From the IMG/VR virus record IMGVR_UViG_3300044858_003252, positions 1-38,981 of that record: a DNA stretch of 38,981 nucleotides; one strand, written 5' to 3'. Below are positions 1 to 38,981 of this stretch, piece after piece. The DNA is from a virus. The notes under the pieces were generated by a model that did no database searches, was not told the origin of the DNA, and worked only from the letters and a program-made list of their open reading frames with translations. A program made the translations under genes and the position numbers. Numbering within the stretch: position 1 is the stretch's first letter; each line of letters opens with the position of its first letter.

Positions 1-121
1 ACTCTTTCCCGTCGTGCCCCTAATTCTGAGAATCTGGGGTATTTAGAATCGTGCGGCACATTCACTAGGCGTTGTGGGTCCGAATACTTGACCACAACCC
101 ATAGCGTGCCAACGATTTACC
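1..121. other. Non-coding left end
   Basis: I see no gene in this stretch. It lies between the window end and the small terminase gene. With the HNH gene at the other end, this junction is where a cos or pac site would be expected in an HK97-like phage, but I cannot identify a cohesive-end sequence. A TTGACC element at 88-93 is described separately. Confidence 0.5.
88..116 (+). promoter_or_regulatory. Possible promoter before terminase (degenerate form of the TTGAC/AAGGAT element)
   Basis: TTGACC (88-93) is followed after 17 bp by AACGAT (111-116), which ends 5 bp before the ATG at 122. It resembles the five better-conserved elements at 2891, 5135, 9499, 12320 and 17384, but has one extra base before the downstream box. 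There is no Shine-Dalgarno sequence ahead of this ATG, so a leaderless transcript would fit. This is inference. Confidence 0.3.
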
Positions 122-616
122 ATGCCAAACATACGCGGAGCGATCCCCGTGCCTGCGGCGGTGGCGCAGGCGAGCGGGCGACGGGCACACCGAGCGCATG
201 GCGAACAACGCAAAGACCTGATCGGCGGGGTTGCTATCGAGTGCCCAGCGTGGCTAAGTGCTGACGCTGCAACCGTTTGGCAGGAGATTGCACCCGCCAG
301 CCCGAGTTGGGGTGTAGACCGTTCGCTCTTTGCGGAGCGGTTGGCCCGGTACTGCGAGAAGGTCGCCCGTTGGCGGCAACTGTCCGCGTACATCGCGACC
401 TTGAAGCGTGACGACGAGGGCTGCCCTGGCGGGTATCAGTACGACGCGGAGGGTGTCGAGAAGTTGCGCCCGCAGGTGAAGGAGTGGCTTGCACTGGCCG
501 CATCCTGTGCGGATGACGAACTTGCGTTGTATCGCGTCGGCGTAATTACGACCGTGCCCAAGGATCGGGCCGGACAGGACGAGGGCGAATCGTTCCCGAT
601 TGGCAAGTATGCCTGA
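122..616 (+). CDS. terS: Terminase small subunit, P27 family
   Basis: Small subunit of the DNA packaging motor, expected to recognise the packaging site and load the large subunit. The 164-residue protein has the P27-family layout: a basic N-terminus, then a P-x-W-L-S-x-D-A-x-x-x-W segment near residues 42-53 and a helix-rich stretch (L-x-R-Y-C-E-x-x-A-R-W) near residues 67-80. It is the first gene of the packaging-head cluster and lies three genes before the large terminase. The ATG at 122 has no clear ribosome binding site but follows a possible promoter closely. Family assignment is by motif recognition only. Confidence 0.8.
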   Translation: MPNIRGAIPVPAAVAQASGRRAHRAHGEQRKDLIGGVAIECPAWLSADAATVWQEIAPASPSWGVDRSLFAERLARYCEKVARWRQLSAYIATLKRDDEGCPGGYQYDAEGVEKLRPQVKEWLALAASCADDELALYRVGVITTVPKDRAGQDEGESFPIGKYA

Positions 617-626
617 AGGGGGTTGC

Positions 627-1037
627 ATGGATCGCGAGGCGAGCAGGGATGCGGCGCGTGCGGCGATGCTGTACGAGGCGAAGTTAGACGCCAAGTTACG
701 CCAACGGCGCGGGCTGCGTGAAGTCTGGATGCTGATGCGTCGGACGCAGGCGGTTCAAGAGACGCAGCGGGAGCGTGCTGGCAAGGAACGCTTTGGGCGT
801 GCGGATCGGCCAGCGGTGCGTGAGTTGATGGGCGAACTGCAACGGCTTGCCCGGCTGGACGTGCCGACTGATTCGGAAGAGTGGCACCGCGAGGTGGGGC
901 GGGTTGTGTGTGATGTTCTGGCACCTCGCATCGGGCGAGAGAACTTGCTTGATGCTTATGTCGATGGGCCGAGCGGGTTGGTAGATCAAGTGCGGGCAGC
1001 GGTTGGAGACGCGAGGGTGGAAAGGGGTTCGGCATGA
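627..1037 (+). CDS. Hypothetical protein between terminase subunits
   Basis: A 136-residue soluble, highly charged protein rich in Arg and Glu, with no motif I recognise. I chose the ATG at 627 because GAAGGGGG lies just upstream; in-frame TTG 600 and ATG 609 would extend it by 6-9 residues over the end of the small terminase. Its stop overlaps the next gene's start (ATGA at 1034). Its place between small and large terminase suggests a packaging accessory, but nothing in the sequence proves it. Confidence 0.7.
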   Translation: MDREASRDAARAAMLYEAKLDAKLRQRRGLREVWMLMRRTQAVQETQRERAGKERFGRADRPAVRELMGELQRLARLDVPTDSEEWHREVGRVVCDVLAPRIGRENLLDAYVDGPSGLVDQVRAAVGDARVERGSA

Positions 1038-1252
1038 GCGATATGAAGCGTGACGAATGGACAGCGTTTGAGGTCATGGACCGCACGCGGCTTATCTGCG
1101 ACCTGATCGCCAGCGACCTGCAGACGCATGTGGACGTGCGGAATGACGCCGAACTCTCGCGGCTTGTTGAAGAGTCGCTGTCCACCATGTATCGCGCGTG
1201 CAACAGGGCGGCGGCGTTGCATCTCGCCAGGAAGGGCGACAATGCCCCTTGA
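1034..1252 (+). CDS. Small hypothetical protein
   Basis: A 72-residue predicted helical protein with a charged N-terminal half. It starts at an ATGA overlap with the gene before it and ends 11 bp inside the large terminase gene, so it is probably translationally coupled to both. The spacing AAGGGG-N11-ATG is acceptable for a ribosome binding site. I do not recognise the family. Confidence 0.65.
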   Translation: MSDMKRDEWTAFEVMDRTRLICDLIASDLQTHVDVRNDAELSRLVEESLSTMYRACNRAAALHLARKGDNAP

Positions 1253-2894
1253 CCGCCCCTGGATGCTCGCGATGAAGTGGGCTGGGCCGGAGGGCGAACC
1301 GGGGTTGCAAGGGACGCCGGTCATGCTCGCGCAGGACCGCGAGGTCGAGGCCCGTGGTTACTTCTTCGACAAGGAATCCGCCGACAAGGTGACGGCGTTC
1401 TTCGAAGACTGCCTCGTGATTCCCAACCTCGCCGGGCAGCCGTTCCAGCCTCGCGACGACCAGCGGGCCATCCTTCGCCGGGCGTTCGGCTGGAAGCGTA
1501 AGGACGGCACGCGGCGGTATCACTCCGTCCACCTGTGGCTACCCAAGACCAGCGGCAAGACGCCGCTAGGCGCGGGTGTTGGTGTCTACGGGATGCTGCG
1601 GGCAAACGCTGAAATCTACGTGCTGGCCAACGATGCCGAGCAAGCGAAGATCATGATTCGCGATGCGAAGCAGATGGTGGACGGAAGCCCGATGCTGTCG
1701 GACTTCCAGACCCACGCGGACGGGATCAGTTACCCCCGGATGCGTTCGTTCTTCAAGGCCGGCAGCAGCAGCGGGAAGGGCAAGCACGGGTTTCGTCCGT
1801 TCTTCCTGATCGTGGACGAGGTACACGAGTTCCGTACCGATGACATGTTCCAGAAGGCCCGGTTGAATCTGTCCAAGATTCCCGAGAGCATGGAATGGGT
1901 CTTGTCCACGGCGGGCGACAACACCACCCGTTTCGGCTACAAGATATTCGAGGCCGACTTGCGAATCTGGAACGGCATCGTCAAAGACCCGCACGCGCTG
2001 GTGATGGTGTTTGGGGCCAAGCCGGAAGATGATTGGAAGTCTGAGGAAACGTGGTATCGGGCGAATCCGGGCCTTGGAACTTCCATCAACATCGAGCGGT
2101 TCTACGACTACATGCGGGACATCGAAACCGGCGCGATGACCGTGAGCCGGTTTCGTTCGTACTACCTGAACCAGTGGACGAACGAGGCGGATATGGCGGT
2201 TTCTGCGGAGGATTGGCTTGCCTGCAAGGGCGAGGTTCCCCCACTATCCGCATGGGCCGACAAGAAACACGCGGTCTGCGGCGGGATGGACCTGGCCCGT
2301 TGGATCGACGCAACGGCCTTCGTGACCGTGGTGCGAGATGAACATGGGATGCACTACGTGTACCCGCACATCTACATCCCGAAAGACAACATCGAAGCCC
2401 GCGAAAAGGCGAACCGGGTGCCCTACCGCGACTGGATCGAGAATCGGTACATGACCGCTACGCCGGGCGACCAGATTGATTACGACTACATCCGGGCCGA
2501 CATCAAGGCGGCATCGGGGATGCTGTGGCACCATGAAATCGGCTACGACCCCTACGGCGCGGCTGACATTGCCCCCCGGCTGGCCAACGAGGATGGCTTG
2601 CCCGTGGTGGAACTGAGGCAGAACTACGCAACCTACACGAATGCCTGCCGGAAGCTGCAAGAGCTGGTCAAATCGAAGAAGATCGTGCATGATGGCAACC
2701 CCTGCCTTGCATGGATGGTCACGAACATGACATGGCACAGGCAGCGGAGCGGCGGGGGCATGATGCCACGGAAGGGCGCGGACGGGGCTTTGATCGACGC
2801 CGGGGCCGCGATGCTTATGGCGTTGAGTCGGCTTTTGCTGACAGAGGACTCCGCGCAGTACGACGCGCGTGACCTCGTGCGGGTGCTGGGTTGA
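1242..2894 (+). CDS. terL: Terminase large subunit, HK97-like
   Basis: ATP-driven DNA translocase with a nuclease domain that cuts concatemers during packaging into proheads. The 550-residue protein has a Walker A variant PKTSGKT at about 101-107, a Walker B stretch ending in VDEVHEF at about 191-197, and an RNase H-like nuclease domain with acidic residues at about D350 (GMDLA), D436 (DPYGA) and D519 (ALIDAG). This fits the Terminase_1 family in length and order. I chose the ATG at 1242, preceded by AGGAAGGG at 1229-1236; the same frame is open upstream to about 1128, but that part overlaps the previous gene in another frame and looks spurious. Confidence 0.93.
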   Translation: MPLDRPWMLAMKWAGPEGEPGLQGTPVMLAQDREVEARGYFFDKESADKVTAFFEDCLVIPNLAGQPFQPRDDQRAILRRAFGWKRKDGTRRYHSVHLWLPKTSGKTPLGAGVGVYGMLRANAEIYVLANDAEQAKIMIRDAKQMVDGSPMLSDFQTHADGISYPRMRSFFKAGSSSGKGKHGFRPFFLIVDEVHEFRTDDMFQKARLNLSKIPESMEWVLSTAGDNTTRFGYKIFEADLRIWNGIVKDPHALVMVFGAKPEDDWKSEETWYRANPGLGTSINIERFYDYMRDIETGAMTVSRFRSYYLNQWTNEADMAVSAEDWLACKGEVPPLSAWADKKHAVCGGMDLARWIDATAFVTVVRDEHGMHYVYPHIYIPKDNIEAREKANRVPYRDWIENRYMTATPGDQIDYDYIRADIKAASGMLWHHEIGYDPYGAADIAPRLANEDGLPVVELRQNYATYTNACRKLQELVKSKKIVHDGNPCLAWMVTNMTWHRQRSGGGMMPRKGADGALIDAGAAMLMALSRLLLTEDSAQYDARDLVRVLG

Positions 2895-2918
2895 CAACTG
2901 CTGAAAACCGGCAAGGAT
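2891..2918 (+). promoter_or_regulatory. TTGAC-N17-AAGGAT element before portal gene
   Basis: TTGACA starts at 2891 and overlaps the terminase stop; GCAAGGAT starts exactly 20 bp later. AAGGAT ends 6 bp before the portal ATG at 2925. It could be a -35/-10 pair with a 16-bp spacer giving a leaderless mRNA, or the AAGGA could serve as a Shine-Dalgarno sequence. The same 20-bp offset recurs at four other sites, which argues for a double-stranded DNA signal. Confidence 0.5.
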
Positions 2919-2924
2919 GCGGCA

Positions 2925-4535
2925 ATGGCCCTGAAATCGTTGCTGGCCGGTTTGATTCTGCGCGCCGCGAAGTACGGCGGGGTAGCCCTTGGAAGCGAGG
3001 GCGCGGTATCCATTTGGGGCGGTGGTGAGCCGAGCAGTGCGGGGTACACCATCACCGAAGAAACCGCCCTGCGCATCCGCGTTGTGATGACGTGCGTGCG
3101 GCTGATTTCGCAGGACATTGCCAAGTGTCCCATTGATATCGTGGACGTTCGCGGCGGGAACATCATCGACCGCAATGACCATCCGCTTTGGTATCTGCTG
3201 AACGTCGAGCCGAACCCGGAAATGTCGGCTGTGTCGATGAAAGAAGCGTTGGTTGCGAACCAGCAATTGACGGGGCTGGGGCTGGCGCGAATTGTGCGGT
3301 CTACGACGACGGGCAGGCCCGTGCAGTTGTGGCCGGTTCACTGGCGGCACATCATCAAGGAACGCCGGAACGGTGCGTTCGGGCCGATCCAGTACCGAAT
3401 CACAAACGACAACGGCGAGACGTACACACTGGCACAGAACGAGGTGTTCGAGTTGCCGGGCCTGTCGCTGGATGGCGTCAACATGCTGTCGCCTGTCCGC
3501 TACTTGGCTGAATCGCTGGGCCTCGCGGCGGCTGTGACCGAATCCGCCGGATCGGGCATCGGGTCGATGATAAACCCGTCCGGCATCCTCAAGTGGACGA
3601 TCAAGCCCGACCCCAAGACCCAAAACGAGGTCGAGCAGACTATCGAGCGCGAGTACGTCGGCGCGAAGAAGCGGCGGATTTTGTCGCTGAAACCCGGAAT
3701 GGAGTTGGAAGCGTTCAAGGGCATGAGCCACGAGGACGCGCAACTTATCGAGTTGTATAAGTTCTCCGAATCCTCGCTCGCCAATGCGTTTGGCGTCCCT
3801 CCGCACATGGTTGGGATCATGGATGGGGCGAAGTTCAACAACATCGAGCAGCAGCGGATCGAGTATTACCAAGGGGCGTTGGCTCCCGTCCAGAGCAAGT
3901 TCGAGGTTGAATGCTCGCGCAAGTTGTTCAGCCAGAAAGAGCAGACGCTACGGGCACAGGTCAACGAACACGAGTTGCTGCGAGGCGACTGGAAGAGCCA
4001 GATGGAAGCCGTTGCGCAGGGTCGGCAATGGGGCATCTACACGGCGAATCAGGGTTGCCGCAAGTTGGGCGAGCCGTTGCACGGTCCCGAAGGTGACGTT
4101 GTGCATGTGCCCATCAACATGCAGGCGGCTCGGGTGCTGGTGGATCAGGAATTGCCCGCGTGGGAAAAGGAAGACACGAACCAGGCCGCGCCGGTCGGCG
4201 GGGCACAGCCCGCGCGGTCGATGCTCCCCGTGCTGTCCGACGTTGCCGAACGGCTGGGCAAGGTCGAGTCGGATCGGCTGGCACGGGCGAAGACGGACGC
4301 AGATCGGGAAGCGTTCTGGCAAGGGCACGCGGAGCATGTTCGCGGGGCGTTCTTCCCTGCGGCTGAGGCGTTGGCCGGGATGACTGGCCGCAACGCCGGG
4401 AAGTTGGCGGGGGCGATGGCGAACGAATACATCAAGCACGCCAAGGACGCGAAGGCCGATGCGGACACCCGCGCGGGCGCGGTGCTGGAAGTGGCGATGC
4501 GGTTGGCTTCTGTGGATAACAAGGAGGCGGCATGA
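2925..4535 (+). CDS. Portal protein, HK97 family
   Basis: Forms the dodecameric ring at the head vertex through which DNA passes. The 536-residue protein has the HK97 portal hallmarks: TALRIRVVMTCVRLISQDIA near residues 46-65, NQQLTGLGLARIVR near 109-122 and LANAFGVPPHMVG near 285-297. The C-terminal part, about residues 420-536, is Ala-rich and charged with predicted helix, longer than the minimal portal core. Its start follows the AAGGAT element at 2913-2918, and its stop overlaps the protease start (ATGA at 4532). The terminase-portal-protease-capsid order is standard for HK97-like phages. Confidence 0.92.
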   Translation: MALKSLLAGLILRAAKYGGVALGSEGAVSIWGGGEPSSAGYTITEETALRIRVVMTCVRLISQDIAKCPIDIVDVRGGNIIDRNDHPLWYLLNVEPNPEMSAVSMKEALVANQQLTGLGLARIVRSTTTGRPVQLWPVHWRHIIKERRNGAFGPIQYRITNDNGETYTLAQNEVFELPGLSLDGVNMLSPVRYLAESLGLAAAVTESAGSGIGSMINPSGILKWTIKPDPKTQNEVEQTIEREYVGAKKRRILSLKPGMELEAFKGMSHEDAQLIELYKFSESSLANAFGVPPHMVGIMDGAKFNNIEQQRIEYYQGALAPVQSKFEVECSRKLFSQKEQTLRAQVNEHELLRGDWKSQMEAVAQGRQWGIYTANQGCRKLGEPLHGPEGDVVHVPINMQAARVLVDQELPAWEKEDTNQAAPVGGAQPARSMLPVLSDVAERLGKVESDRLARAKTDADREAFWQGHAEHVRGAFFPAAEALAGMTGRNAGKLAGAMANEYIKHAKDAKADADTRAGAVLEVAMRLASVDNKEAA

Positions 4536-5143
4536 CAACGACTGAAAAGCGGCAACTTGTCCGCGAGATTTCGCAGTTTCGCTCGTCTGAAAAGGACGGC
4601 AAGCGATACCTTGAAGGCTACGCGACTGAGTTCGAGGTCGAAACCAAACTCGGGCGCGGTGACTGGGCGTGGACTGAGGTTGTGAAGCGCGGCGCGTTCG
4701 CTACGTCGCTTGCCGAGCAGCCCAGCATCAAACTTCTTCACTCCCACGACACGGGCCGCGTCATCGCCTCCCGTCGCAACCGTGACGGCAAGGTGACGGG
4801 CACGCTGGAACTCCGCGAGGATGAGCGGGGCCTGTGGTTCCGGGCTGAGATTCCCGACACGCAGGAAGGCCGCGACCTGATTACGCAGGTTGAACGCGGC
4901 GACCTGGACGGCATGTCGTTCGGCTTCGACATCATCCGCGAGACTTGGGACGAGAACAAGCGGGCCAGCGAGATTGAAGAAGTGCGGCTGTACGAAATCA
5001 GCGTGGTCGCGTTCCCGGCTTACGACCAAGCCCAGTTCGATCTAGTCGTTCGGTCGGGTCGGGTTGAGAAGCCCAAGGACACGGGCGGCGCGGCGTATGC
5101 GGGGCTTGTGGTCGCACTCATGCAAGACCAAGACTTGACTTGA
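4532..5143 (+). CDS. Prohead maturation protease, HK97 gp4-like (U35)
   Basis: Serine protease that removes the N-terminal scaffold segment of the capsid protein during prohead maturation. The 203-residue protein has the family landmarks: an opening GYATEFE strand, a catalytic His region LLHSHDTGRV near residues 68-77, and the catalytic Ser in DLDGMSFGF (about S129), followed by YEISVVAFPAYDQA, which is typical of the family. It is coupled to the portal by an ATGA overlap and is followed by an unusually long gap before the capsid gene. Confidence 0.92.
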   Translation: MTTTEKRQLVREISQFRSSEKDGKRYLEGYATEFEVETKLGRGDWAWTEVVKRGAFATSLAEQPSIKLLHSHDTGRVIASRRNRDGKVTGTLELREDERGLWFRAEIPDTQEGRDLITQVERGDLDGMSFGFDIIRETWDENKRASEIEEVRLYEISVVAFPAYDQAQFDLVVRSGRVEKPKDTGGAAYAGLVVALMQDQDLT

Positions 5144-5162
5144 CCGCGCGACCCGCAAGGAT
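5135..5162 (+). promoter_or_regulatory. TTGAC-N17-AAGGAT element upstream of capsid leader
   Basis: TTGACT starts at 5135 at the end of the protease gene, and GCAAGGATGG starts exactly 20 bp later at 5155. A second TTGACC starts at 5140. Here the element is 215 bp from the next ATG, so AAGGA cannot act as that gene's ribosome binding site. This supports reading the conserved element as a promoter or other DNA signal. Confidence 0.5.
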
Positions 5163-5377
5163 GGCGCGACAGCCTCCAGCGGCGAAGCGGGTGAAAGCCC
5201 GCGAGCCGTATTCAAACCAGAAGCCCTTGGCGTTCTCGTGATGCGTGATGCGGAGCGGGATCGGTCAAGAGAGGCGGGCCATGCCAGCGTGATGCGGGCG
5301 GTTCGCCGGAGCGGTTTTACACCGTTCCGGGAATCGTCATTTCACGCGCGTTCCCGGAACACACCGGAGAACGAACG
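5163..5377 (+). promoter_or_regulatory. Structured leader of the capsid gene with competing hairpins
   Basis: The 215-bp gap before the capsid gene has no convincing gene. It holds a GNRA-capped hairpin (GCGGGT, GAAA, GCCCGC; 5187-5202), then a 10-bp hairpin (5306-5315 with 5321-5330, one G-T pair) and a perfect 10-bp inverted repeat (5324-5333 with 5351-5360). The last two share bases 5324-5330 and cannot form together, as in an attenuator or translational switch. The capsid ribosome binding site GGAGA (5365-5369) lies just downstream. Function is inferred from structure only. Confidence 0.5.
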
Positions 5378-6673
5378 ATGGCAACTAAGGAAGAATTGCA
5401 GACGCAGGGGCGTACTCTGATTGAGGAAGCCCGGAAGATTCAGGACGCAGCGCAGAAGCGCGGCGGGACTCTTGACGCAGCCGAACGCGAGCGGATCGAC
5501 GCTCTGTTCACGGACAAGCGCAAGATTGACGAACAGGTCAAGCAGATTGACGCCGACGCCAAGCGGATGGCCGAACTGGATGACCTGATCGACGACGATG
5601 AGGTCGAAGTCGAGCATCGCGGCGCGGCGGTCCAGACCCGCACGGCGAGCAAGCCCGGCAAGATCGAGTACCGCAACGTCCACGGCAAGACGCGCAGCAT
5701 CACCCTCCCCGATGACTACGAAGTTCGCGGCGAGGCGTATGAGAACGCCCTCGGCCAGTACCTTCGCGGCCGCAACGGCCAGATGCGCGACCTGCAAGTC
5801 GGCATCGGCTCGGCTGGTGGGTTCCTGCTCCCGCAGGCCCTTCTCGGCACCATCTGGAAGGAACTGGACGACAACAACTTCGTGCGTGCGAACGCGACCG
5901 TTTACCCGGTCGGCAACGCCGAAAGCCTGGGCGTCCCCACTCTCGAAAACGACCCCAGCGATGCGGAATGGACCGCCGAAATCGACCAAGACCCCACGGC
6001 TGACACCGCGATGACCTTCGGGCGTCGTGACCTGAAGCCTTCGATGGTCGCCAAGCGGCTGAACGTGTCGAAGCGTCTGCTCCAGCGGATGCCCGGCGTC
6101 GAGTCCTACGTCCTCTCCCGCCTCGCGTACAAGCACGCGGTTACGGAAGAGAAGGCGTTCCTCAGTGGTGACGGCGTGGGCAAGCCCTTGGGCCTGTTCA
6201 CCGCCAGCACGAACGGCATCAGCACGGGCCGCGATGTGAACACGGGTGCGAACACCGCTTTCACTTCGGACGGACTGAAGACCGGCATCCTGACCCTGAA
6301 GGCGTCGTATCGCACCCGTGCCATCGGCATCTGCCACCGCGACACGTTCACCAAGCTCGCGCTCCTCAAGGACGCTGAGAACCGCTACTACATGCAGTAC
6401 GACCTGACGCAGCCCGACGTGCCGCGCATCATGGGCATCCCGATCTACGAAAGCGAGTTCGCCCCCAGCGGTTCGACTCAGAACACCTACGGCCTCGTCG
6501 TTGGCGATATGTCCTACTACGCCATCGCTGACGCTCTCACGATGAGCGTCGAGCGTGTCACGAACGACACGACCAGCAACAACCAGAACAAGGCGTTCTT
6601 CTATCTCCGCAAGGAAACGGACGCCATGCCCATCTTCCAGACCGCGTTCGTTCGCTTCAAGTATTCGGCCTAA
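5378..6673 (+). CDS. Major capsid protein, HK97 family
   Basis: Forms the icosahedral shell. The 431-residue protein starts with about 80 residues of charged coiled coil, which matches the delta (scaffold) domain cleaved by the protease, and then a linker. The HK97 fold region starts near AEWTAEIDQDPTADTAMTFG and includes KRLNVSKRLLQR, EEKAFLSGDGVGKPLGLF (a typical HK97 signature) and GIPIYESEFAPSG. The length fits the family. It follows a 215-bp structured leader and has GGAGA 8 bp before its ATG, as suits the most abundant late protein. Confidence 0.95.
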   Translation: MATKEELQTQGRTLIEEARKIQDAAQKRGGTLDAAERERIDALFTDKRKIDEQVKQIDADAKRMAELDDLIDDDEVEVEHRGAAVQTRTASKPGKIEYRNVHGKTRSITLPDDYEVRGEAYENALGQYLRGRNGQMRDLQVGIGSAGGFLLPQALLGTIWKELDDNNFVRANATVYPVGNAESLGVPTLENDPSDAEWTAEIDQDPTADTAMTFGRRDLKPSMVAKRLNVSKRLLQRMPGVESYVLSRLAYKHAVTEEKAFLSGDGVGKPLGLFTASTNGISTGRDVNTGANTAFTSDGLKTGILTLKASYRTRAIGICHRDTFTKLALLKDAENRYYMQYDLTQPDVPRIMGIPIYESEFAPSGSTQNTYGLVVGDMSYYAIADALTMSVERVTNDTTSNNQNKAFFYLRKETDAMPIFQTAFVRFKYSA

Positions 6674-6718
6674 TAGCCGGTTGAATCGGACACACCACAA
6701 ACACAAGGAAAAAAGACC

Positions 6719-7159
6719 ATGTTTGCACTGCTTGAAGATATTGACATCACTCGGGTTGCCGACGACACCGGCTCGGCTGGCACGGAAGTCGTTTCGACGT
6801 ACGTGGATATGCAGGGCTGGGACGGCGCGGTGTTCTTCGGAACCATCGCGACGGCCAACGCTGGCAACTTCGGCTATGTCCGCCAGTCCACTTCGTCTGA
6901 CGGTTCTACCGGCGTGAGCCACCTCAGCGGTACGCGCAGCATCGCGGCGTCTGACGGGCAGGTTGCCCGTATCTGCGTCCACGAGCCTCGGGCGACGTTG
7001 GGCCGCTACCTCGCGGCTGCGTTCATCCGTGCTGGCACCAACACCGCTCTGGGCGAAATCTACTGCGTCCGCTACCGCACCAAGAAGGGTCCTGCGGCCC
7101 TCGGCATTGGCAAGATCGTGCAGGGTCCTGCTGGCACCACCAGCGGCACCGGCGCGTAA
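6719..7159 (+). CDS. Hypothetical head protein, decoration or fibre candidate
   Basis: A 146-residue, mostly beta-predicted protein with many Gly, Ala, Ser and Thr, located directly after the capsid gene, where decoration or head-fibre proteins often lie. I recognise no specific motif. AAGGA at 6706-6710 precedes the ATG. TTGAA at 6681 followed by CAAGGAA at 6704 faintly resembles the recurring TTGAC/AAGGAT element, but the spacing is 2 bp off. A strong hairpin follows the gene. Confidence 0.75.
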   Translation: MFALLEDIDITRVADDTGSAGTEVVSTYVDMQGWDGAVFFGTIATANAGNFGYVRQSTSSDGSTGVSHLSGTRSIAASDGQVARICVHEPRATLGRYLAAAFIRAGTNTALGEIYCVRYRTKKGPAALGIGKIVQGPAGTTSGTGA

Positions 7160-7180
7160 GACCTCCCTCCCCCCTCTCTC

Positions 7181-7210
7181 CCGGCCCACGCGCGAAAGCG
7201 TCTGGGCCGG
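7181..7210 (+). terminator. GNRA-capped hairpin between head genes
   Basis: A 13-position stem with one C-C mismatch closes on a GAAA tetraloop (7194-7197) and is followed by TTT. It sits between the putative decoration gene and the connector gene and may be a weak terminator or an mRNA-stabilising element. It is one of a family of similar intergenic hairpins in this genome. Confidence 0.55.
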
Positions 7211-7214
7211 TTTC

Positions 7215-7844
7215 ATGGTGTTAGTTGAAACAAACCCCAACGACTACCCAGCGGTCACGCTTGCGGAAGCAAAGCGACATCTCAACGTGGACATCGAGGA
7301 CTTTGACCTCGTGATACAGGCGATGATCGTTGCCGCGACTAAGTACGCGGAGTCGTGCGCTGGCGTCAAGTTCGTGCGTCGAAACCTGCGGCTGCAACTG
7401 GACCACCTCCCGACAGACACGGTTTTGGAGTTGCCGGGCGGTCCCCTTGTGGACATCGACGGCGTTTCAATTGCATACATCGACGCCGACGGCAACTCGC
7501 AGGACTTCGACGCGGGTGATTATCAGGTTGACTACGCCAGCGTTCCGGGCCGCGTTGCGTTGAGGCCGAACAAGGCATGGCCGACCGTCGGCGATGGCTA
7601 CTTGGGCTGCTTCAAGGTGACATATGACGCGGGCCTCGCGTCCGACGTTACGGCGGTGCCGTCGCTTGCGAAGATGGCCGTGCTGCTGATCGTCGGCCAC
7701 TGGTACAAGAACCGCGAGCAGTTCACGGCGGGCATCGTCGGCGGTGACGTTGAGGGGTCCGTTCGCGCGATCACTACGCACCTTTGGCCGGGCACAGTCT
7801 ACTTCCGTGGGATGCGGAAAACGGTACAGGAGATTCACCGATGA
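7215..7844 (+). CDS. Head-tail connector protein (gp6-like)
   Basis: Expected to form the ring below the portal that links head and tail. The 209-residue protein begins with the familiar pattern of the family, VTLAEAKRHLNVDIEDFDLVI, followed by an alpha-helical AATKYAESCAG segment and a C-terminal KMAVLLIVGHWYKNRE helix. I chose the ATG at 7215 because it starts the conserved domain; upstream in-frame codons overlap the hairpin and the previous gene. There is no good ribosome binding site in front of it. It is followed by an ATGA overlap. Confidence 0.85.
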   Translation: MVLVETNPNDYPAVTLAEAKRHLNVDIEDFDLVIQAMIVAATKYAESCAGVKFVRRNLRLQLDHLPTDTVLELPGGPLVDIDGVSIAYIDADGNSQDFDAGDYQVDYASVPGRVALRPNKAWPTVGDGYLGCFKVTYDAGLASDVTAVPSLAKMAVLLIVGHWYKNREQFTAGIVGGDVEGSVRAITTHLWPGTVYFRGMRKTVQEIHR

Positions 7845-8125
7845 GCAACAAGTTTGAGGGACACAGTTCGGATATCAACGCGCCGGGCCATCAAGTGAGG
7901 CTGATTACGGCTGGAGCGGATTGGAGCGCGACGGGCGACGACCTCCCGCGCGGTTTCTTCGTCATCGCATCCGGTAACGTGGCTTGCACGCTTGACAGTC
8001 GCTTGGGCGGCGCGGCTACGAGCGTGACCCTGCCCGTTACTTCCAACCCGCAAGCCCCGGCCCCGCTTCGCTTGCGGTCGATTGTCGGCGCGTCTACCAC
8101 GGTGAACGTCTACCTCGTCTGGTGA
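7841..8125 (+). CDS. Hypothetical small head-neck protein
   Basis: A 94-residue, beta-rich protein between two head-tail joining genes, coupled by ATGA overlaps at both ends; the ribosome binding site is ACAGGAG. Sequences of this kind (GADWSATG, PRGFFVIASGN, LRLRSIVGASTTVN) suggest a small structural beta-sandwich, but I cannot name a family. Confidence 0.7.
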   Translation: MSNKFEGHSSDINAPGHQVRLITAGADWSATGDDLPRGFFVIASGNVACTLDSRLGGAATSVTLPVTSNPQAPAPLRLRSIVGASTTVNVYLVW

Positions 8126-8565
8126 TGAAGGCAAACAAGTTCCATTCCGGCGACTTCAACGAGCGCGTCAAGGCGTTCCGTAAGGTGACGACCATCAACC
8201 CCAACGGGACGCGGAGCGTGTCGTATGTCGCGTTGACGGACCACCCCAAGCGTTCTGCGCGTATCGAGCAGATTGGGGCGGTCGAGGCGTTCGAGGCGAA
8301 CCGCCAGGTCACTCGGAAGACGATGCAACTGACGCTTCGGTGGTTCCGCGACCTGAACGCAAAGGACGTGATTGTCCATCGCGGCGTTCTGTGGGACGTT
8401 CAGACCGTCGATAACGAGACTTTCCGGCAAGAGTTGACGCTGGCAACGTGCATCCAAAGCGCGGACAAGGCGACTGCCACGGGTGAAGACATCCTTGTAC
8501 CCGGCGAGTTTCTGCACAACTCTGAAACACCAGTCCAGAACGCTCCAGAGCCGGGGGGTTCGTAA
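8125..8565 (+). CDS. Head-tail adaptor (head closure) protein
   Basis: Head completion or stopper protein of the SPP1 gp16-like head-tail joining family. The 146-residue protein has the family's order of strands: FNERVKAFRKV, then SVSYVALTDHPKRSARIEQIGA, LRWFRDLNAKDVIVHRGVLWDVQTVDN and a C-terminal beta strand. A GTG at 8122 just before the ATG is an alternative start. The stop overlaps the next ATG as TAATG at 8563-8567. Its position after the connector protein supports the call. Confidence 0.8.
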   Translation: MKANKFHSGDFNERVKAFRKVTTINPNGTRSVSYVALTDHPKRSARIEQIGAVEAFEANRQVTRKTMQLTLRWFRDLNAKDVIVHRGVLWDVQTVDNETFRQELTLATCIQSADKATATGEDILVPGEFLHNSETPVQNAPEPGGS

Positions 8566-9116
8566 TGATTACCCAAAGCGGACAGATCGTCAAAGTAGCG
8601 TTCAAGTGGTCTGGCATCAAGGACATGAAGGCCGAACTACGCGCCATGCCCGACAAGTTGCGTGCGAAGGGCGTGCGGATGGGTGTTTCGGCTGCTGCGA
8701 AGGTGGTACGGGATCAGATTCGGGCGAACGCACCGCGCGAGAGCGGGTCACTTCGGCAAAGCATCGACTTCAAGGTGGTCAAGTATCGCAGCCGACGCCG
8801 GGCGAACGGTGTTGTGTTCGTCGGCGTGGTCGGCCCCAATCGCGATTGGAAGTTAGCGGAGCGGACCTCGTGGGATCGGCTTGTTACGAAGCCCGTACGA
8901 CCTGTCTGGTACGCGCACCTCGTTGAGACGGGCGTTCGCCCCCACCACACGCTCCAGAAGAGCGGGAACACGGTGGTAGCGATTCCCCACCCCGGCATCA
9001 AGCCCACGCGGTTTATGCAGCGAGGCGTCCAGATGGCGAGTAGCCGCGCGGCTGCGAAGATGGAGCAGGCGATTGCGAGGGCCATAGCCCGGTATCAGAA
9101 GGGGAAAGCGGGATGA
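8565..9116 (+). CDS. HK97 gp10-like neck or tail completion protein
   Basis: A 183-residue protein matching the HK97 gp10 family pattern: KAELRAMPDKLRAKGVRMGVSAAAKVVRDQIRANAPRESGSLRQSI, then WYAHLVETG near the middle and a C-terminal FMQRGVQMASSRAAAKMEQAI helix. Members act at the neck during tail joining or completion. It sits between the adaptor and the tail terminator and overlaps both by a few bases. Confidence 0.85.
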   Translation: MITQSGQIVKVAFKWSGIKDMKAELRAMPDKLRAKGVRMGVSAAAKVVRDQIRANAPRESGSLRQSIDFKVVKYRSRRRANGVVFVGVVGPNRDWKLAERTSWDRLVTKPVRPVWYAHLVETGVRPHHTLQKSGNTVVAIPHPGIKPTRFMQRGVQMASSRAAAKMEQAIARAIARYQKGKAG

Positions 9117-9502
9117 TTGAACAGGACTTCTACGCCAAGATCAAAGACCTGCCCTTGGTGGAGGACGCGGTAGGCACGCGCATCTACTACGGGCTGGCCG
9201 GTCAGGATGAAACCCTCCCGATCATCGTGATTGCGTTGGAGGGCCACGAACGCCAGTACGCAGCCGACGGGGTGTGCCAAGCGACGTACGACGTATCTGT
9301 CTCCGTCTTCGCAAGCGACTACCAGCAAGCCCGAATGCTGCAAGAGCAGATCACCACCTCAATCGAGAACGACGACTTCGGCGGTCAGACGCACAGGCCG
9401 CTGCTTACCGGATTTAGCATGAATTCTGAGAAGAAAGACGACGCATCGGACGCGGATATCCACCACGTTGAGATGCTTTTCAACGTAGTTTCGAGGAGTT
9501 GA
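9113..9502 (+). CDS. Tail terminator / tail completion protein (DUF3168-like)
   Basis: A 129-residue protein with the pattern of small tail-completion proteins: MIEQDFYAKIKDLP at the N-terminus, TRIYYGLAGQ, a strand series ending DVSVSVFASDYQQARMLQEQI, and a C-terminal VEMLFNVVSRS strand. In phages of this type it caps the finished tail tube. It is coupled to the previous gene by an ATGA overlap, and the next gene encodes the tail tube candidate. Confidence 0.75.
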   Translation: MIEQDFYAKIKDLPLVEDAVGTRIYYGLAGQDETLPIIVIALEGHERQYAADGVCQATYDVSVSVFASDYQQARMLQEQITTSIENDDFGGQTHRPLLTGFSMNSEKKDDASDADIHHVEMLFNVVSRS

Positions 9503-9526
9503 CAACCCGCCATTCCCCGCAAGGAT
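9499..9526 (+). promoter_or_regulatory. TTGAC-N17-AAGGAT element before tail tube gene
   Basis: TTGACA starts at 9499 over the previous stop codon, and GCAAGGATGGCGAC starts exactly 20 bp later at 9519. The downstream ATG at 9546 has its own ribosome binding site, TAGGAG, so AAGGA at 9521-9525 is not needed for translation here. This favours a promoter or other DNA-level role. Confidence 0.5.
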
Positions 9527-9545
9527 GGCGACATAGGAGCGACAC

Positions 9546-9977
9546 ATGGCACGCAAGCGCGAACTTGGTTTTACGATCACCCCTTCGGGCGGCACCGCTA
9601 TCCCGTGCATCTTCCAGTGGGACAAGGATGGCGTCGAGTACGACGGCGAGCAGTACGTTTGCCACGACTCCGCAACGGGCGTGATGGAGTTCACCCCCAC
9701 CGCAGCCGATCCGGGCGGTTGCTCGTTTGACTATGAGTTTGCCGAAACCCCGTGGGCTGCAATCAACCTCCTCATGTACCCGTCCGCTGGTGGCGGTCCT
9801 GTTGCAACCACGTTCACCGTCACGATCCCCGGCCACGGTTCGCCCGCGCCCACGCAGGCGTTCACGGGCTACGTGGTCCGCAACGACGCACCCCCGCACA
9901 GCGTTGACGGTGCGCAGTTGGCGCGTTGCCGCATTCGCCTGTCTGGTCCGATCACCTTCACCAACTTCGGCTCATGA
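9546..9977 (+). CDS. Putative major tail (tube) protein
   Basis: A 143-residue, beta-rich protein with few charged residues, placed between the tail terminator and the chaperone pair, exactly where the tail tube gene lies in siphoviruses. It is preceded by its own putative promoter element and a ribosome binding site (TAGGAG), as expected for an abundant subunit. I do not recognise a specific family motif, so the call rests on position and size. Confidence 0.65.
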   Translation: MARKRELGFTITPSGGTAIPCIFQWDKDGVEYDGEQYVCHDSATGVMEFTPTAADPGGCSFDYEFAETPWAAINLLMYPSAGGGPVATTFTVTIPGHGSPAPTQAFTGYVVRNDAPPHSVDGAQLARCRIRLSGPITFTNFGS

Positions 9978-10318
9978 ACATTCACGAACTCATTTCGTCG
10001 GCCAAACTCCTGCAACCCCGCAAGGCCGAAATCGACGGCCTCGGGGTTGTTTTCTTCCGTCGTCGCACGCTCGTCGAGCAGGTCGAGCAGGACAAGGCGA
10101 TTGCCAAGCACAGGGAAGCGAAGAAGGCGGGCAACGATGCCGAAGCCGCTTCGACTCTGCTGGCGATTGTGCTTGCCGACCTGTGCGACGAAAGCGGTAC
10201 GCCGCAGTGTGCGACGCCGGAAGAAGCGGAGGCGGTCGCTAGCAAGTTGTCTGCGTCAGTGTCCATCGACTTGATTGATGCGTGGAATGGCGCGATTCAG
10301 GCCGACGCAAAAAACTGA
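9974..10318 (+). CDS. Tail assembly chaperone, short form (gpG-like)
   Basis: A 114-residue charged, helical protein located between tail tube and tape measure, the place of the lambda G/GT chaperones. It starts at an ATGA overlap with the tail tube gene. The last sense codons are gcA-AAA-AAC directly before TGA, an in-frame A-AAA-AAC slippery heptamer (10309-10315). A -1 shift there reads into the next frame and gives a 218-residue fusion. Chaperone function is inferred from position and the frameshift. Confidence 0.8.
   Translation: MNIHELISSAKLLQPRKAEIDGLGVVFFRRRTLVEQVEQDKAIAKHREAKKAGNDAEAASTLLAIVLADLCDESGTPQCATPEEAEAVASKLSASVSIDLIDAWNGAIQADAKN
10309..10315 (+). promoter_or_regulatory. 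A-AAA-AAC slippery site for -1 frameshift
   Basis: The heptamer is in the correct zero-frame register (gcA AAA AAC TGA), with the stop codon immediately after it. Slipping back one base continues as CTG ACG CAG in the frame of the downstream open reading frame that ends at 10629. I did not identify a definite downstream pseudoknot or hairpin. Confidence 0.8.
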
Positions 10319-10629
10319 CGCAGGCTCCAACCCTGATGTTTTTGATGGAGCTGGCCGACCATCTCGGCAAGACTCTAGCGGAAACGACGGAAGGGCTGGG
10401 GCCGGGCGAGTTTGACGCATGGCGGGCCTATTCATTCTTGAAGGGTCCGCTAGGCATCGAGCGGTTGGGTCTGGAGAACTCCGTCACGCGGGCTTATTCG
10501 GTGGCGGTTGCTGGTGCGAAGAACGTGAAGCCTGACGAGTACCAGGCGTTCCCAAGGCCGGACATGCGGACGCCGGAAGAGATCAGCAAGGAGGCCATTG
10601 AGGACTTCTTGAGGCGCGGAAGGCGATAG
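10315..10629 (+). CDS. Tail assembly chaperone, frameshift extension (T domain)
   Basis: The -1 frame downstream of the slippery site encodes 104 residues (LTQAPTLMFLMELADHLGKT onward). It ends 9 bp before the tape measure gene. The same frame is open upstream to a GTG at 10282 without a good ribosome binding site, so expression as the C-terminal part of a G-T fusion is more likely than an independent gene. In lambda the T domain binds the tape measure protein while the G domain recruits tube subunits; that role is inferred here. Confidence 0.75.
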   Translation: MTQAPTLMFLMELADHLGKTLAETTEGLGPGEFDAWRAYSFLKGPLGIERLGLENSVTRAYSVAVAGAKNVKPDEYQAFPRPDMRTPEEISKEAIEDFLRRGRR

Positions 10630-10637
10630 GAGCAACG

Positions 10638-12080
10638 ATGGCTAGGAGCATTGGCAAACTTGCGGCACAACTGGTCGCGACCGATGACGGCTTCGTCAAG
10701 GTTCTTGATCGCGTCGAGAAGGCTCTCGAATCGACGGAACGCAAGGCGCGGAAGACGGGCAAGGGCCTGAATGATGCGTTCTCGTTCGGTGCTGCTGCTG
10801 GTGCGACCATCGTTGCAATCGAGGGCCTTTCAAACCGCGTGCAGGCGGTGTTTGCCCGCATCTCCAAGTCTATCGAAGACCTGAACCGATCCGCCGAAAA
10901 CGCCTCTATGCTGGGGCTGGGCACGGTCGAGATTCAGGAAATCGAGGGGGCTTTCAAACTCGCGAACATCGAGGCCGAAACGACGCGGCGGCTTGTCGAT
11001 GACCTTGTTCGGACGGTTGCCGATGCTCGGATCGGCGACGATAGCGCAATCGCCCAACTCGCCCGCATCGGCCTGAGTGCTGAGGAACTTCGCGGGCTTG
11101 GAACGCGGGAACTTCTGAATCAGATTGCGGACGGGCTGGCGGGCATCGAGAACCCCGCAGAGCGTTCGGCGGCTGCGTTTGACCTGTTCGGCAAGCAAGG
11201 GCACAACGCTCTTCGCGTACTAAGCGAAGGGTCTAGCGGCCTCGCGTCTGCGATTGCGGAGGTTCGCGCGGTTGGTGGGGTGGTGTCCGATGTGGACGTA
11301 CAGCGGGCGGTGTTGGTCGATCAGGCGACGGATCGGCTATCGGTAGCGTTCGAAGGTCTTGCCAAACGCGCATCAGTCGTGCTTGCCCCGGCACTGGAAA
11401 AAGTGCTGAACCAGATGACCGATATCCTCTCGAAACTTGAGGGCGGCGACCTTATCAGGGTGATTGATAAACTGGGGGATGCGTGGAACTTCGCCAGAGG
11501 CGCGGGAAACGCGGTCGTCGGCGAGATTGGCACCGCTGTCGTAGCCGTGACTCAGGGCCTAGACGCCGCAAACCAATTCAACGCGGACATGAGGCAGGAG
11601 ACTCAACGCCTCATGAATGGAGAAACCGCAGGGGGCCAATCAGACTTCGACGCTCGCGCACAGGCCGCAGCAAAGGCCAGCGAGGACGCTCTAAACCGTG
11701 GACGACGCATTGCAAGGCTTCGATTCGCAGACGAAATGGAAGTCGTCAAGGTTGCCGAACAAGTTGTGGCGGTTGAAGAGGAGCGGGTAGACATCGCCCG
11801 CGAGTTGTACCGCATCAACCTTGAAAACCTAGAGGCCATGCGGGGCATTGATGTCGATTCGAGTCTGTCGGCATTGGCCGGAATAGAACCTACCCGGCGT
11901 GGTGGGCTGGCCGACTTGGTTCTAGGCGACAGTGCGGAGGCTCAACGGCTCGCGTTCAACGCTGGGAACTTGGGCGAAGACAAGGCACTACAGGCGCAAC
12001 AGAAGACGGCCAAGAACACGGAAGAGATCAAGAACAACACCCGGAACAGTGCAAACAAGTTCAACTTGTTCCTGCCCTAG
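10638..12080 (+). CDS. Tail tape measure protein
   Basis: Determines tail length and is threaded through the tube. The 480-residue protein is alpha-helical and Ala-rich, with a hydrophobic glycine-containing stretch near residues 50-70, an ENPAERSAAAFDLFGKQGHNAL segment typical of tape measure proteins near residue 175, and long charged helices at the C-terminus (VAVEEERVDIARELYRINLENLEAM). It is short for the family, which predicts a short non-contractile tail. AGGAG lies 7 bp upstream of the ATG. Confidence 0.88.
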   Translation: MARSIGKLAAQLVATDDGFVKVLDRVEKALESTERKARKTGKGLNDAFSFGAAAGATIVAIEGLSNRVQAVFARISKSIEDLNRSAENASMLGLGTVEIQEIEGAFKLANIEAETTRRLVDDLVRTVADARIGDDSAIAQLARIGLSAEELRGLGTRELLNQIADGLAGIENPAERSAAAFDLFGKQGHNALRVLSEGSSGLASAIAEVRAVGGVVSDVDVQRAVLVDQATDRLSVAFEGLAKRASVVLAPALEKVLNQMTDILSKLEGGDLIRVIDKLGDAWNFARGAGNAVVGEIGTAVVAVTQGLDAANQFNADMRQETQRLMNGETAGGQSDFDARAQAAAKASEDALNRGRRIARLRFADEMEVVKVAEQVVAVEEERVDIARELYRINLENLEAMRGIDVDSSLSALAGIEPTRRGGLADLVLGDSAEAQRLAFNAGNLGEDKALQAQQKTAKNTEEIKNNTRNSANKFNLFLP

Positions 12081-12262
12081 AACACCGCCGCGACGAACAG
12101 CCCAATCACGGCAGCTGCGAACATCACCCCGCCAAGGAACCACAAGGCCGCGCCCGATACGTTGAACAGGACACGCTCTAGCGTGCGTTCCTCTGCGTCG
12201 GCGCGTACGCGGGTCATTTCGTCCTGCAATTCCTGATACGTCGGCAAGCGGTGCTGTCCCAT
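12077..12262 (-). CDS. Small membrane protein on the opposite strand
   Basis: A 61-residue protein with a charged helical N-terminal half (residues 8-30) and a strong C-terminal transmembrane segment (residues 35-60, ALWFLGGVMFAAAVIGLFVA). It fills a + strand gap between the tape measure and the next tail gene and reads leftward, alone among the structural genes. TTGACG (12292-12297) and TAGCCT (12269-12274) on the minus strand are 17 bp apart and end 6 bp before the ATG, suggesting a leaderless transcript. It could be a holin-like or superinfection-exclusion protein. It could also be a chance frame, although the composition argues against that. Confidence 0.5.
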   Translation of the reverse strand: MGQHRLPTYQELQDEMTRVRADAEERTLERVLFNVSGAALWFLGGVMFAAAVIGLFVAAVF

Positions 12263-12268
12263 GCCAAG

Positions 12269-12297
12269 AGGCTACGGGCAAACGGGTTGCGCGTCAA
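12269..12297 (-). promoter_or_regulatory. Possible promoter of the antisense membrane gene
   Basis: On the minus strand TTGACG, a 17-bp spacer and TAGCCT (3 of 6 consensus bases) lie 6 bp before the ATG at 12262. The placement predicts a transcript starting at or next to the start codon. Confidence 0.35.
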
Positions 12298-12319
12298 GAA
12301 GATTTGCCCGATCCCCCAC

Positions 12320-12347
12320 TTGAAACCATCGAAAAACCGGCAAGGAT
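12320..12347 (+). promoter_or_regulatory. TTGAA-N17-AAGGAT element
   Basis: TTGAAA starts at 12320 and GCAAGGATGGCGA starts exactly 20 bp later at 12340. AAGGAT ends 7 bp before the ATG at 12355, so it could be a -10 box of a leaderless promoter or a Shine-Dalgarno sequence. Confidence 0.5.
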
Positions 12348-12354
12348 GGCGAAA

Positions 12355-13260
12355 ATGCCCCCGGTCTTCCGAGAAGTCCTGAATGATGACGCCGCAGTTA
12401 TCGACGTGAGCAGCGGGCGAGCCTCCCGCCGCTTCCGCGTGACCGTGGCCGCTGCGGACCAGGCGACCGCCGAAGCCGACATTGACGCGATGACGCCGAA
12501 CATTGGGGACGCACACCCGGCGTTCGCAGGGTTGAAGTTTCGCGGCTACGAGATTCGCCGGGTGAACAACTGGCGAACCTCGTGGGAGTTGGTTTACAAC
12601 TACGAGCAGCAGGGCTTCGGCTCGCTTGACAACGACAGCCCATTTGACCGCGACCCGGATGTATCGTGGTTCTCGCGTGCTGAAAATCGCGAGTTCTTCT
12701 TGGACATTGCGGGCAGCGCGGTCGTCAACACGGCTGACGAGGCGTTCGACTCTTCGCCCGTTGCGCTTGCGACTACAACGGGCCTTTCCTACGTCCGCAA
12801 CGAACGCGAAACCGGCGCACGCTGGAACCTGATTATGACGTGGATGGCGGAGGAACGGGTAGGCGTCAACTCGGATTCCTTCACGGTGGACAGCGTGGGC
12901 ATCCCGGCACAACGCTCGATCATGTGGATTGATCGCATCGACCGCATCAAGGAAGGCAACACGGTCTATCGACGCACGGCGTATAACTTCGAGTTCCGCA
13001 AAGACCGCACGGTCATTGGTCCGGTTGGCGGCGCGCCCGGCACGGCGAAGGCCCATCAAATCATCGTCGCCAATCGCGGATTCAACAACAAGCGGTCGGC
13101 GGACCCGACGAAGCGTGACCCGCTCTTGCTTGACGACGGAACGCCTACGTCAGTGCCGCAATACCTGCTGGCCGACGGCACGGCGCGAAGTAGCACGGCA
13201 ACGAACCGGGTGTTCCAGGCTTACCCGCTCTATGCGTTCGGAGGGTTCGCGTTCACATGA
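12355..13260 (+). CDS. Hypothetical tail protein
   Basis: A 301-residue mixed protein directly after the tape measure region, where distal tail and tail-tip proteins are found. No motif is recognised. Aromatic-rich strands (ELVYNYEQQGFG, WNLIMTWM, YNFEFRK) suggest a beta-sandwich structural protein. I chose the ATG at 12355 because the AAGGA box sits 9 bp upstream; an ATG at 12346 lies within that box and upstream TTG codons lie in the promoter-like region. Its stop overlaps the next start (ATGA). Confidence 0.75.
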   Translation: MPPVFREVLNDDAAVIDVSSGRASRRFRVTVAAADQATAEADIDAMTPNIGDAHPAFAGLKFRGYEIRRVNNWRTSWELVYNYEQQGFGSLDNDSPFDRDPDVSWFSRAENREFFLDIAGSAVVNTADEAFDSSPVALATTTGLSYVRNERETGARWNLIMTWMAEERVGVNSDSFTVDSVGIPAQRSIMWIDRIDRIKEGNTVYRRTAYNFEFRKDRTVIGPVGGAPGTAKAHQIIVANRGFNNKRSADPTKRDPLLLDDGTPTSVPQYLLADGTARSSTATNRVFQAYPLYAFGGFAFT

Positions 13261-13721
13261 GCGACCGCCTTGTACCAGCCCTGACCCAATCGCAGGCGTC
13301 TTTCTTGCAGAAGTTGCTGCGAGGCCGCACAGACTTCATCAAGAACGTCGGCGGCGATGGCGACACGCGGCGCGATTCGTACCCACATCACGTCTTCGCG
13401 GTTTCGGTAACGGTGGACGGCGGATCGGTGGGAAGCGGTAGTTCTACCTGCTCTCTGACCTACACGGTTCGTCGGCGCGGCAGCACGACACCGCTGCTTA
13501 CGGGCGCGTCCCCCCAGCGTCCCAGAATGACGAACGTGGAATACACCAGCCCATCGAACAACAGCATCGGCCTTGCGTTCTGGGACAATGACAAGACCCT
13601 CAAACTGATCGAAGCACTGGAAGAGCGACCCGTCACAGAGGCGTGCGGTAGTTCGTTCTCTGGTGGTGGCGGTGGTGGCGGAGTCGGCGATTCTGTGTAC
13701 GCGGAGGTCTTCACCCCATGA
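13257..13721 (+). CDS. Hypothetical tail-tip protein
   Basis: A 154-residue protein with a polyglycine stretch of seven residues near residue 137, between two beta-rich regions. It is coupled to neighbours by ATGA overlaps at both ends, so it belongs to the tail-tip operon. I do not recognise a family. The polyglycine links it in style to the glycine-rich adhesin that follows. Confidence 0.7.
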   Translation: MSDRLVPALTQSQASFLQKLLRGRTDFIKNVGGDGDTRRDSYPHHVFAVSVTVDGGSVGSGSSTCSLTYTVRRRGSTTPLLTGASPQRPRMTNVEYTSPSNNSIGLAFWDNDKTLKLIEALEERPVTEACGSSFSGGGGGGGVGDSVYAEVFTP

Positions 13722-15049
13722 TTCTGAGCGGTACTTCTCATCTCGTTCGCATCGTCACGACCAGCACGGCTGACATCGACGTACACGCTTCATGGGTCGA
13801 TACGTCCACCACAGCGACCACGCCGGGCGCGACGAACACACTGATTACCAGTGCGACCACGACGACCGTTGTAGCCTCTCCCGCTGCTTCGACCCAGCGA
13901 GGCGTGCGGTCTATGTCCGTTCGCAACGGGCACGCCAGTGCGTCCAACACGGTCACGATTGAGGTGACGGACGGCACTACGCCGGTCGAAGTCTGGAAGG
14001 GCACGCTTGCAGCCGGCGAATCGGCCATGTTCAACGGGCGCACCTTCGAGGTCTACAGCGCGGTTGGTCGGCCAGTCGTGACCAACTTCGGGCCGGTCGA
14101 TGTGCAAAGTTTCACGGTGGCGGGTTCGGGCACCTGGACGAAGCCCACCAACTTCGCACCCCGGTTCGTTCGCGTTGTCTGCTACGGCGGTGGTGGCGGT
14201 GGTGGTGGCGGTGCATCGCAGACCGGCGCGGTGGTTCGCTCGGGTGGCTGTGGTGGCGGTGGCGGTGCCCGAGTGGTTGCCGAGTTTGTCGCGTCGCAAC
14301 TTGGCGACACTGAACCTTTGACCGTTGGGGCTGCTGGCACGGCTGGCACAGGCGGCGCGTCTGGTGCTGACGGGGTAGCTGGCGGAACGGGCGGCAATAC
14401 GACATTCTCGTCGGGTTTCACGCTCGTAACAGCCTTCGGTGGCGGTGGCGGGGCATTCGGCGACAACGCGGCTTCGGCCGGTGCTGGCGGGTCCGGTGGC
14501 GGATCGGTTTCGGCTGGGGCTGTGGGCACGACTGCGGCGGCTACGGGCGGCTTGCCCGGACCCGGCGCGACTCCCGTAGGCGGTGGCGGGGCAAACTCAC
14601 TCAACACGGCAGGCACGCCGGTTACAGCCGAACACGGCGGTGGCGCGGGCGGTGGTCATACCAACGTGGTCGCGAACGGCATCGGCGGCGCGTCGATGTT
14701 CGGCGGCTGCGGCGGTGGTTGTGGTGCTGGCACGACTGCGGCCCCGGCCCTTGTCAACGCCACGGCGGGCGGCGGGCACACCAACACAGCCGGGCAGGGC
14801 GGCGCGGCGGGCGTATCCGGTGCTACCCCCACGGCGGGCACGGGCGGCACTGACGGCAACATCAACGCGGGCGGGCTGGGCGGTGGTGGTGGTGGCGGCA
14901 CGATTACGGCCAACACCAACGGCGCGGCGGGCGGCAACGGCGGCTTGTGTGGTGGCGGCGGGGGCGGGGGTGGCGTCGGCAGCAACACGGGCTTAGGTGG
15001 CAACGGCGGGGCCGGAGGAGTCGGCGCGGTGTTCGTCATCACGTACTAA
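13718..15049 (+). CDS. Glycine-rich tail adhesin (polyglycine II-like)
   Basis: Probable receptor-binding protein. The 443-residue protein has a Thr/Ala/Val-rich N-terminal domain (residues 1-125) containing SVRNGHASASNTVTIEV, then the entry motif FTVAGSGTWTKP near residue 130, and then about 300 residues of glycine runs such as GGGGGGGGG alternating with short variable loops. Phage fibres with this glycine-rich domain, for example S16 gp38-type adhesins, fold into packed polyglycine II helices whose loops contact the host. It ends with the VFVITY strand typical of such domains. The glycine runs make complementary-strand frames appear as long proline-rich open frames. Confidence 0.8.
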   Translation: MILSGTSHLVRIVTTSTADIDVHASWVDTSTTATTPGATNTLITSATTTTVVASPAASTQRGVRSMSVRNGHASASNTVTIEVTDGTTPVEVWKGTLAAGESAMFNGRTFEVYSAVGRPVVTNFGPVDVQSFTVAGSGTWTKPTNFAPRFVRVVCYGGGGGGGGGASQTGAVVRSGGCGGGGGARVVAEFVASQLGDTEPLTVGAAGTAGTGGASGADGVAGGTGGNTTFSSGFTLVTAFGGGGGAFGDNAASAGAGGSGGGSVSAGAVGTTAAATGGLPGPGATPVGGGGANSLNTAGTPVTAEHGGGAGGGHTNVVANGIGGASMFGGCGGGCGAGTTAAPALVNATAGGGHTNTAGQGGAAGVSGATPTAGTGGTDGNINAGGLGGGGGGGTITANTNGAAGGNGGLCGGGGGGGGVGSNTGLGGNGGAGGVGAVFVITY

Positions 15050-15061
15050 ACAGGAGACACA

Positions 15062-15418
15062 ATGGCACAGTTCACACCCCAAAACCCCAGCATCGACGGC
15101 GTAGCCCCCACTGCAAACGCGGTGAACGCGGGCGGTGACACAATCGTCAACGCGAGCAATAACGTACTGCTGCGATTCATCAACGGCGGCGGTGCCTCGC
15201 GCACGGTCACGATTGCGGTTGCGTCGGACAAGTCGAGCCGTCCTGTAGGCGACGGCTACCCGGCGACGACTTACACGAACAAGGCCATCACGATTCCCGC
15301 GACTTCGAGCCGCGTGGTAGGCCCCGTGACTCGCCTCTACACCAGTTCGGCGGGCGTGGTGACGTTGACCTACGACGCCGCGACAAGCCTGAGCGTCGAA
15401 GCGTGGTATCCCGAATAA
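15062..15418 (+). CDS. Small beta-rich virion protein
   Basis: A 118-residue protein made of alternating hydrophobic and polar residues, with a likely immunoglobulin-like or decoration fold (SNNVLLRFINGGGASRTVTI, TNKAITIPATSS). It has a good ribosome binding site (CAGGAG). It lies between the adhesin and the cysteine-rich protein; a role on the tail fibre is inferred from position only. Confidence 0.7.
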   Translation: MAQFTPQNPSIDGVAPTANAVNAGGDTIVNASNNVLLRFINGGGASRTVTIAVASDKSSRPVGDGYPATTYTNKAITIPATSSRVVGPVTRLYTSSAGVVTLTYDAATSLSVEAWYPE

Positions 15419-15421
15419 AAC

Positions 15422-16675
15422 GTGCCGGTCAAAACCACGAGTGCGGGTAGGTTGCTGACGACCGCAGGCGGGCGGCTGCGTACGTGTACGTGTTGCACTG
15501 AGGGCAACTACCGCCGCATCTTTGAATGCTGCGCCTCGTGCCGGTTCGTGTTCGTACCGTCTGCCTACTTGGACCTTCTGGGCGGCGAGTGGGCGGGCAC
15601 GCTGCTGATTGCGGGCAAGTGCTACAGCGGACCCGAAGCCATCGACCGCACGCGCGAGCAGATCGAGGCAGACTTTCCCGACGCGCAAATCTTCGACGCC
15701 TCAGACATTGAGGAAAGCCCGTTGGACTGCGCGGCGGCGCGGGCGTCTAGTTTCTGCCCGGCGTGCAACGAATGCTGTCTGACTGGTTACGTATCGCGTC
15801 AGTGCTTCCAGGGGTTCCAGAATCCCGACCGCCCATCGGTCTGCTGCAACTGGGGACGGCAATGGACGCTCGCTTGGACGCAAACGAGACTGTTTCAGGT
15901 TCAACAGTTTTTCGGCAACGTGACTAACGACACTTGCGGTTGTTTCTGGGAATCGCCACCACCCATTCAAACGGACGAGTGCTTTACCTCACAGGCTTGC
16001 CGCGTTCGTCGAAACGGAGAAGGTGCGGCGTGCGAAGCGAATTGCACAGCGACCCTGCTGTATGCGACCTGTTCCGGCAACGACTGTGCGCCGGGGTGCG
16101 ACACTTGGGCAGAGTGTACTGGTTGCGGCGGAACTCTTCCAGGCGACATAACCAGCATCATTCCTAGCGAGGTTAGTTGTAGCGACTCCGCGTCGTTTGG
16201 CGGCTGCAATGTCTTTGAACAAACGCGGGTTCCATGCCCTTTCATCTGCCCCGCAGGAGAGGGTTTGGGGCAAGACTGCGACCAAAAAATCATCGACAAT
16301 TCGTACTCTTGCGTTCGCAATTGCTTTGGAGGAACAAAGGAAGTTCGTGGCGAAGAGCGGGAGTTTTTCTGCCAGTTCTGTCGGGAGTCTGATTGCCCGC
16401 TGTGTGGTGGTGTTGGCCGGTGCCCTTGCACGCAAGAGCTGCAATGCCAGATGTTCAAATCCACCACAAGCATCGTGATATCGGAATGGACCGTCACGGT
16501 GGAGGACGACACCGGCTGCGAGGTTGACCCGTGCAGCGAATACAACGGCGGTTCGGATTGCCCGCCAGCCGTGACCACGCCCGACGATGAATGCAGCGAA
16601 GAAGGCGGGTGCCCGCCGATTGAGGAAGCATCGCCCCCACCACCAGCCGCGCCGGACGCATGGAGTTTGATCTAA
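15422..16675 (+). CDS. Cysteine-rich protein of unknown function
   Basis: A 417-residue protein with 45 cysteines by my count, over 10 percent, spread through residues 22-385 in CxxC, CC and CxC clusters (CTCC, CCASC, CPAC, NECC, CQFC, CPLC). The last 30 residues are acidic and proline-rich (EEASPPPPAAP). There is no signal peptide. It starts with GTG two codons after the preceding stop, without a strong ribosome binding site, and its stop overlaps the next gene as TAATG. The position among tail-fibre genes suggests a disulfide- or metal-rich tail component. I recognise no family. Confidence 0.8.
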   Translation: MPVKTTSAGRLLTTAGGRLRTCTCCTEGNYRRIFECCASCRFVFVPSAYLDLLGGEWAGTLLIAGKCYSGPEAIDRTREQIEADFPDAQIFDASDIEESPLDCAAARASSFCPACNECCLTGYVSRQCFQGFQNPDRPSVCCNWGRQWTLAWTQTRLFQVQQFFGNVTNDTCGCFWESPPPIQTDECFTSQACRVRRNGEGAACEANCTATLLYATCSGNDCAPGCDTWAECTGCGGTLPGDITSIIPSEVSCSDSASFGGCNVFEQTRVPCPFICPAGEGLGQDCDQKIIDNSYSCVRNCFGGTKEVRGEEREFFCQFCRESDCPLCGGVGRCPCTQELQCQMFKSTTSIVISEWTVTVEDDTGCEVDPCSEYNGGSDCPPAVTTPDDECSEEGGCPPIEEASPPPPAAPDAWSLI

Positions 16676-17451
16676 TGGGATGTGGATGCGGAACAAGTCA
16701 CAAGCACGGGGCCACGGCGACGGTTATGGACGCCACGGGCACGCGAGGCGTTACCGCGACCGTTCGCGATGGCGAGCCTATCAAGTCTTCACCGTCCGCT
16801 CTCATGCGTCTATCTGGTCGGCTGAACGGCCTGTTCGGTCCAGCCATGTCGCCAGAGGAACGCGAGAAGGAACACCAGCGGCGGCAACGCATGGCCGAAC
16901 ATGCGGCCAATGACCGCGCCAAGCATCACCTCCGCCACTCGTGGCACGTCACGCGGACCAAGCAACACCGCACGAACGCCGCGATGTGTGCGACCTGCCC
17001 CAAGGTTTCCGCCGATGGCATGGATTGCACGGACTTAGACGAGCCGGTACACGTCATCCTGACCGTGCGGGCCACTGACCGCACGTCTGTTCGTGGTGCC
17101 CTGCTGGGCGAGGCCCTCGCTTGCCCTCTGGACAGGCACGCCAGAGGCAGCCGGTGCGTCGTGCGATGGGGCGGGACCCTCTGGTACGGCGTCCCTGAAC
17201 CGTTGCGGTGGCTGATTGACTGGACGCTGATCTACAAGAAGAACCGCAGGCCGGTTGCGTCCACCCTTGCCGGATGCGGGTGTGCGGTTTCGCTCCTGCT
17301 TATGTCCTCGCGGCGTGGTTTCGGGTGGCTAAACGCCCTAAGCAGGCTCCCGCAAATTCGCAGGGACCTTGCAAAGTGGCTGCTTGACCGCAAGCGAAAA
17401 TCGGCAAGGATGGCGACATGCTCAAAATCGCCCTCATCCTCGCCTGCATGA
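16675..17451 (+). CDS. Cysteine-containing hypothetical protein
   Basis: A 258-residue protein that begins MGCGCG. It has a basic helical region (residues 55-100), a CATCP...MDC pair with a later ACPL (about residues 108-160) and a GCGC near residue 210. The pattern could bind metal. GGAG 9 bp upstream supports the ATG at 16675, which overlaps the stop of the cysteine-rich gene; an ATG at 16660 adds five residues. It runs 34 bp into the next gene, so the promoter-like element at 17384 lies inside its coding sequence. The pairing of two cysteine-rich genes suggests they work together. Confidence 0.7.
   Translation: MGCGCGTSHKHGATATVMDATGTRGVTATVRDGEPIKSSPSALMRLSGRLNGLFGPAMSPEEREKEHQRRQRMAEHAANDRAKHHLRHSWHVTRTKQHRTNAAMCATCPKVSADGMDCTDLDEPVHVILTVRATDRTSVRGALLGEALACPLDRHARGSRCVVRWGGTLWYGVPEPLRWLIDWTLIYKKNRRPVASTLAGCGCAVSLLLMSSRRGFGWLNALSRLPQIRRDLAKWLLDRKRKSARMATCSKSPSSSPA
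17384..17411 (+). promoter_or_regulatory. TTGAC-N17-AAGGAT element before lipoprotein gene
   Basis: TTGACC starts at 17384 and GCAAGGATGGCGAC starts exactly 20 bp later at 17404. AAGGAT ends 6 bp before the ATG at 17418. The element sits inside the end of the preceding coding sequence, yet keeps the same spacing and bases as the other copies. Confidence 0.5.
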
Positions 17452-18110
17452 TGAGCGTGTTCACGCTCTCGGGATGCAACGAACCGCAAGTACGCAGCCC
17501 ATTCAGCAATGAACTTGTGACCGCCGCGACGTTGGAGCGCGAGGCCGACACCGCTATCGAGCAGCGTGAGAAGGCCATCGAACGCGACCGCGCCAAGCAA
17601 CAGGCCGAACTAGCCAAGATCAAGCGCGAGGCCGAGGCCAATCTTGCGAAACTGGACCTCACCCAGCAAGCCGAACGCATCGACATCACAACCAACCTGG
17701 ATGCGCGGCTTGCTGAGGTTGAGGCCAAGTACGCCGAACAACAGGCCGACGCGGACAAGGCATGGGCCGCGATTGAGAACAGGTTTGCGGAGGCATCGGA
17801 AAGCCTGAAAAGGCAGCACGAACAGCGAGCGGCGGGTCTGCAGGTTCTGCAAACCGGCTTGAGTGCCGTCCCCGCCGCCGCTCCATTCGCCGGGCTGCTG
17901 AGCGACCCCACCTTGCTTGCCCTGCTGGGCATCGGCGGCGGCTACGCGGTTCGCTCGCGCATGAAGAAGGCAGAGGACAAGGCATGGGATGAGGCCAAGT
18001 CTGACGCCGACAAGGAATCCGCGAAGCGTGATGCAACGTGGGACCAGTCCGAACAGGCCGCGCTCTTGAAGTCCCTGATTGGCAAACTCGCCGGGGGCAA
18101 GAGTGAGTAA
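17418..18110 (+). CDS. Lipoprotein with coiled coil and C-terminal membrane segment (spanin-like candidate)
   Basis: A 230-residue protein with a lipoprotein signal peptide ending in LSGC (cysteine at residue 20), then about 110 residues of charged coiled coil (EREADTAIEQREKAIERD onward). A hydrophobic segment follows near residues 150-175 (APFAGLLSDPTLLALLGIGG), then a charged tail. An outer-membrane lipid anchor plus a coiled coil plus an inner-membrane anchor is the plan of unimolecular spanins, which fuse the two membranes at the end of lysis. The 50-residue tail after the membrane segment is unusual for that class. It is followed by a holin-like gene. Confidence 0.6.
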   Translation: MLKIALILACMMSVFTLSGCNEPQVRSPFSNELVTAATLEREADTAIEQREKAIERDRAKQQAELAKIKREAEANLAKLDLTQQAERIDITTNLDARLAEVEAKYAEQQADADKAWAAIENRFAEASESLKRQHEQRAAGLQVLQTGLSAVPAAAPFAGLLSDPTLLALLGIGGGYAVRSRMKKAEDKAWDEAKSDADKESAKRDATWDQSEQAALLKSLIGKLAGGKSE

Positions 18111-18426
18111 CAACCGAAAGGGCCTAGTGGATGATGGCGACCCTCGCGAGCCTTCCCTATCGGAAGTGATGCGCGAAGTGCATGGCATTCGTGGCGACAT
18201 GCAAGACGTTGCCGCAAAGGTTGATGAGGTACACAAGCACGTAGTTTCGGCGAGTGAGCCTGAAAAGGGCCTGCTTATCCGCGTTCGCGACCTTGAACAG
18301 AAGTGGGCAACCACCGCCAAGGTTCTCGTTTTCATCGGGTCCGGGTTCCTGTTGCTTCTGGTTCAGGAGGTCTATTCGTGGTTTCAAACGCCGCCCTCGC
18401 CACCATCCTCGCAATCTCGCCCGTAA
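18103..18426 (+). CDS. Small holin-like membrane protein
   Basis: A 107-residue protein with a helical N-terminal part (SEVMREVHGIRGDMQDVAAKVDEVHKHV), a LIRVRDLEQKW segment and one transmembrane helix near residues 75-95 (VLVFIGSGFLLLLVQEVYSWF). A coiled-coil region followed by a single C-terminal membrane helix resembles haemolysin XhlA-type and some holin accessory proteins. I chose the GTG at 18103 after GGGGGCAAGA; a TTG at 18079 is possible. It overlaps the lipoprotein gene. Confidence 0.65.
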   Translation: MSNNRKGLVDDGDPREPSLSEVMREVHGIRGDMQDVAAKVDEVHKHVVSASEPEKGLLIRVRDLEQKWATTAKVLVFIGSGFLLLLVQEVYSWFQTPPSPPSSQSRP

Positions 18427-20042
18427 CCGTCGCACAGGAATCGCTCTGCGATACTGATTTCGACAACAACGGGTACACCGATCCCGAATCCGACATGGCC
18501 GCATTCCTCGCGGCGTTCTCTGAGGGGCCTTGTCCCACGGGCAATTGTGATTCAATCGACTTCAACGGCGATGGCGTCATGTTCGACCCCGCAGACGTTG
18601 ATGCTTTCCGCCTCGCGGTGAACGGCGGGCAATGTCCGAACGGTTGGTATCCGGTTCCGAAGTATCCGCAGGCCATGTGGGTCTACGTCGATCCCGATGG
18701 CGTAGACACCGCGACGGGCACGAAGGGCCAGCCGGTTCGCACGTTCATTGAGGCGCACAAGCGTGCACTTGCAGCGGCGAACAGTGGGCGTCCGTGGGCG
18801 GTCATCATCGGACGCGGCGAGTTTGTTGACCAGAGCATCACGGGCGAATACGGCGCGTGGCAAGTCTCTGGCACGGCCAAGTACCCCGGTTTCATCGCAG
18901 CCGATCCCGACGACAATCCCGCCTTGCCGCGTCCGATCATCCGTCCTGCCAACGGTGGCGATGGTGCGTTGTTCTACGCGGGCAACATTCGCATCATCGG
19001 CCTGGACATCGAGAACCCCACCACCGACGCGGGGCGGCGTGGCAACGGCATCAAGTTCTACGGCAAGGGTTCAGAGGGTCGCGAGAACATCGTCATTGAT
19101 GACTGTGCGGTGACGGGCTTCGGTGGCGGCATCGTCATTCAAGGCGAGTCCGCAGCCGATCCCATCCGCCACGTCATCGTGAGCCGTTCGTCTGTCGTGG
19201 GTTCGTGGTCGGCTGACGGCCACTCACAAGGCGCGTTCGCGTCGGCTGTGTCTGGTATCCGCTGGCACCAAGTCACGCTCTACGCCAACGGTTTTAGCGA
19301 GGCCAACAACGCACCCGCAACCGTCTTCAATCACGGGTACTACGGCGTCCCCAATGTCCGCGACGGCATGTGGTACGACTCGATTGCCGTCGAGAACTCC
19401 GCTACCGGCTGGCAGTTGCGGGGCGGTTCGCAGAGTGTCATTGGGTCCGTTGCGATCAACAACCCACTAGGCATCACGGGCGGGCACGCACAGGCCGGGC
19501 CTAACGACGACTGGACCGGGGCCATCCGCGATTGCCTCATCATCGGCGGTGGCGACATTGGCGGGCAGCCTCGCTCGTTCTCGATTGGGCTGGACCGTGC
19601 GAAGGGCGCACAGGTCACGGGGAACATCGTTTGGCGTGTCGCGCCGGAAAGCGCGGGGGCCGATCAGGGCGCGGTGTTTTGGTTGCAGGGGCCTCCCGTG
19701 CAATCTTGGACCGTTGCCGGAAACACCATCTACGACCCTCGCCTCAGCATCGAATCACACCTCGCGACTAGTGCCGTTCGTGATGATCGGTCTGCTGTCA
19801 GTGTTCCGCCGCGTTCGTCGCTGGCAAACAACGGCTGGCACAACCAGAGCGAAGACCAGTGGGTTCCGCCCACCCTGACGGATTACCTGCAAGGCCACGG
19901 CGTTTACATCTTCGCGCCCGAGTTGGCCGGCCGGACGTTCGCACAACTTGCGGCGCGGAATCGGCGTGGTGCATGGGCTGACCAGTGGACCGCTAGCGCG
20001 CTGATTGCGTGGTGGCGTGGCAAGATGGGGGAGAACGAATAA
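18378..20042 (+). CDS. Secreted right-handed beta-helix protein with dockerin-like domain
   Basis: A 554-residue protein. It starts with a signal peptide (about residues 1-20, ending TVAQ) and a dockerin-like Ca-loop segment of about 60 residues with DTDFDNNGYTDPESD and DSIDFNGDGVMFDPADVDAF. A long domain follows with repeated short strands (IRIIGLDIENPTTD, IVIDDCAVTGF, HVIVSRSSVVGS) typical of pectate-lyase-like beta-helices. The likely role is a polysaccharide-degrading or binding spike. AGGAGG 7 bp before the GTG fixes the start. The export signal and host-style domain are odd for a virion protein and suggest capture from a Phycisphaerae host gene. Confidence 0.8.
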   Translation: MVSNAALATILAISPVTVAQESLCDTDFDNNGYTDPESDMAAFLAAFSEGPCPTGNCDSIDFNGDGVMFDPADVDAFRLAVNGGQCPNGWYPVPKYPQAMWVYVDPDGVDTATGTKGQPVRTFIEAHKRALAAANSGRPWAVIIGRGEFVDQSITGEYGAWQVSGTAKYPGFIAADPDDNPALPRPIIRPANGGDGALFYAGNIRIIGLDIENPTTDAGRRGNGIKFYGKGSEGRENIVIDDCAVTGFGGGIVIQGESAADPIRHVIVSRSSVVGSWSADGHSQGAFASAVSGIRWHQVTLYANGFSEANNAPATVFNHGYYGVPNVRDGMWYDSIAVENSATGWQLRGGSQSVIGSVAINNPLGITGGHAQAGPNDDWTGAIRDCLIIGGGDIGGQPRSFSIGLDRAKGAQVTGNIVWRVAPESAGADQGAVFWLQGPPVQSWTVAGNTIYDPRLSIESHLATSAVRDDRSAVSVPPRSSLANNGWHNQSEDQWVPPTLTDYLQGHGVYIFAPELAGRTFAQLAARNRRGAWADQWTASALIAWWRGKMGENE

Positions 20043-21352
20043 TGGCATACGTAGTCGGCGACGCCGCAGCAGCACAAGCAAACCTGCAAGCCGTTCGTTT
20101 GTGGATGGGCGACAGCCTGAGCGAACCGAACACGGGCGACCGCATCCTACACGGGCTGGTCAAGAACACCACGCTCCAGTGGGGGTTGCTCGGGTCGCAC
20201 TGTTCAACCGGGTCGGACGTGAATCAGACGGGGCAGACGTTCACGAGCCTGCCCACGGTCGCAACAACCATCCTGCCCGGCGGGGCCTATCCAGCGGGCT
20301 ACACGGCAGCGAATGGGAACAACGGGTTCGGCACGAACCACATCGCGTACAACGCGGACCAAGGCTCGTTCGCCAGCAACTTGAACACCGAGTTCCGCCC
20401 TGCCTCATTCGGCGTGGATTGGATTCGCAATCAGAACGTCCAGGCTGGCGAGTTCCGCACGCACTTCGCGGACGGCATCACGAACGCGCGGTTCCTCGTT
20501 GCGGACACCACCAACCCCACCCGAGTCGAGCGGATCAACACCGCAACGGATCACAGTTCGGGCACGGCTGGGGCAATCAACCACTCGATTTCCGCATCGT
20601 TCGCCGCAGGCAACGGCACGAACACGCTTCTGATTTCGACGCAATACTGGAACTCGCCGACGACGGTAGAAGTGGGACGCACCGCAAACCAACTGCTGCG
20701 ATACCTGCGACTGCCCACGGTGACAAACAAGTTCGGGTTCATCTACTTCGGCACGGGCGGCATGAGGTTGAGCGGTCACGCTTACGCGGACGGCGGTACG
20801 GCGGTATCCGATCCCGACGCCGATACGCGGTTCTACAACGCGGCCTTGCTGACGGCGTTCTACACCCACTGCCCCATCAAGGTCCGCACGTTGATGATCG
20901 GGCAGAACGGCACGCCGACGACGACGCAACTGAACGCATGGGACGCGCGGCACATCGCAGCGATTACCGCCGCTGGCAAGAACCCCGCAGACATTGGCGT
21001 GGAGTTGATTAGCACGCACGACGCTTCACAGAACGCGCTGAACCTCTACAACCCGGCGACGGATCAGGTGAAGTACGACAACATCCGCAACACGTTTTCG
21101 TCTTGGGTCCAGTCCAAGGGCGCGGGCTACTGGCACGTCCCGATGGGGCTGGAATGGCGAGAGAAGTACGGCAACCTGCCCGAGTGGGGCGCGACGTACC
21201 TGAGCGGCGTTGGTAACGACTTCATCCACTTCAACACGGCGGGCAGTCTGCAATGGGCTACCGATTGGGTCGCTCTCATGCAACGCGGGGCCGACCCATC
21301 CACGTTGTTCCGTCGCAATCGCATCTCTATGCGAATGGGTCTGGGCCTCTAG
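20042..21352 (+). CDS. SGNH/GDSL hydrolase (tail-associated esterase)
   Basis: A 436-residue protein with block I WMGDSLS (Ser at about 25) near the N-terminus and the catalytic pair DFIH (about D393 and H396) near the C-terminus, the usual layout of SGNH hydrolases. The roughly 300 residues between the blocks include a beta-rich insertion that may bind carbohydrate. It probably removes O-acetyl groups from host surface polysaccharide. It starts at a TAATG overlap with the beta-helix gene, so lyase-like and esterase activities may act as a pair. Confidence 0.82.
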   Translation: MAYVVGDAAAAQANLQAVRLWMGDSLSEPNTGDRILHGLVKNTTLQWGLLGSHCSTGSDVNQTGQTFTSLPTVATTILPGGAYPAGYTAANGNNGFGTNHIAYNADQGSFASNLNTEFRPASFGVDWIRNQNVQAGEFRTHFADGITNARFLVADTTNPTRVERINTATDHSSGTAGAINHSISASFAAGNGTNTLLISTQYWNSPTTVEVGRTANQLLRYLRLPTVTNKFGFIYFGTGGMRLSGHAYADGGTAVSDPDADTRFYNAALLTAFYTHCPIKVRTLMIGQNGTPTTTQLNAWDARHIAAITAAGKNPADIGVELISTHDASQNALNLYNPATDQVKYDNIRNTFSSWVQSKGAGYWHVPMGLEWREKYGNLPEWGATYLSGVGNDFIHFNTAGSLQWATDWVALMQRGADPSTLFRRNRISMRMGLGL

Positions 21353-21361
21353 GAGCAAAGT

Positions 21362-22159
21362 ATGGGCGAAGGGAACCGCGTAGTAGTGTTCGTATCCGAC
21401 ATGCACGTCGGCTCCATCTGGGGCTGGTGCCCGCCCGACGAAGACACCATCGAGCGGGCCGCGTGGTTCCGCGATTGGGTCCGCGTGCAATGGGCCGACT
21501 TCTGCGACTGGACGCGAGACACGTTCGGCACAGGCGTCATTACCGTTGTCAACGGTGACGCGATGGAGGGCATCCACCACGGAGGGCGCGAACTTACCGC
21601 GTCATCGTGGACGAAACAAACCCGATGGGCCGCGATGATGCTGGCACCGCTGGCAACCGGGCCGATCTACTTCGTGCGTGGCACTGAATGCCATACGTGG
21701 GACGATGAGGACGAACTAGGCGTTCAACTGGAAGCGCAGGGGCTGAACGTCATCCGCGCGAAGAACAGCATCACGCACGATACCGCCCGCTTCGAGGTCA
21801 ACGGGCTAATGCACTGGGCGCGGCATCACTCGGGCGTACCTGGCCGACGATGGACCGCAGAGGGTGCCGTAGCCAACCACATGGCAGACACGCGGCTAGA
21901 GGCGGTCAACTGTGGCCAGCGACCGCCCGACGTTCTCGCGGTCGCGCACGGGCATCAATACAGCGTTGCACAAGGCCAGTGCGGGGGCATGGCCTTGCGT
22001 ACCCCGTCGTGGAAGGGCATCGACAGGCACACGCAGAAGGCGAGCCGCGCGGAGGTGCCGTGCGTCGGCGGCGTGGTGCTGGACTATCGGAACTGCGGAC
22101 CCAAGGAGTTTGCGCATGTCAGGACCTTTATCAAGTACCTGCCAGAATCCCAGCGTTGA
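21362..22159 (+). CDS. Calcineurin-like metallophosphoesterase
   Basis: A 265-residue protein with the metallophosphoesterase metal-binding series: SDMHVG (D13, H15), NGDAMEG near residue 68, RGTECH near 107 (in place of the usual GNH), and AHGHQ near 197. Enzymes of this fold hydrolyse phosphodiesters or phosphomonoesters with two metal ions; the substrate here is unknown. AGGAGC is 6 bp before the ATG. The next gene starts inside its last 44 bases. Confidence 0.85.
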   Translation: MGEGNRVVVFVSDMHVGSIWGWCPPDEDTIERAAWFRDWVRVQWADFCDWTRDTFGTGVITVVNGDAMEGIHHGGRELTASSWTKQTRWAAMMLAPLATGPIYFVRGTECHTWDDEDELGVQLEAQGLNVIRAKNSITHDTARFEVNGLMHWARHHSGVPGRRWTAEGAVANHMADTRLEAVNCGQRPPDVLAVAHGHQYSVAQGQCGGMALRTPSWKGIDRHTQKASRAEVPCVGGVVLDYRNCGPKEFAHVRTFIKYLPESQR

Positions 22160-22415
22160 GCGGCTGTGGCGTGAACTTGCCCCAGCGAGGACCACGAGGC
22201 CGGAGGGCGGGCTAACGCTCGCGGAGGTGGGTGCAACGTGGGGCGTGGGTCGCACGGTCGCAGAGAGGCGCATAGCCGAACTGCTGGCGACGGGCAAGAT
22301 GCGAGAAGTTGAAGGCGTCGATTACATCAACGGCCACAAGCGGAGGGCACGTTTCTATGTCCCGCAATCCACGGCGCAATCACAAGCAGAAGCAGCAGCA
22401 ACACAAACTAGGTAG
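22116..22415 (+). CDS. Small winged-helix DNA-binding protein
   Basis: A 99-residue protein with a helix-turn-helix pattern LTLAEVGATWGVGRTVAERRIAELLATGKMREVEG (about residues 32-66), then a beta wing with GHKRRARFYVP. Such small winged-helix proteins are probable phage regulators. AAGGAG 7 bp before the ATG at 22116 sets the start within the end of the phosphoesterase gene. Confidence 0.7.
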   Translation: MSGPLSSTCQNPSVERLWRELAPARTTRPEGGLTLAEVGATWGVGRTVAERRIAELLATGKMREVEGVDYINGHKRRARFYVPQSTAQSQAEAAATQTR

Positions 22416-22647
22416 CCCCGAGCAGGCCATCACGGTCGAGGCGGGCATGGACGCGATAGCCGCATCGCGCGGCCTGTCGTGGTCGATGCTCATGCCCGAC
22501 GAAGGCGCGTACGTCCTCCGCATCTTCCACGACGACCACGCACACGAAGAGAAGCGCACCATCCCGCGAACGATGCGGGTTGCCGACTTGCTCGTGGTGC
22601 TGGACGAACTCTGCACCGCGTGGCACACCAAAGCACCTAAGCACTAG
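22357..22647 (+). CDS. Hypothetical small protein
   Basis: A 96-residue protein with a basic, Gln-rich N-terminus (RNPRRNHKQKQQQHK) and a C-terminal half with alternating strands and helices (SWSMLMPDEGAYVLRIFHDD, VADLLVVLDELC). GGAGG is 10 bp before the ATG at 22357, which lies inside the previous gene. No family is recognised. Confidence 0.65.
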   Translation: MSRNPRRNHKQKQQQHKLGSPEQAITVEAGMDAIAASRGLSWSMLMPDEGAYVLRIFHDDHAHEEKRTIPRTMRVADLLVVLDELCTAWHTKAPKH

Positions 22648-22656
22648 GGAGGCATC

Positions 22657-22830
22657 GTGCGAACGGTCTTCCTCCCGACTGGCAACGAGACAGGATGGGA
22701 GGACATGGACCACGCTAGCCCTGTGCCCGCGTCTGTGGCCGAACTGCTAGATGTTTGGTTCCTGTTCAATCGCAGCAAACGAAAAAGTGTGAGAAAAACG
22801 CCAAGATATTGGCGAAGTCGCTTGCATTGA
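22657..22830 (+). CDS. Short basic protein
   Basis: A 57-codon frame opened by GTG with a perfect GGGAGG ribosome binding site 5 bp upstream and adjacent to the preceding stop. The protein has an acidic N-terminal half and a very basic C-terminus (NRSKRKSVRKTPRYW). Its end overlaps the dyad at 22799 and the -35 box at 22822, which is a reason for caution. Confidence 0.45.
   Translation: MRTVFLPTGNETGWEDMDHASPVPASVAELLDVWFLFNRSKRKSVRKTPRYWRSRLH
22799..22814. promoter_or_regulatory. Operator-like dyad upstream of a promoter
   Basis: CGCCAA and TTGGCG flank GATA as a perfect 6-bp inverted repeat. The site ends 7 bp before the -35 box at 22822, a position typical of an activator or of a repressor touching RNA polymerase. 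The small winged-helix protein encoded just upstream is a candidate ligand; that is speculation. Confidence 0.45.
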
Positions 22831-22850
22831 CCGATGTAGTGCTATATACT
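22822..22850 (+). promoter_or_regulatory. Sigma70-type promoter
   Basis: TTGCAT (22822-22827), a 17-bp spacer and TATACT (22845-22850) form the best housekeeping-type promoter in the window. It would start a transcript near 22857 that reads into the small gene at 22896, the endolysin and the genes up to integrase. Confidence 0.65.
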
Positions 22851-22895
22851 GGTTGGGTCGGGTGGGTTGGCCTTGCAGGGCCGGGAGAATGAACG

Positions 22896-23135
22896 ATGGC
22901 ATCTGAACTTGTCCGCGTTACGGTCTACTGGGGCGGAATCGAGGGGAAGTATCCCGCCGAACAATCCGACCCATCTTTCTACGGCTCGTGGCGCGAGGCC
23001 GAGAAAGCGGCCAACGGCATCGCTGGCCTCAATTCTGGATCGCTTGAACGGGTCGAGCGGTCCCCCGGCGTGCATCGGTATTACGGCACAACCCCATTCG
23101 GACCATACGAGGCGGTTGTGCGCCGCTTGGCCTAA
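22896..23135 (+). CDS. Hypothetical small protein
   Basis: A 79-residue protein, the first gene after a good promoter. It has two or three predicted strands (LVRVTVYWGGIEG, HRYYGTTPFGPYEAVV) and a central helix (WREAEKAANGIAGL). GGGAGA is 8 bp before the ATG. No family is recognised. It ends just before a hairpin. Confidence 0.65.
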   Translation: MASELVRVTVYWGGIEGKYPAEQSDPSFYGSWREAEKAANGIAGLNSGSLERVERSPGVHRYYGTTPFGPYEAVVRRLA

Positions 23136-23142
23136 CACCCCT

Positions 23143-23168
23143 CGCCTCGCGTCCACCGACGCCAGGCG
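23143..23168 (+). terminator. Intergenic hairpin
   Basis: Stem CGCCT-c-GCGTC closes through CACC on GACGC-c-AGGCG, an 11-position stem with one C-C mismatch, followed by GGGTTT. It could be a partial terminator after the small gene at 22896. Confidence 0.5.
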
Positions 23169-23209
23169 GGTTTCAACCTATAAGGCGTTCTTACAGGTTC
23201 CAAAGAAGT

Positions 23210-23236
23210 GCCCCCGCGAGTTGCAGCTCCGGGGGC
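23210..23236 (+). terminator. Second hairpin before endolysin
   Basis: GCCCCCG pairs with CGGGGGC and an inner GAG with CTC. There is no following T-run, so an mRNA structure just upstream of the endolysin ribosome binding site (AGGAG at 23250-23254) is at least as likely as a terminator. Confidence 0.45.
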
Positions 23237-23260
23237 GCGGCACAGGTTCAGGAGCAACCC

Positions 23261-23665
23261 ATGCGACGTACGTTAGCACTCACAGCGTTGGCTTTCCTCG
23301 CGCTCGGCGCGGGCAAGGCCCCCCACTCCGATCTGCTTCGCGGCATCCACCACGTCGAGGCGTCCGGCTCCCTCACCCCGCCCGATGGCGACGGGGGCCG
23401 GTCGATTGGTCCGTTCCAGATTTCGCGGGCGTACTGGGCCGATGCCGTGGCTCACCAACCCTCGCTCGGCGGCGTCTACGAAGACTGCCGCGACTACCAA
23501 TACGCTCGCCGGGTTGTGTTGGCGTACTGGGCGCGGTACGGGGGTAGCAACCCGACCGATGAGCGATTGGCCAGGATTCACAACGGCGGACCACGCGGAC
23601 ACCGCAAGGCCGCGACCGTCGCGTACTGGGCGAAGGTGCAGCGGGCGATGGGAGGTGCCAAGTGA
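23261..23665 (+). CDS. Lysozyme-like endolysin with signal peptide
   Basis: Cell-wall hydrolase for host lysis. The 134-residue protein has an N-terminal signal or SAR-like hydrophobic segment (residues 3-18) and then GIHHVEASG (candidate catalytic Glu33), DGDGGRSIGPFQISRAYWADA (about residues 42-62) and RLARIHNGG. The GPFQI...YW.DA block resembles i-type (destabilase) lysozymes, though goose-type or transglycosylase-like assignment is possible. Export through Sec would remove the need for a pore-forming holin. AGGAG lies 6 bp upstream. Confidence 0.75.
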   Translation: MRRTLALTALAFLALGAGKAPHSDLLRGIHHVEASGSLTPPDGDGGRSIGPFQISRAYWADAVAHQPSLGGVYEDCRDYQYARRVVLAYWARYGGSNPTDERLARIHNGGPRGHRKAATVAYWAKVQRAMGGAK

Positions 23666-24120
23666 CCCCAACCCTCGCATCGGCGTTGGCAGCAATGGCA
23701 CCGGGTTACAGTGCCCGCGAACACAATCGCGCGGCGGAAAGGATGGTGACGGATATGGAAAAGTTGAAACTGAGTTGGACCTACAAAAATGGACCAAGCC
23801 CGTGTGACGTTTCGCTTGTGGTTCGCGGCCCTAAACAAGCCTCTCATCCTGGCATCGACTACCCACAAAACTACGTCATCATTCCAGAGAGTTCGCTAGA
23901 AAGTGGCAACGAGTGGACAATCTACGCGATTTGCCAGAATCCAAGGGCGGCGGCGTTGTTTGCCTCCGCGCCCGACTTGCTCGCGGCGTGCGAAGAAGTC
24001 GTCAGGCACTACGAAGAGATGAGCGGGAATCCCAACTTCCCCGTGGCCGACAAGTTTTGGATCAAGGGCGCGATCATGGCCCGCGCCGCAATCGCGAAGG
24101 CTAAGGGGGTGGGCAAGTGA
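23662..24120 (+). CDS. Hypothetical phage protein with APDLLAACEE motif
   Basis: A 152-residue protein whose C-terminal half carries NPRAAALFASAPDLLAACEEVV, a motif common in small phage proteins of unknown role (ANARLIAAAPELL-type). It starts with GTG, overlapping the endolysin stop, after GGGAGG. The N-terminal part is poorly conserved in appearance. Confidence 0.65.
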   Translation: MTPTLASALAAMAPGYSAREHNRAAERMVTDMEKLKLSWTYKNGPSPCDVSLVVRGPKQASHPGIDYPQNYVIIPESSLESGNEWTIYAICQNPRAAALFASAPDLLAACEEVVRHYEEMSGNPNFPVADKFWIKGAIMARAAIAKAKGVGK

Positions 24121-24326
24121 CGCGCGAAACAGTGAAAGAATGCTCAAACTGCGAGGGCAGCGGCTGGGTAACAAGGTGGGGATTTTACGGCGAAGAACTT
24201 CCAGCCCAAAGAGTCTCACGATACCCCAAAGACAAGCCGTGCATCCCGCGTGACGAAGACGGAGAGCCAAGGCCGTGCGAAGTGTGTAAAGGCTCTGGAA
24301 TGATTCGATACGCCAACACCAAGTAA
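24117..24326 (+). CDS. Small zinc-binding protein with two CxxCxGxG motifs
   Basis: A 69-residue protein with CSNCEGSGW at residues 9-17 and CEVCKGSGM at about 54-62, the motif pair that forms one zinc site in DnaJ-type fingers. The region between them is basic and variable. It starts with GTG overlapping the previous stop. The function is unknown; binding of nucleic acid or protein is inferred. Confidence 0.7.
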   Translation: MTRETVKECSNCEGSGWVTRWGFYGEELPAQRVSRYPKDKPCIPRDEDGEPRPCEVCKGSGMIRYANTK

Positions 24327-24332
24327 GACCCC

Positions 24333-24356
24333 ACCCCTCGCCGAAACGCGAGGGGT
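24333..24356 (+). promoter_or_regulatory. Hairpin that buries a ribosome binding site
   Basis: ACCCCTCGC pairs with GCGAGGGGT around CGAAAC. GAGGGG in the 3' arm (24350-24355) lies 7 bp before the ATG at 24363 and is the only candidate Shine-Dalgarno sequence for that gene, so folding should block translation. Confidence 0.5.
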
Positions 24357-24362
24357 CGGATT

Positions 24363-24614
24363 ATGCACAAGAAACGCACCGCGCACTGGCTCAACCACGA
24401 CTGGGGCACGGACGACGCGCTGAACAGGCTCGCCGACGAACTCACGCGCATCATGGGCAAGCCGGTCCCGAAGACGCTGGCCCTTCACGCTGCGGTCTGC
24501 ATCGCCGACCCGATCCGGGCCGCGCGGTTCCTCACGCACAACACGCCGGAGGGGGCGCATTACCGCGACCTGACAGGCAACAGGAAGGACGCGACCGATG
24601 CGAGTGCGAAGTAA
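24363..24614 (+). CDS. Hypothetical protein before integrase
   Basis: An 83-residue protein with a helix-rich centre (DALNRLADELTRIMGKPVPKTLALHAAVCIAD). It ends 17 bp inside the integrase gene, so the two are probably co-translated. Small genes in this position are often recombination directionality factors, but I see no clear DNA-binding motif. Confidence 0.6.
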   Translation: MHKKRTAHWLNHDWGTDDALNRLADELTRIMGKPVPKTLALHAAVCIADPIRAARFLTHNTPEGAHYRDLTGNRKDATDASAK

Positions 24615-25755
24615 CGGCGACTACTGGCAGTTGTCCTATCAGTTGCCCGACGGCACCCGCACTCGCGAGAGCCTTGGCCGCAAGTCCACCATCGGCGGGA
24701 AGAAGGACGCGGAGCGGCTGGCCATTCAACGCATCGCCGAGCGCGGCGTCATGGTCGGGAGGGTGGACCCGACGACGCTGCTGGCGTGGCGTGACGCCTA
24801 CCGGCTGGAACGCACAGACTTGAACCCAAAGACGCTGGCCGACCAGGTTGCCGCTATCGACCGGCTTATCTCCGTCATCGGCAACAAGCGGGTACGCGAC
24901 GTTGGGGCCGAACATGCGCGGGCGTTCGTCAACCACCTGCGGGATGCCAAGGGCCGCGACTCGGACAAGTTGTCGGCCAACACCATCGCCGGCATCGTGG
25001 CGCGGCTGGGGGTGGTCTTCGAGTACGCGGTCAATAGGTCCACACCCCTCGCCCAGCGAAACCCATTCGCCCGCAAGTCGCTACGGACGCACACGCTGAA
25101 CATCGCGGCGGGCGGGGCTGCTGGGTGGTCCTACGTGTCCCAAGAGCAGGCCGACGCCATCGCCGGGTACATCACCAACCCCACGGCGTTCCTCGCGTTC
25201 TGCATTGCTCGCCGGGCTGGTCTTCGCCGCGAGGAGATACGCAACCTCCGATGGGCCGACGTGCAATGGCACAACAACGTCATCCACATCCCCATCCGCG
25301 AGAGCAACGGGCGCACAGACCGAGGGACCAAGCAGCGGGACCGCTTCGCCCCAATGGACGCAACCCTCGCGGGGCTGCTGCTGACGGCGCAGAACGAGAG
25401 TTACGACGACGGGCCTTGCCGTGGCTTCCGCGAACACCACGCCCGCATCATCGACAAGGCCAGGATCGAGGCTGGCATTGCGGACTACGGCAAGCCATTG
25501 CACACGTTGCGTAAGTCGTTGGCGACAGACTGGATACGTGGCGGGGCCTCGTTCCAGTTGGTCGCGGAGGCGTTGGGCGACACCGAAGAAACCGTCAAGA
25601 AATACTACTACGAGCGGTTCCCGATGGATAGAATCGCCTCGCTAGTTACATCGTCCCCGAAGGCTATCGCGGCGTTAGGGGAAAAAACGGGTGAAAAATG
25701 CGCACAGGACGGCGCACAAAACCCGGAGCCAGTCGCGCAAGTGGCTGGAAAATAA
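24598..25755 (+). CDS. int: Tyrosine-family integrase
   Basis: Site-specific recombinase for integration and excision. The 385-residue protein has a core-binding domain at about residues 55-160 and a catalytic domain with RAGLRREEIRNL (Arg about 210), LHTLRK (His about 302, Arg about 305) and the KKYYYERF tyrosine motif (about 336-338). The His/Trp position reads LGDT rather than LGH. The last 25 codons overlap two GCGCACA arm-type repeats. The gene ends 6 bp before the tRNA-derived attP core, the usual int-attP arrangement. Confidence 0.93.
   Translation: MRVRSNGDYWQLSYQLPDGTRTRESLGRKSTIGGKKDAERLAIQRIAERGVMVGRVDPTTLLAWRDAYRLERTDLNPKTLADQVAAIDRLISVIGNKRVRDVGAEHARAFVNHLRDAKGRDSDKLSANTIAGIVARLGVVFEYAVNRSTPLAQRNPFARKSLRTHTLNIAAGGAAGWSYVSQEQADAIAGYITNPTAFLAFCIARRAGLRREEIRNLRWADVQWHNNVIHIPIRESNGRTDRGTKQRDRFAPMDATLAGLLLTAQNESYDDGPCRGFREHHARIIDKARIEAGIADYGKPLHTLRKSLATDWIRGGASFQLVAEALGDTEETVKKYYYERFPMDRIASLVTSSPKAIAALGEKTGEKCAQDGAQNPEPVAQVAGK
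25700..25718. repeat. Left arm-type sites GCGCACA (two copies)
   Basis: GCGCACA occurs at 25700-25706 and 25712-25718, 12 bp apart, inside the integrase 3' end. The same heptamer recurs twice on the other side of the core at 25905 and 25916. Paired short repeats flanking an attP core are the hallmark of integrase arm-binding sites. Confidence 0.55.
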
Positions 25756-25761
25756 GGGCTT

Positions 25762-25803
25762 GCCACCTTAGCTCAGCGGTAGAGCGATGCTTTCGTAAGG
25801 CAT
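25762..25803 (+). other. attP: attP core: 5' part of a tRNA-Thr(CGU) gene
   Basis: Bases 25762-25803 fold as the 5' part of a tRNA: acceptor strand GCCACCT, D-arm GCTCAGCGGTAGAGC, and a complete anticodon arm ATGCT-TTCGTAA-GGCAT with anticodon CGT. After that the sequence no longer follows a tRNA (no T-arm or 3' acceptor strand). Identity with a host tRNA-Thr gene is therefore expected up to the anticodon stem, and the crossover probably lies in this block. Carrying the 5' rather than the 3' part of the tRNA is less common. Confidence 0.75.
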
Positions 25804-25857
25804 TGGGCACCCCCTCACAGTAGGGCAGGAATGGCGTTTTTGAGTCGGCAAGGCCGA

Positions 25858-25892
25858 TTAGTCGCAGACTAAACGAGACTAACCTAGACTAA
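25858..25892. repeat. AGACTAA repeats, phased at 10 bp
   Basis: AGACTAA occurs at 25866, 25876 and 25886, exactly one helical turn apart, and an inverted TTAGTC at 25858-25863 forms a dyad with the first copy. Such phasing suggests co-operative binding of an excisionase or integrase on one face of DNA to the right of the attP core. Confidence 0.55.
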
Positions 25893-25904
25893 CAGAGGCA
25901 GAAT

Positions 25905-25922
25905 GCGCACAAAAAGCGCACA
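25905..25922. repeat. Right arm-type sites GCGCACA (two copies)
   Basis: GCGCACA at 25905-25911 and 25916-25922, 11 bp apart and in the same orientation as the two copies at 25700 and 25712. They bracket the tRNA-derived core together with the left pair. Confidence 0.55.
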
Positions 25923-25938
25923 AACTTTTCAATTGTCG

Positions 25939-25987
25939 ATGTAATGTTACATTGACGTGCGGCTTATCTGCGGCTTTGGTGCGGCTT
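25939..25987. repeat. Palindrome and three TGCGGCTT repeats at 11-bp period
   Basis: ATGTAA and TTACAT flank TG as a dyad at 25939-25952. It is followed by TGCGGCTT at 25958, 25969 and 25980, exactly 11 bp apart; the last copy overlaps the 3' end of the repressor gene. They may be protein-binding sites of the recombination complex or a transcription end structure for the leftward repressor gene. No gene lies between 25756 and 25986. Confidence 0.45.
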
Positions 25988-26643
25988 CACGGGTTCAGGC
26001 TCTTCAACTCCACCACCACCGCGATACGCGGTACCCGTTCGTACGTCGCTGGCACCACCACGGCCTGCTTCTCGGGGTTGTCCTTGCGGAGTTCAATCAT
26101 CCCGTCCCCGCGAGAAGTCCAGCGGCCAATGACGGGGCCGCCCATCCACGACCCGCCGCTCTTCGCGGGGGCTGGGGAAATCCATGCGACGACCAGCCGA
26201 CCATCGGTAAGCCGGTTCTCGTCGCCTTCCTTCAACATCTCACAGATGCAGATATCGCCCGGTCTGATTCGCGGGGCCATGCTGTCCCCTTGAACCTCCA
26301 CGGCGAACGCATCAACGGCCACGGTTGCGGTTGTTTCGACGAACCTGTCTGCGTCCTGCAAGGTCCACCCCACATCCTCCGCGCTGCGGATCAGGCGTCC
26401 AGCCTGTACCTCCGTCAGCAGCGGGACCATCCTCGCCTGCTTCTTGTTGGCCTTCGACAGAACCACATCCGCCGAAGACCCAAGCAATGCCGCCCATTCC
26501 TCCAGTTCTTGCGGCTTGATCTTGACTGTGCCAACTTCCTTCTGCTGAATGAGGCCATGCGACACGCGGAGCGATTTGCTCACCTCGCGTATCGACATTC
26601 CTGCGCGGTTGCGGAGTTCCCGCAGCACATCGCCAACATCCAT
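25987..26643 (-). CDS. S24/LexA-type lysogeny repressor
   Basis: Probable CI-like repressor, the only clear leftward regulator. The 218-residue protein has an N-terminal helix-turn-helix (about residues 5-58, VLRELRNRAGMSIREVSKSLRVSHGL) and an S24 domain with an AG cleavage site (about 81-82) and GDSMAP (Ser about 121). Where LexA-type enzymes have the catalytic Lys (VKRL), this protein reads VIGRW, so Gly173 replaces Lys; a Lys at about 161 lies in an insertion. I chose the ATG at 26643, 5 bp after a -10 box; the frame is open upstream to a GTG at 26706. Confidence 0.85.
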   Translation of the reverse strand: MDVGDVLRELRNRAGMSIREVSKSLRVSHGLIQQKEVGTVKIKPQELEEWAALLGSSADVVLSKANKKQARMVPLLTEVQAGRLIRSAEDVGWTLQDADRFVETTATVAVDAFAVEVQGDSMAPRIRPGDICICEMLKEGDENRLTDGRLVVAWISPAPAKSGGSWMGGPVIGRWTSRGDGMIELRKDNPEKQAVVVPATYERVPRIAVVVELKSLNP

Positions 26644-26648
26644 GCGTG

Positions 26649-26676
26649 ATGGAAGCACAGCCAACATTTTTGTCAA
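26649..26676 (-). promoter_or_regulatory. Possible leaderless promoter of the repressor
   Basis: On the minus strand TTGACA (26676-26671), a 16-bp spacer and TTCCAT (26654-26649) end 5 bp before the repressor ATG. This would start transcription at or near the start codon, as for the lambda maintenance promoter. The -10 box is weak (3 of 6). Confidence 0.4.
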
Positions 26677-26721
26677 CGCAAGTCCAAGAATGACAAGAGG
26701 ATGCACAGCCTCGGCTAGAAA

Positions 26722-26762
26722 TGTATAGGAAAGTCCTTGCTTTGTCTAGGGTTTTCTATACA
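26722..26762. promoter_or_regulatory. Divergent operator-promoter region
   Basis: TGTATAGGAAA (26722-26732) and TTTTCTATACA (26752-26762) form an 11-bp inverted repeat with one mismatch. Each arm contains a TATACA-like -10 box, rightward ending 8 bp before the ATG at 26771 and leftward facing the repressor. A leftward TAGACA-N17-TACATT pair also lies here. This is the expected operator for the repressor to control divergent transcription. Confidence 0.5.
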
Positions 26763-26770
26763 CTCTGCCC

Positions 26771-27010
26771 ATGATTGGGAGTGATCGGACGAGCCAAACG
26801 CTTGCGGGAAGGTTCTTGGACGTGGGGCAGGTTGCACGGGAGTTCCTTGGGTATACCGGAAAACACCCGTACCAAGCCGTGCAACACCAGATCAAGAAGT
26901 ACGGGTTCCCGCGAGGCGTGCAGATCGGAACGAGGATGCAATGGCGCGAGCGGGACGTACTCGCTTGGCGCGAGGCGAGGGCTGAGAGAGTTTTGGGAGG
27001 TGTGCGATGA
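26771..27010 (+). CDS. AlpA/MerR-like helix-turn-helix regulator
   Basis: A 79-residue DNA-binding protein: FLDVGQVAREFLGYTG (about residues 15-30), a middle segment QAVQHQIKKYGFPRGVQIGTRMQW and a closing helix RERDVLAWREAR. This is the AlpA-type or excisionase-like arrangement. It is the first rightward gene opposite the repressor, the place of a Cro-like or excisionase gene. A second open frame (26775-27014) overlaps but looks like a shadow. Confidence 0.75.
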   Translation: MIGSDRTSQTLAGRFLDVGQVAREFLGYTGKHPYQAVQHQIKKYGFPRGVQIGTRMQWRERDVLAWREARAERVLGGVR

Positions 27011-27351
27011 GTGAGTTGAAACACACGCCGGAACCTTGGCAGCGTGACGGCACGGCCATCTTTGACTGCCAGCATTTTCCAGAGATGGTTGCGACCACAT
27101 CGCCCGCCATGTGTGGGCCGGGCATGACGAACGCGACGTTCAACGCACAACGCATCGTTGATTGCGTCAACGCCTTGGCAGGCATCCCCAACCCCGCCGA
27201 GTTCGTGCGGGCGGCGGAAGCCAACGCGGACCTGATGAAGAAGGCTGTCGCGTTGCTTGACCCGTGCATGAGTGAATCGGACATCCGCAAGTTGCGAGGA
27301 CATTTCTTGGAAGCCCTTTCTGTCTTCCGCGCCGCAGGGGGTGCGAAGTAA
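27007..27351 (+). CDS. Hypothetical phage protein, HTPEPW type
   Basis: A 114-residue protein with the common phage pattern HTPEPWQRDG at the N-terminus and NAQRIVDCVNALAGIPNPAEFV in the middle, followed by a helical C-terminus. Such proteins are frequent in early regions and have no known function. GGGAGG is 6 bp upstream and it overlaps the previous gene by an ATGA. Confidence 0.75.
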   Translation: MSELKHTPEPWQRDGTAIFDCQHFPEMVATTSPAMCGPGMTNATFNAQRIVDCVNALAGIPNPAEFVRAAEANADLMKKAVALLDPCMSESDIRKLRGHFLEALSVFRAAGGAK

Positions 27352-27361
27352 CCGTCACATC

Positions 27362-27375
27362 CGCGCGTTAGCGCG
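27362..27375 (+). other. Short hairpin with GTTA loop
   Basis: CGCGC-GTTA-GCGCG, a perfect 5-bp stem, sits 10 bp after the stop of the preceding gene and just ahead of a stronger hairpin. Confidence 0.4.
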
Positions 27376-27382
27376 ACTCGCT

Positions 27383-27408
27383 CCACCGCGTCGGATGCGG
27401 CGCGGTGG
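27383..27408 (+). terminator. Rho-independent-like terminator
   Basis: CCACCGCG pairs perfectly with CGCGGTGG and is followed by GGTTTTGG. This is the most terminator-like hairpin in the early region and could reduce transcription entering the TIGR-Tas-like locus. Confidence 0.55.
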
Positions 27409-27450
27409 GGTTTTGGTCTTAGGTTTGTCGCACGCTGGCTTGTCGTCAAC

Positions 27451-27621
27451 GTGCGGCATTTGACACACGACCCAACACACTGCCCTGACTGTGACTCCCC
27501 GACGCGCGTTGCGTTGGGCACGGTTGTGTGCGATGCGTGCTTGTGGTCGCGAGACATGCCGCGTGATCCGGTGCAGGATGCGGCGGATGCGGTGGTAGAT
27601 GGGAGGAATGATGCAAACTGA
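27451..27621 (+). CDS. Short zinc-ribbon protein
   Basis: A 56-codon frame from GTG with CPDC at residues 11-14 and CDAC at about 27-30, a four-cysteine zinc-ribbon pattern, then an acidic helix. It has no clear ribosome binding site. It ends inside the start of the next gene. The cysteine pattern and the otherwise empty 250-bp gap support it. Confidence 0.5.
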   Translation: MRHLTHDPTHCPDCDSPTRVALGTVVCDACLWSRDMPRDPVQDAADAVVDGRNDAN

Positions 27622-27883
27622 ACACTTGGTAGATCAGACGACCATCGAGCAGGAGCAGGCTGCACAAGTGCGGCGCACAACGCTCGCAACCGAAGCGAAG
27701 ATCGGGCAGGACGCCCCGGCGACTCCTCCGCCGAGTGCCACGGATGGCACGTCTTTCGGTGTCGTGTACGAACGCGACCTCGCCGCTCAGGTTGAAAAGT
27801 ACCTGACCGTGGATGAGAAGTGCGCCTTCTTGGATGGCGTTCGCTTTGAAGTGAAGTGGCGGTATCAGCCGCCGAATCGGTAG
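27611..27883 (+). CDS. Hypothetical protein
   Basis: A 90-residue protein with a Gln/Glu-rich helical N-terminus (EHLVDQTTIEQEQAAQV) and a C-terminal part YLTVDEKCAFLDGVRFEVKWRYQ. GGGAGG precedes it; ATGs at 27599, 27608 and 27611 are possible, and 27611 has the most plausible spacing. No family is recognised. Confidence 0.65.
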   Translation: MQTEHLVDQTTIEQEQAAQVRRTTLATEAKIGQDAPATPPPSATDGTSFGVVYERDLAAQVEKYLTVDEKCAFLDGVRFEVKWRYQPPNR

Positions 27884-27897
27884 ACCTCTCCTCCTCT

Positions 27898-27924
27898 CCC
27901 CGCCTCGCGTGTAGCCGCGCGGGG
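27898..27924 (+). terminator. GC-rich intergenic hairpin
   Basis: CCCCGC pairs with GCGGGG and is followed by TGGGTTTGAC. It lies in a 158-bp gap between genes together with the hairpin at 28001. The inner pairing is less certain than in the other copies. Confidence 0.4.
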
Positions 27925-28000
27925 TGGGTTTGACATGGGCCGCGCCGCCCGAAGCTCCATTGCCCGATGGAGAGGCGCGAAGGGTGCTGGGAGTGCCCTA

Positions 28001-28024
28001 GCCCACTCTGGAAACGGGGTGGGC
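28001..28024 (+). other. GAAA-capped intergenic hairpin
   Basis: GCCCACTCTG and CGGGGTGGGC form a 10-bp stem (with G-T pairs) closed by GAAA. It is followed 7 bp later by AGGAG and the ATG at 28042, so the structure sits just upstream of a free ribosome binding site. Confidence 0.5.
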
Positions 28025-28041
28025 GGAATTAGGAGCAACAC

Positions 28042-28533
28042 ATGACGACGACAGTAGACCCAACCGTGACATTGATGCAACTTGCAAGGGAAACCGCGAA
28101 GGCGATTCCCGACACCGACAACGCGGCGCGCACGTTGCTGCGACGGGTGCGAGAGCAGGGGCTAGCCGATCCGCTGCTTGCACACATGACGTACACGGCG
28201 GCGAAGTCTGAAATCGAACGCATGAAGCACGCGGTGCGCAGTGGTTTCATTGCTAAGGCTTCGCGGCGTGGCGAGGAATCGACGGCGGCGTACACGGTGG
28301 CCATTGGCCTGCTTGACGGCTGGCACATCGGCGGGCTGCGGTTGAAGGACTGCAAGCGCGTTGACCTTGAAGAAGCAGCACGCGAGCAACGGGCGACGGC
28401 TCGCGGCAACATCGTGCGTGCGGCGTTCTACGAGGCGTTGGCCGCGAAGTTGAAGAAGGACCAATCGGTCGGCCAGGCGTTTGACGACGACGCGGCTAGC
28501 AAGTTGCTTGCCTCTGTGGAGGCCGCGACATGA
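28042..28533 (+). CDS. Hypothetical protein upstream of the TIGR-like array
   Basis: A 163-residue, mainly helical, basic protein (ARTLLRRVREQGLADPLLAHM, LEEAAREQRATARGNIVRAAFYEALAAKL). I recognise no domain. It ends exactly where the array region begins, its stop overlapping the next ATG (ATGA at 28530), so its transcript would carry the array. It could be an accessory of that system or an unrelated early gene. Confidence 0.7.
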   Translation: MTTTVDPTVTLMQLARETAKAIPDTDNAARTLLRRVREQGLADPLLAHMTYTAAKSEIERMKHAVRSGFIAKASRRGEESTAAYTVAIGLLDGWHIGGLRLKDCKRVDLEEAAREQRATARGNIVRAAFYEALAAKLKKDQSVGQAFDDDAASKLLASVEAAT

Positions 28534-29759
28534 GTACCACAATACAACGGCGAGAGCGGGCCATGCGAACATCGCAACCCACCAGCAGCACGCCCGCCTC
28601 GCCTTCCAAACCAAAGCGAGCGAGGGCCATCATTCCACAGAAACCCACTCGTTGCGTGCCCTCCTCGCTCGAATCAACGTGCGGCGCGACCATTGATCTG
28701 TTGAACGCCATTCCCCAAGTGTCGCCCGCACGCGAACAAACTGCCAGCAATGACCATTCGAGTCCTGTTGCCCTCCCTGTGAGTGTCATTGCTGGCACGA
28801 ATAACAATGCTGGTGTTGGCCATCTATGCCGTGAATGCCACTCCTCGTGTGCCAACACCAGCACAAACAATGTCCGGCAAGGCCATCTTTGTTCTGCAAC
28901 CCAACCCGAAGATGCCGAGCCGGACACAAACGAAGGGGCGAGCGGCCATCGTGCCACTGCACACCAATCGCCAAATGCCGCCGCCCCAGCGAATCACGAA
29001 GGACCGCAATGTTCTACTGAAACCCAATCAGCGTGCTCGGCCTTCGTCGAACCATACTCGCGCCTCCGCTTCGTTCTCCGCCAGTTGCTTGGTATCGAGA
29101 GTTCGCTAGGCGCGTTTGCTCGCCTCATGCTCGCTCGCGGTGGCAAGCCGGAGGACGTGAAAGAGCGGGCGGCGAAGTTGATTGCCGACATTCGCAAGGG
29201 TCGGGAATCAGACGAACCCACCCACATCGTTGCGATGGTTGCGGCGATGGATGCCGATTTCGAGCCTGCGCGCGAGGCGTTGGCTAGCCGACGCAAGGAC
29301 CTAGAGAAGCAGTTGCAGGCGTTGGCCAAGACGCTGCCGGTGTGGGCGTGGGTCGAGGGCGTGGACGGGCTGGGCGCGCTGTCACTGGCGAAGATCGTTG
29401 CCGAGTGCGGCGACCTGAACCAGTACGCGAACCCGGCAAAGTTGTGGAAGCGGATGGGGCTTGCGGTGATGGGTTCGCGTCGGCAAGGCAACCCGGAATC
29501 GAAGACCGCAGAGGAGTGGATTTCGCACGGCTATTCCCCCCGCAGGCGTGCGATTGTCTGGAACATCGGCGAGTGCATCGTCAAGAACGGCAAGGAATAC
29601 CGCACGCTCTTCGACGAACGCAAGAAGTTGGAACTTGCCAAACTCAACGTGCCGGAAGGGACGCCCAACGCGCACGCCAACAACCGGGCAAAGCGGTGGG
29701 TGACGAAGCGGTTGATGAAAGACCTTTGGGTCCAGTGGCGGAAGTGTGAATCGGTCTGA
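28530..29759 (+). CDS. Tas-like Nop-domain protein (TasA type), open frame including the array
   Basis: The frame encodes 409 residues. Residues 7-172 are translated from the hairpin array and look like low-complexity sequence. The rest is ordered: a helical region from about 185, a coiled coil (EPAREALASRRKDLEKQLQA, about 248-267) and a C-terminal domain from WVEGVDGLGALSLAKIVAE (about 273) to the end. That domain resembles the Nop/Transposase_20 fold of Nop56/58, IS110 and TIGR-associated proteins. No RuvC, DEDD or HNH nuclease motif is present. ATG 28530 has GGAGG and an ATGA overlap, but ATG 29127 or TTG 29085 would give a 210-225 residue protein without the array. Confidence 0.7.
   Translation: MSTTIQRRERAMRTSQPTSSTPASPSKPKRARAIIPQKPTRCVPSSLESTCGATIDLLNAIPQVSPAREQTASNDHSSPVALPVSVIAGTNNNAGVGHLCRECHSSCANTSTNNVRQGHLCSATQPEDAEPDTNEGASGHRATAHQSPNAAAPANHEGPQCSTETQSACSAFVEPYSRLRFVLRQLLGIESSLGAFARLMLARGGKPEDVKERAAKLIADIRKGRESDEPTHIVAMVAAMDADFEPAREALASRRKDLEKQLQALAKTLPVWAWVEGVDGLGALSLAKIVAECGDLNQYANPAKLWKRMGLAVMGSRRQGNPESKTAEEWISHGYSPRRRAIVWNIGECIVKNGKEYRTLFDERKKLELAKLNVPEGTPNAHANNRAKRWVTKRLMKDLWVQWRKCESV
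28537..29056 (+). repeat. TIGR-like tandem hairpin guide-RNA array (8 units)
   Basis: Eight units have arms at 28549-28561/28592-28603, 28617-28627/28658-28671, 28678-28690/28721-28732, 28742-28754/28785-28797, 28808-28820/28851-28863, 28871-28883/28914-28926, 28935-28946/28977-28987 and 28996-29006/29038-29047. Arms differ in sequence between units but remain complementary; units 4 and 5 have 13 perfect pairs. Loops are 30 nt (31 in unit 8), begin CAT (CAA in unit 8), then carry 9 variable bases, a GNAACCCA-like block (offset 13-20) and 9-11 variable bases. Linkers of 6-13 nt are A-rich (CAAACAA, CGAACAAAC). Variable 9-10-base blocks between short conserved blocks, next to a Nop-domain gene, fit a TIGR array. 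Confidence 0.8.
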
Positions 29760-29768
29760 CTTACCTCG

Positions 29769-29790
29769 CCAGTCCCGGGAACGGGGCTGG
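29769..29790 (+). other. GNRA-capped intergenic hairpin
   Basis: CCAGTCCCG and CGGGGCTGG form a 9-bp stem closed by GGAA. It is followed by TGGGTTTAGGAG, which contains the ribosome binding site of the ATPase gene. It could separate expression of the Tas-like gene from the recombination genes. Confidence 0.5.
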
Positions 29791-29810
29791 TGGGTTTAGG
29801 AGTAAACACG

Positions 29811-30686
29811 ATGGCATTGAAAGCAAAGAAACCCACAGCAACCGAAAAGCGGCTCAAACTCTTCATGTACGGTCCCCCTGGCGTCGGCAAGACAACTGCG
29901 GCCTTGCAGTTTCCTCGCCCGTACTTCATCGACACCGAACGCGGTGCGGAAAACGATCAGTACGTAGACCTGCTGAACAAGAGCGGCGGCGCGTACCTGT
30001 TCACCACCAGCCCCGACGAACTGATTGCCGAAGTGAAGGCACTCATTAGCGAGAAGCACGAATACCGCACGCTGGTCATCGACCCCTTGACGGTCATCTA
30101 CAACGACCTGCTTGACAAGGGCATCCAGATCGAAGGCAGCGACGAGTACGCGCGGCACAAGAAGCACGCGGATCGGCCCGTCAAGCACCTTTGCAGCCTG
30201 CTTCTTCGCTTGGACATGAACGTAGTGATTACGTCGCACGCTAAAGACAAGTGGGTGCGAACCAAGGACGCGAAGGGCAAGGACACTGTTGCCCAAGACG
30301 GCATCACCTTTGACTGCTACGGCAAACTCGACTACCTGTTTGACTTGGTGGTGGAGTTGAGCAAGCGCGGCAAGGACCGGGTTGGCACAGTGCGAAAGAC
30401 CAGGCTTTCGGCGTTCCTTGACGGCGAGGTGTTCCCGTGGTCATACGACGCCATCGCGGACAAGTACGGGCGGTCTGTGCTGGAGCGCGACGCTATCGCG
30501 GTCACGCTGGCAACACCCGAACAGGTCGCCCAACTGCGTGGCCTGCTGGCCGACCGGAAGAACGGCGCGGAAATGGAAGACAAGTGGTTGGAGAAGGCAG
30601 ACGCAAACGACCTGTCTGAACTTACGTCTGAGCAGGCAGAGAAGGCGATTGGTTTCCTCATGGGACAAAACAAGGAGCAAGCGTGA
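29811..30686 (+). CDS. Sak4-like AAA ATPase (recombination)
   Basis: A 291-residue phage nucleotide-binding protein of the AAA_24/Sak4 type, RecA-related ATPases that promote single-strand annealing. Walker A GPPGVGKTT lies at about residues 22-30, a Walker B-like TLVIDPLT near 87-94, and a sensor segment NVVITSHAK near 140. The C-terminal part is helical and acidic. AGGAG is 9 bp upstream of the ATG. The next gene is an SSB-like protein, the usual partner. Confidence 0.85.
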   Translation: MALKAKKPTATEKRLKLFMYGPPGVGKTTAALQFPRPYFIDTERGAENDQYVDLLNKSGGAYLFTTSPDELIAEVKALISEKHEYRTLVIDPLTVIYNDLLDKGIQIEGSDEYARHKKHADRPVKHLCSLLLRLDMNVVITSHAKDKWVRTKDAKGKDTVAQDGITFDCYGKLDYLFDLVVELSKRGKDRVGTVRKTRLSAFLDGEVFPWSYDAIADKYGRSVLERDAIAVTLATPEQVAQLRGLLADRKNGAEMEDKWLEKADANDLSELTSEQAEKAIGFLMGQNKEQA

Positions 30687-31177
30687 AGTACAACCCGAAA
30701 GATGCAACGATGTGCCTGCCCGAAGGCACGTACCCGGCGACTCTGGAAGCCGTGGTTGACACCACACAAGACGGCTCGCAACTGGTGTCGAAGAAGGGCG
30801 AGCCTATGGAATACTGGGTGTTCCGGGCCTACTCCGACAAGGGCGAGCGGGTCTTGCGTCAGTACGTCACGGCGGGAATGGCCGCTTGGAAGTACAAGCA
30901 ACTCGCGAAGGCCATCGACCAAGCCGCAGTCAACCAGTTTGAAGCGGGCGAGTTTGACCCGGCCAAGTACGTCGGCACCAACTTCCAACTGCAACTGGGC
31001 GTCGAGGAACGCGAGGGCTACGGCGAACAAAACAACATTGCTTCGGTGTTGAAGTCGGAATTGACGGCGACACCAACGGCCAAGCCCGCGAGCAAGTTTG
31101 CACAGCCCGGCAAGGAGTCGGGAGTGATGCGACCAGAGGACATTCCGTTTAGTCCTCGCGGCATCGACGGCTTCTAG
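30683..31177 (+). CDS. Single-stranded DNA-binding protein-like (DUF669 type)
   Basis: A 164-residue protein with an OB-like N-terminal region (LPEGTYPATLEAVVDTTQDGSQLVSKKGEPMEYWVFRAY) and a low-complexity linker. An acidic hydrophobic motif EDIPF lies near the C-terminus, similar to the SSB tip that recruits partners, although nine residues follow it. It starts with GTG, overlapping the ATPase stop, after AAGGAG. Together with the Sak4-like ATPase it forms a recombination pair. Confidence 0.75.
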   Translation: MKYNPKDATMCLPEGTYPATLEAVVDTTQDGSQLVSKKGEPMEYWVFRAYSDKGERVLRQYVTAGMAAWKYKQLAKAIDQAAVNQFEAGEFDPAKYVGTNFQLQLGVEEREGYGEQNNIASVLKSELTATPTAKPASKFAQPGKESGVMRPEDIPFSPRGIDGF

Positions 31178-31193
31178 GTGGTGGCGTGGTCCC

Positions 31194-31215
31194 CCCTCCG
31201 TGGAGACGCGGAGGG
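31194..31215 (+). promoter_or_regulatory. GAGA-capped hairpin holding a ribosome binding site
   Basis: CCCTCCGTG and CGCGGAGGG form a 9-bp stem with a GAGA tetraloop. The 3' arm contains GGAGGG, 6 bp before a TTG at 31222 that opens a short frame. Confidence 0.45.
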
Positions 31216-31221
31216 TGGGTA

Positions 31222-31434
31222 TTGCTGGAAAGCGAAAGGCTCCTTGAGTGCCGGATACGGGAGTACCGCGTCTCGCCAAAGCAGGTCGCGAATGACCTTC
31301 GCGGCGCGAGGCCCAGCACTTCACCCGTCGCGAAAGCGGCGGGTGGGGATTGGATTCGCGGCTTGGCCGCAGGAGGTTGGCGTTGGTTCTGCATTTCGAC
31401 CCATCTTGCGTCAAGGACTACGAGCGATTCCTAG
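31222..31434 (+). CDS. Possible short protein before helicase
   Basis: A 70-residue frame from TTG (LESERLLECRIREYRVSPKQVANDLRG at its start). The first half looks like a real helical protein, the second half runs over a hairpin and 52 bp into the helicase gene and looks less convincing. The ribosome binding site is buried in a hairpin. It may be a decayed or regulatory frame. Confidence 0.3.
   Translation: MLESERLLECRIREYRVSPKQVANDLRGARPSTSPVAKAAGGDWIRGLAAGGWRWFCISTHLASRTTSDS
31322..31345 (+). other. GAAA-capped hairpin before helicase
   Basis: CACCCGTCGC and GCGGCGGGTG form a 10-bp stem (one G-T pair) with a GAAA loop. It lies 38 bp before the helicase start and is the most perfect member of the GNRA hairpin family here. 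Confidence 0.5.
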
Positions 31435-32858
31435 CAGTCAAGCAACTGCCAAAGTATCGCATCGTCGGCACCTCAGCCGAGTTCCCTGACGAGTACGCGG
31501 CATCACTTGGGCTTGCCAAGGCCGAGAAGAAGGCCGAGAAAACTCGCCTGTCGTCGTTCCTTATGGACTACCAGCGGGACATCGCGGCAATGGCGATCAA
31601 GAAGCGGAAGTTTGCGGTGTTCGCAGACTGCGGCTTGGGCAAGACCCTGATTATGACCGAGTTTGCTAGGCACGCGGCGCGGCACACGAAGAAGCGGGTG
31701 CTGCTGCTGTCTCCGCTCATGGTCGTGTCTCAGACTGTTGCGGAGTGGGAACGGTGGTACGGCGACAAGGACATTCAGATCGTTGCCGCCGCCGAACTTC
31801 CCGAATGGCTGCGAACCGGCAAGGGCATTGCCATCACTAACTACGAGGCCATCACCGAAGACCTGCCTCAAAGCGAATTGGGCGGGCTGCTTCTGGATGA
31901 GTCGTCGATGCTCAAGTCGCACTATGGAGCGTGGGGAACGCGGCTCATTGAGATGGGGAAGGGAGTTGAATACAAACTCGCTCTCACTGGCACGCCAGCC
32001 CCAAACGACCGTATCGAGTACGCCAACCACGCAGTATTCCTAGACGCATTCCCAACCGTGAACAGTTTTCTGGCTCGCTTCTTCGTGAATCGCGGGCAGA
32101 CTAACGAGCGATGGGAGTTGAAGTCGCACGCTCTCAAGCCGTTCTACAAGGCCATGACCCACTGGTGCGTGTTCCTGACCAACCCGGCAACGTACGGATG
32201 GCGTGACAACTGCAACACCACTCCTCCGATCCACATCCACGTTGAAACCGTGCCAACCACGCAGGCTCAGCGTGAATACTTCATGGCGATGACTGGCGAT
32301 ATGTTTGTCAACGAAACCGGCGGCATCGCCAACCGAGGGAAGATTGCCAGGCTTGGCAAGGGGCACGTCGGGAAGGAACGCATCGAGAGCAACAAGACCG
32401 AGTACATCAAGCGGCTGGTTGAGTCTTGGCCCGACGAATCGACCATCGTTTGGTGCAAGTACAACAACGAACAGGATGACGTTTCTGCTGCGCTCGAGGG
32501 ATGCGGCAACATCACCGGAGAAACACCGCTCGAAGAACGGCTCAGGATCATCGACGCATTCAAGCGCAGAGAGATTCGCGTACTCGTGACCAAGCCCAAG
32601 ATTCTTGGGTTTGGCCTGAACCTTCAGGTAGCGACGAGGCAAGTGTTTGCTGGCCTGCAAGATTCATACGAAGAGTTTTACCAAGCCGTAAAGCGGTCCA
32701 ACCGAATCGGCTCAACCCGACCGCTCAATGTTCACATTCCTGTGACTGAGTTTGAAGCCCCCATGATTGAAACCGTCCTCGCTAAGGCAAAGCGAGTAGA
32801 CGCAGACACCCGCCAACAAGAGGAGATGTTCCGTGAGCAGTTTGCTAACAGGAAGTGA
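31383..32858 (+). CDS. SNF2/SF2-family helicase
   Basis: A 491-residue DEAD/DEAH-superfamily (SNF2-like) ATPase. Motifs in order: the QRDIA region, Walker A DCGLGKT (about 84-90), LLLSPLMVV, motif II LLLDESS (about 167-173), motif III LTGTPAPN (about 201-208), and C-terminal motifs KILGFGLNLQ and QAVKRSNRIGSTRP. The start is set by AGGAGG 6 bp before a TTG at 31383; the frame upstream (to 31350) has no ribosome binding site. It overlaps the methyltransferase gene, so they are probably co-translated. The likely role is DNA replication or remodelling. Confidence 0.88.
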   Translation: MVLHFDPSCVKDYERFLAVKQLPKYRIVGTSAEFPDEYAASLGLAKAEKKAEKTRLSSFLMDYQRDIAAMAIKKRKFAVFADCGLGKTLIMTEFARHAARHTKKRVLLLSPLMVVSQTVAEWERWYGDKDIQIVAAAELPEWLRTGKGIAITNYEAITEDLPQSELGGLLLDESSMLKSHYGAWGTRLIEMGKGVEYKLALTGTPAPNDRIEYANHAVFLDAFPTVNSFLARFFVNRGQTNERWELKSHALKPFYKAMTHWCVFLTNPATYGWRDNCNTTPPIHIHVETVPTTQAQREYFMAMTGDMFVNETGGIANRGKIARLGKGHVGKERIESNKTEYIKRLVESWPDESTIVWCKYNNEQDDVSAALEGCGNITGETPLEERLRIIDAFKRREIRVLVTKPKILGFGLNLQVATRQVFAGLQDSYEEFYQAVKRSNRIGSTRPLNVHIPVTEFEAPMIETVLAKAKRVDADTRQQEEMFREQFANRK

Positions 32859-33717
32859 GTTCCACATTCATCGGGGCGATTGCATCACCCACATGGCAAC
32901 GCTGCCTTCGGCGTGCGTAGACATGGCGGTGTTCTCTCCTCCGTTCCCCGCCCTCTACGCCTACACGTCTGAGGCATCGGACATCGGCAACAGCGAGAAC
33001 CTCAAGCACGAGGCCAAGCTGCATCTGTCTTTCTTCTATCGACAGATCGCCCGCATCCTCAAGCCGGGCCGCGCGATGGTGGTTCACGTCATGCAGATTC
33101 CACGTATGAAGCGTACGGGCGAAGTCGGGTTGTTTGACTTTCGCGGTCTCAACATTCGGCTGGGCGAACGCGCCGGGCTGGTGTTTGAATACGACTGGAT
33201 GGTTCGCAAGAACCCGCAAGCCCAAGCCATTCGGACTAAGAGCCGAGAGTTGCAGTTTGCGGGACTGGAAACTGATCGGGCAAAGCAGCGAGGTGCGCTT
33301 GGCGACTACCTCATCAAGTTTCGGGCACCAGGCAATAACGCCGTTGCCGTGGTTGGTGACGGTCAGGTTTCACGCAGTGACTGGATTGATTGGGCTGAGT
33401 GTTGCTGGATGGACATTCGGGAAACTGACACCCTGAACGTGTCCGAAGGCCGCAGCGAAGACGACGTGAAGCACATCTGCCCCTTGCAGTTGAGCGTGAT
33501 TGATCGCCTTGTGAGGCTCTACAGCAACCCCGATGAGGTCGTCTTTTCTCCGTTTGCCGGGATTGGGTCGGAGGGGTATCAGTCCCTTCTACGTGGTCGC
33601 CGGTTCTACGGGTGCGAATTGAAGGACGAGTACCACGCCGTAGCCATCAAGAACTGCGAGCGGGCAATTGCCAAGAGGCAGGAGTCGCAAGCGGATCTGT
33701 TTGCGATGACTAAGTAA
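32833..33717 (+). CDS. DNA methyltransferase, beta-class (SPPF motif)
   Basis: A 294-residue SAM-dependent amino-methyltransferase. The catalytic motif FSPPFPALYAY lies at about residues 33-43, before the SAM-binding SPFAGIGSEGYQSLLRGRRFYGCEL at about 236-260, the beta-class order. SPPF suggests N4-cytosine or N6-adenine methylation; specificity cannot be read from sequence. It starts with GTG after AGGAG within the helicase end. It may protect phage DNA from host restriction. Confidence 0.87.
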   Translation: MSSLLTGSEFHIHRGDCITHMATLPSACVDMAVFSPPFPALYAYTSEASDIGNSENLKHEAKLHLSFFYRQIARILKPGRAMVVHVMQIPRMKRTGEVGLFDFRGLNIRLGERAGLVFEYDWMVRKNPQAQAIRTKSRELQFAGLETDRAKQRGALGDYLIKFRAPGNNAVAVVGDGQVSRSDWIDWAECCWMDIRETDTLNVSEGRSEDDVKHICPLQLSVIDRLVRLYSNPDEVVFSPFAGIGSEGYQSLLRGRRFYGCELKDEYHAVAIKNCERAIAKRQESQADLFAMTK

Positions 33718-33771
33718 TCTGAAAGCAACTGAAAGGCTTTGGGATGTTTACAGGTCGCAGGAGCAAGGCCA

Positions 33772-33876
33772 ATGGAACGCGAAGATGATCGGTTTGAGAT
33801 GTGGGCGTGCGTTGTCGTGGGCGTTGTGTTTTTCGCCGTGCTTGTGTGGGTCTTTTCTGGCGAACGGCATTGGTAG
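33772..33876 (+). CDS. 34-residue membrane microprotein
   Basis: A short frame with a charged start (MEREDDRFEMW) and one transmembrane segment (ACVVVGVVFFAVLVWVF). AGGAG lies 8 bp upstream of the ATG. The gap between methyltransferase and replication protein is otherwise empty. The role is unknown; holin-like or host-membrane functions are possible. Confidence 0.5.
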   Translation: MEREDDRFEMWACVVVGVVFFAVLVWVFSGERHW

Positions 33877-33900
33877 TTTGGATGGTCGCAGGGACGCGAT

Positions 33901-34641
33901 ATGGCTGAATGGATCAAGTGCAACCAGGGTCTTTACCGCGAGACGGTCATCATGGCCCAAGCACGCGCACTGAACTTAGACACCCGCGCCGTCGCGTACG
34001 CATGGCTAGAGGTGTGGATGTGGGCGCGAGAACGGACAGCAACCGGACTTGTCCGGAATGCCACGCCAGCCGACATCGACGCGGTTTCGGGCATCGACGG
34101 CTTCTCTAAAAACGCCGCCCACTGGATCAAGTTTGACGACAGCGGAGCGAGGTTTTACCGCTGGGAAAAGCACAATTCCAACGGCGCGAGGGAGCGGGCA
34201 ACGGCCCAGAAACGCAAGGCAAACCAGCGGTCGAAAGAGGTCACGGAAATGTCACGGTCGAGCGTGACAAAAACGGTACCAGAGCAGAGCAGAGCAGAGC
34301 AGAGCAGATTAGAAGAAGACATAAAGCAAGGCAAGGCAGGCTCCGCCCCGCCTGTTGTGCTGGATGGGGACAGGCTCCGCCTTGCTTTGCTGGAGGCCGG
34401 GGTGCCAGAGGGGGAGGTCTGGGGGCTAATGACGCACGAGAAGGCGTCTAATGCCAACCTGAGCCACGCCGCAGCCAGGATGCACGAGGAGCGGAAGCGG
34501 GGCAAGGTCATCAAACACCCGGTCAAGTACGCGATGAGGGTTGCGTGGGGTGAACCCAACACGCGGGAGAAGTGGGCGGGCAAGGCCAAGGGGCAATTCG
34601 ACGCGGCCAGGCTGAAACTGGCGAACGGAGGTGCAGCATGA
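33901..34641 (+). CDS. Phage replication protein (O-like/DnaD-like)
   Basis: A 246-residue protein. The N-terminal region follows the common pattern of phage initiator or primosomal proteins: MAEWIKCNQGLYRETVIMAQARAL, AYAWLEVWMWARERT, FYRWEKHNSNGARERATAQKRKANQRS. A central linker contains the pentanucleotide repeat at 34281, and the C-terminal domain (LALLEAGVPEGEVWGLMTHE) is helical. The gene precedes a DnaA domain IV protein, supporting a replication role. Confidence 0.7.
   Translation: MAEWIKCNQGLYRETVIMAQARALNLDTRAVAYAWLEVWMWARERTATGLVRNATPADIDAVSGIDGFSKNAAHWIKFDDSGARFYRWEKHNSNGARERATAQKRKANQRSKEVTEMSRSSVTKTVPEQSRAEQSRLEEDIKQGKAGSAPPVVLDGDRLRLALLEAGVPEGEVWGLMTHEKASNANLSHAAARMHEERKRGKVIKHPVKYAMRVAWGEPNTREKWAGKAKGQFDAARLKLANGGAA
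34281..34305 (+). repeat. Pentanucleotide repeat (AGAGC)5
   Basis: Five tandem AGAGC units encode EQSRAEQSR in the linker of the replication protein. Since the unit is not a multiple of three, slippage would shift the frame. Confidence 0.7.
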
Positions 34642-35093
34642 AGAAAGACGTACCGGCGATGTTGTGTTCGGTGTTCATCGACCGCTTGGAAGGCGACGGG
34701 ACTTGGGACGGGATGCCCAAGCGCGAGAAGGAACTTCACGTACAGGCGTTCAAGGACGCACACGAGGCGGTCTTTGGCCGGGCCGGAGCGCATGTGGTCG
34801 AGGCGGCTAAGGCCATGTGCGAGGCAATTGGGATCGCGCACGAGATTGTCACTGGTCCCGGTAGAAGCGTCGGACAGATCAGGGCGAGGCGCGTGTTGTC
34901 TTATGCACTGCGAGAGTTTCTGCCAGCAACGCCATCGTTTCCTGAGATTGCCAGTGCAACCGGCAGAACTAACCACTCTTCTGTCATCAACAGTTGGCAG
35001 GCGGCACGGGTGATGGTGGCTGAGCAAGACCCGGTGTTTATGGCGATGCTGGAGAAGTGCAAGCAAGCCGTTCAGGTCGAGGTGGCAGCATGA
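34638..35093 (+). CDS. DnaA domain IV-like protein
   Basis: A 151-residue protein whose C-terminal half (about residues 72-135) matches the DNA-binding domain IV of DnaA: RSVGQIRARRVLSYALREFL, then PSFPEIASATGRTNHSSVINS, corresponding to the GGRDHTTVLHA signature. The N-terminal half is helical without an AAA+ domain. It probably binds DnaA-box-like sites at the phage origin or regulates host initiation. It starts at an ATGA overlap with the replication protein. Confidence 0.75.
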   Translation: MKKDVPAMLCSVFIDRLEGDGTWDGMPKREKELHVQAFKDAHEAVFGRAGAHVVEAAKAMCEAIGIAHEIVTGPGRSVGQIRARRVLSYALREFLPATPSFPEIASATGRTNHSSVINSWQAARVMVAEQDPVFMAMLEKCKQAVQVEVAA

Positions 35094-35341
35094 GCGGCAT
35101 GGCGACCCTAGTACGCAGACACCAACGAGTAAGCAAGCGGCTGATCGAACTCATGCCGACCGAATGGCAAGAGATTGCCAGGATCAGAACGCGATGGACG
35201 GCGGTAACGGGCGAGATTGCGGAGCCTGTCGAGTTTGCGCGGGTGCTGCGATGGATGGAGCGGAAGGGTCTGGTTGAAAGCACGAACAGGAAGCCAATGG
35301 AAACCGAAGGCGTCCTCTGGCGGCGAAAGGAGCGTGCCTAA
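35090..35341 (+). CDS. Small winged-helix-like protein
   Basis: An 83-residue protein with LIELMPTEWQEIARIRTRW, GEIAEPVEFARVLRWMERKGLVES and a final strand GVLWRRKER, resembling a winged helix. It is coupled to its neighbours by ATGA and TAATG overlaps. It is possibly a regulator. Confidence 0.65.
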   Translation: MSGMATLVRRHQRVSKRLIELMPTEWQEIARIRTRWTAVTGEIAEPVEFARVLRWMERKGLVESTNRKPMETEGVLWRRKERA

Positions 35342-35517
35342 TGCCACCCAAGAAACGCGGCACCGACACGGTTGGAATTGACGGCGTTGTTCACGCGAAC
35401 CTGACGCCGAGGCGGGCGAGGGGGCTGGTGTTGAAGGCGTTGATTAGTGATGCGAAGGCAATCTGGTGGGACCGGACGAAGCCTGCGAAGAAGTCGAAGC
35501 GGAAGGAGCGTGCGTGA
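35341..35517 (+). CDS. Short basic protein
   Basis: A 58-residue basic protein (PPKKRGTDT at the start, KPAKKSKRKERA at the end) with a central helix ARGLVLKALISDAKAIWW. It overlaps the previous stop as TAATG and the next gene's start by one base. The tight coupling supports a real gene; DNA or RNA binding is plausible from charge. Confidence 0.65.
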   Translation: MPPKKRGTDTVGIDGVVHANLTPRRARGLVLKALISDAKAIWWDRTKPAKKSKRKERA

Positions 35518-35747
35518 TGCAGACAGAAACCAACACCCGCCCCAACCAATCCGCCCTCGTCCTTGCGTACATGCAGCGCGGTCAACGCATCGACGCGATG
35601 AAGGCGTTGAGCATGTTCCGGTGCTTCCGGCTCGCCGCTCGCATCGGCGAACTTCGCGAGGCTGGGCACGACATCAAGACGGAGATGGTTGACAACCACA
35701 ACGGCGGTAGGCACGCAGAGTATTACTTGGAAAGCGAGGCACCGTGA
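35517..35747 (+). CDS. Helix-turn-helix protein (HTH_39-like)
   Basis: A 76-residue protein with the phage HTH pattern RIDAMKALSMFRCFRLAARIGELREAGHDIKTEMV and a closing HAEYYL strand. Proteins of this type are common in phage early operons as small regulators. It starts next to the preceding stop, after GGAAGGAG. Confidence 0.75.
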   Translation: MQTETNTRPNQSALVLAYMQRGQRIDAMKALSMFRCFRLAARIGELREAGHDIKTEMVDNHNGGRHAEYYLESEAP

Positions 35748-36016
35748 AGCGGACGGTTGACGTGAAACTTTGCGAAGTGTTTTTTGTCACACATGACGGA
35801 TGCCTTGTGCAGTTTCGGCTTGGCGAAGGTTACCGCCAGATCACGAAACGCCGCAAACTGTTGGTTGGCGAGTGGACCTTTGAGAAGATTGGCGATCACT
35901 GTTGTTCTGTGCCAAACAACGCCGCTCACGCATGGATCGAATCTGTCGGCGGCAAGGTGCGTCATAACGGCAACCCCGGCCCGGTGTGGCGAAGGGTGGA
36001 AAGCGAGGCGTCATGA
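35744..36016 (+). CDS. Hypothetical protein
   Basis: A 90-residue, mostly beta-predicted protein (VDVKLCEVFFVTHDGCLVQF, KRRKLLVGEWTFEKIG) starting with GTG at an overlap with the previous stop. No family is recognised. Confidence 0.65.
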   Translation: MKRTVDVKLCEVFFVTHDGCLVQFRLGEGYRQITKRRKLLVGEWTFEKIGDHCCSVPNNAAHAWIESVGGKVRHNGNPGPVWRRVESEAS

Positions 36017-36069
36017 GCAGCAAGACGGCGGGGGAGAGGATTGCGAAGACGAAGGGAGTGAAGCGATGA
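36013..36069 (+). CDS. 18-residue coupling frame
   Basis: An 18-codon basic frame (MSSKTAGERIAKTKGVKR) that starts at an ATGA overlap and ends at another ATGA overlap with the next gene. It may serve only to pass ribosomes to the gene at 36066. Confidence 0.35.
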   Translation: MSSKTAGERIAKTKGVKR

Positions 36070-36362
36070 GTACCGAAGACACACAGAAGTTTCTATCCGC
36101 CCTGCAAGCCGAGAACGCCACCCTCCTCGCCCGCTGCGAGCGGGCCGAGGCGACCGTCGCCGCGTGCAAGGCGTCGGGGTTCGTCGACGAGAAGGGAATC
36201 GACGACCTCGCCCGCGTTGCGTACGAAGCGTTTTGGGAAGGTACTGACACGCTAGGAACATGGGACGGCGAAACAGAAGGACACAAGGGCGAATGGCGGC
36301 GCGTCGTGCGTCGCGTGATGGAAGCGAACGCGCGGAAGGGGGCCGATTGTGGCAGCCCCTGA
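36066..36362 (+). CDS. Hypothetical protein with coiled coil
   Basis: A 98-residue protein with an N-terminal coiled coil (FLSALQAENATLLARCERAEATVAACK) and a C-terminal segment LARVAYEAFWEGTDTLGTWDGE...EWRRVVRRVM of a kind often seen in small phage proteins. It is coupled to the short frame at 36013. Confidence 0.65.
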   Translation: MSTEDTQKFLSALQAENATLLARCERAEATVAACKASGFVDEKGIDDLARVAYEAFWEGTDTLGTWDGETEGHKGEWRRVVRRVMEANARKGADCGSP

Positions 36363-36553
36363 ACGAATCACACTCCCGCTACATCCACAACGACCGCATC
36401 GCGGGCGGCATTCACAAGTTGAACGGCTGGTGGCACTGGTACAAGTGCGAGCCGAAGAAGATCAAGGAATGGTTTGTTGACGCGACGTACGTGCAAGGCG
36501 GGCCTTGTGCGACTTGGGAACAGGCACGGGAAGAACTGAGGAACGCAAGATGA
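36347..36553 (+). CDS. Tryptophan-rich small protein
   Basis: A 68-residue protein with seven Trp (GWWHWYKCEPKKIKEWFV in the middle). I chose TTG at 36347 after GGAAGGGGG; no ATG or GTG gives a better start. It overlaps its neighbours at both ends. The function is unknown. Confidence 0.55.
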   Translation: MWQPLNESHSRYIHNDRIAGGIHKLNGWWHWYKCEPKKIKEWFVDATYVQGGPCATWEQAREELRNAR

Positions 36554-36801
36554 GTGCGATGGAACGAATCCGCCTATTCGCAGCGAACGTCGCAGGCCGC
36601 AAGGCTGCACACGGCGAAAGCATGAAGGGGACGGACATTGACAGGTTGATTGAGGCGTACGAGAAGGTCCGCGCCGCGTACCGCTTCGAGCGTCGGTTCT
36701 ACCCGCCCGTCAATCAAGACGACGCGGCAGAGGAATACAAGCGGCTGCAACAGGCGTGTGCGGAGGCGGATCGGGCGATTGCAGAACTGGAGGGCAAATG
36801 A
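36550..36801 (+). CDS. Hypothetical helical protein
   Basis: An 83-residue protein with long helices (IDRLIEAYEKVRAAYRFERRF, EEYKRLQQACAEADRAIAELE). It starts and ends at ATGA overlaps. No family is recognised. Confidence 0.65.
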   Translation: MSAMERIRLFAANVAGRKAAHGESMKGTDIDRLIEAYEKVRAAYRFERRFYPPVNQDDAAEEYKRLQQACAEADRAIAELEGK

Positions 36802-37190
36802 CACACTCACAACGCAAAGGCAGCCAGGGCGAACGCGAAGCGGCGGCGTTCATCTGCACGCTTGGCTTCGACGCCGTTCGGTCGAAAGGGCTGGGCGTTG
36901 AGGACGGGCGGGACGTAATCATCCGCGACCTGCCAAACGTGTATCTGGAAGTGAAGCGGGTTGAATCGCTGGACTTGGGGACCAAACAACTGTGGGAGGC
37001 GTGGGTACAGGCTTGCAGCAAGTCGGACAAGTGCGTTGCAAGTGGCCGTGGCGCGTGCGTGATGTGGCGACCCAACGGCAAGCGTGCTTGGCGGCTGACG
37101 TTCATGGATGACAAGTGCGGCCTTGTGACCGTCTTCCGCGAGTCTGACATCAAGGCGAATCTCAGGATGCTGAATGGAGGCAGTCAATGA
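36798..37190 (+). CDS. PD-(D/E)XK nuclease, Holliday-junction-resolvase-like
   Basis: A 130-residue nuclease candidate with RKGSQGEREAAAF (Glu near residue 11), GVEDGRDVII (Asp near 38) and VYLEVKRVES (E-x-K near 49-51), the core of PD-(D/E)XK and archaeal Hjc-like resolvases. LGTKQLWEAWVQA supplies the helix that usually follows. It may resolve branched replication intermediates before packaging. It is ATGA-coupled on both sides. Confidence 0.75.
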   Translation: MTHSQRKGSQGEREAAAFICTLGFDAVRSKGLGVEDGRDVIIRDLPNVYLEVKRVESLDLGTKQLWEAWVQACSKSDKCVASGRGACVMWRPNGKRAWRLTFMDDKCGLVTVFRESDIKANLRMLNGGSQ

Positions 37191-37492
37191 CACCAGAAAC
37201 CTACGCGAAGATCGTGGCGAAGAGGCCGGAGTTGGCGGTGAGTGAGTTGTTGCTTGGCAAGATGCATTGGAGCAAAGGGGCTTGGCGATGGTCACGCACC
37301 CAAACGGCGATTTTTGATCGCGCGGCTGTCGCCATGATCGAGTCGCACTGGATGCGAAAAATGCCTGACGATCAAACCCTGCTCACGTTTGCAGAGAGTT
37401 TCGTTGTGTATTCGGCTGACACTGACACATGCGGCAAGGAACACGACACCCCCATCGACGCGCTCGCGGAGTTTTATGGGGGTGGCGATTGA
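37187..37492 (+). CDS. Hypothetical protein
   Basis: A 101-residue mixed protein with a helical N-terminus (AKIVAKRPELAVSELLLGKM) and an acidic C-terminus. It is ATGA-coupled to the nuclease gene. No family is recognised. Confidence 0.65.
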   Translation: MTPETYAKIVAKRPELAVSELLLGKMHWSKGAWRWSRTQTAIFDRAAVAMIESHWMRKMPDDQTLLTFAESFVVYSADTDTCGKEHDTPIDALAEFYGGGD

Positions 37493-37758
37493 TCCTGGAA
37501 CACGACCCCGTAGCAACCAGAGTGCTAGAGCAAGTCGTAGCCAAGACCGCCATGCGAGGCCAGCCGTGCAAGGCCGAATACATCGAAGGGTCCGAGCCGA
37601 TGCGGTGGCGACTGACAATCGGGCGGATGCAAACGGAGATGTATCAGGATCGCGAACTCGATTACGACGAGATGATTAGAGCGATGGCATCGGTGATGAA
37701 GTTCGCATTGGGGCAGAAGACGCGGCACACATTCAAGGAGCGGAAGAAATGCAGGTAG
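37489..37758 (+). CDS. Hypothetical protein
   Basis: An 89-residue protein beginning at TTG 37489 over the previous stop. It has a helical start (PVATRVLEQVVAKTAM), a strand pair (MRWRLTIGRMQ) and a helical, basic end. The TTG has only a weak GGGGGTGG upstream, so the start is uncertain. Confidence 0.55.
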   Translation: MILEHDPVATRVLEQVVAKTAMRGQPCKAEYIEGSEPMRWRLTIGRMQTEMYQDRELDYDEMIRAMASVMKFALGQKTRHTFKERKKCR

Positions 37759-38111
37759 TGGATTCTGGGAAGCGGGAAGAGTTTGCAACAGGCAGCGTGC
37801 GCGACACGCGCGAGGGCAAGGGGCGGTTTGATCTGGTCCCGCCGACCGCCCTGCTTCGCATCGCCAAGCACTACGAGGCGGGAGCGAAGAAGTACGGCGA
37901 CCGCAACTGGGAAAAGGGCCAGCCTATTAGCAGGTTCTATGACTCCGCGTTTCGGCACATGCTGCGGTACTGGGCGGGCGACGCCGACGAAGACCACCTC
38001 GCCGCGTGCGTCTGGAATCTCACGGCCATCATGCACTTCGAGGCGTTGGAAGACGGGGGCTACGACGTGCCGACAGGTGTGATGGATAGGCCGTGGGACA
38101 AAGGAGCGTGA
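37749..38111 (+). CDS. dATP/dGTP diphosphohydrolase-like (DUF5664/MazG-like)
   Basis: A 120-residue protein with the family pattern GKGRFDLVPPTALLRIAKHYEAGAKKYGDRNWEKG, SRFYDSAFRHMLRYWAGDADEDHLAACVWNLTAI. This is the helical metal-binding core of phage dNTP pyrophosphohydrolases, which adjust nucleotide pools. The E and D residues in HYE and DEDH are likely metal ligands. It overlaps the previous gene by 10 bp. Confidence 0.78.
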   Translation: MQVVDSGKREEFATGSVRDTREGKGRFDLVPPTALLRIAKHYEAGAKKYGDRNWEKGQPISRFYDSAFRHMLRYWAGDADEDHLAACVWNLTAIMHFEALEDGGYDVPTGVMDRPWDKGA

Positions 38112-38114
38112 ACG

Positions 38115-38324
38115 ATGGACGCACAGGGGCGCAAGGATGCGCCGAAGTACGACAGGTTCACCATCAAGGGGCGCGGCCTCGTCATCGAAACAAAGAAACC
38201 CAGAGAGGCCAAGCGGGGTGAGTTAGTCCTCATCACATACCGCGAATACAACACCCGCCACGAGCCAACCAACAAACTATGGACCCGATGGGTACGCAAA
38301 CGGGCGGGGGCCTGGTGGAAATGA
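38115..38324 (+). CDS. Hypothetical small basic protein
   Basis: A 69-residue basic protein with several strands (YDRFTIKGRGLVIETKK, ELVLITYREYN) and a Trp-rich end. AAGGAG lies 9 bp upstream of the ATG. No family is recognised. Confidence 0.6.
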   Translation: MDAQGRKDAPKYDRFTIKGRGLVIETKKPREAKRGELVLITYREYNTRHEPTNKLWTRWVRKRAGAWWK

Positions 38325-38370
38325 GCAAAGTACCCGGTAGAATCATTCCTTTCGTGTGAGAACTTACTCC

Positions 38371-38727
38371 ATGAGCAACAGACCGCCCAGAGCGTGCAGA
38401 AAGCCCGGTTGCAGGGCATACGCCGCGTCCGGGTCATCCTACTGCGAACACCACCAACTAACATCCAAGCCGCCAGCGTGGGCCACCAGCACCAAGAGCA
38501 GGCACCAGCGGGGGTACGATGACCAGTGGTACGCGGTGGCGGCGATAGTCAGAGCAGAGGAACCAGTGTGCCGCATCTGCAAGCGCGAGGCGACACAGCA
38601 GGTAGACCACATCACACCGAAGAGCATGGGCGGGACCAACGACCGGCACAACCTGCAAGGCGTGTGCAAGCGGTGCCATGCGAGGAAGACAGCAGCCGAA
38701 GGGGTTGCGGCGAGGGCAGTACGATGA
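38371..38727 (+). CDS. HNH endonuclease
   Basis: A 118-residue HNH nuclease with two cysteine pairs, CRIC and CKRC, around the core QQVDHITPKSMGGTNDRHNLQGV (His-Asn-Asn/His motif). Proteins like this near terminase genes assist DNA cutting at cos sites during packaging. A second cysteine/histidine cluster lies at the N-terminus (CRKPGCRAY, SYCEHH). GTG 38356 is an alternative start. Confidence 0.88.
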   Translation: MSNRPPRACRKPGCRAYAASGSSYCEHHQLTSKPPAWATSTKSRHQRGYDDQWYAVAAIVRAEEPVCRICKREATQQVDHITPKSMGGTNDRHNLQGVCKRCHARKTAAEGVAARAVR

Positions 38728-38972
38728 GCATGGTGAGCCAAGCCGAGATAGACACGATGACGCGACCGTGGCAGACACAAGCCACAAGCACGCATTTGCT
38801 TGATCGCAAGTTCATCGCGGCCTGCGGGTGCATGGTCGCGTGGGAACGTGATGGCTACCAACACCGATGGCTGGTGGCGTCTGAGTGTGTGAAGATGGGC
38901 AACCTACAACCCCAACCAGAACCCAACCCGAGTGACGGAGGGGGGGGTAGGGGGGTACGAACATACAACTAA
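38724..38972 (+). CDS. Hypothetical protein at right end
   Basis: An 82-residue protein that starts at an ATGA overlap with the HNH gene. It has a middle segment FIAACGCMVAWERDGYQHRW and a low-complexity tail encoded by a G-rich tract with an eight-G run. The function is unknown. Confidence 0.6.
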   Translation: MSMVSQAEIDTMTRPWQTQATSTHLLDRKFIAACGCMVAWERDGYQHRWLVASECVKMGNLQPQPEPNPSDGGGGRGVRTYN

Positions 38973-38981
38973 CGCACGTAC

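What the first reader, a model, noticed from the sequence alone, without database searches (positions are those of the whole stretch)
28537..29759. TIGR-Tas-like RNA-guided system in a planctomycete-type phage
Seen: eight tandem ~55-nt hairpins with a ~64-bp period; arms differ between units but remain complementary in all eight, a strong sign of selection on structure. Each loop is 30 nt (31 in unit 8), opens with CA(T), carries nine variable bases, a GNAACCCA-like block and nine or more variable bases; linkers are A-rich. Directly downstream is a coiled-coil plus Nop/Transposase_20-like domain without a nuclease. Known: TIGR-Tas systems in phages pair tandem dual-spacer guide arrays, processed to about 36-nt RNAs, with Nop-domain Tas proteins. 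Inference: this is a nuclease-less (TasA-like) system, perhaps acting by binding DNA of rival phages or of the host. Which variable blocks serve as spacers A and B I cannot decide.
Basis: partly seen in the sequence, partly recalled or inferred. Interest (0 to 1): 0.97.

Follow-up and report, generated by a model that had tools for sequence, protein, structure and literature searches.

The report
Guide-RNA array inside its effector gene
A phage carries eight hairpin guide RNAs of the recently discovered TIGR-Tas kind, and unusually they lie inside the gene for the DNA-binding protein they are expected to steer; about 80 related phage loci, including lab-grown mycobacteriophages, show that this is a widespread layout with a conserved, uncharacterised partner gene.

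Summary
Eight hairpins (28549-29047) have complementary but unit-specific arms and 30-nt loops (31 in U8). The loop reads as two 9-nt spacers between published TIGR boxes: stem-C|CA-N9-(T/C)G-bridge-CCA-N9-(T/C)G. The protein is a nuclease-less Tas protein: profile hits to TasR (E=2e-31) and TasH (2e-18), and an AlphaFold model (pLDDT 93) whose best solved matches are TasR, TasH, then IS110. Stem-loop arrays with TasA are already published (Faure 2025, Fig. 7), so the class is known. Not described in that paper's main text: (1) the array lies inside the tas reading frame, which starts behind a Shine-Dalgarno and overlaps the upstream stop (ATGA). Across 45 arrays the tas frame holds 26 stops against 66 and 128 in the other frames; the embedded state changed at least 9 times on the tree. 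(2) A gene of unknown function and fold (phrog_4604-like) precedes tas in most loci. (3) In cluster A mycobacteriophages stems stay 90-100% identical while spacers fall to 27-53%: spacers are swapped in place. No target passed controls. Expression, processing and DNA binding remain untested.

The parts
28042..28533 (+). Upstream partner gene (163 aa), all-helical model, phrog_4604-like, function and fold unknown; its stop overlaps the tas start (ATGA)
   Evidence: Iterative HMM search finds 75 homologous ORFs in the loci, nearly always directly upstream of tas; model pLDDT 87.7 with no PDB fold match better than E=9; no Pfam match for the window protein; weak phrog_4604 match, E=0.006
28530..29759 (+). 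tasA-like ORF, 409 aa: array-encoded S/T/P/A/N-rich N-terminal extension followed by coiled-coil plus Nop-like domain
   Evidence: ORF; SD GTGGAGG before ATG at 28530 and ATGA overlap
28549..28603 (+). Unit U1: spacer A TGCGAACAT, loop CGCAACCCA, spacer B CCAGCAGCA
28615..28669 (+). Unit U2: spacer A TCATTCCAC, loop AGAAACCCA, spacer B CTCGTTGCG
28678..28732 (+). Unit U3: spacer A TTGATCTGT, loop TGAACGCCA, spacer B TTCCCCAAG
28742..28797 (+). Unit U4: spacer A TTCGAGTCC, loop TGTTGCCCT, spacer B CCCTGTGAG (13-bp perfect stem)
28808..28863 (+). Unit U5: spacer A TCTATGCCG, loop TGAATGCCA, spacer B CTCCTCGTG (13-bp perfect stem)
28871..28926 (+). Unit U6: spacer A TCTTTGTTC, loop TGCAACCCA, spacer B ACCCGAAGA
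28935..28987 (+). Unit U7: spacer A TCGTGCCAC, loop TGCACACCA, spacer B ATCGCCAAA
28996..29047 (+). Unit U8 (31-nt loop, degenerate edge): spacer A ATGTTCTAC, loop TGAAACCCA, spacer B ATCAGCGTG
29040..29756 (+). Coiled-coil plus Nop-like (Tas) domain, 239 aa, no nuclease domain detected
   Evidence: PDB profile hits 9mty TasR E=2.2e-31 and 21kl TasH E=1.6e-18; AF2 pLDDT 93.3; Foldseek top hits TasR, TasH, then ISCro4/IS621; Pfam only a weak Transposase_20 match

Best explanation
This is a stem-loop TIGR system with a nuclease-less Tas protein (TasA). The transcript through the upstream gene and tas carries eight hairpin guide units. Each unit presents two 9-nt spacers, anchored by box C (CCA) and box D (T/C-G) to the two Nop domains of a TasA dimer, and steers the dimer to an 18-bp DNA site reading A + reverse complement of B, one spacer pairing with each strand. 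Binding, without cutting, would block or bend that DNA. The special feature is that the guides lie inside the tas coding sequence: the first about 170 codons of the 409-aa ORF are the array, read as a low-complexity tail. The same RNA is therefore both message and guide precursor, so cutting out guides should destroy the message and tie the amount of TasA to guide supply. Shown here: protein family and fold, unit anatomy, base-pair covariation, open frame, partner linkage, spacer turnover in relatives. Inferred: transcription, processing, DNA binding, feedback, and use against changing DNA such as that of rival phages.
For: Protein. Array anatomy and covariation. The loop and edge box D letters covary within units (odds ratio 19, p=3e-22), as published for TIGR repeats. 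A relative, Microcystis phage Mvi-JY20 (L010), carries a dual-repeat array with the same loop motif, ACGAAACCC. Embedding: 139 units in the open 5' part of tas ORFs, 8 inside the conserved-domain match; stops in the tas frame 26 against 66 and 128, arrays with no stop 32 against 17 and 5 of 45; 13 of 48 loci have an NTGA start exactly at the partner stop with the whole array open, and further loci start 4 nt before it behind SD-like sequences; permuting this window's units and linkers keeps the frame open in only 4%. At least 9 changes of the embedded state on the tree. Spacer turnover.
Against: No expression or small-RNA data. No target passed controls. 13 of 45 arrays next to tas have in-frame stops, so embedding is common but not obligatory. 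The open-frame test compares frames within arrays; part of the signal could come from base composition or relatedness of loci. The window's TasA sits on a long branch, so details may differ from characterised members. The target order A + rc(B) is my reading of the published cleavage geometry, not tested here.
Confidence: 0.78

Rival explanations
1. Same TIGR-TasA system, but the array region is not translated: TasA starts at an internal codon near 29083-29130 and the open frame is incidental.
For: Some relatives have TasA annotated to start after the array, e.g. Moose and M. abscessus prophage prophiFSAT01-1. An in-frame TTG and ATG exist near the domain start.
Against: SD plus ATGA coupling at 28530; stop avoidance in the tas frame; units inside the conserved-domain match of LonelyBoi, Spooky, L087 and L093 cannot be skipped.
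Confidence: 0.13
2. The system serves the phage's own life cycle (integrase or replication helper, or regulator of phage or host genes) rather than competition with other phages; TasA bends or blocks chosen sites.
For: Faure et al. propose this for TasA. In Gordonia phages tas lies between cro and excise. No matches to rival phages found.
Against: No matches in the phage's own genome above shuffled pairs, nor of prophage spacers in five isolate genomes and three MAGs; spacer turnover between close relatives argues against fixed own sites.
Confidence: 0.3
3. A degenerate IS110-type transposase with a bridge RNA.
For: Pfam Transposase_20 (E=0.005) and PHROG 'transposase' names; IS621 and ISCro4 among fold matches.
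Against: No DEDD domain found; the sequence profile finds TasR and TasH but not IS621; arrays of many units, not one two-loop bridge RNA.
Confidence: 0.03
4. The hairpins act as DNA or mRNA elements (operators, attenuators, stability elements), not as guides.
For: Strong stems in an early-region operon.
Against: Box-spacer-box anatomy with near-uniform spacer composition at 9+9 positions, strand bias 354:6, box covariation, linkage to a guide-binding protein family.
Confidence: 0.03

Closest known systems
Stem-loop TIGR array with TasA (Peromyscus leucopus gut contig; Faure et al. 2025, PMC12045711, Fig. 7)
   Same: Nuclease-less Tas; tandem hairpins with variable palindromic stems; two 8-12 nt spacers bounded by boxes C and D; linkers between units
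   Different: Published loci are described as arrays upstream or downstream of the gene; here the array is inside the tas reading frame; a phrog_4604-like partner gene precedes it; the loop repeat is nearly constant (NAACCCA)
Dual-repeat TIGR with TasR/TasH/TasA (PDB 9mty, 21kl, 9w04)
   Same: Nop/coiled-coil effector, CCA and UG-type boxes, 9-nt spacers
   Different: No edge repeats, no nuclease, hairpin edges instead
TasA-TasParB operons (Faure et al. fig. S14)
   Same: TasA with a second gene in an operon
   Different: Here the second gene shows no match to any PDB fold or convincing Pfam family and no sign of being ParB-like
IS110 recombinases with bridge RNA (IS621, ISCro4)
   Same: Related RNA-binding domain; split guide pairing with both strands
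   Different: No DEDD catalytic domain; array instead of one bridge RNA

Membership tests
TIGR-TasA, stem-loop array type | Nop-domain protein related to TasR/TasH | tested here: met
   PDB profile E=2.2e-31 (TasR), 1.6e-18 (TasH); Foldseek best hits TasR and TasH
TIGR-TasA, stem-loop array type | No HNH or RuvC nuclease domain | tested here: met
   Only a weak Transposase_20 match in the whole ORF; N-terminal part is array-encoded
TIGR-TasA, stem-loop array type | Tandem units with two 8-12 nt spacers bounded by box C and box D | tested here: met
   CCA-N9-(T/C)G-bridge-CCA-N9-(T/C)G in most units; deviations are U2 box D AG, U4 loop CCT and U8 edge
TIGR-TasA, stem-loop array type | Variable but palindromic stems at the edges | tested here: met
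   Covariation score 0.864 vs 0.210; folds
TIGR-TasA, stem-loop array type | Array expressed and processed to single hairpin RNAs bound by Tas | not testable with these tools
   Needs RNA sequencing of a pull-down
TIGR-TasA, stem-loop array type | Guide-directed DNA binding on both strands | not testable with these tools
   Needs binding assays; no natural target found
TIGR dual-repeat type | Conserved edge repeats in place of stems, 36-nt unit | tested here: not met
   Edges are variable palindromes with 61-66 nt spacing
IS110 transposase | DEDD nuclease domain | tested here: not met
   Not found in the ORF; the model has coiled coil plus Nop-like domain only
CRISPR array | Identical direct repeats of about 25-36 nt | tested here: not met
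   No direct repeat family in the array

The most novel reading that the evidence does not exclude
A self-limiting RNA-guided operon: the effector's own message is the guide precursor (guides overprinted on the coding sequence), accompanied by a conserved partner protein of unknown fold, with spacers exchanged in place, A and B independently, inside conserved stem-loop frames in cultivable mycobacteriophages. The partner might serve guide maturation or spacer exchange.
Probability: 0.45. Interest if true: 0.9.

Novelty: new variant of a known kind. Interest (0 to 1): 0.8.

Why it matters
The biological role, natural targets and array renewal of TIGR systems are listed as open by their discoverers. 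Here the stem-loop type is found in dozens of sequenced phages of one laboratory host, M. smegmatis mc2 155, with spacers that differ between near-identical phages while stems stay fixed. That makes expression, processing, targets and spacer turnover directly testable in a tractable host. Guides written inside the effector's coding sequence would be an unusual form of dual-use RNA and suggest built-in control of effector dose. The tightly linked partner gene gives a new component to test.

Tried and rejected
Target search with A + rc(B), gaps 0-2: own genome and all held phage sequence gave at most 17/18 matches, three in all against 0-1 in shuffled pairings, not convincing. Prophage spacers against eight host genomes: only 16-mers. 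Eight mycobacteriophage spacer pairs against 50,697 phage records: no hit in any mycobacteriophage; in effect only exact ungapped matches could be seen. Window U6 against IMG/VR: one exact 18-mer in an unrelated contig, taken as chance. A scan with the window protein alone found no relative; the alignment found 77. No plasmid relative, no Rfam match. Spacers A and B are neither alike nor complementary within units. The phage's host was not identified: the terminase search gave only distant hits. Two family searches had a wrong frame for one protein and were rerun.

Full report
What is in the window. The window is a virus record of 38,981 bases. Between a 163-aa gene (28042-28533) and a P-loop ATPase gene (AAA_24) lies one ORF of 409 aa, 28530-29759. 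Its first about 170 codons coincide with eight tandem hairpins; its last about 240 form a coiled coil plus a Nop-like domain.

Unit anatomy. Written against the published TIGR motifs (box C = CCA, box D = UG, 9-nt spacers; PMC12045711), each loop reads stem...C|CA, spacer A (9 nt), T/C-G, a short bridge, CCA, spacer B (9 nt), T/C|G...stem. U2 (box D AG), U4 (CCT) and U8 (31 nt, degenerate edge) deviate in one element each.

The protein. Pfam gives only a sub-threshold Transposase_20 match and PHROGs 'transposase'. A profile of five relatives finds TasR (9mty, E=2.2e-31) and TasH (21kl, E=1.6e-18) as the only credible solved chains. The AlphaFold model of the domain (pLDDT 93.3) matches TasR and TasH best, then ISCro4 and IS621, then weakly Nop58/Prp31-type proteins. 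No nuclease domain was found, so by the published naming it is a TasA.

Relatives. tblastn in phage records finds Rhizobium phage RHph_X2_25, five Gordonia phage records, Rhodococcus phage Peregrin, Microcystis phage Mvi-JY20 and 75-77 mycobacteriophage records, most of them near-identical (cluster A type) phages. IMG/VR gives 77 loci, genomes nine, mostly Alphaproteobacteria. A strict unit consensus finds 354 units on the tas strand, 6 on the other and 2 in shuffles; 59 of 86 loci have at least two. Taking units by loop motif alone (314 distinct), the flanking arms pair far above arm-swapped controls, and on 85 units the pair count is 94.6% against 60.2%, covariation 0.864 against 0.210. The T/C choice in box D agrees between loop and edge (p=3e-22).

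The array is inside the gene. In the window the ORF starts with ATG overlapping the upstream stop (ATGA) behind a Shine-Dalgarno. Across relatives 139 units lie in the open 5' part of the tas ORF and 8 within the conserved-domain match itself; the latter must be translated if the protein is made. Counting stops without selecting for openness, 45 arrays next to tas hold 26 in the tas frame and 66 and 128 in the other two; arrays without any stop number 32, 17 and 5. In 13 of 48 loci the long ORF starts exactly at the partner stop, and in others 4 nt earlier behind SD-like sequences. On a tree of 44 Tas domains the embedded state needs 14 changes, at least 9 forced by supported branches. So embedding is a recurrent layout, not an accident of this contig, though 13 of 45 arrays carry stops and stay, at least in part, non-coding. 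The paper describes arrays upstream and/or downstream of tas, and a search of its main text found no mention of embedding; its supplement was not available.

A partner gene. Iterated HMM searches from the window's upstream gene recover homologous ORFs in nearly all loci, almost always the gene before tas. In phage records the cluster A version occurs in 76 records, 75 of them mycobacteriophages, against 77 mycobacteriophages with tas. The mycobacteriophage and Gordonia members belong to phrog_4604, unknown function. The all-helical model of the window protein (pLDDT 87.7) matches no solved structure. Its role is unknown.

Spacer turnover. In 18 cluster A loci units at the same position share stems (mean identity 0.90-1.00) and boxes (0.81-1.00), but spacers are 0.27-0.53 identical. 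The same spacer A occurs with different spacers B (TATCTCCGG with ATGCTCACC, TGATCATCC or ACTGTCGAC), so halves seem to change independently. How is not known; recombination at the shared stems and boxes is the simplest reading (inference).

Targets. No convincing target was found in the phage itself, held phages, eight genomes, the phage collection for eight pairs, or IMG/VR for one pair. These searches were limited in mismatches and gaps.

Function (inference). A nuclease-less TasA would bind, and probably bend, an 18-bp site. Changing spacers in fixed frames suggest a moving target such as competing phages or mobile elements; a role in the phage's own regulation or integration remains open. 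With guides inside the message, cutting out guides ends the message, which would cap TasA by guide supply.

Judgement. Membership in the published stem-loop TIGR-TasA class is supported on every feature that can be tested by sequence. The new parts are the intragenic array, the partner gene and the evidence of in-place spacer exchange in cultivable phages.

Noticed in passing
L010:3060-3420 (Microcystis phage Mvi-JY20): A dual-repeat TIGR array (edge ATGCGAGCC, loop ACGAAACCC, 9-nt spacers) directly downstream of a Tas relative annotated as hypothetical protein.
   Followed up: partly
Mycobacteriophage gene annotated 'transposase' (e.g. Moose gp72, L005:2866-3573) and PHROG 4285: The name transposase appears wrong: these proteins are TasA relatives with stem-loop arrays and no DEDD domain seen.
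   Followed up: yes
L007 (LonelyBoi) unit at 1506-1560 against L008 (Spooky) 4363: 17 of 18 match of A + rc(B) with a 2-bp gap between two Gordonia terrae 3612 phages; about chance level given all tests, but the right kind of pair.
   Followed up: partly
window 10793-10810 (- strand): 17 of 18 match to U1 in the order rc(A)+B, opposite to the published target order; probably chance.
   Followed up: no
L059, L047, L043, L087, L090, L093: Loop motifs that repeat at 18-nt steps, as if some units carry more than two spacers.
   Followed up: no
window 18303-20042 (+): ORF with EF-hand/dockerin-like repeats (DFNGDGVMFDPADVDAF), a style I recall from Planctomycetes; the only hint of the host I saw.
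   Followed up: no
window 24598-25755 (+) and 25987-26706 (-): ORFs that look like a tyrosine integrase and an XRE/S24-type repressor, so the phage is probably temperate; family search not run.
   Followed up: no
L054 and L050 (Shinella prophage and relative): Nearly identical Tas proteins, one with an in-frame stop in the array region and one without: a recent gain or loss of the fully embedded state.
   Followed up: no
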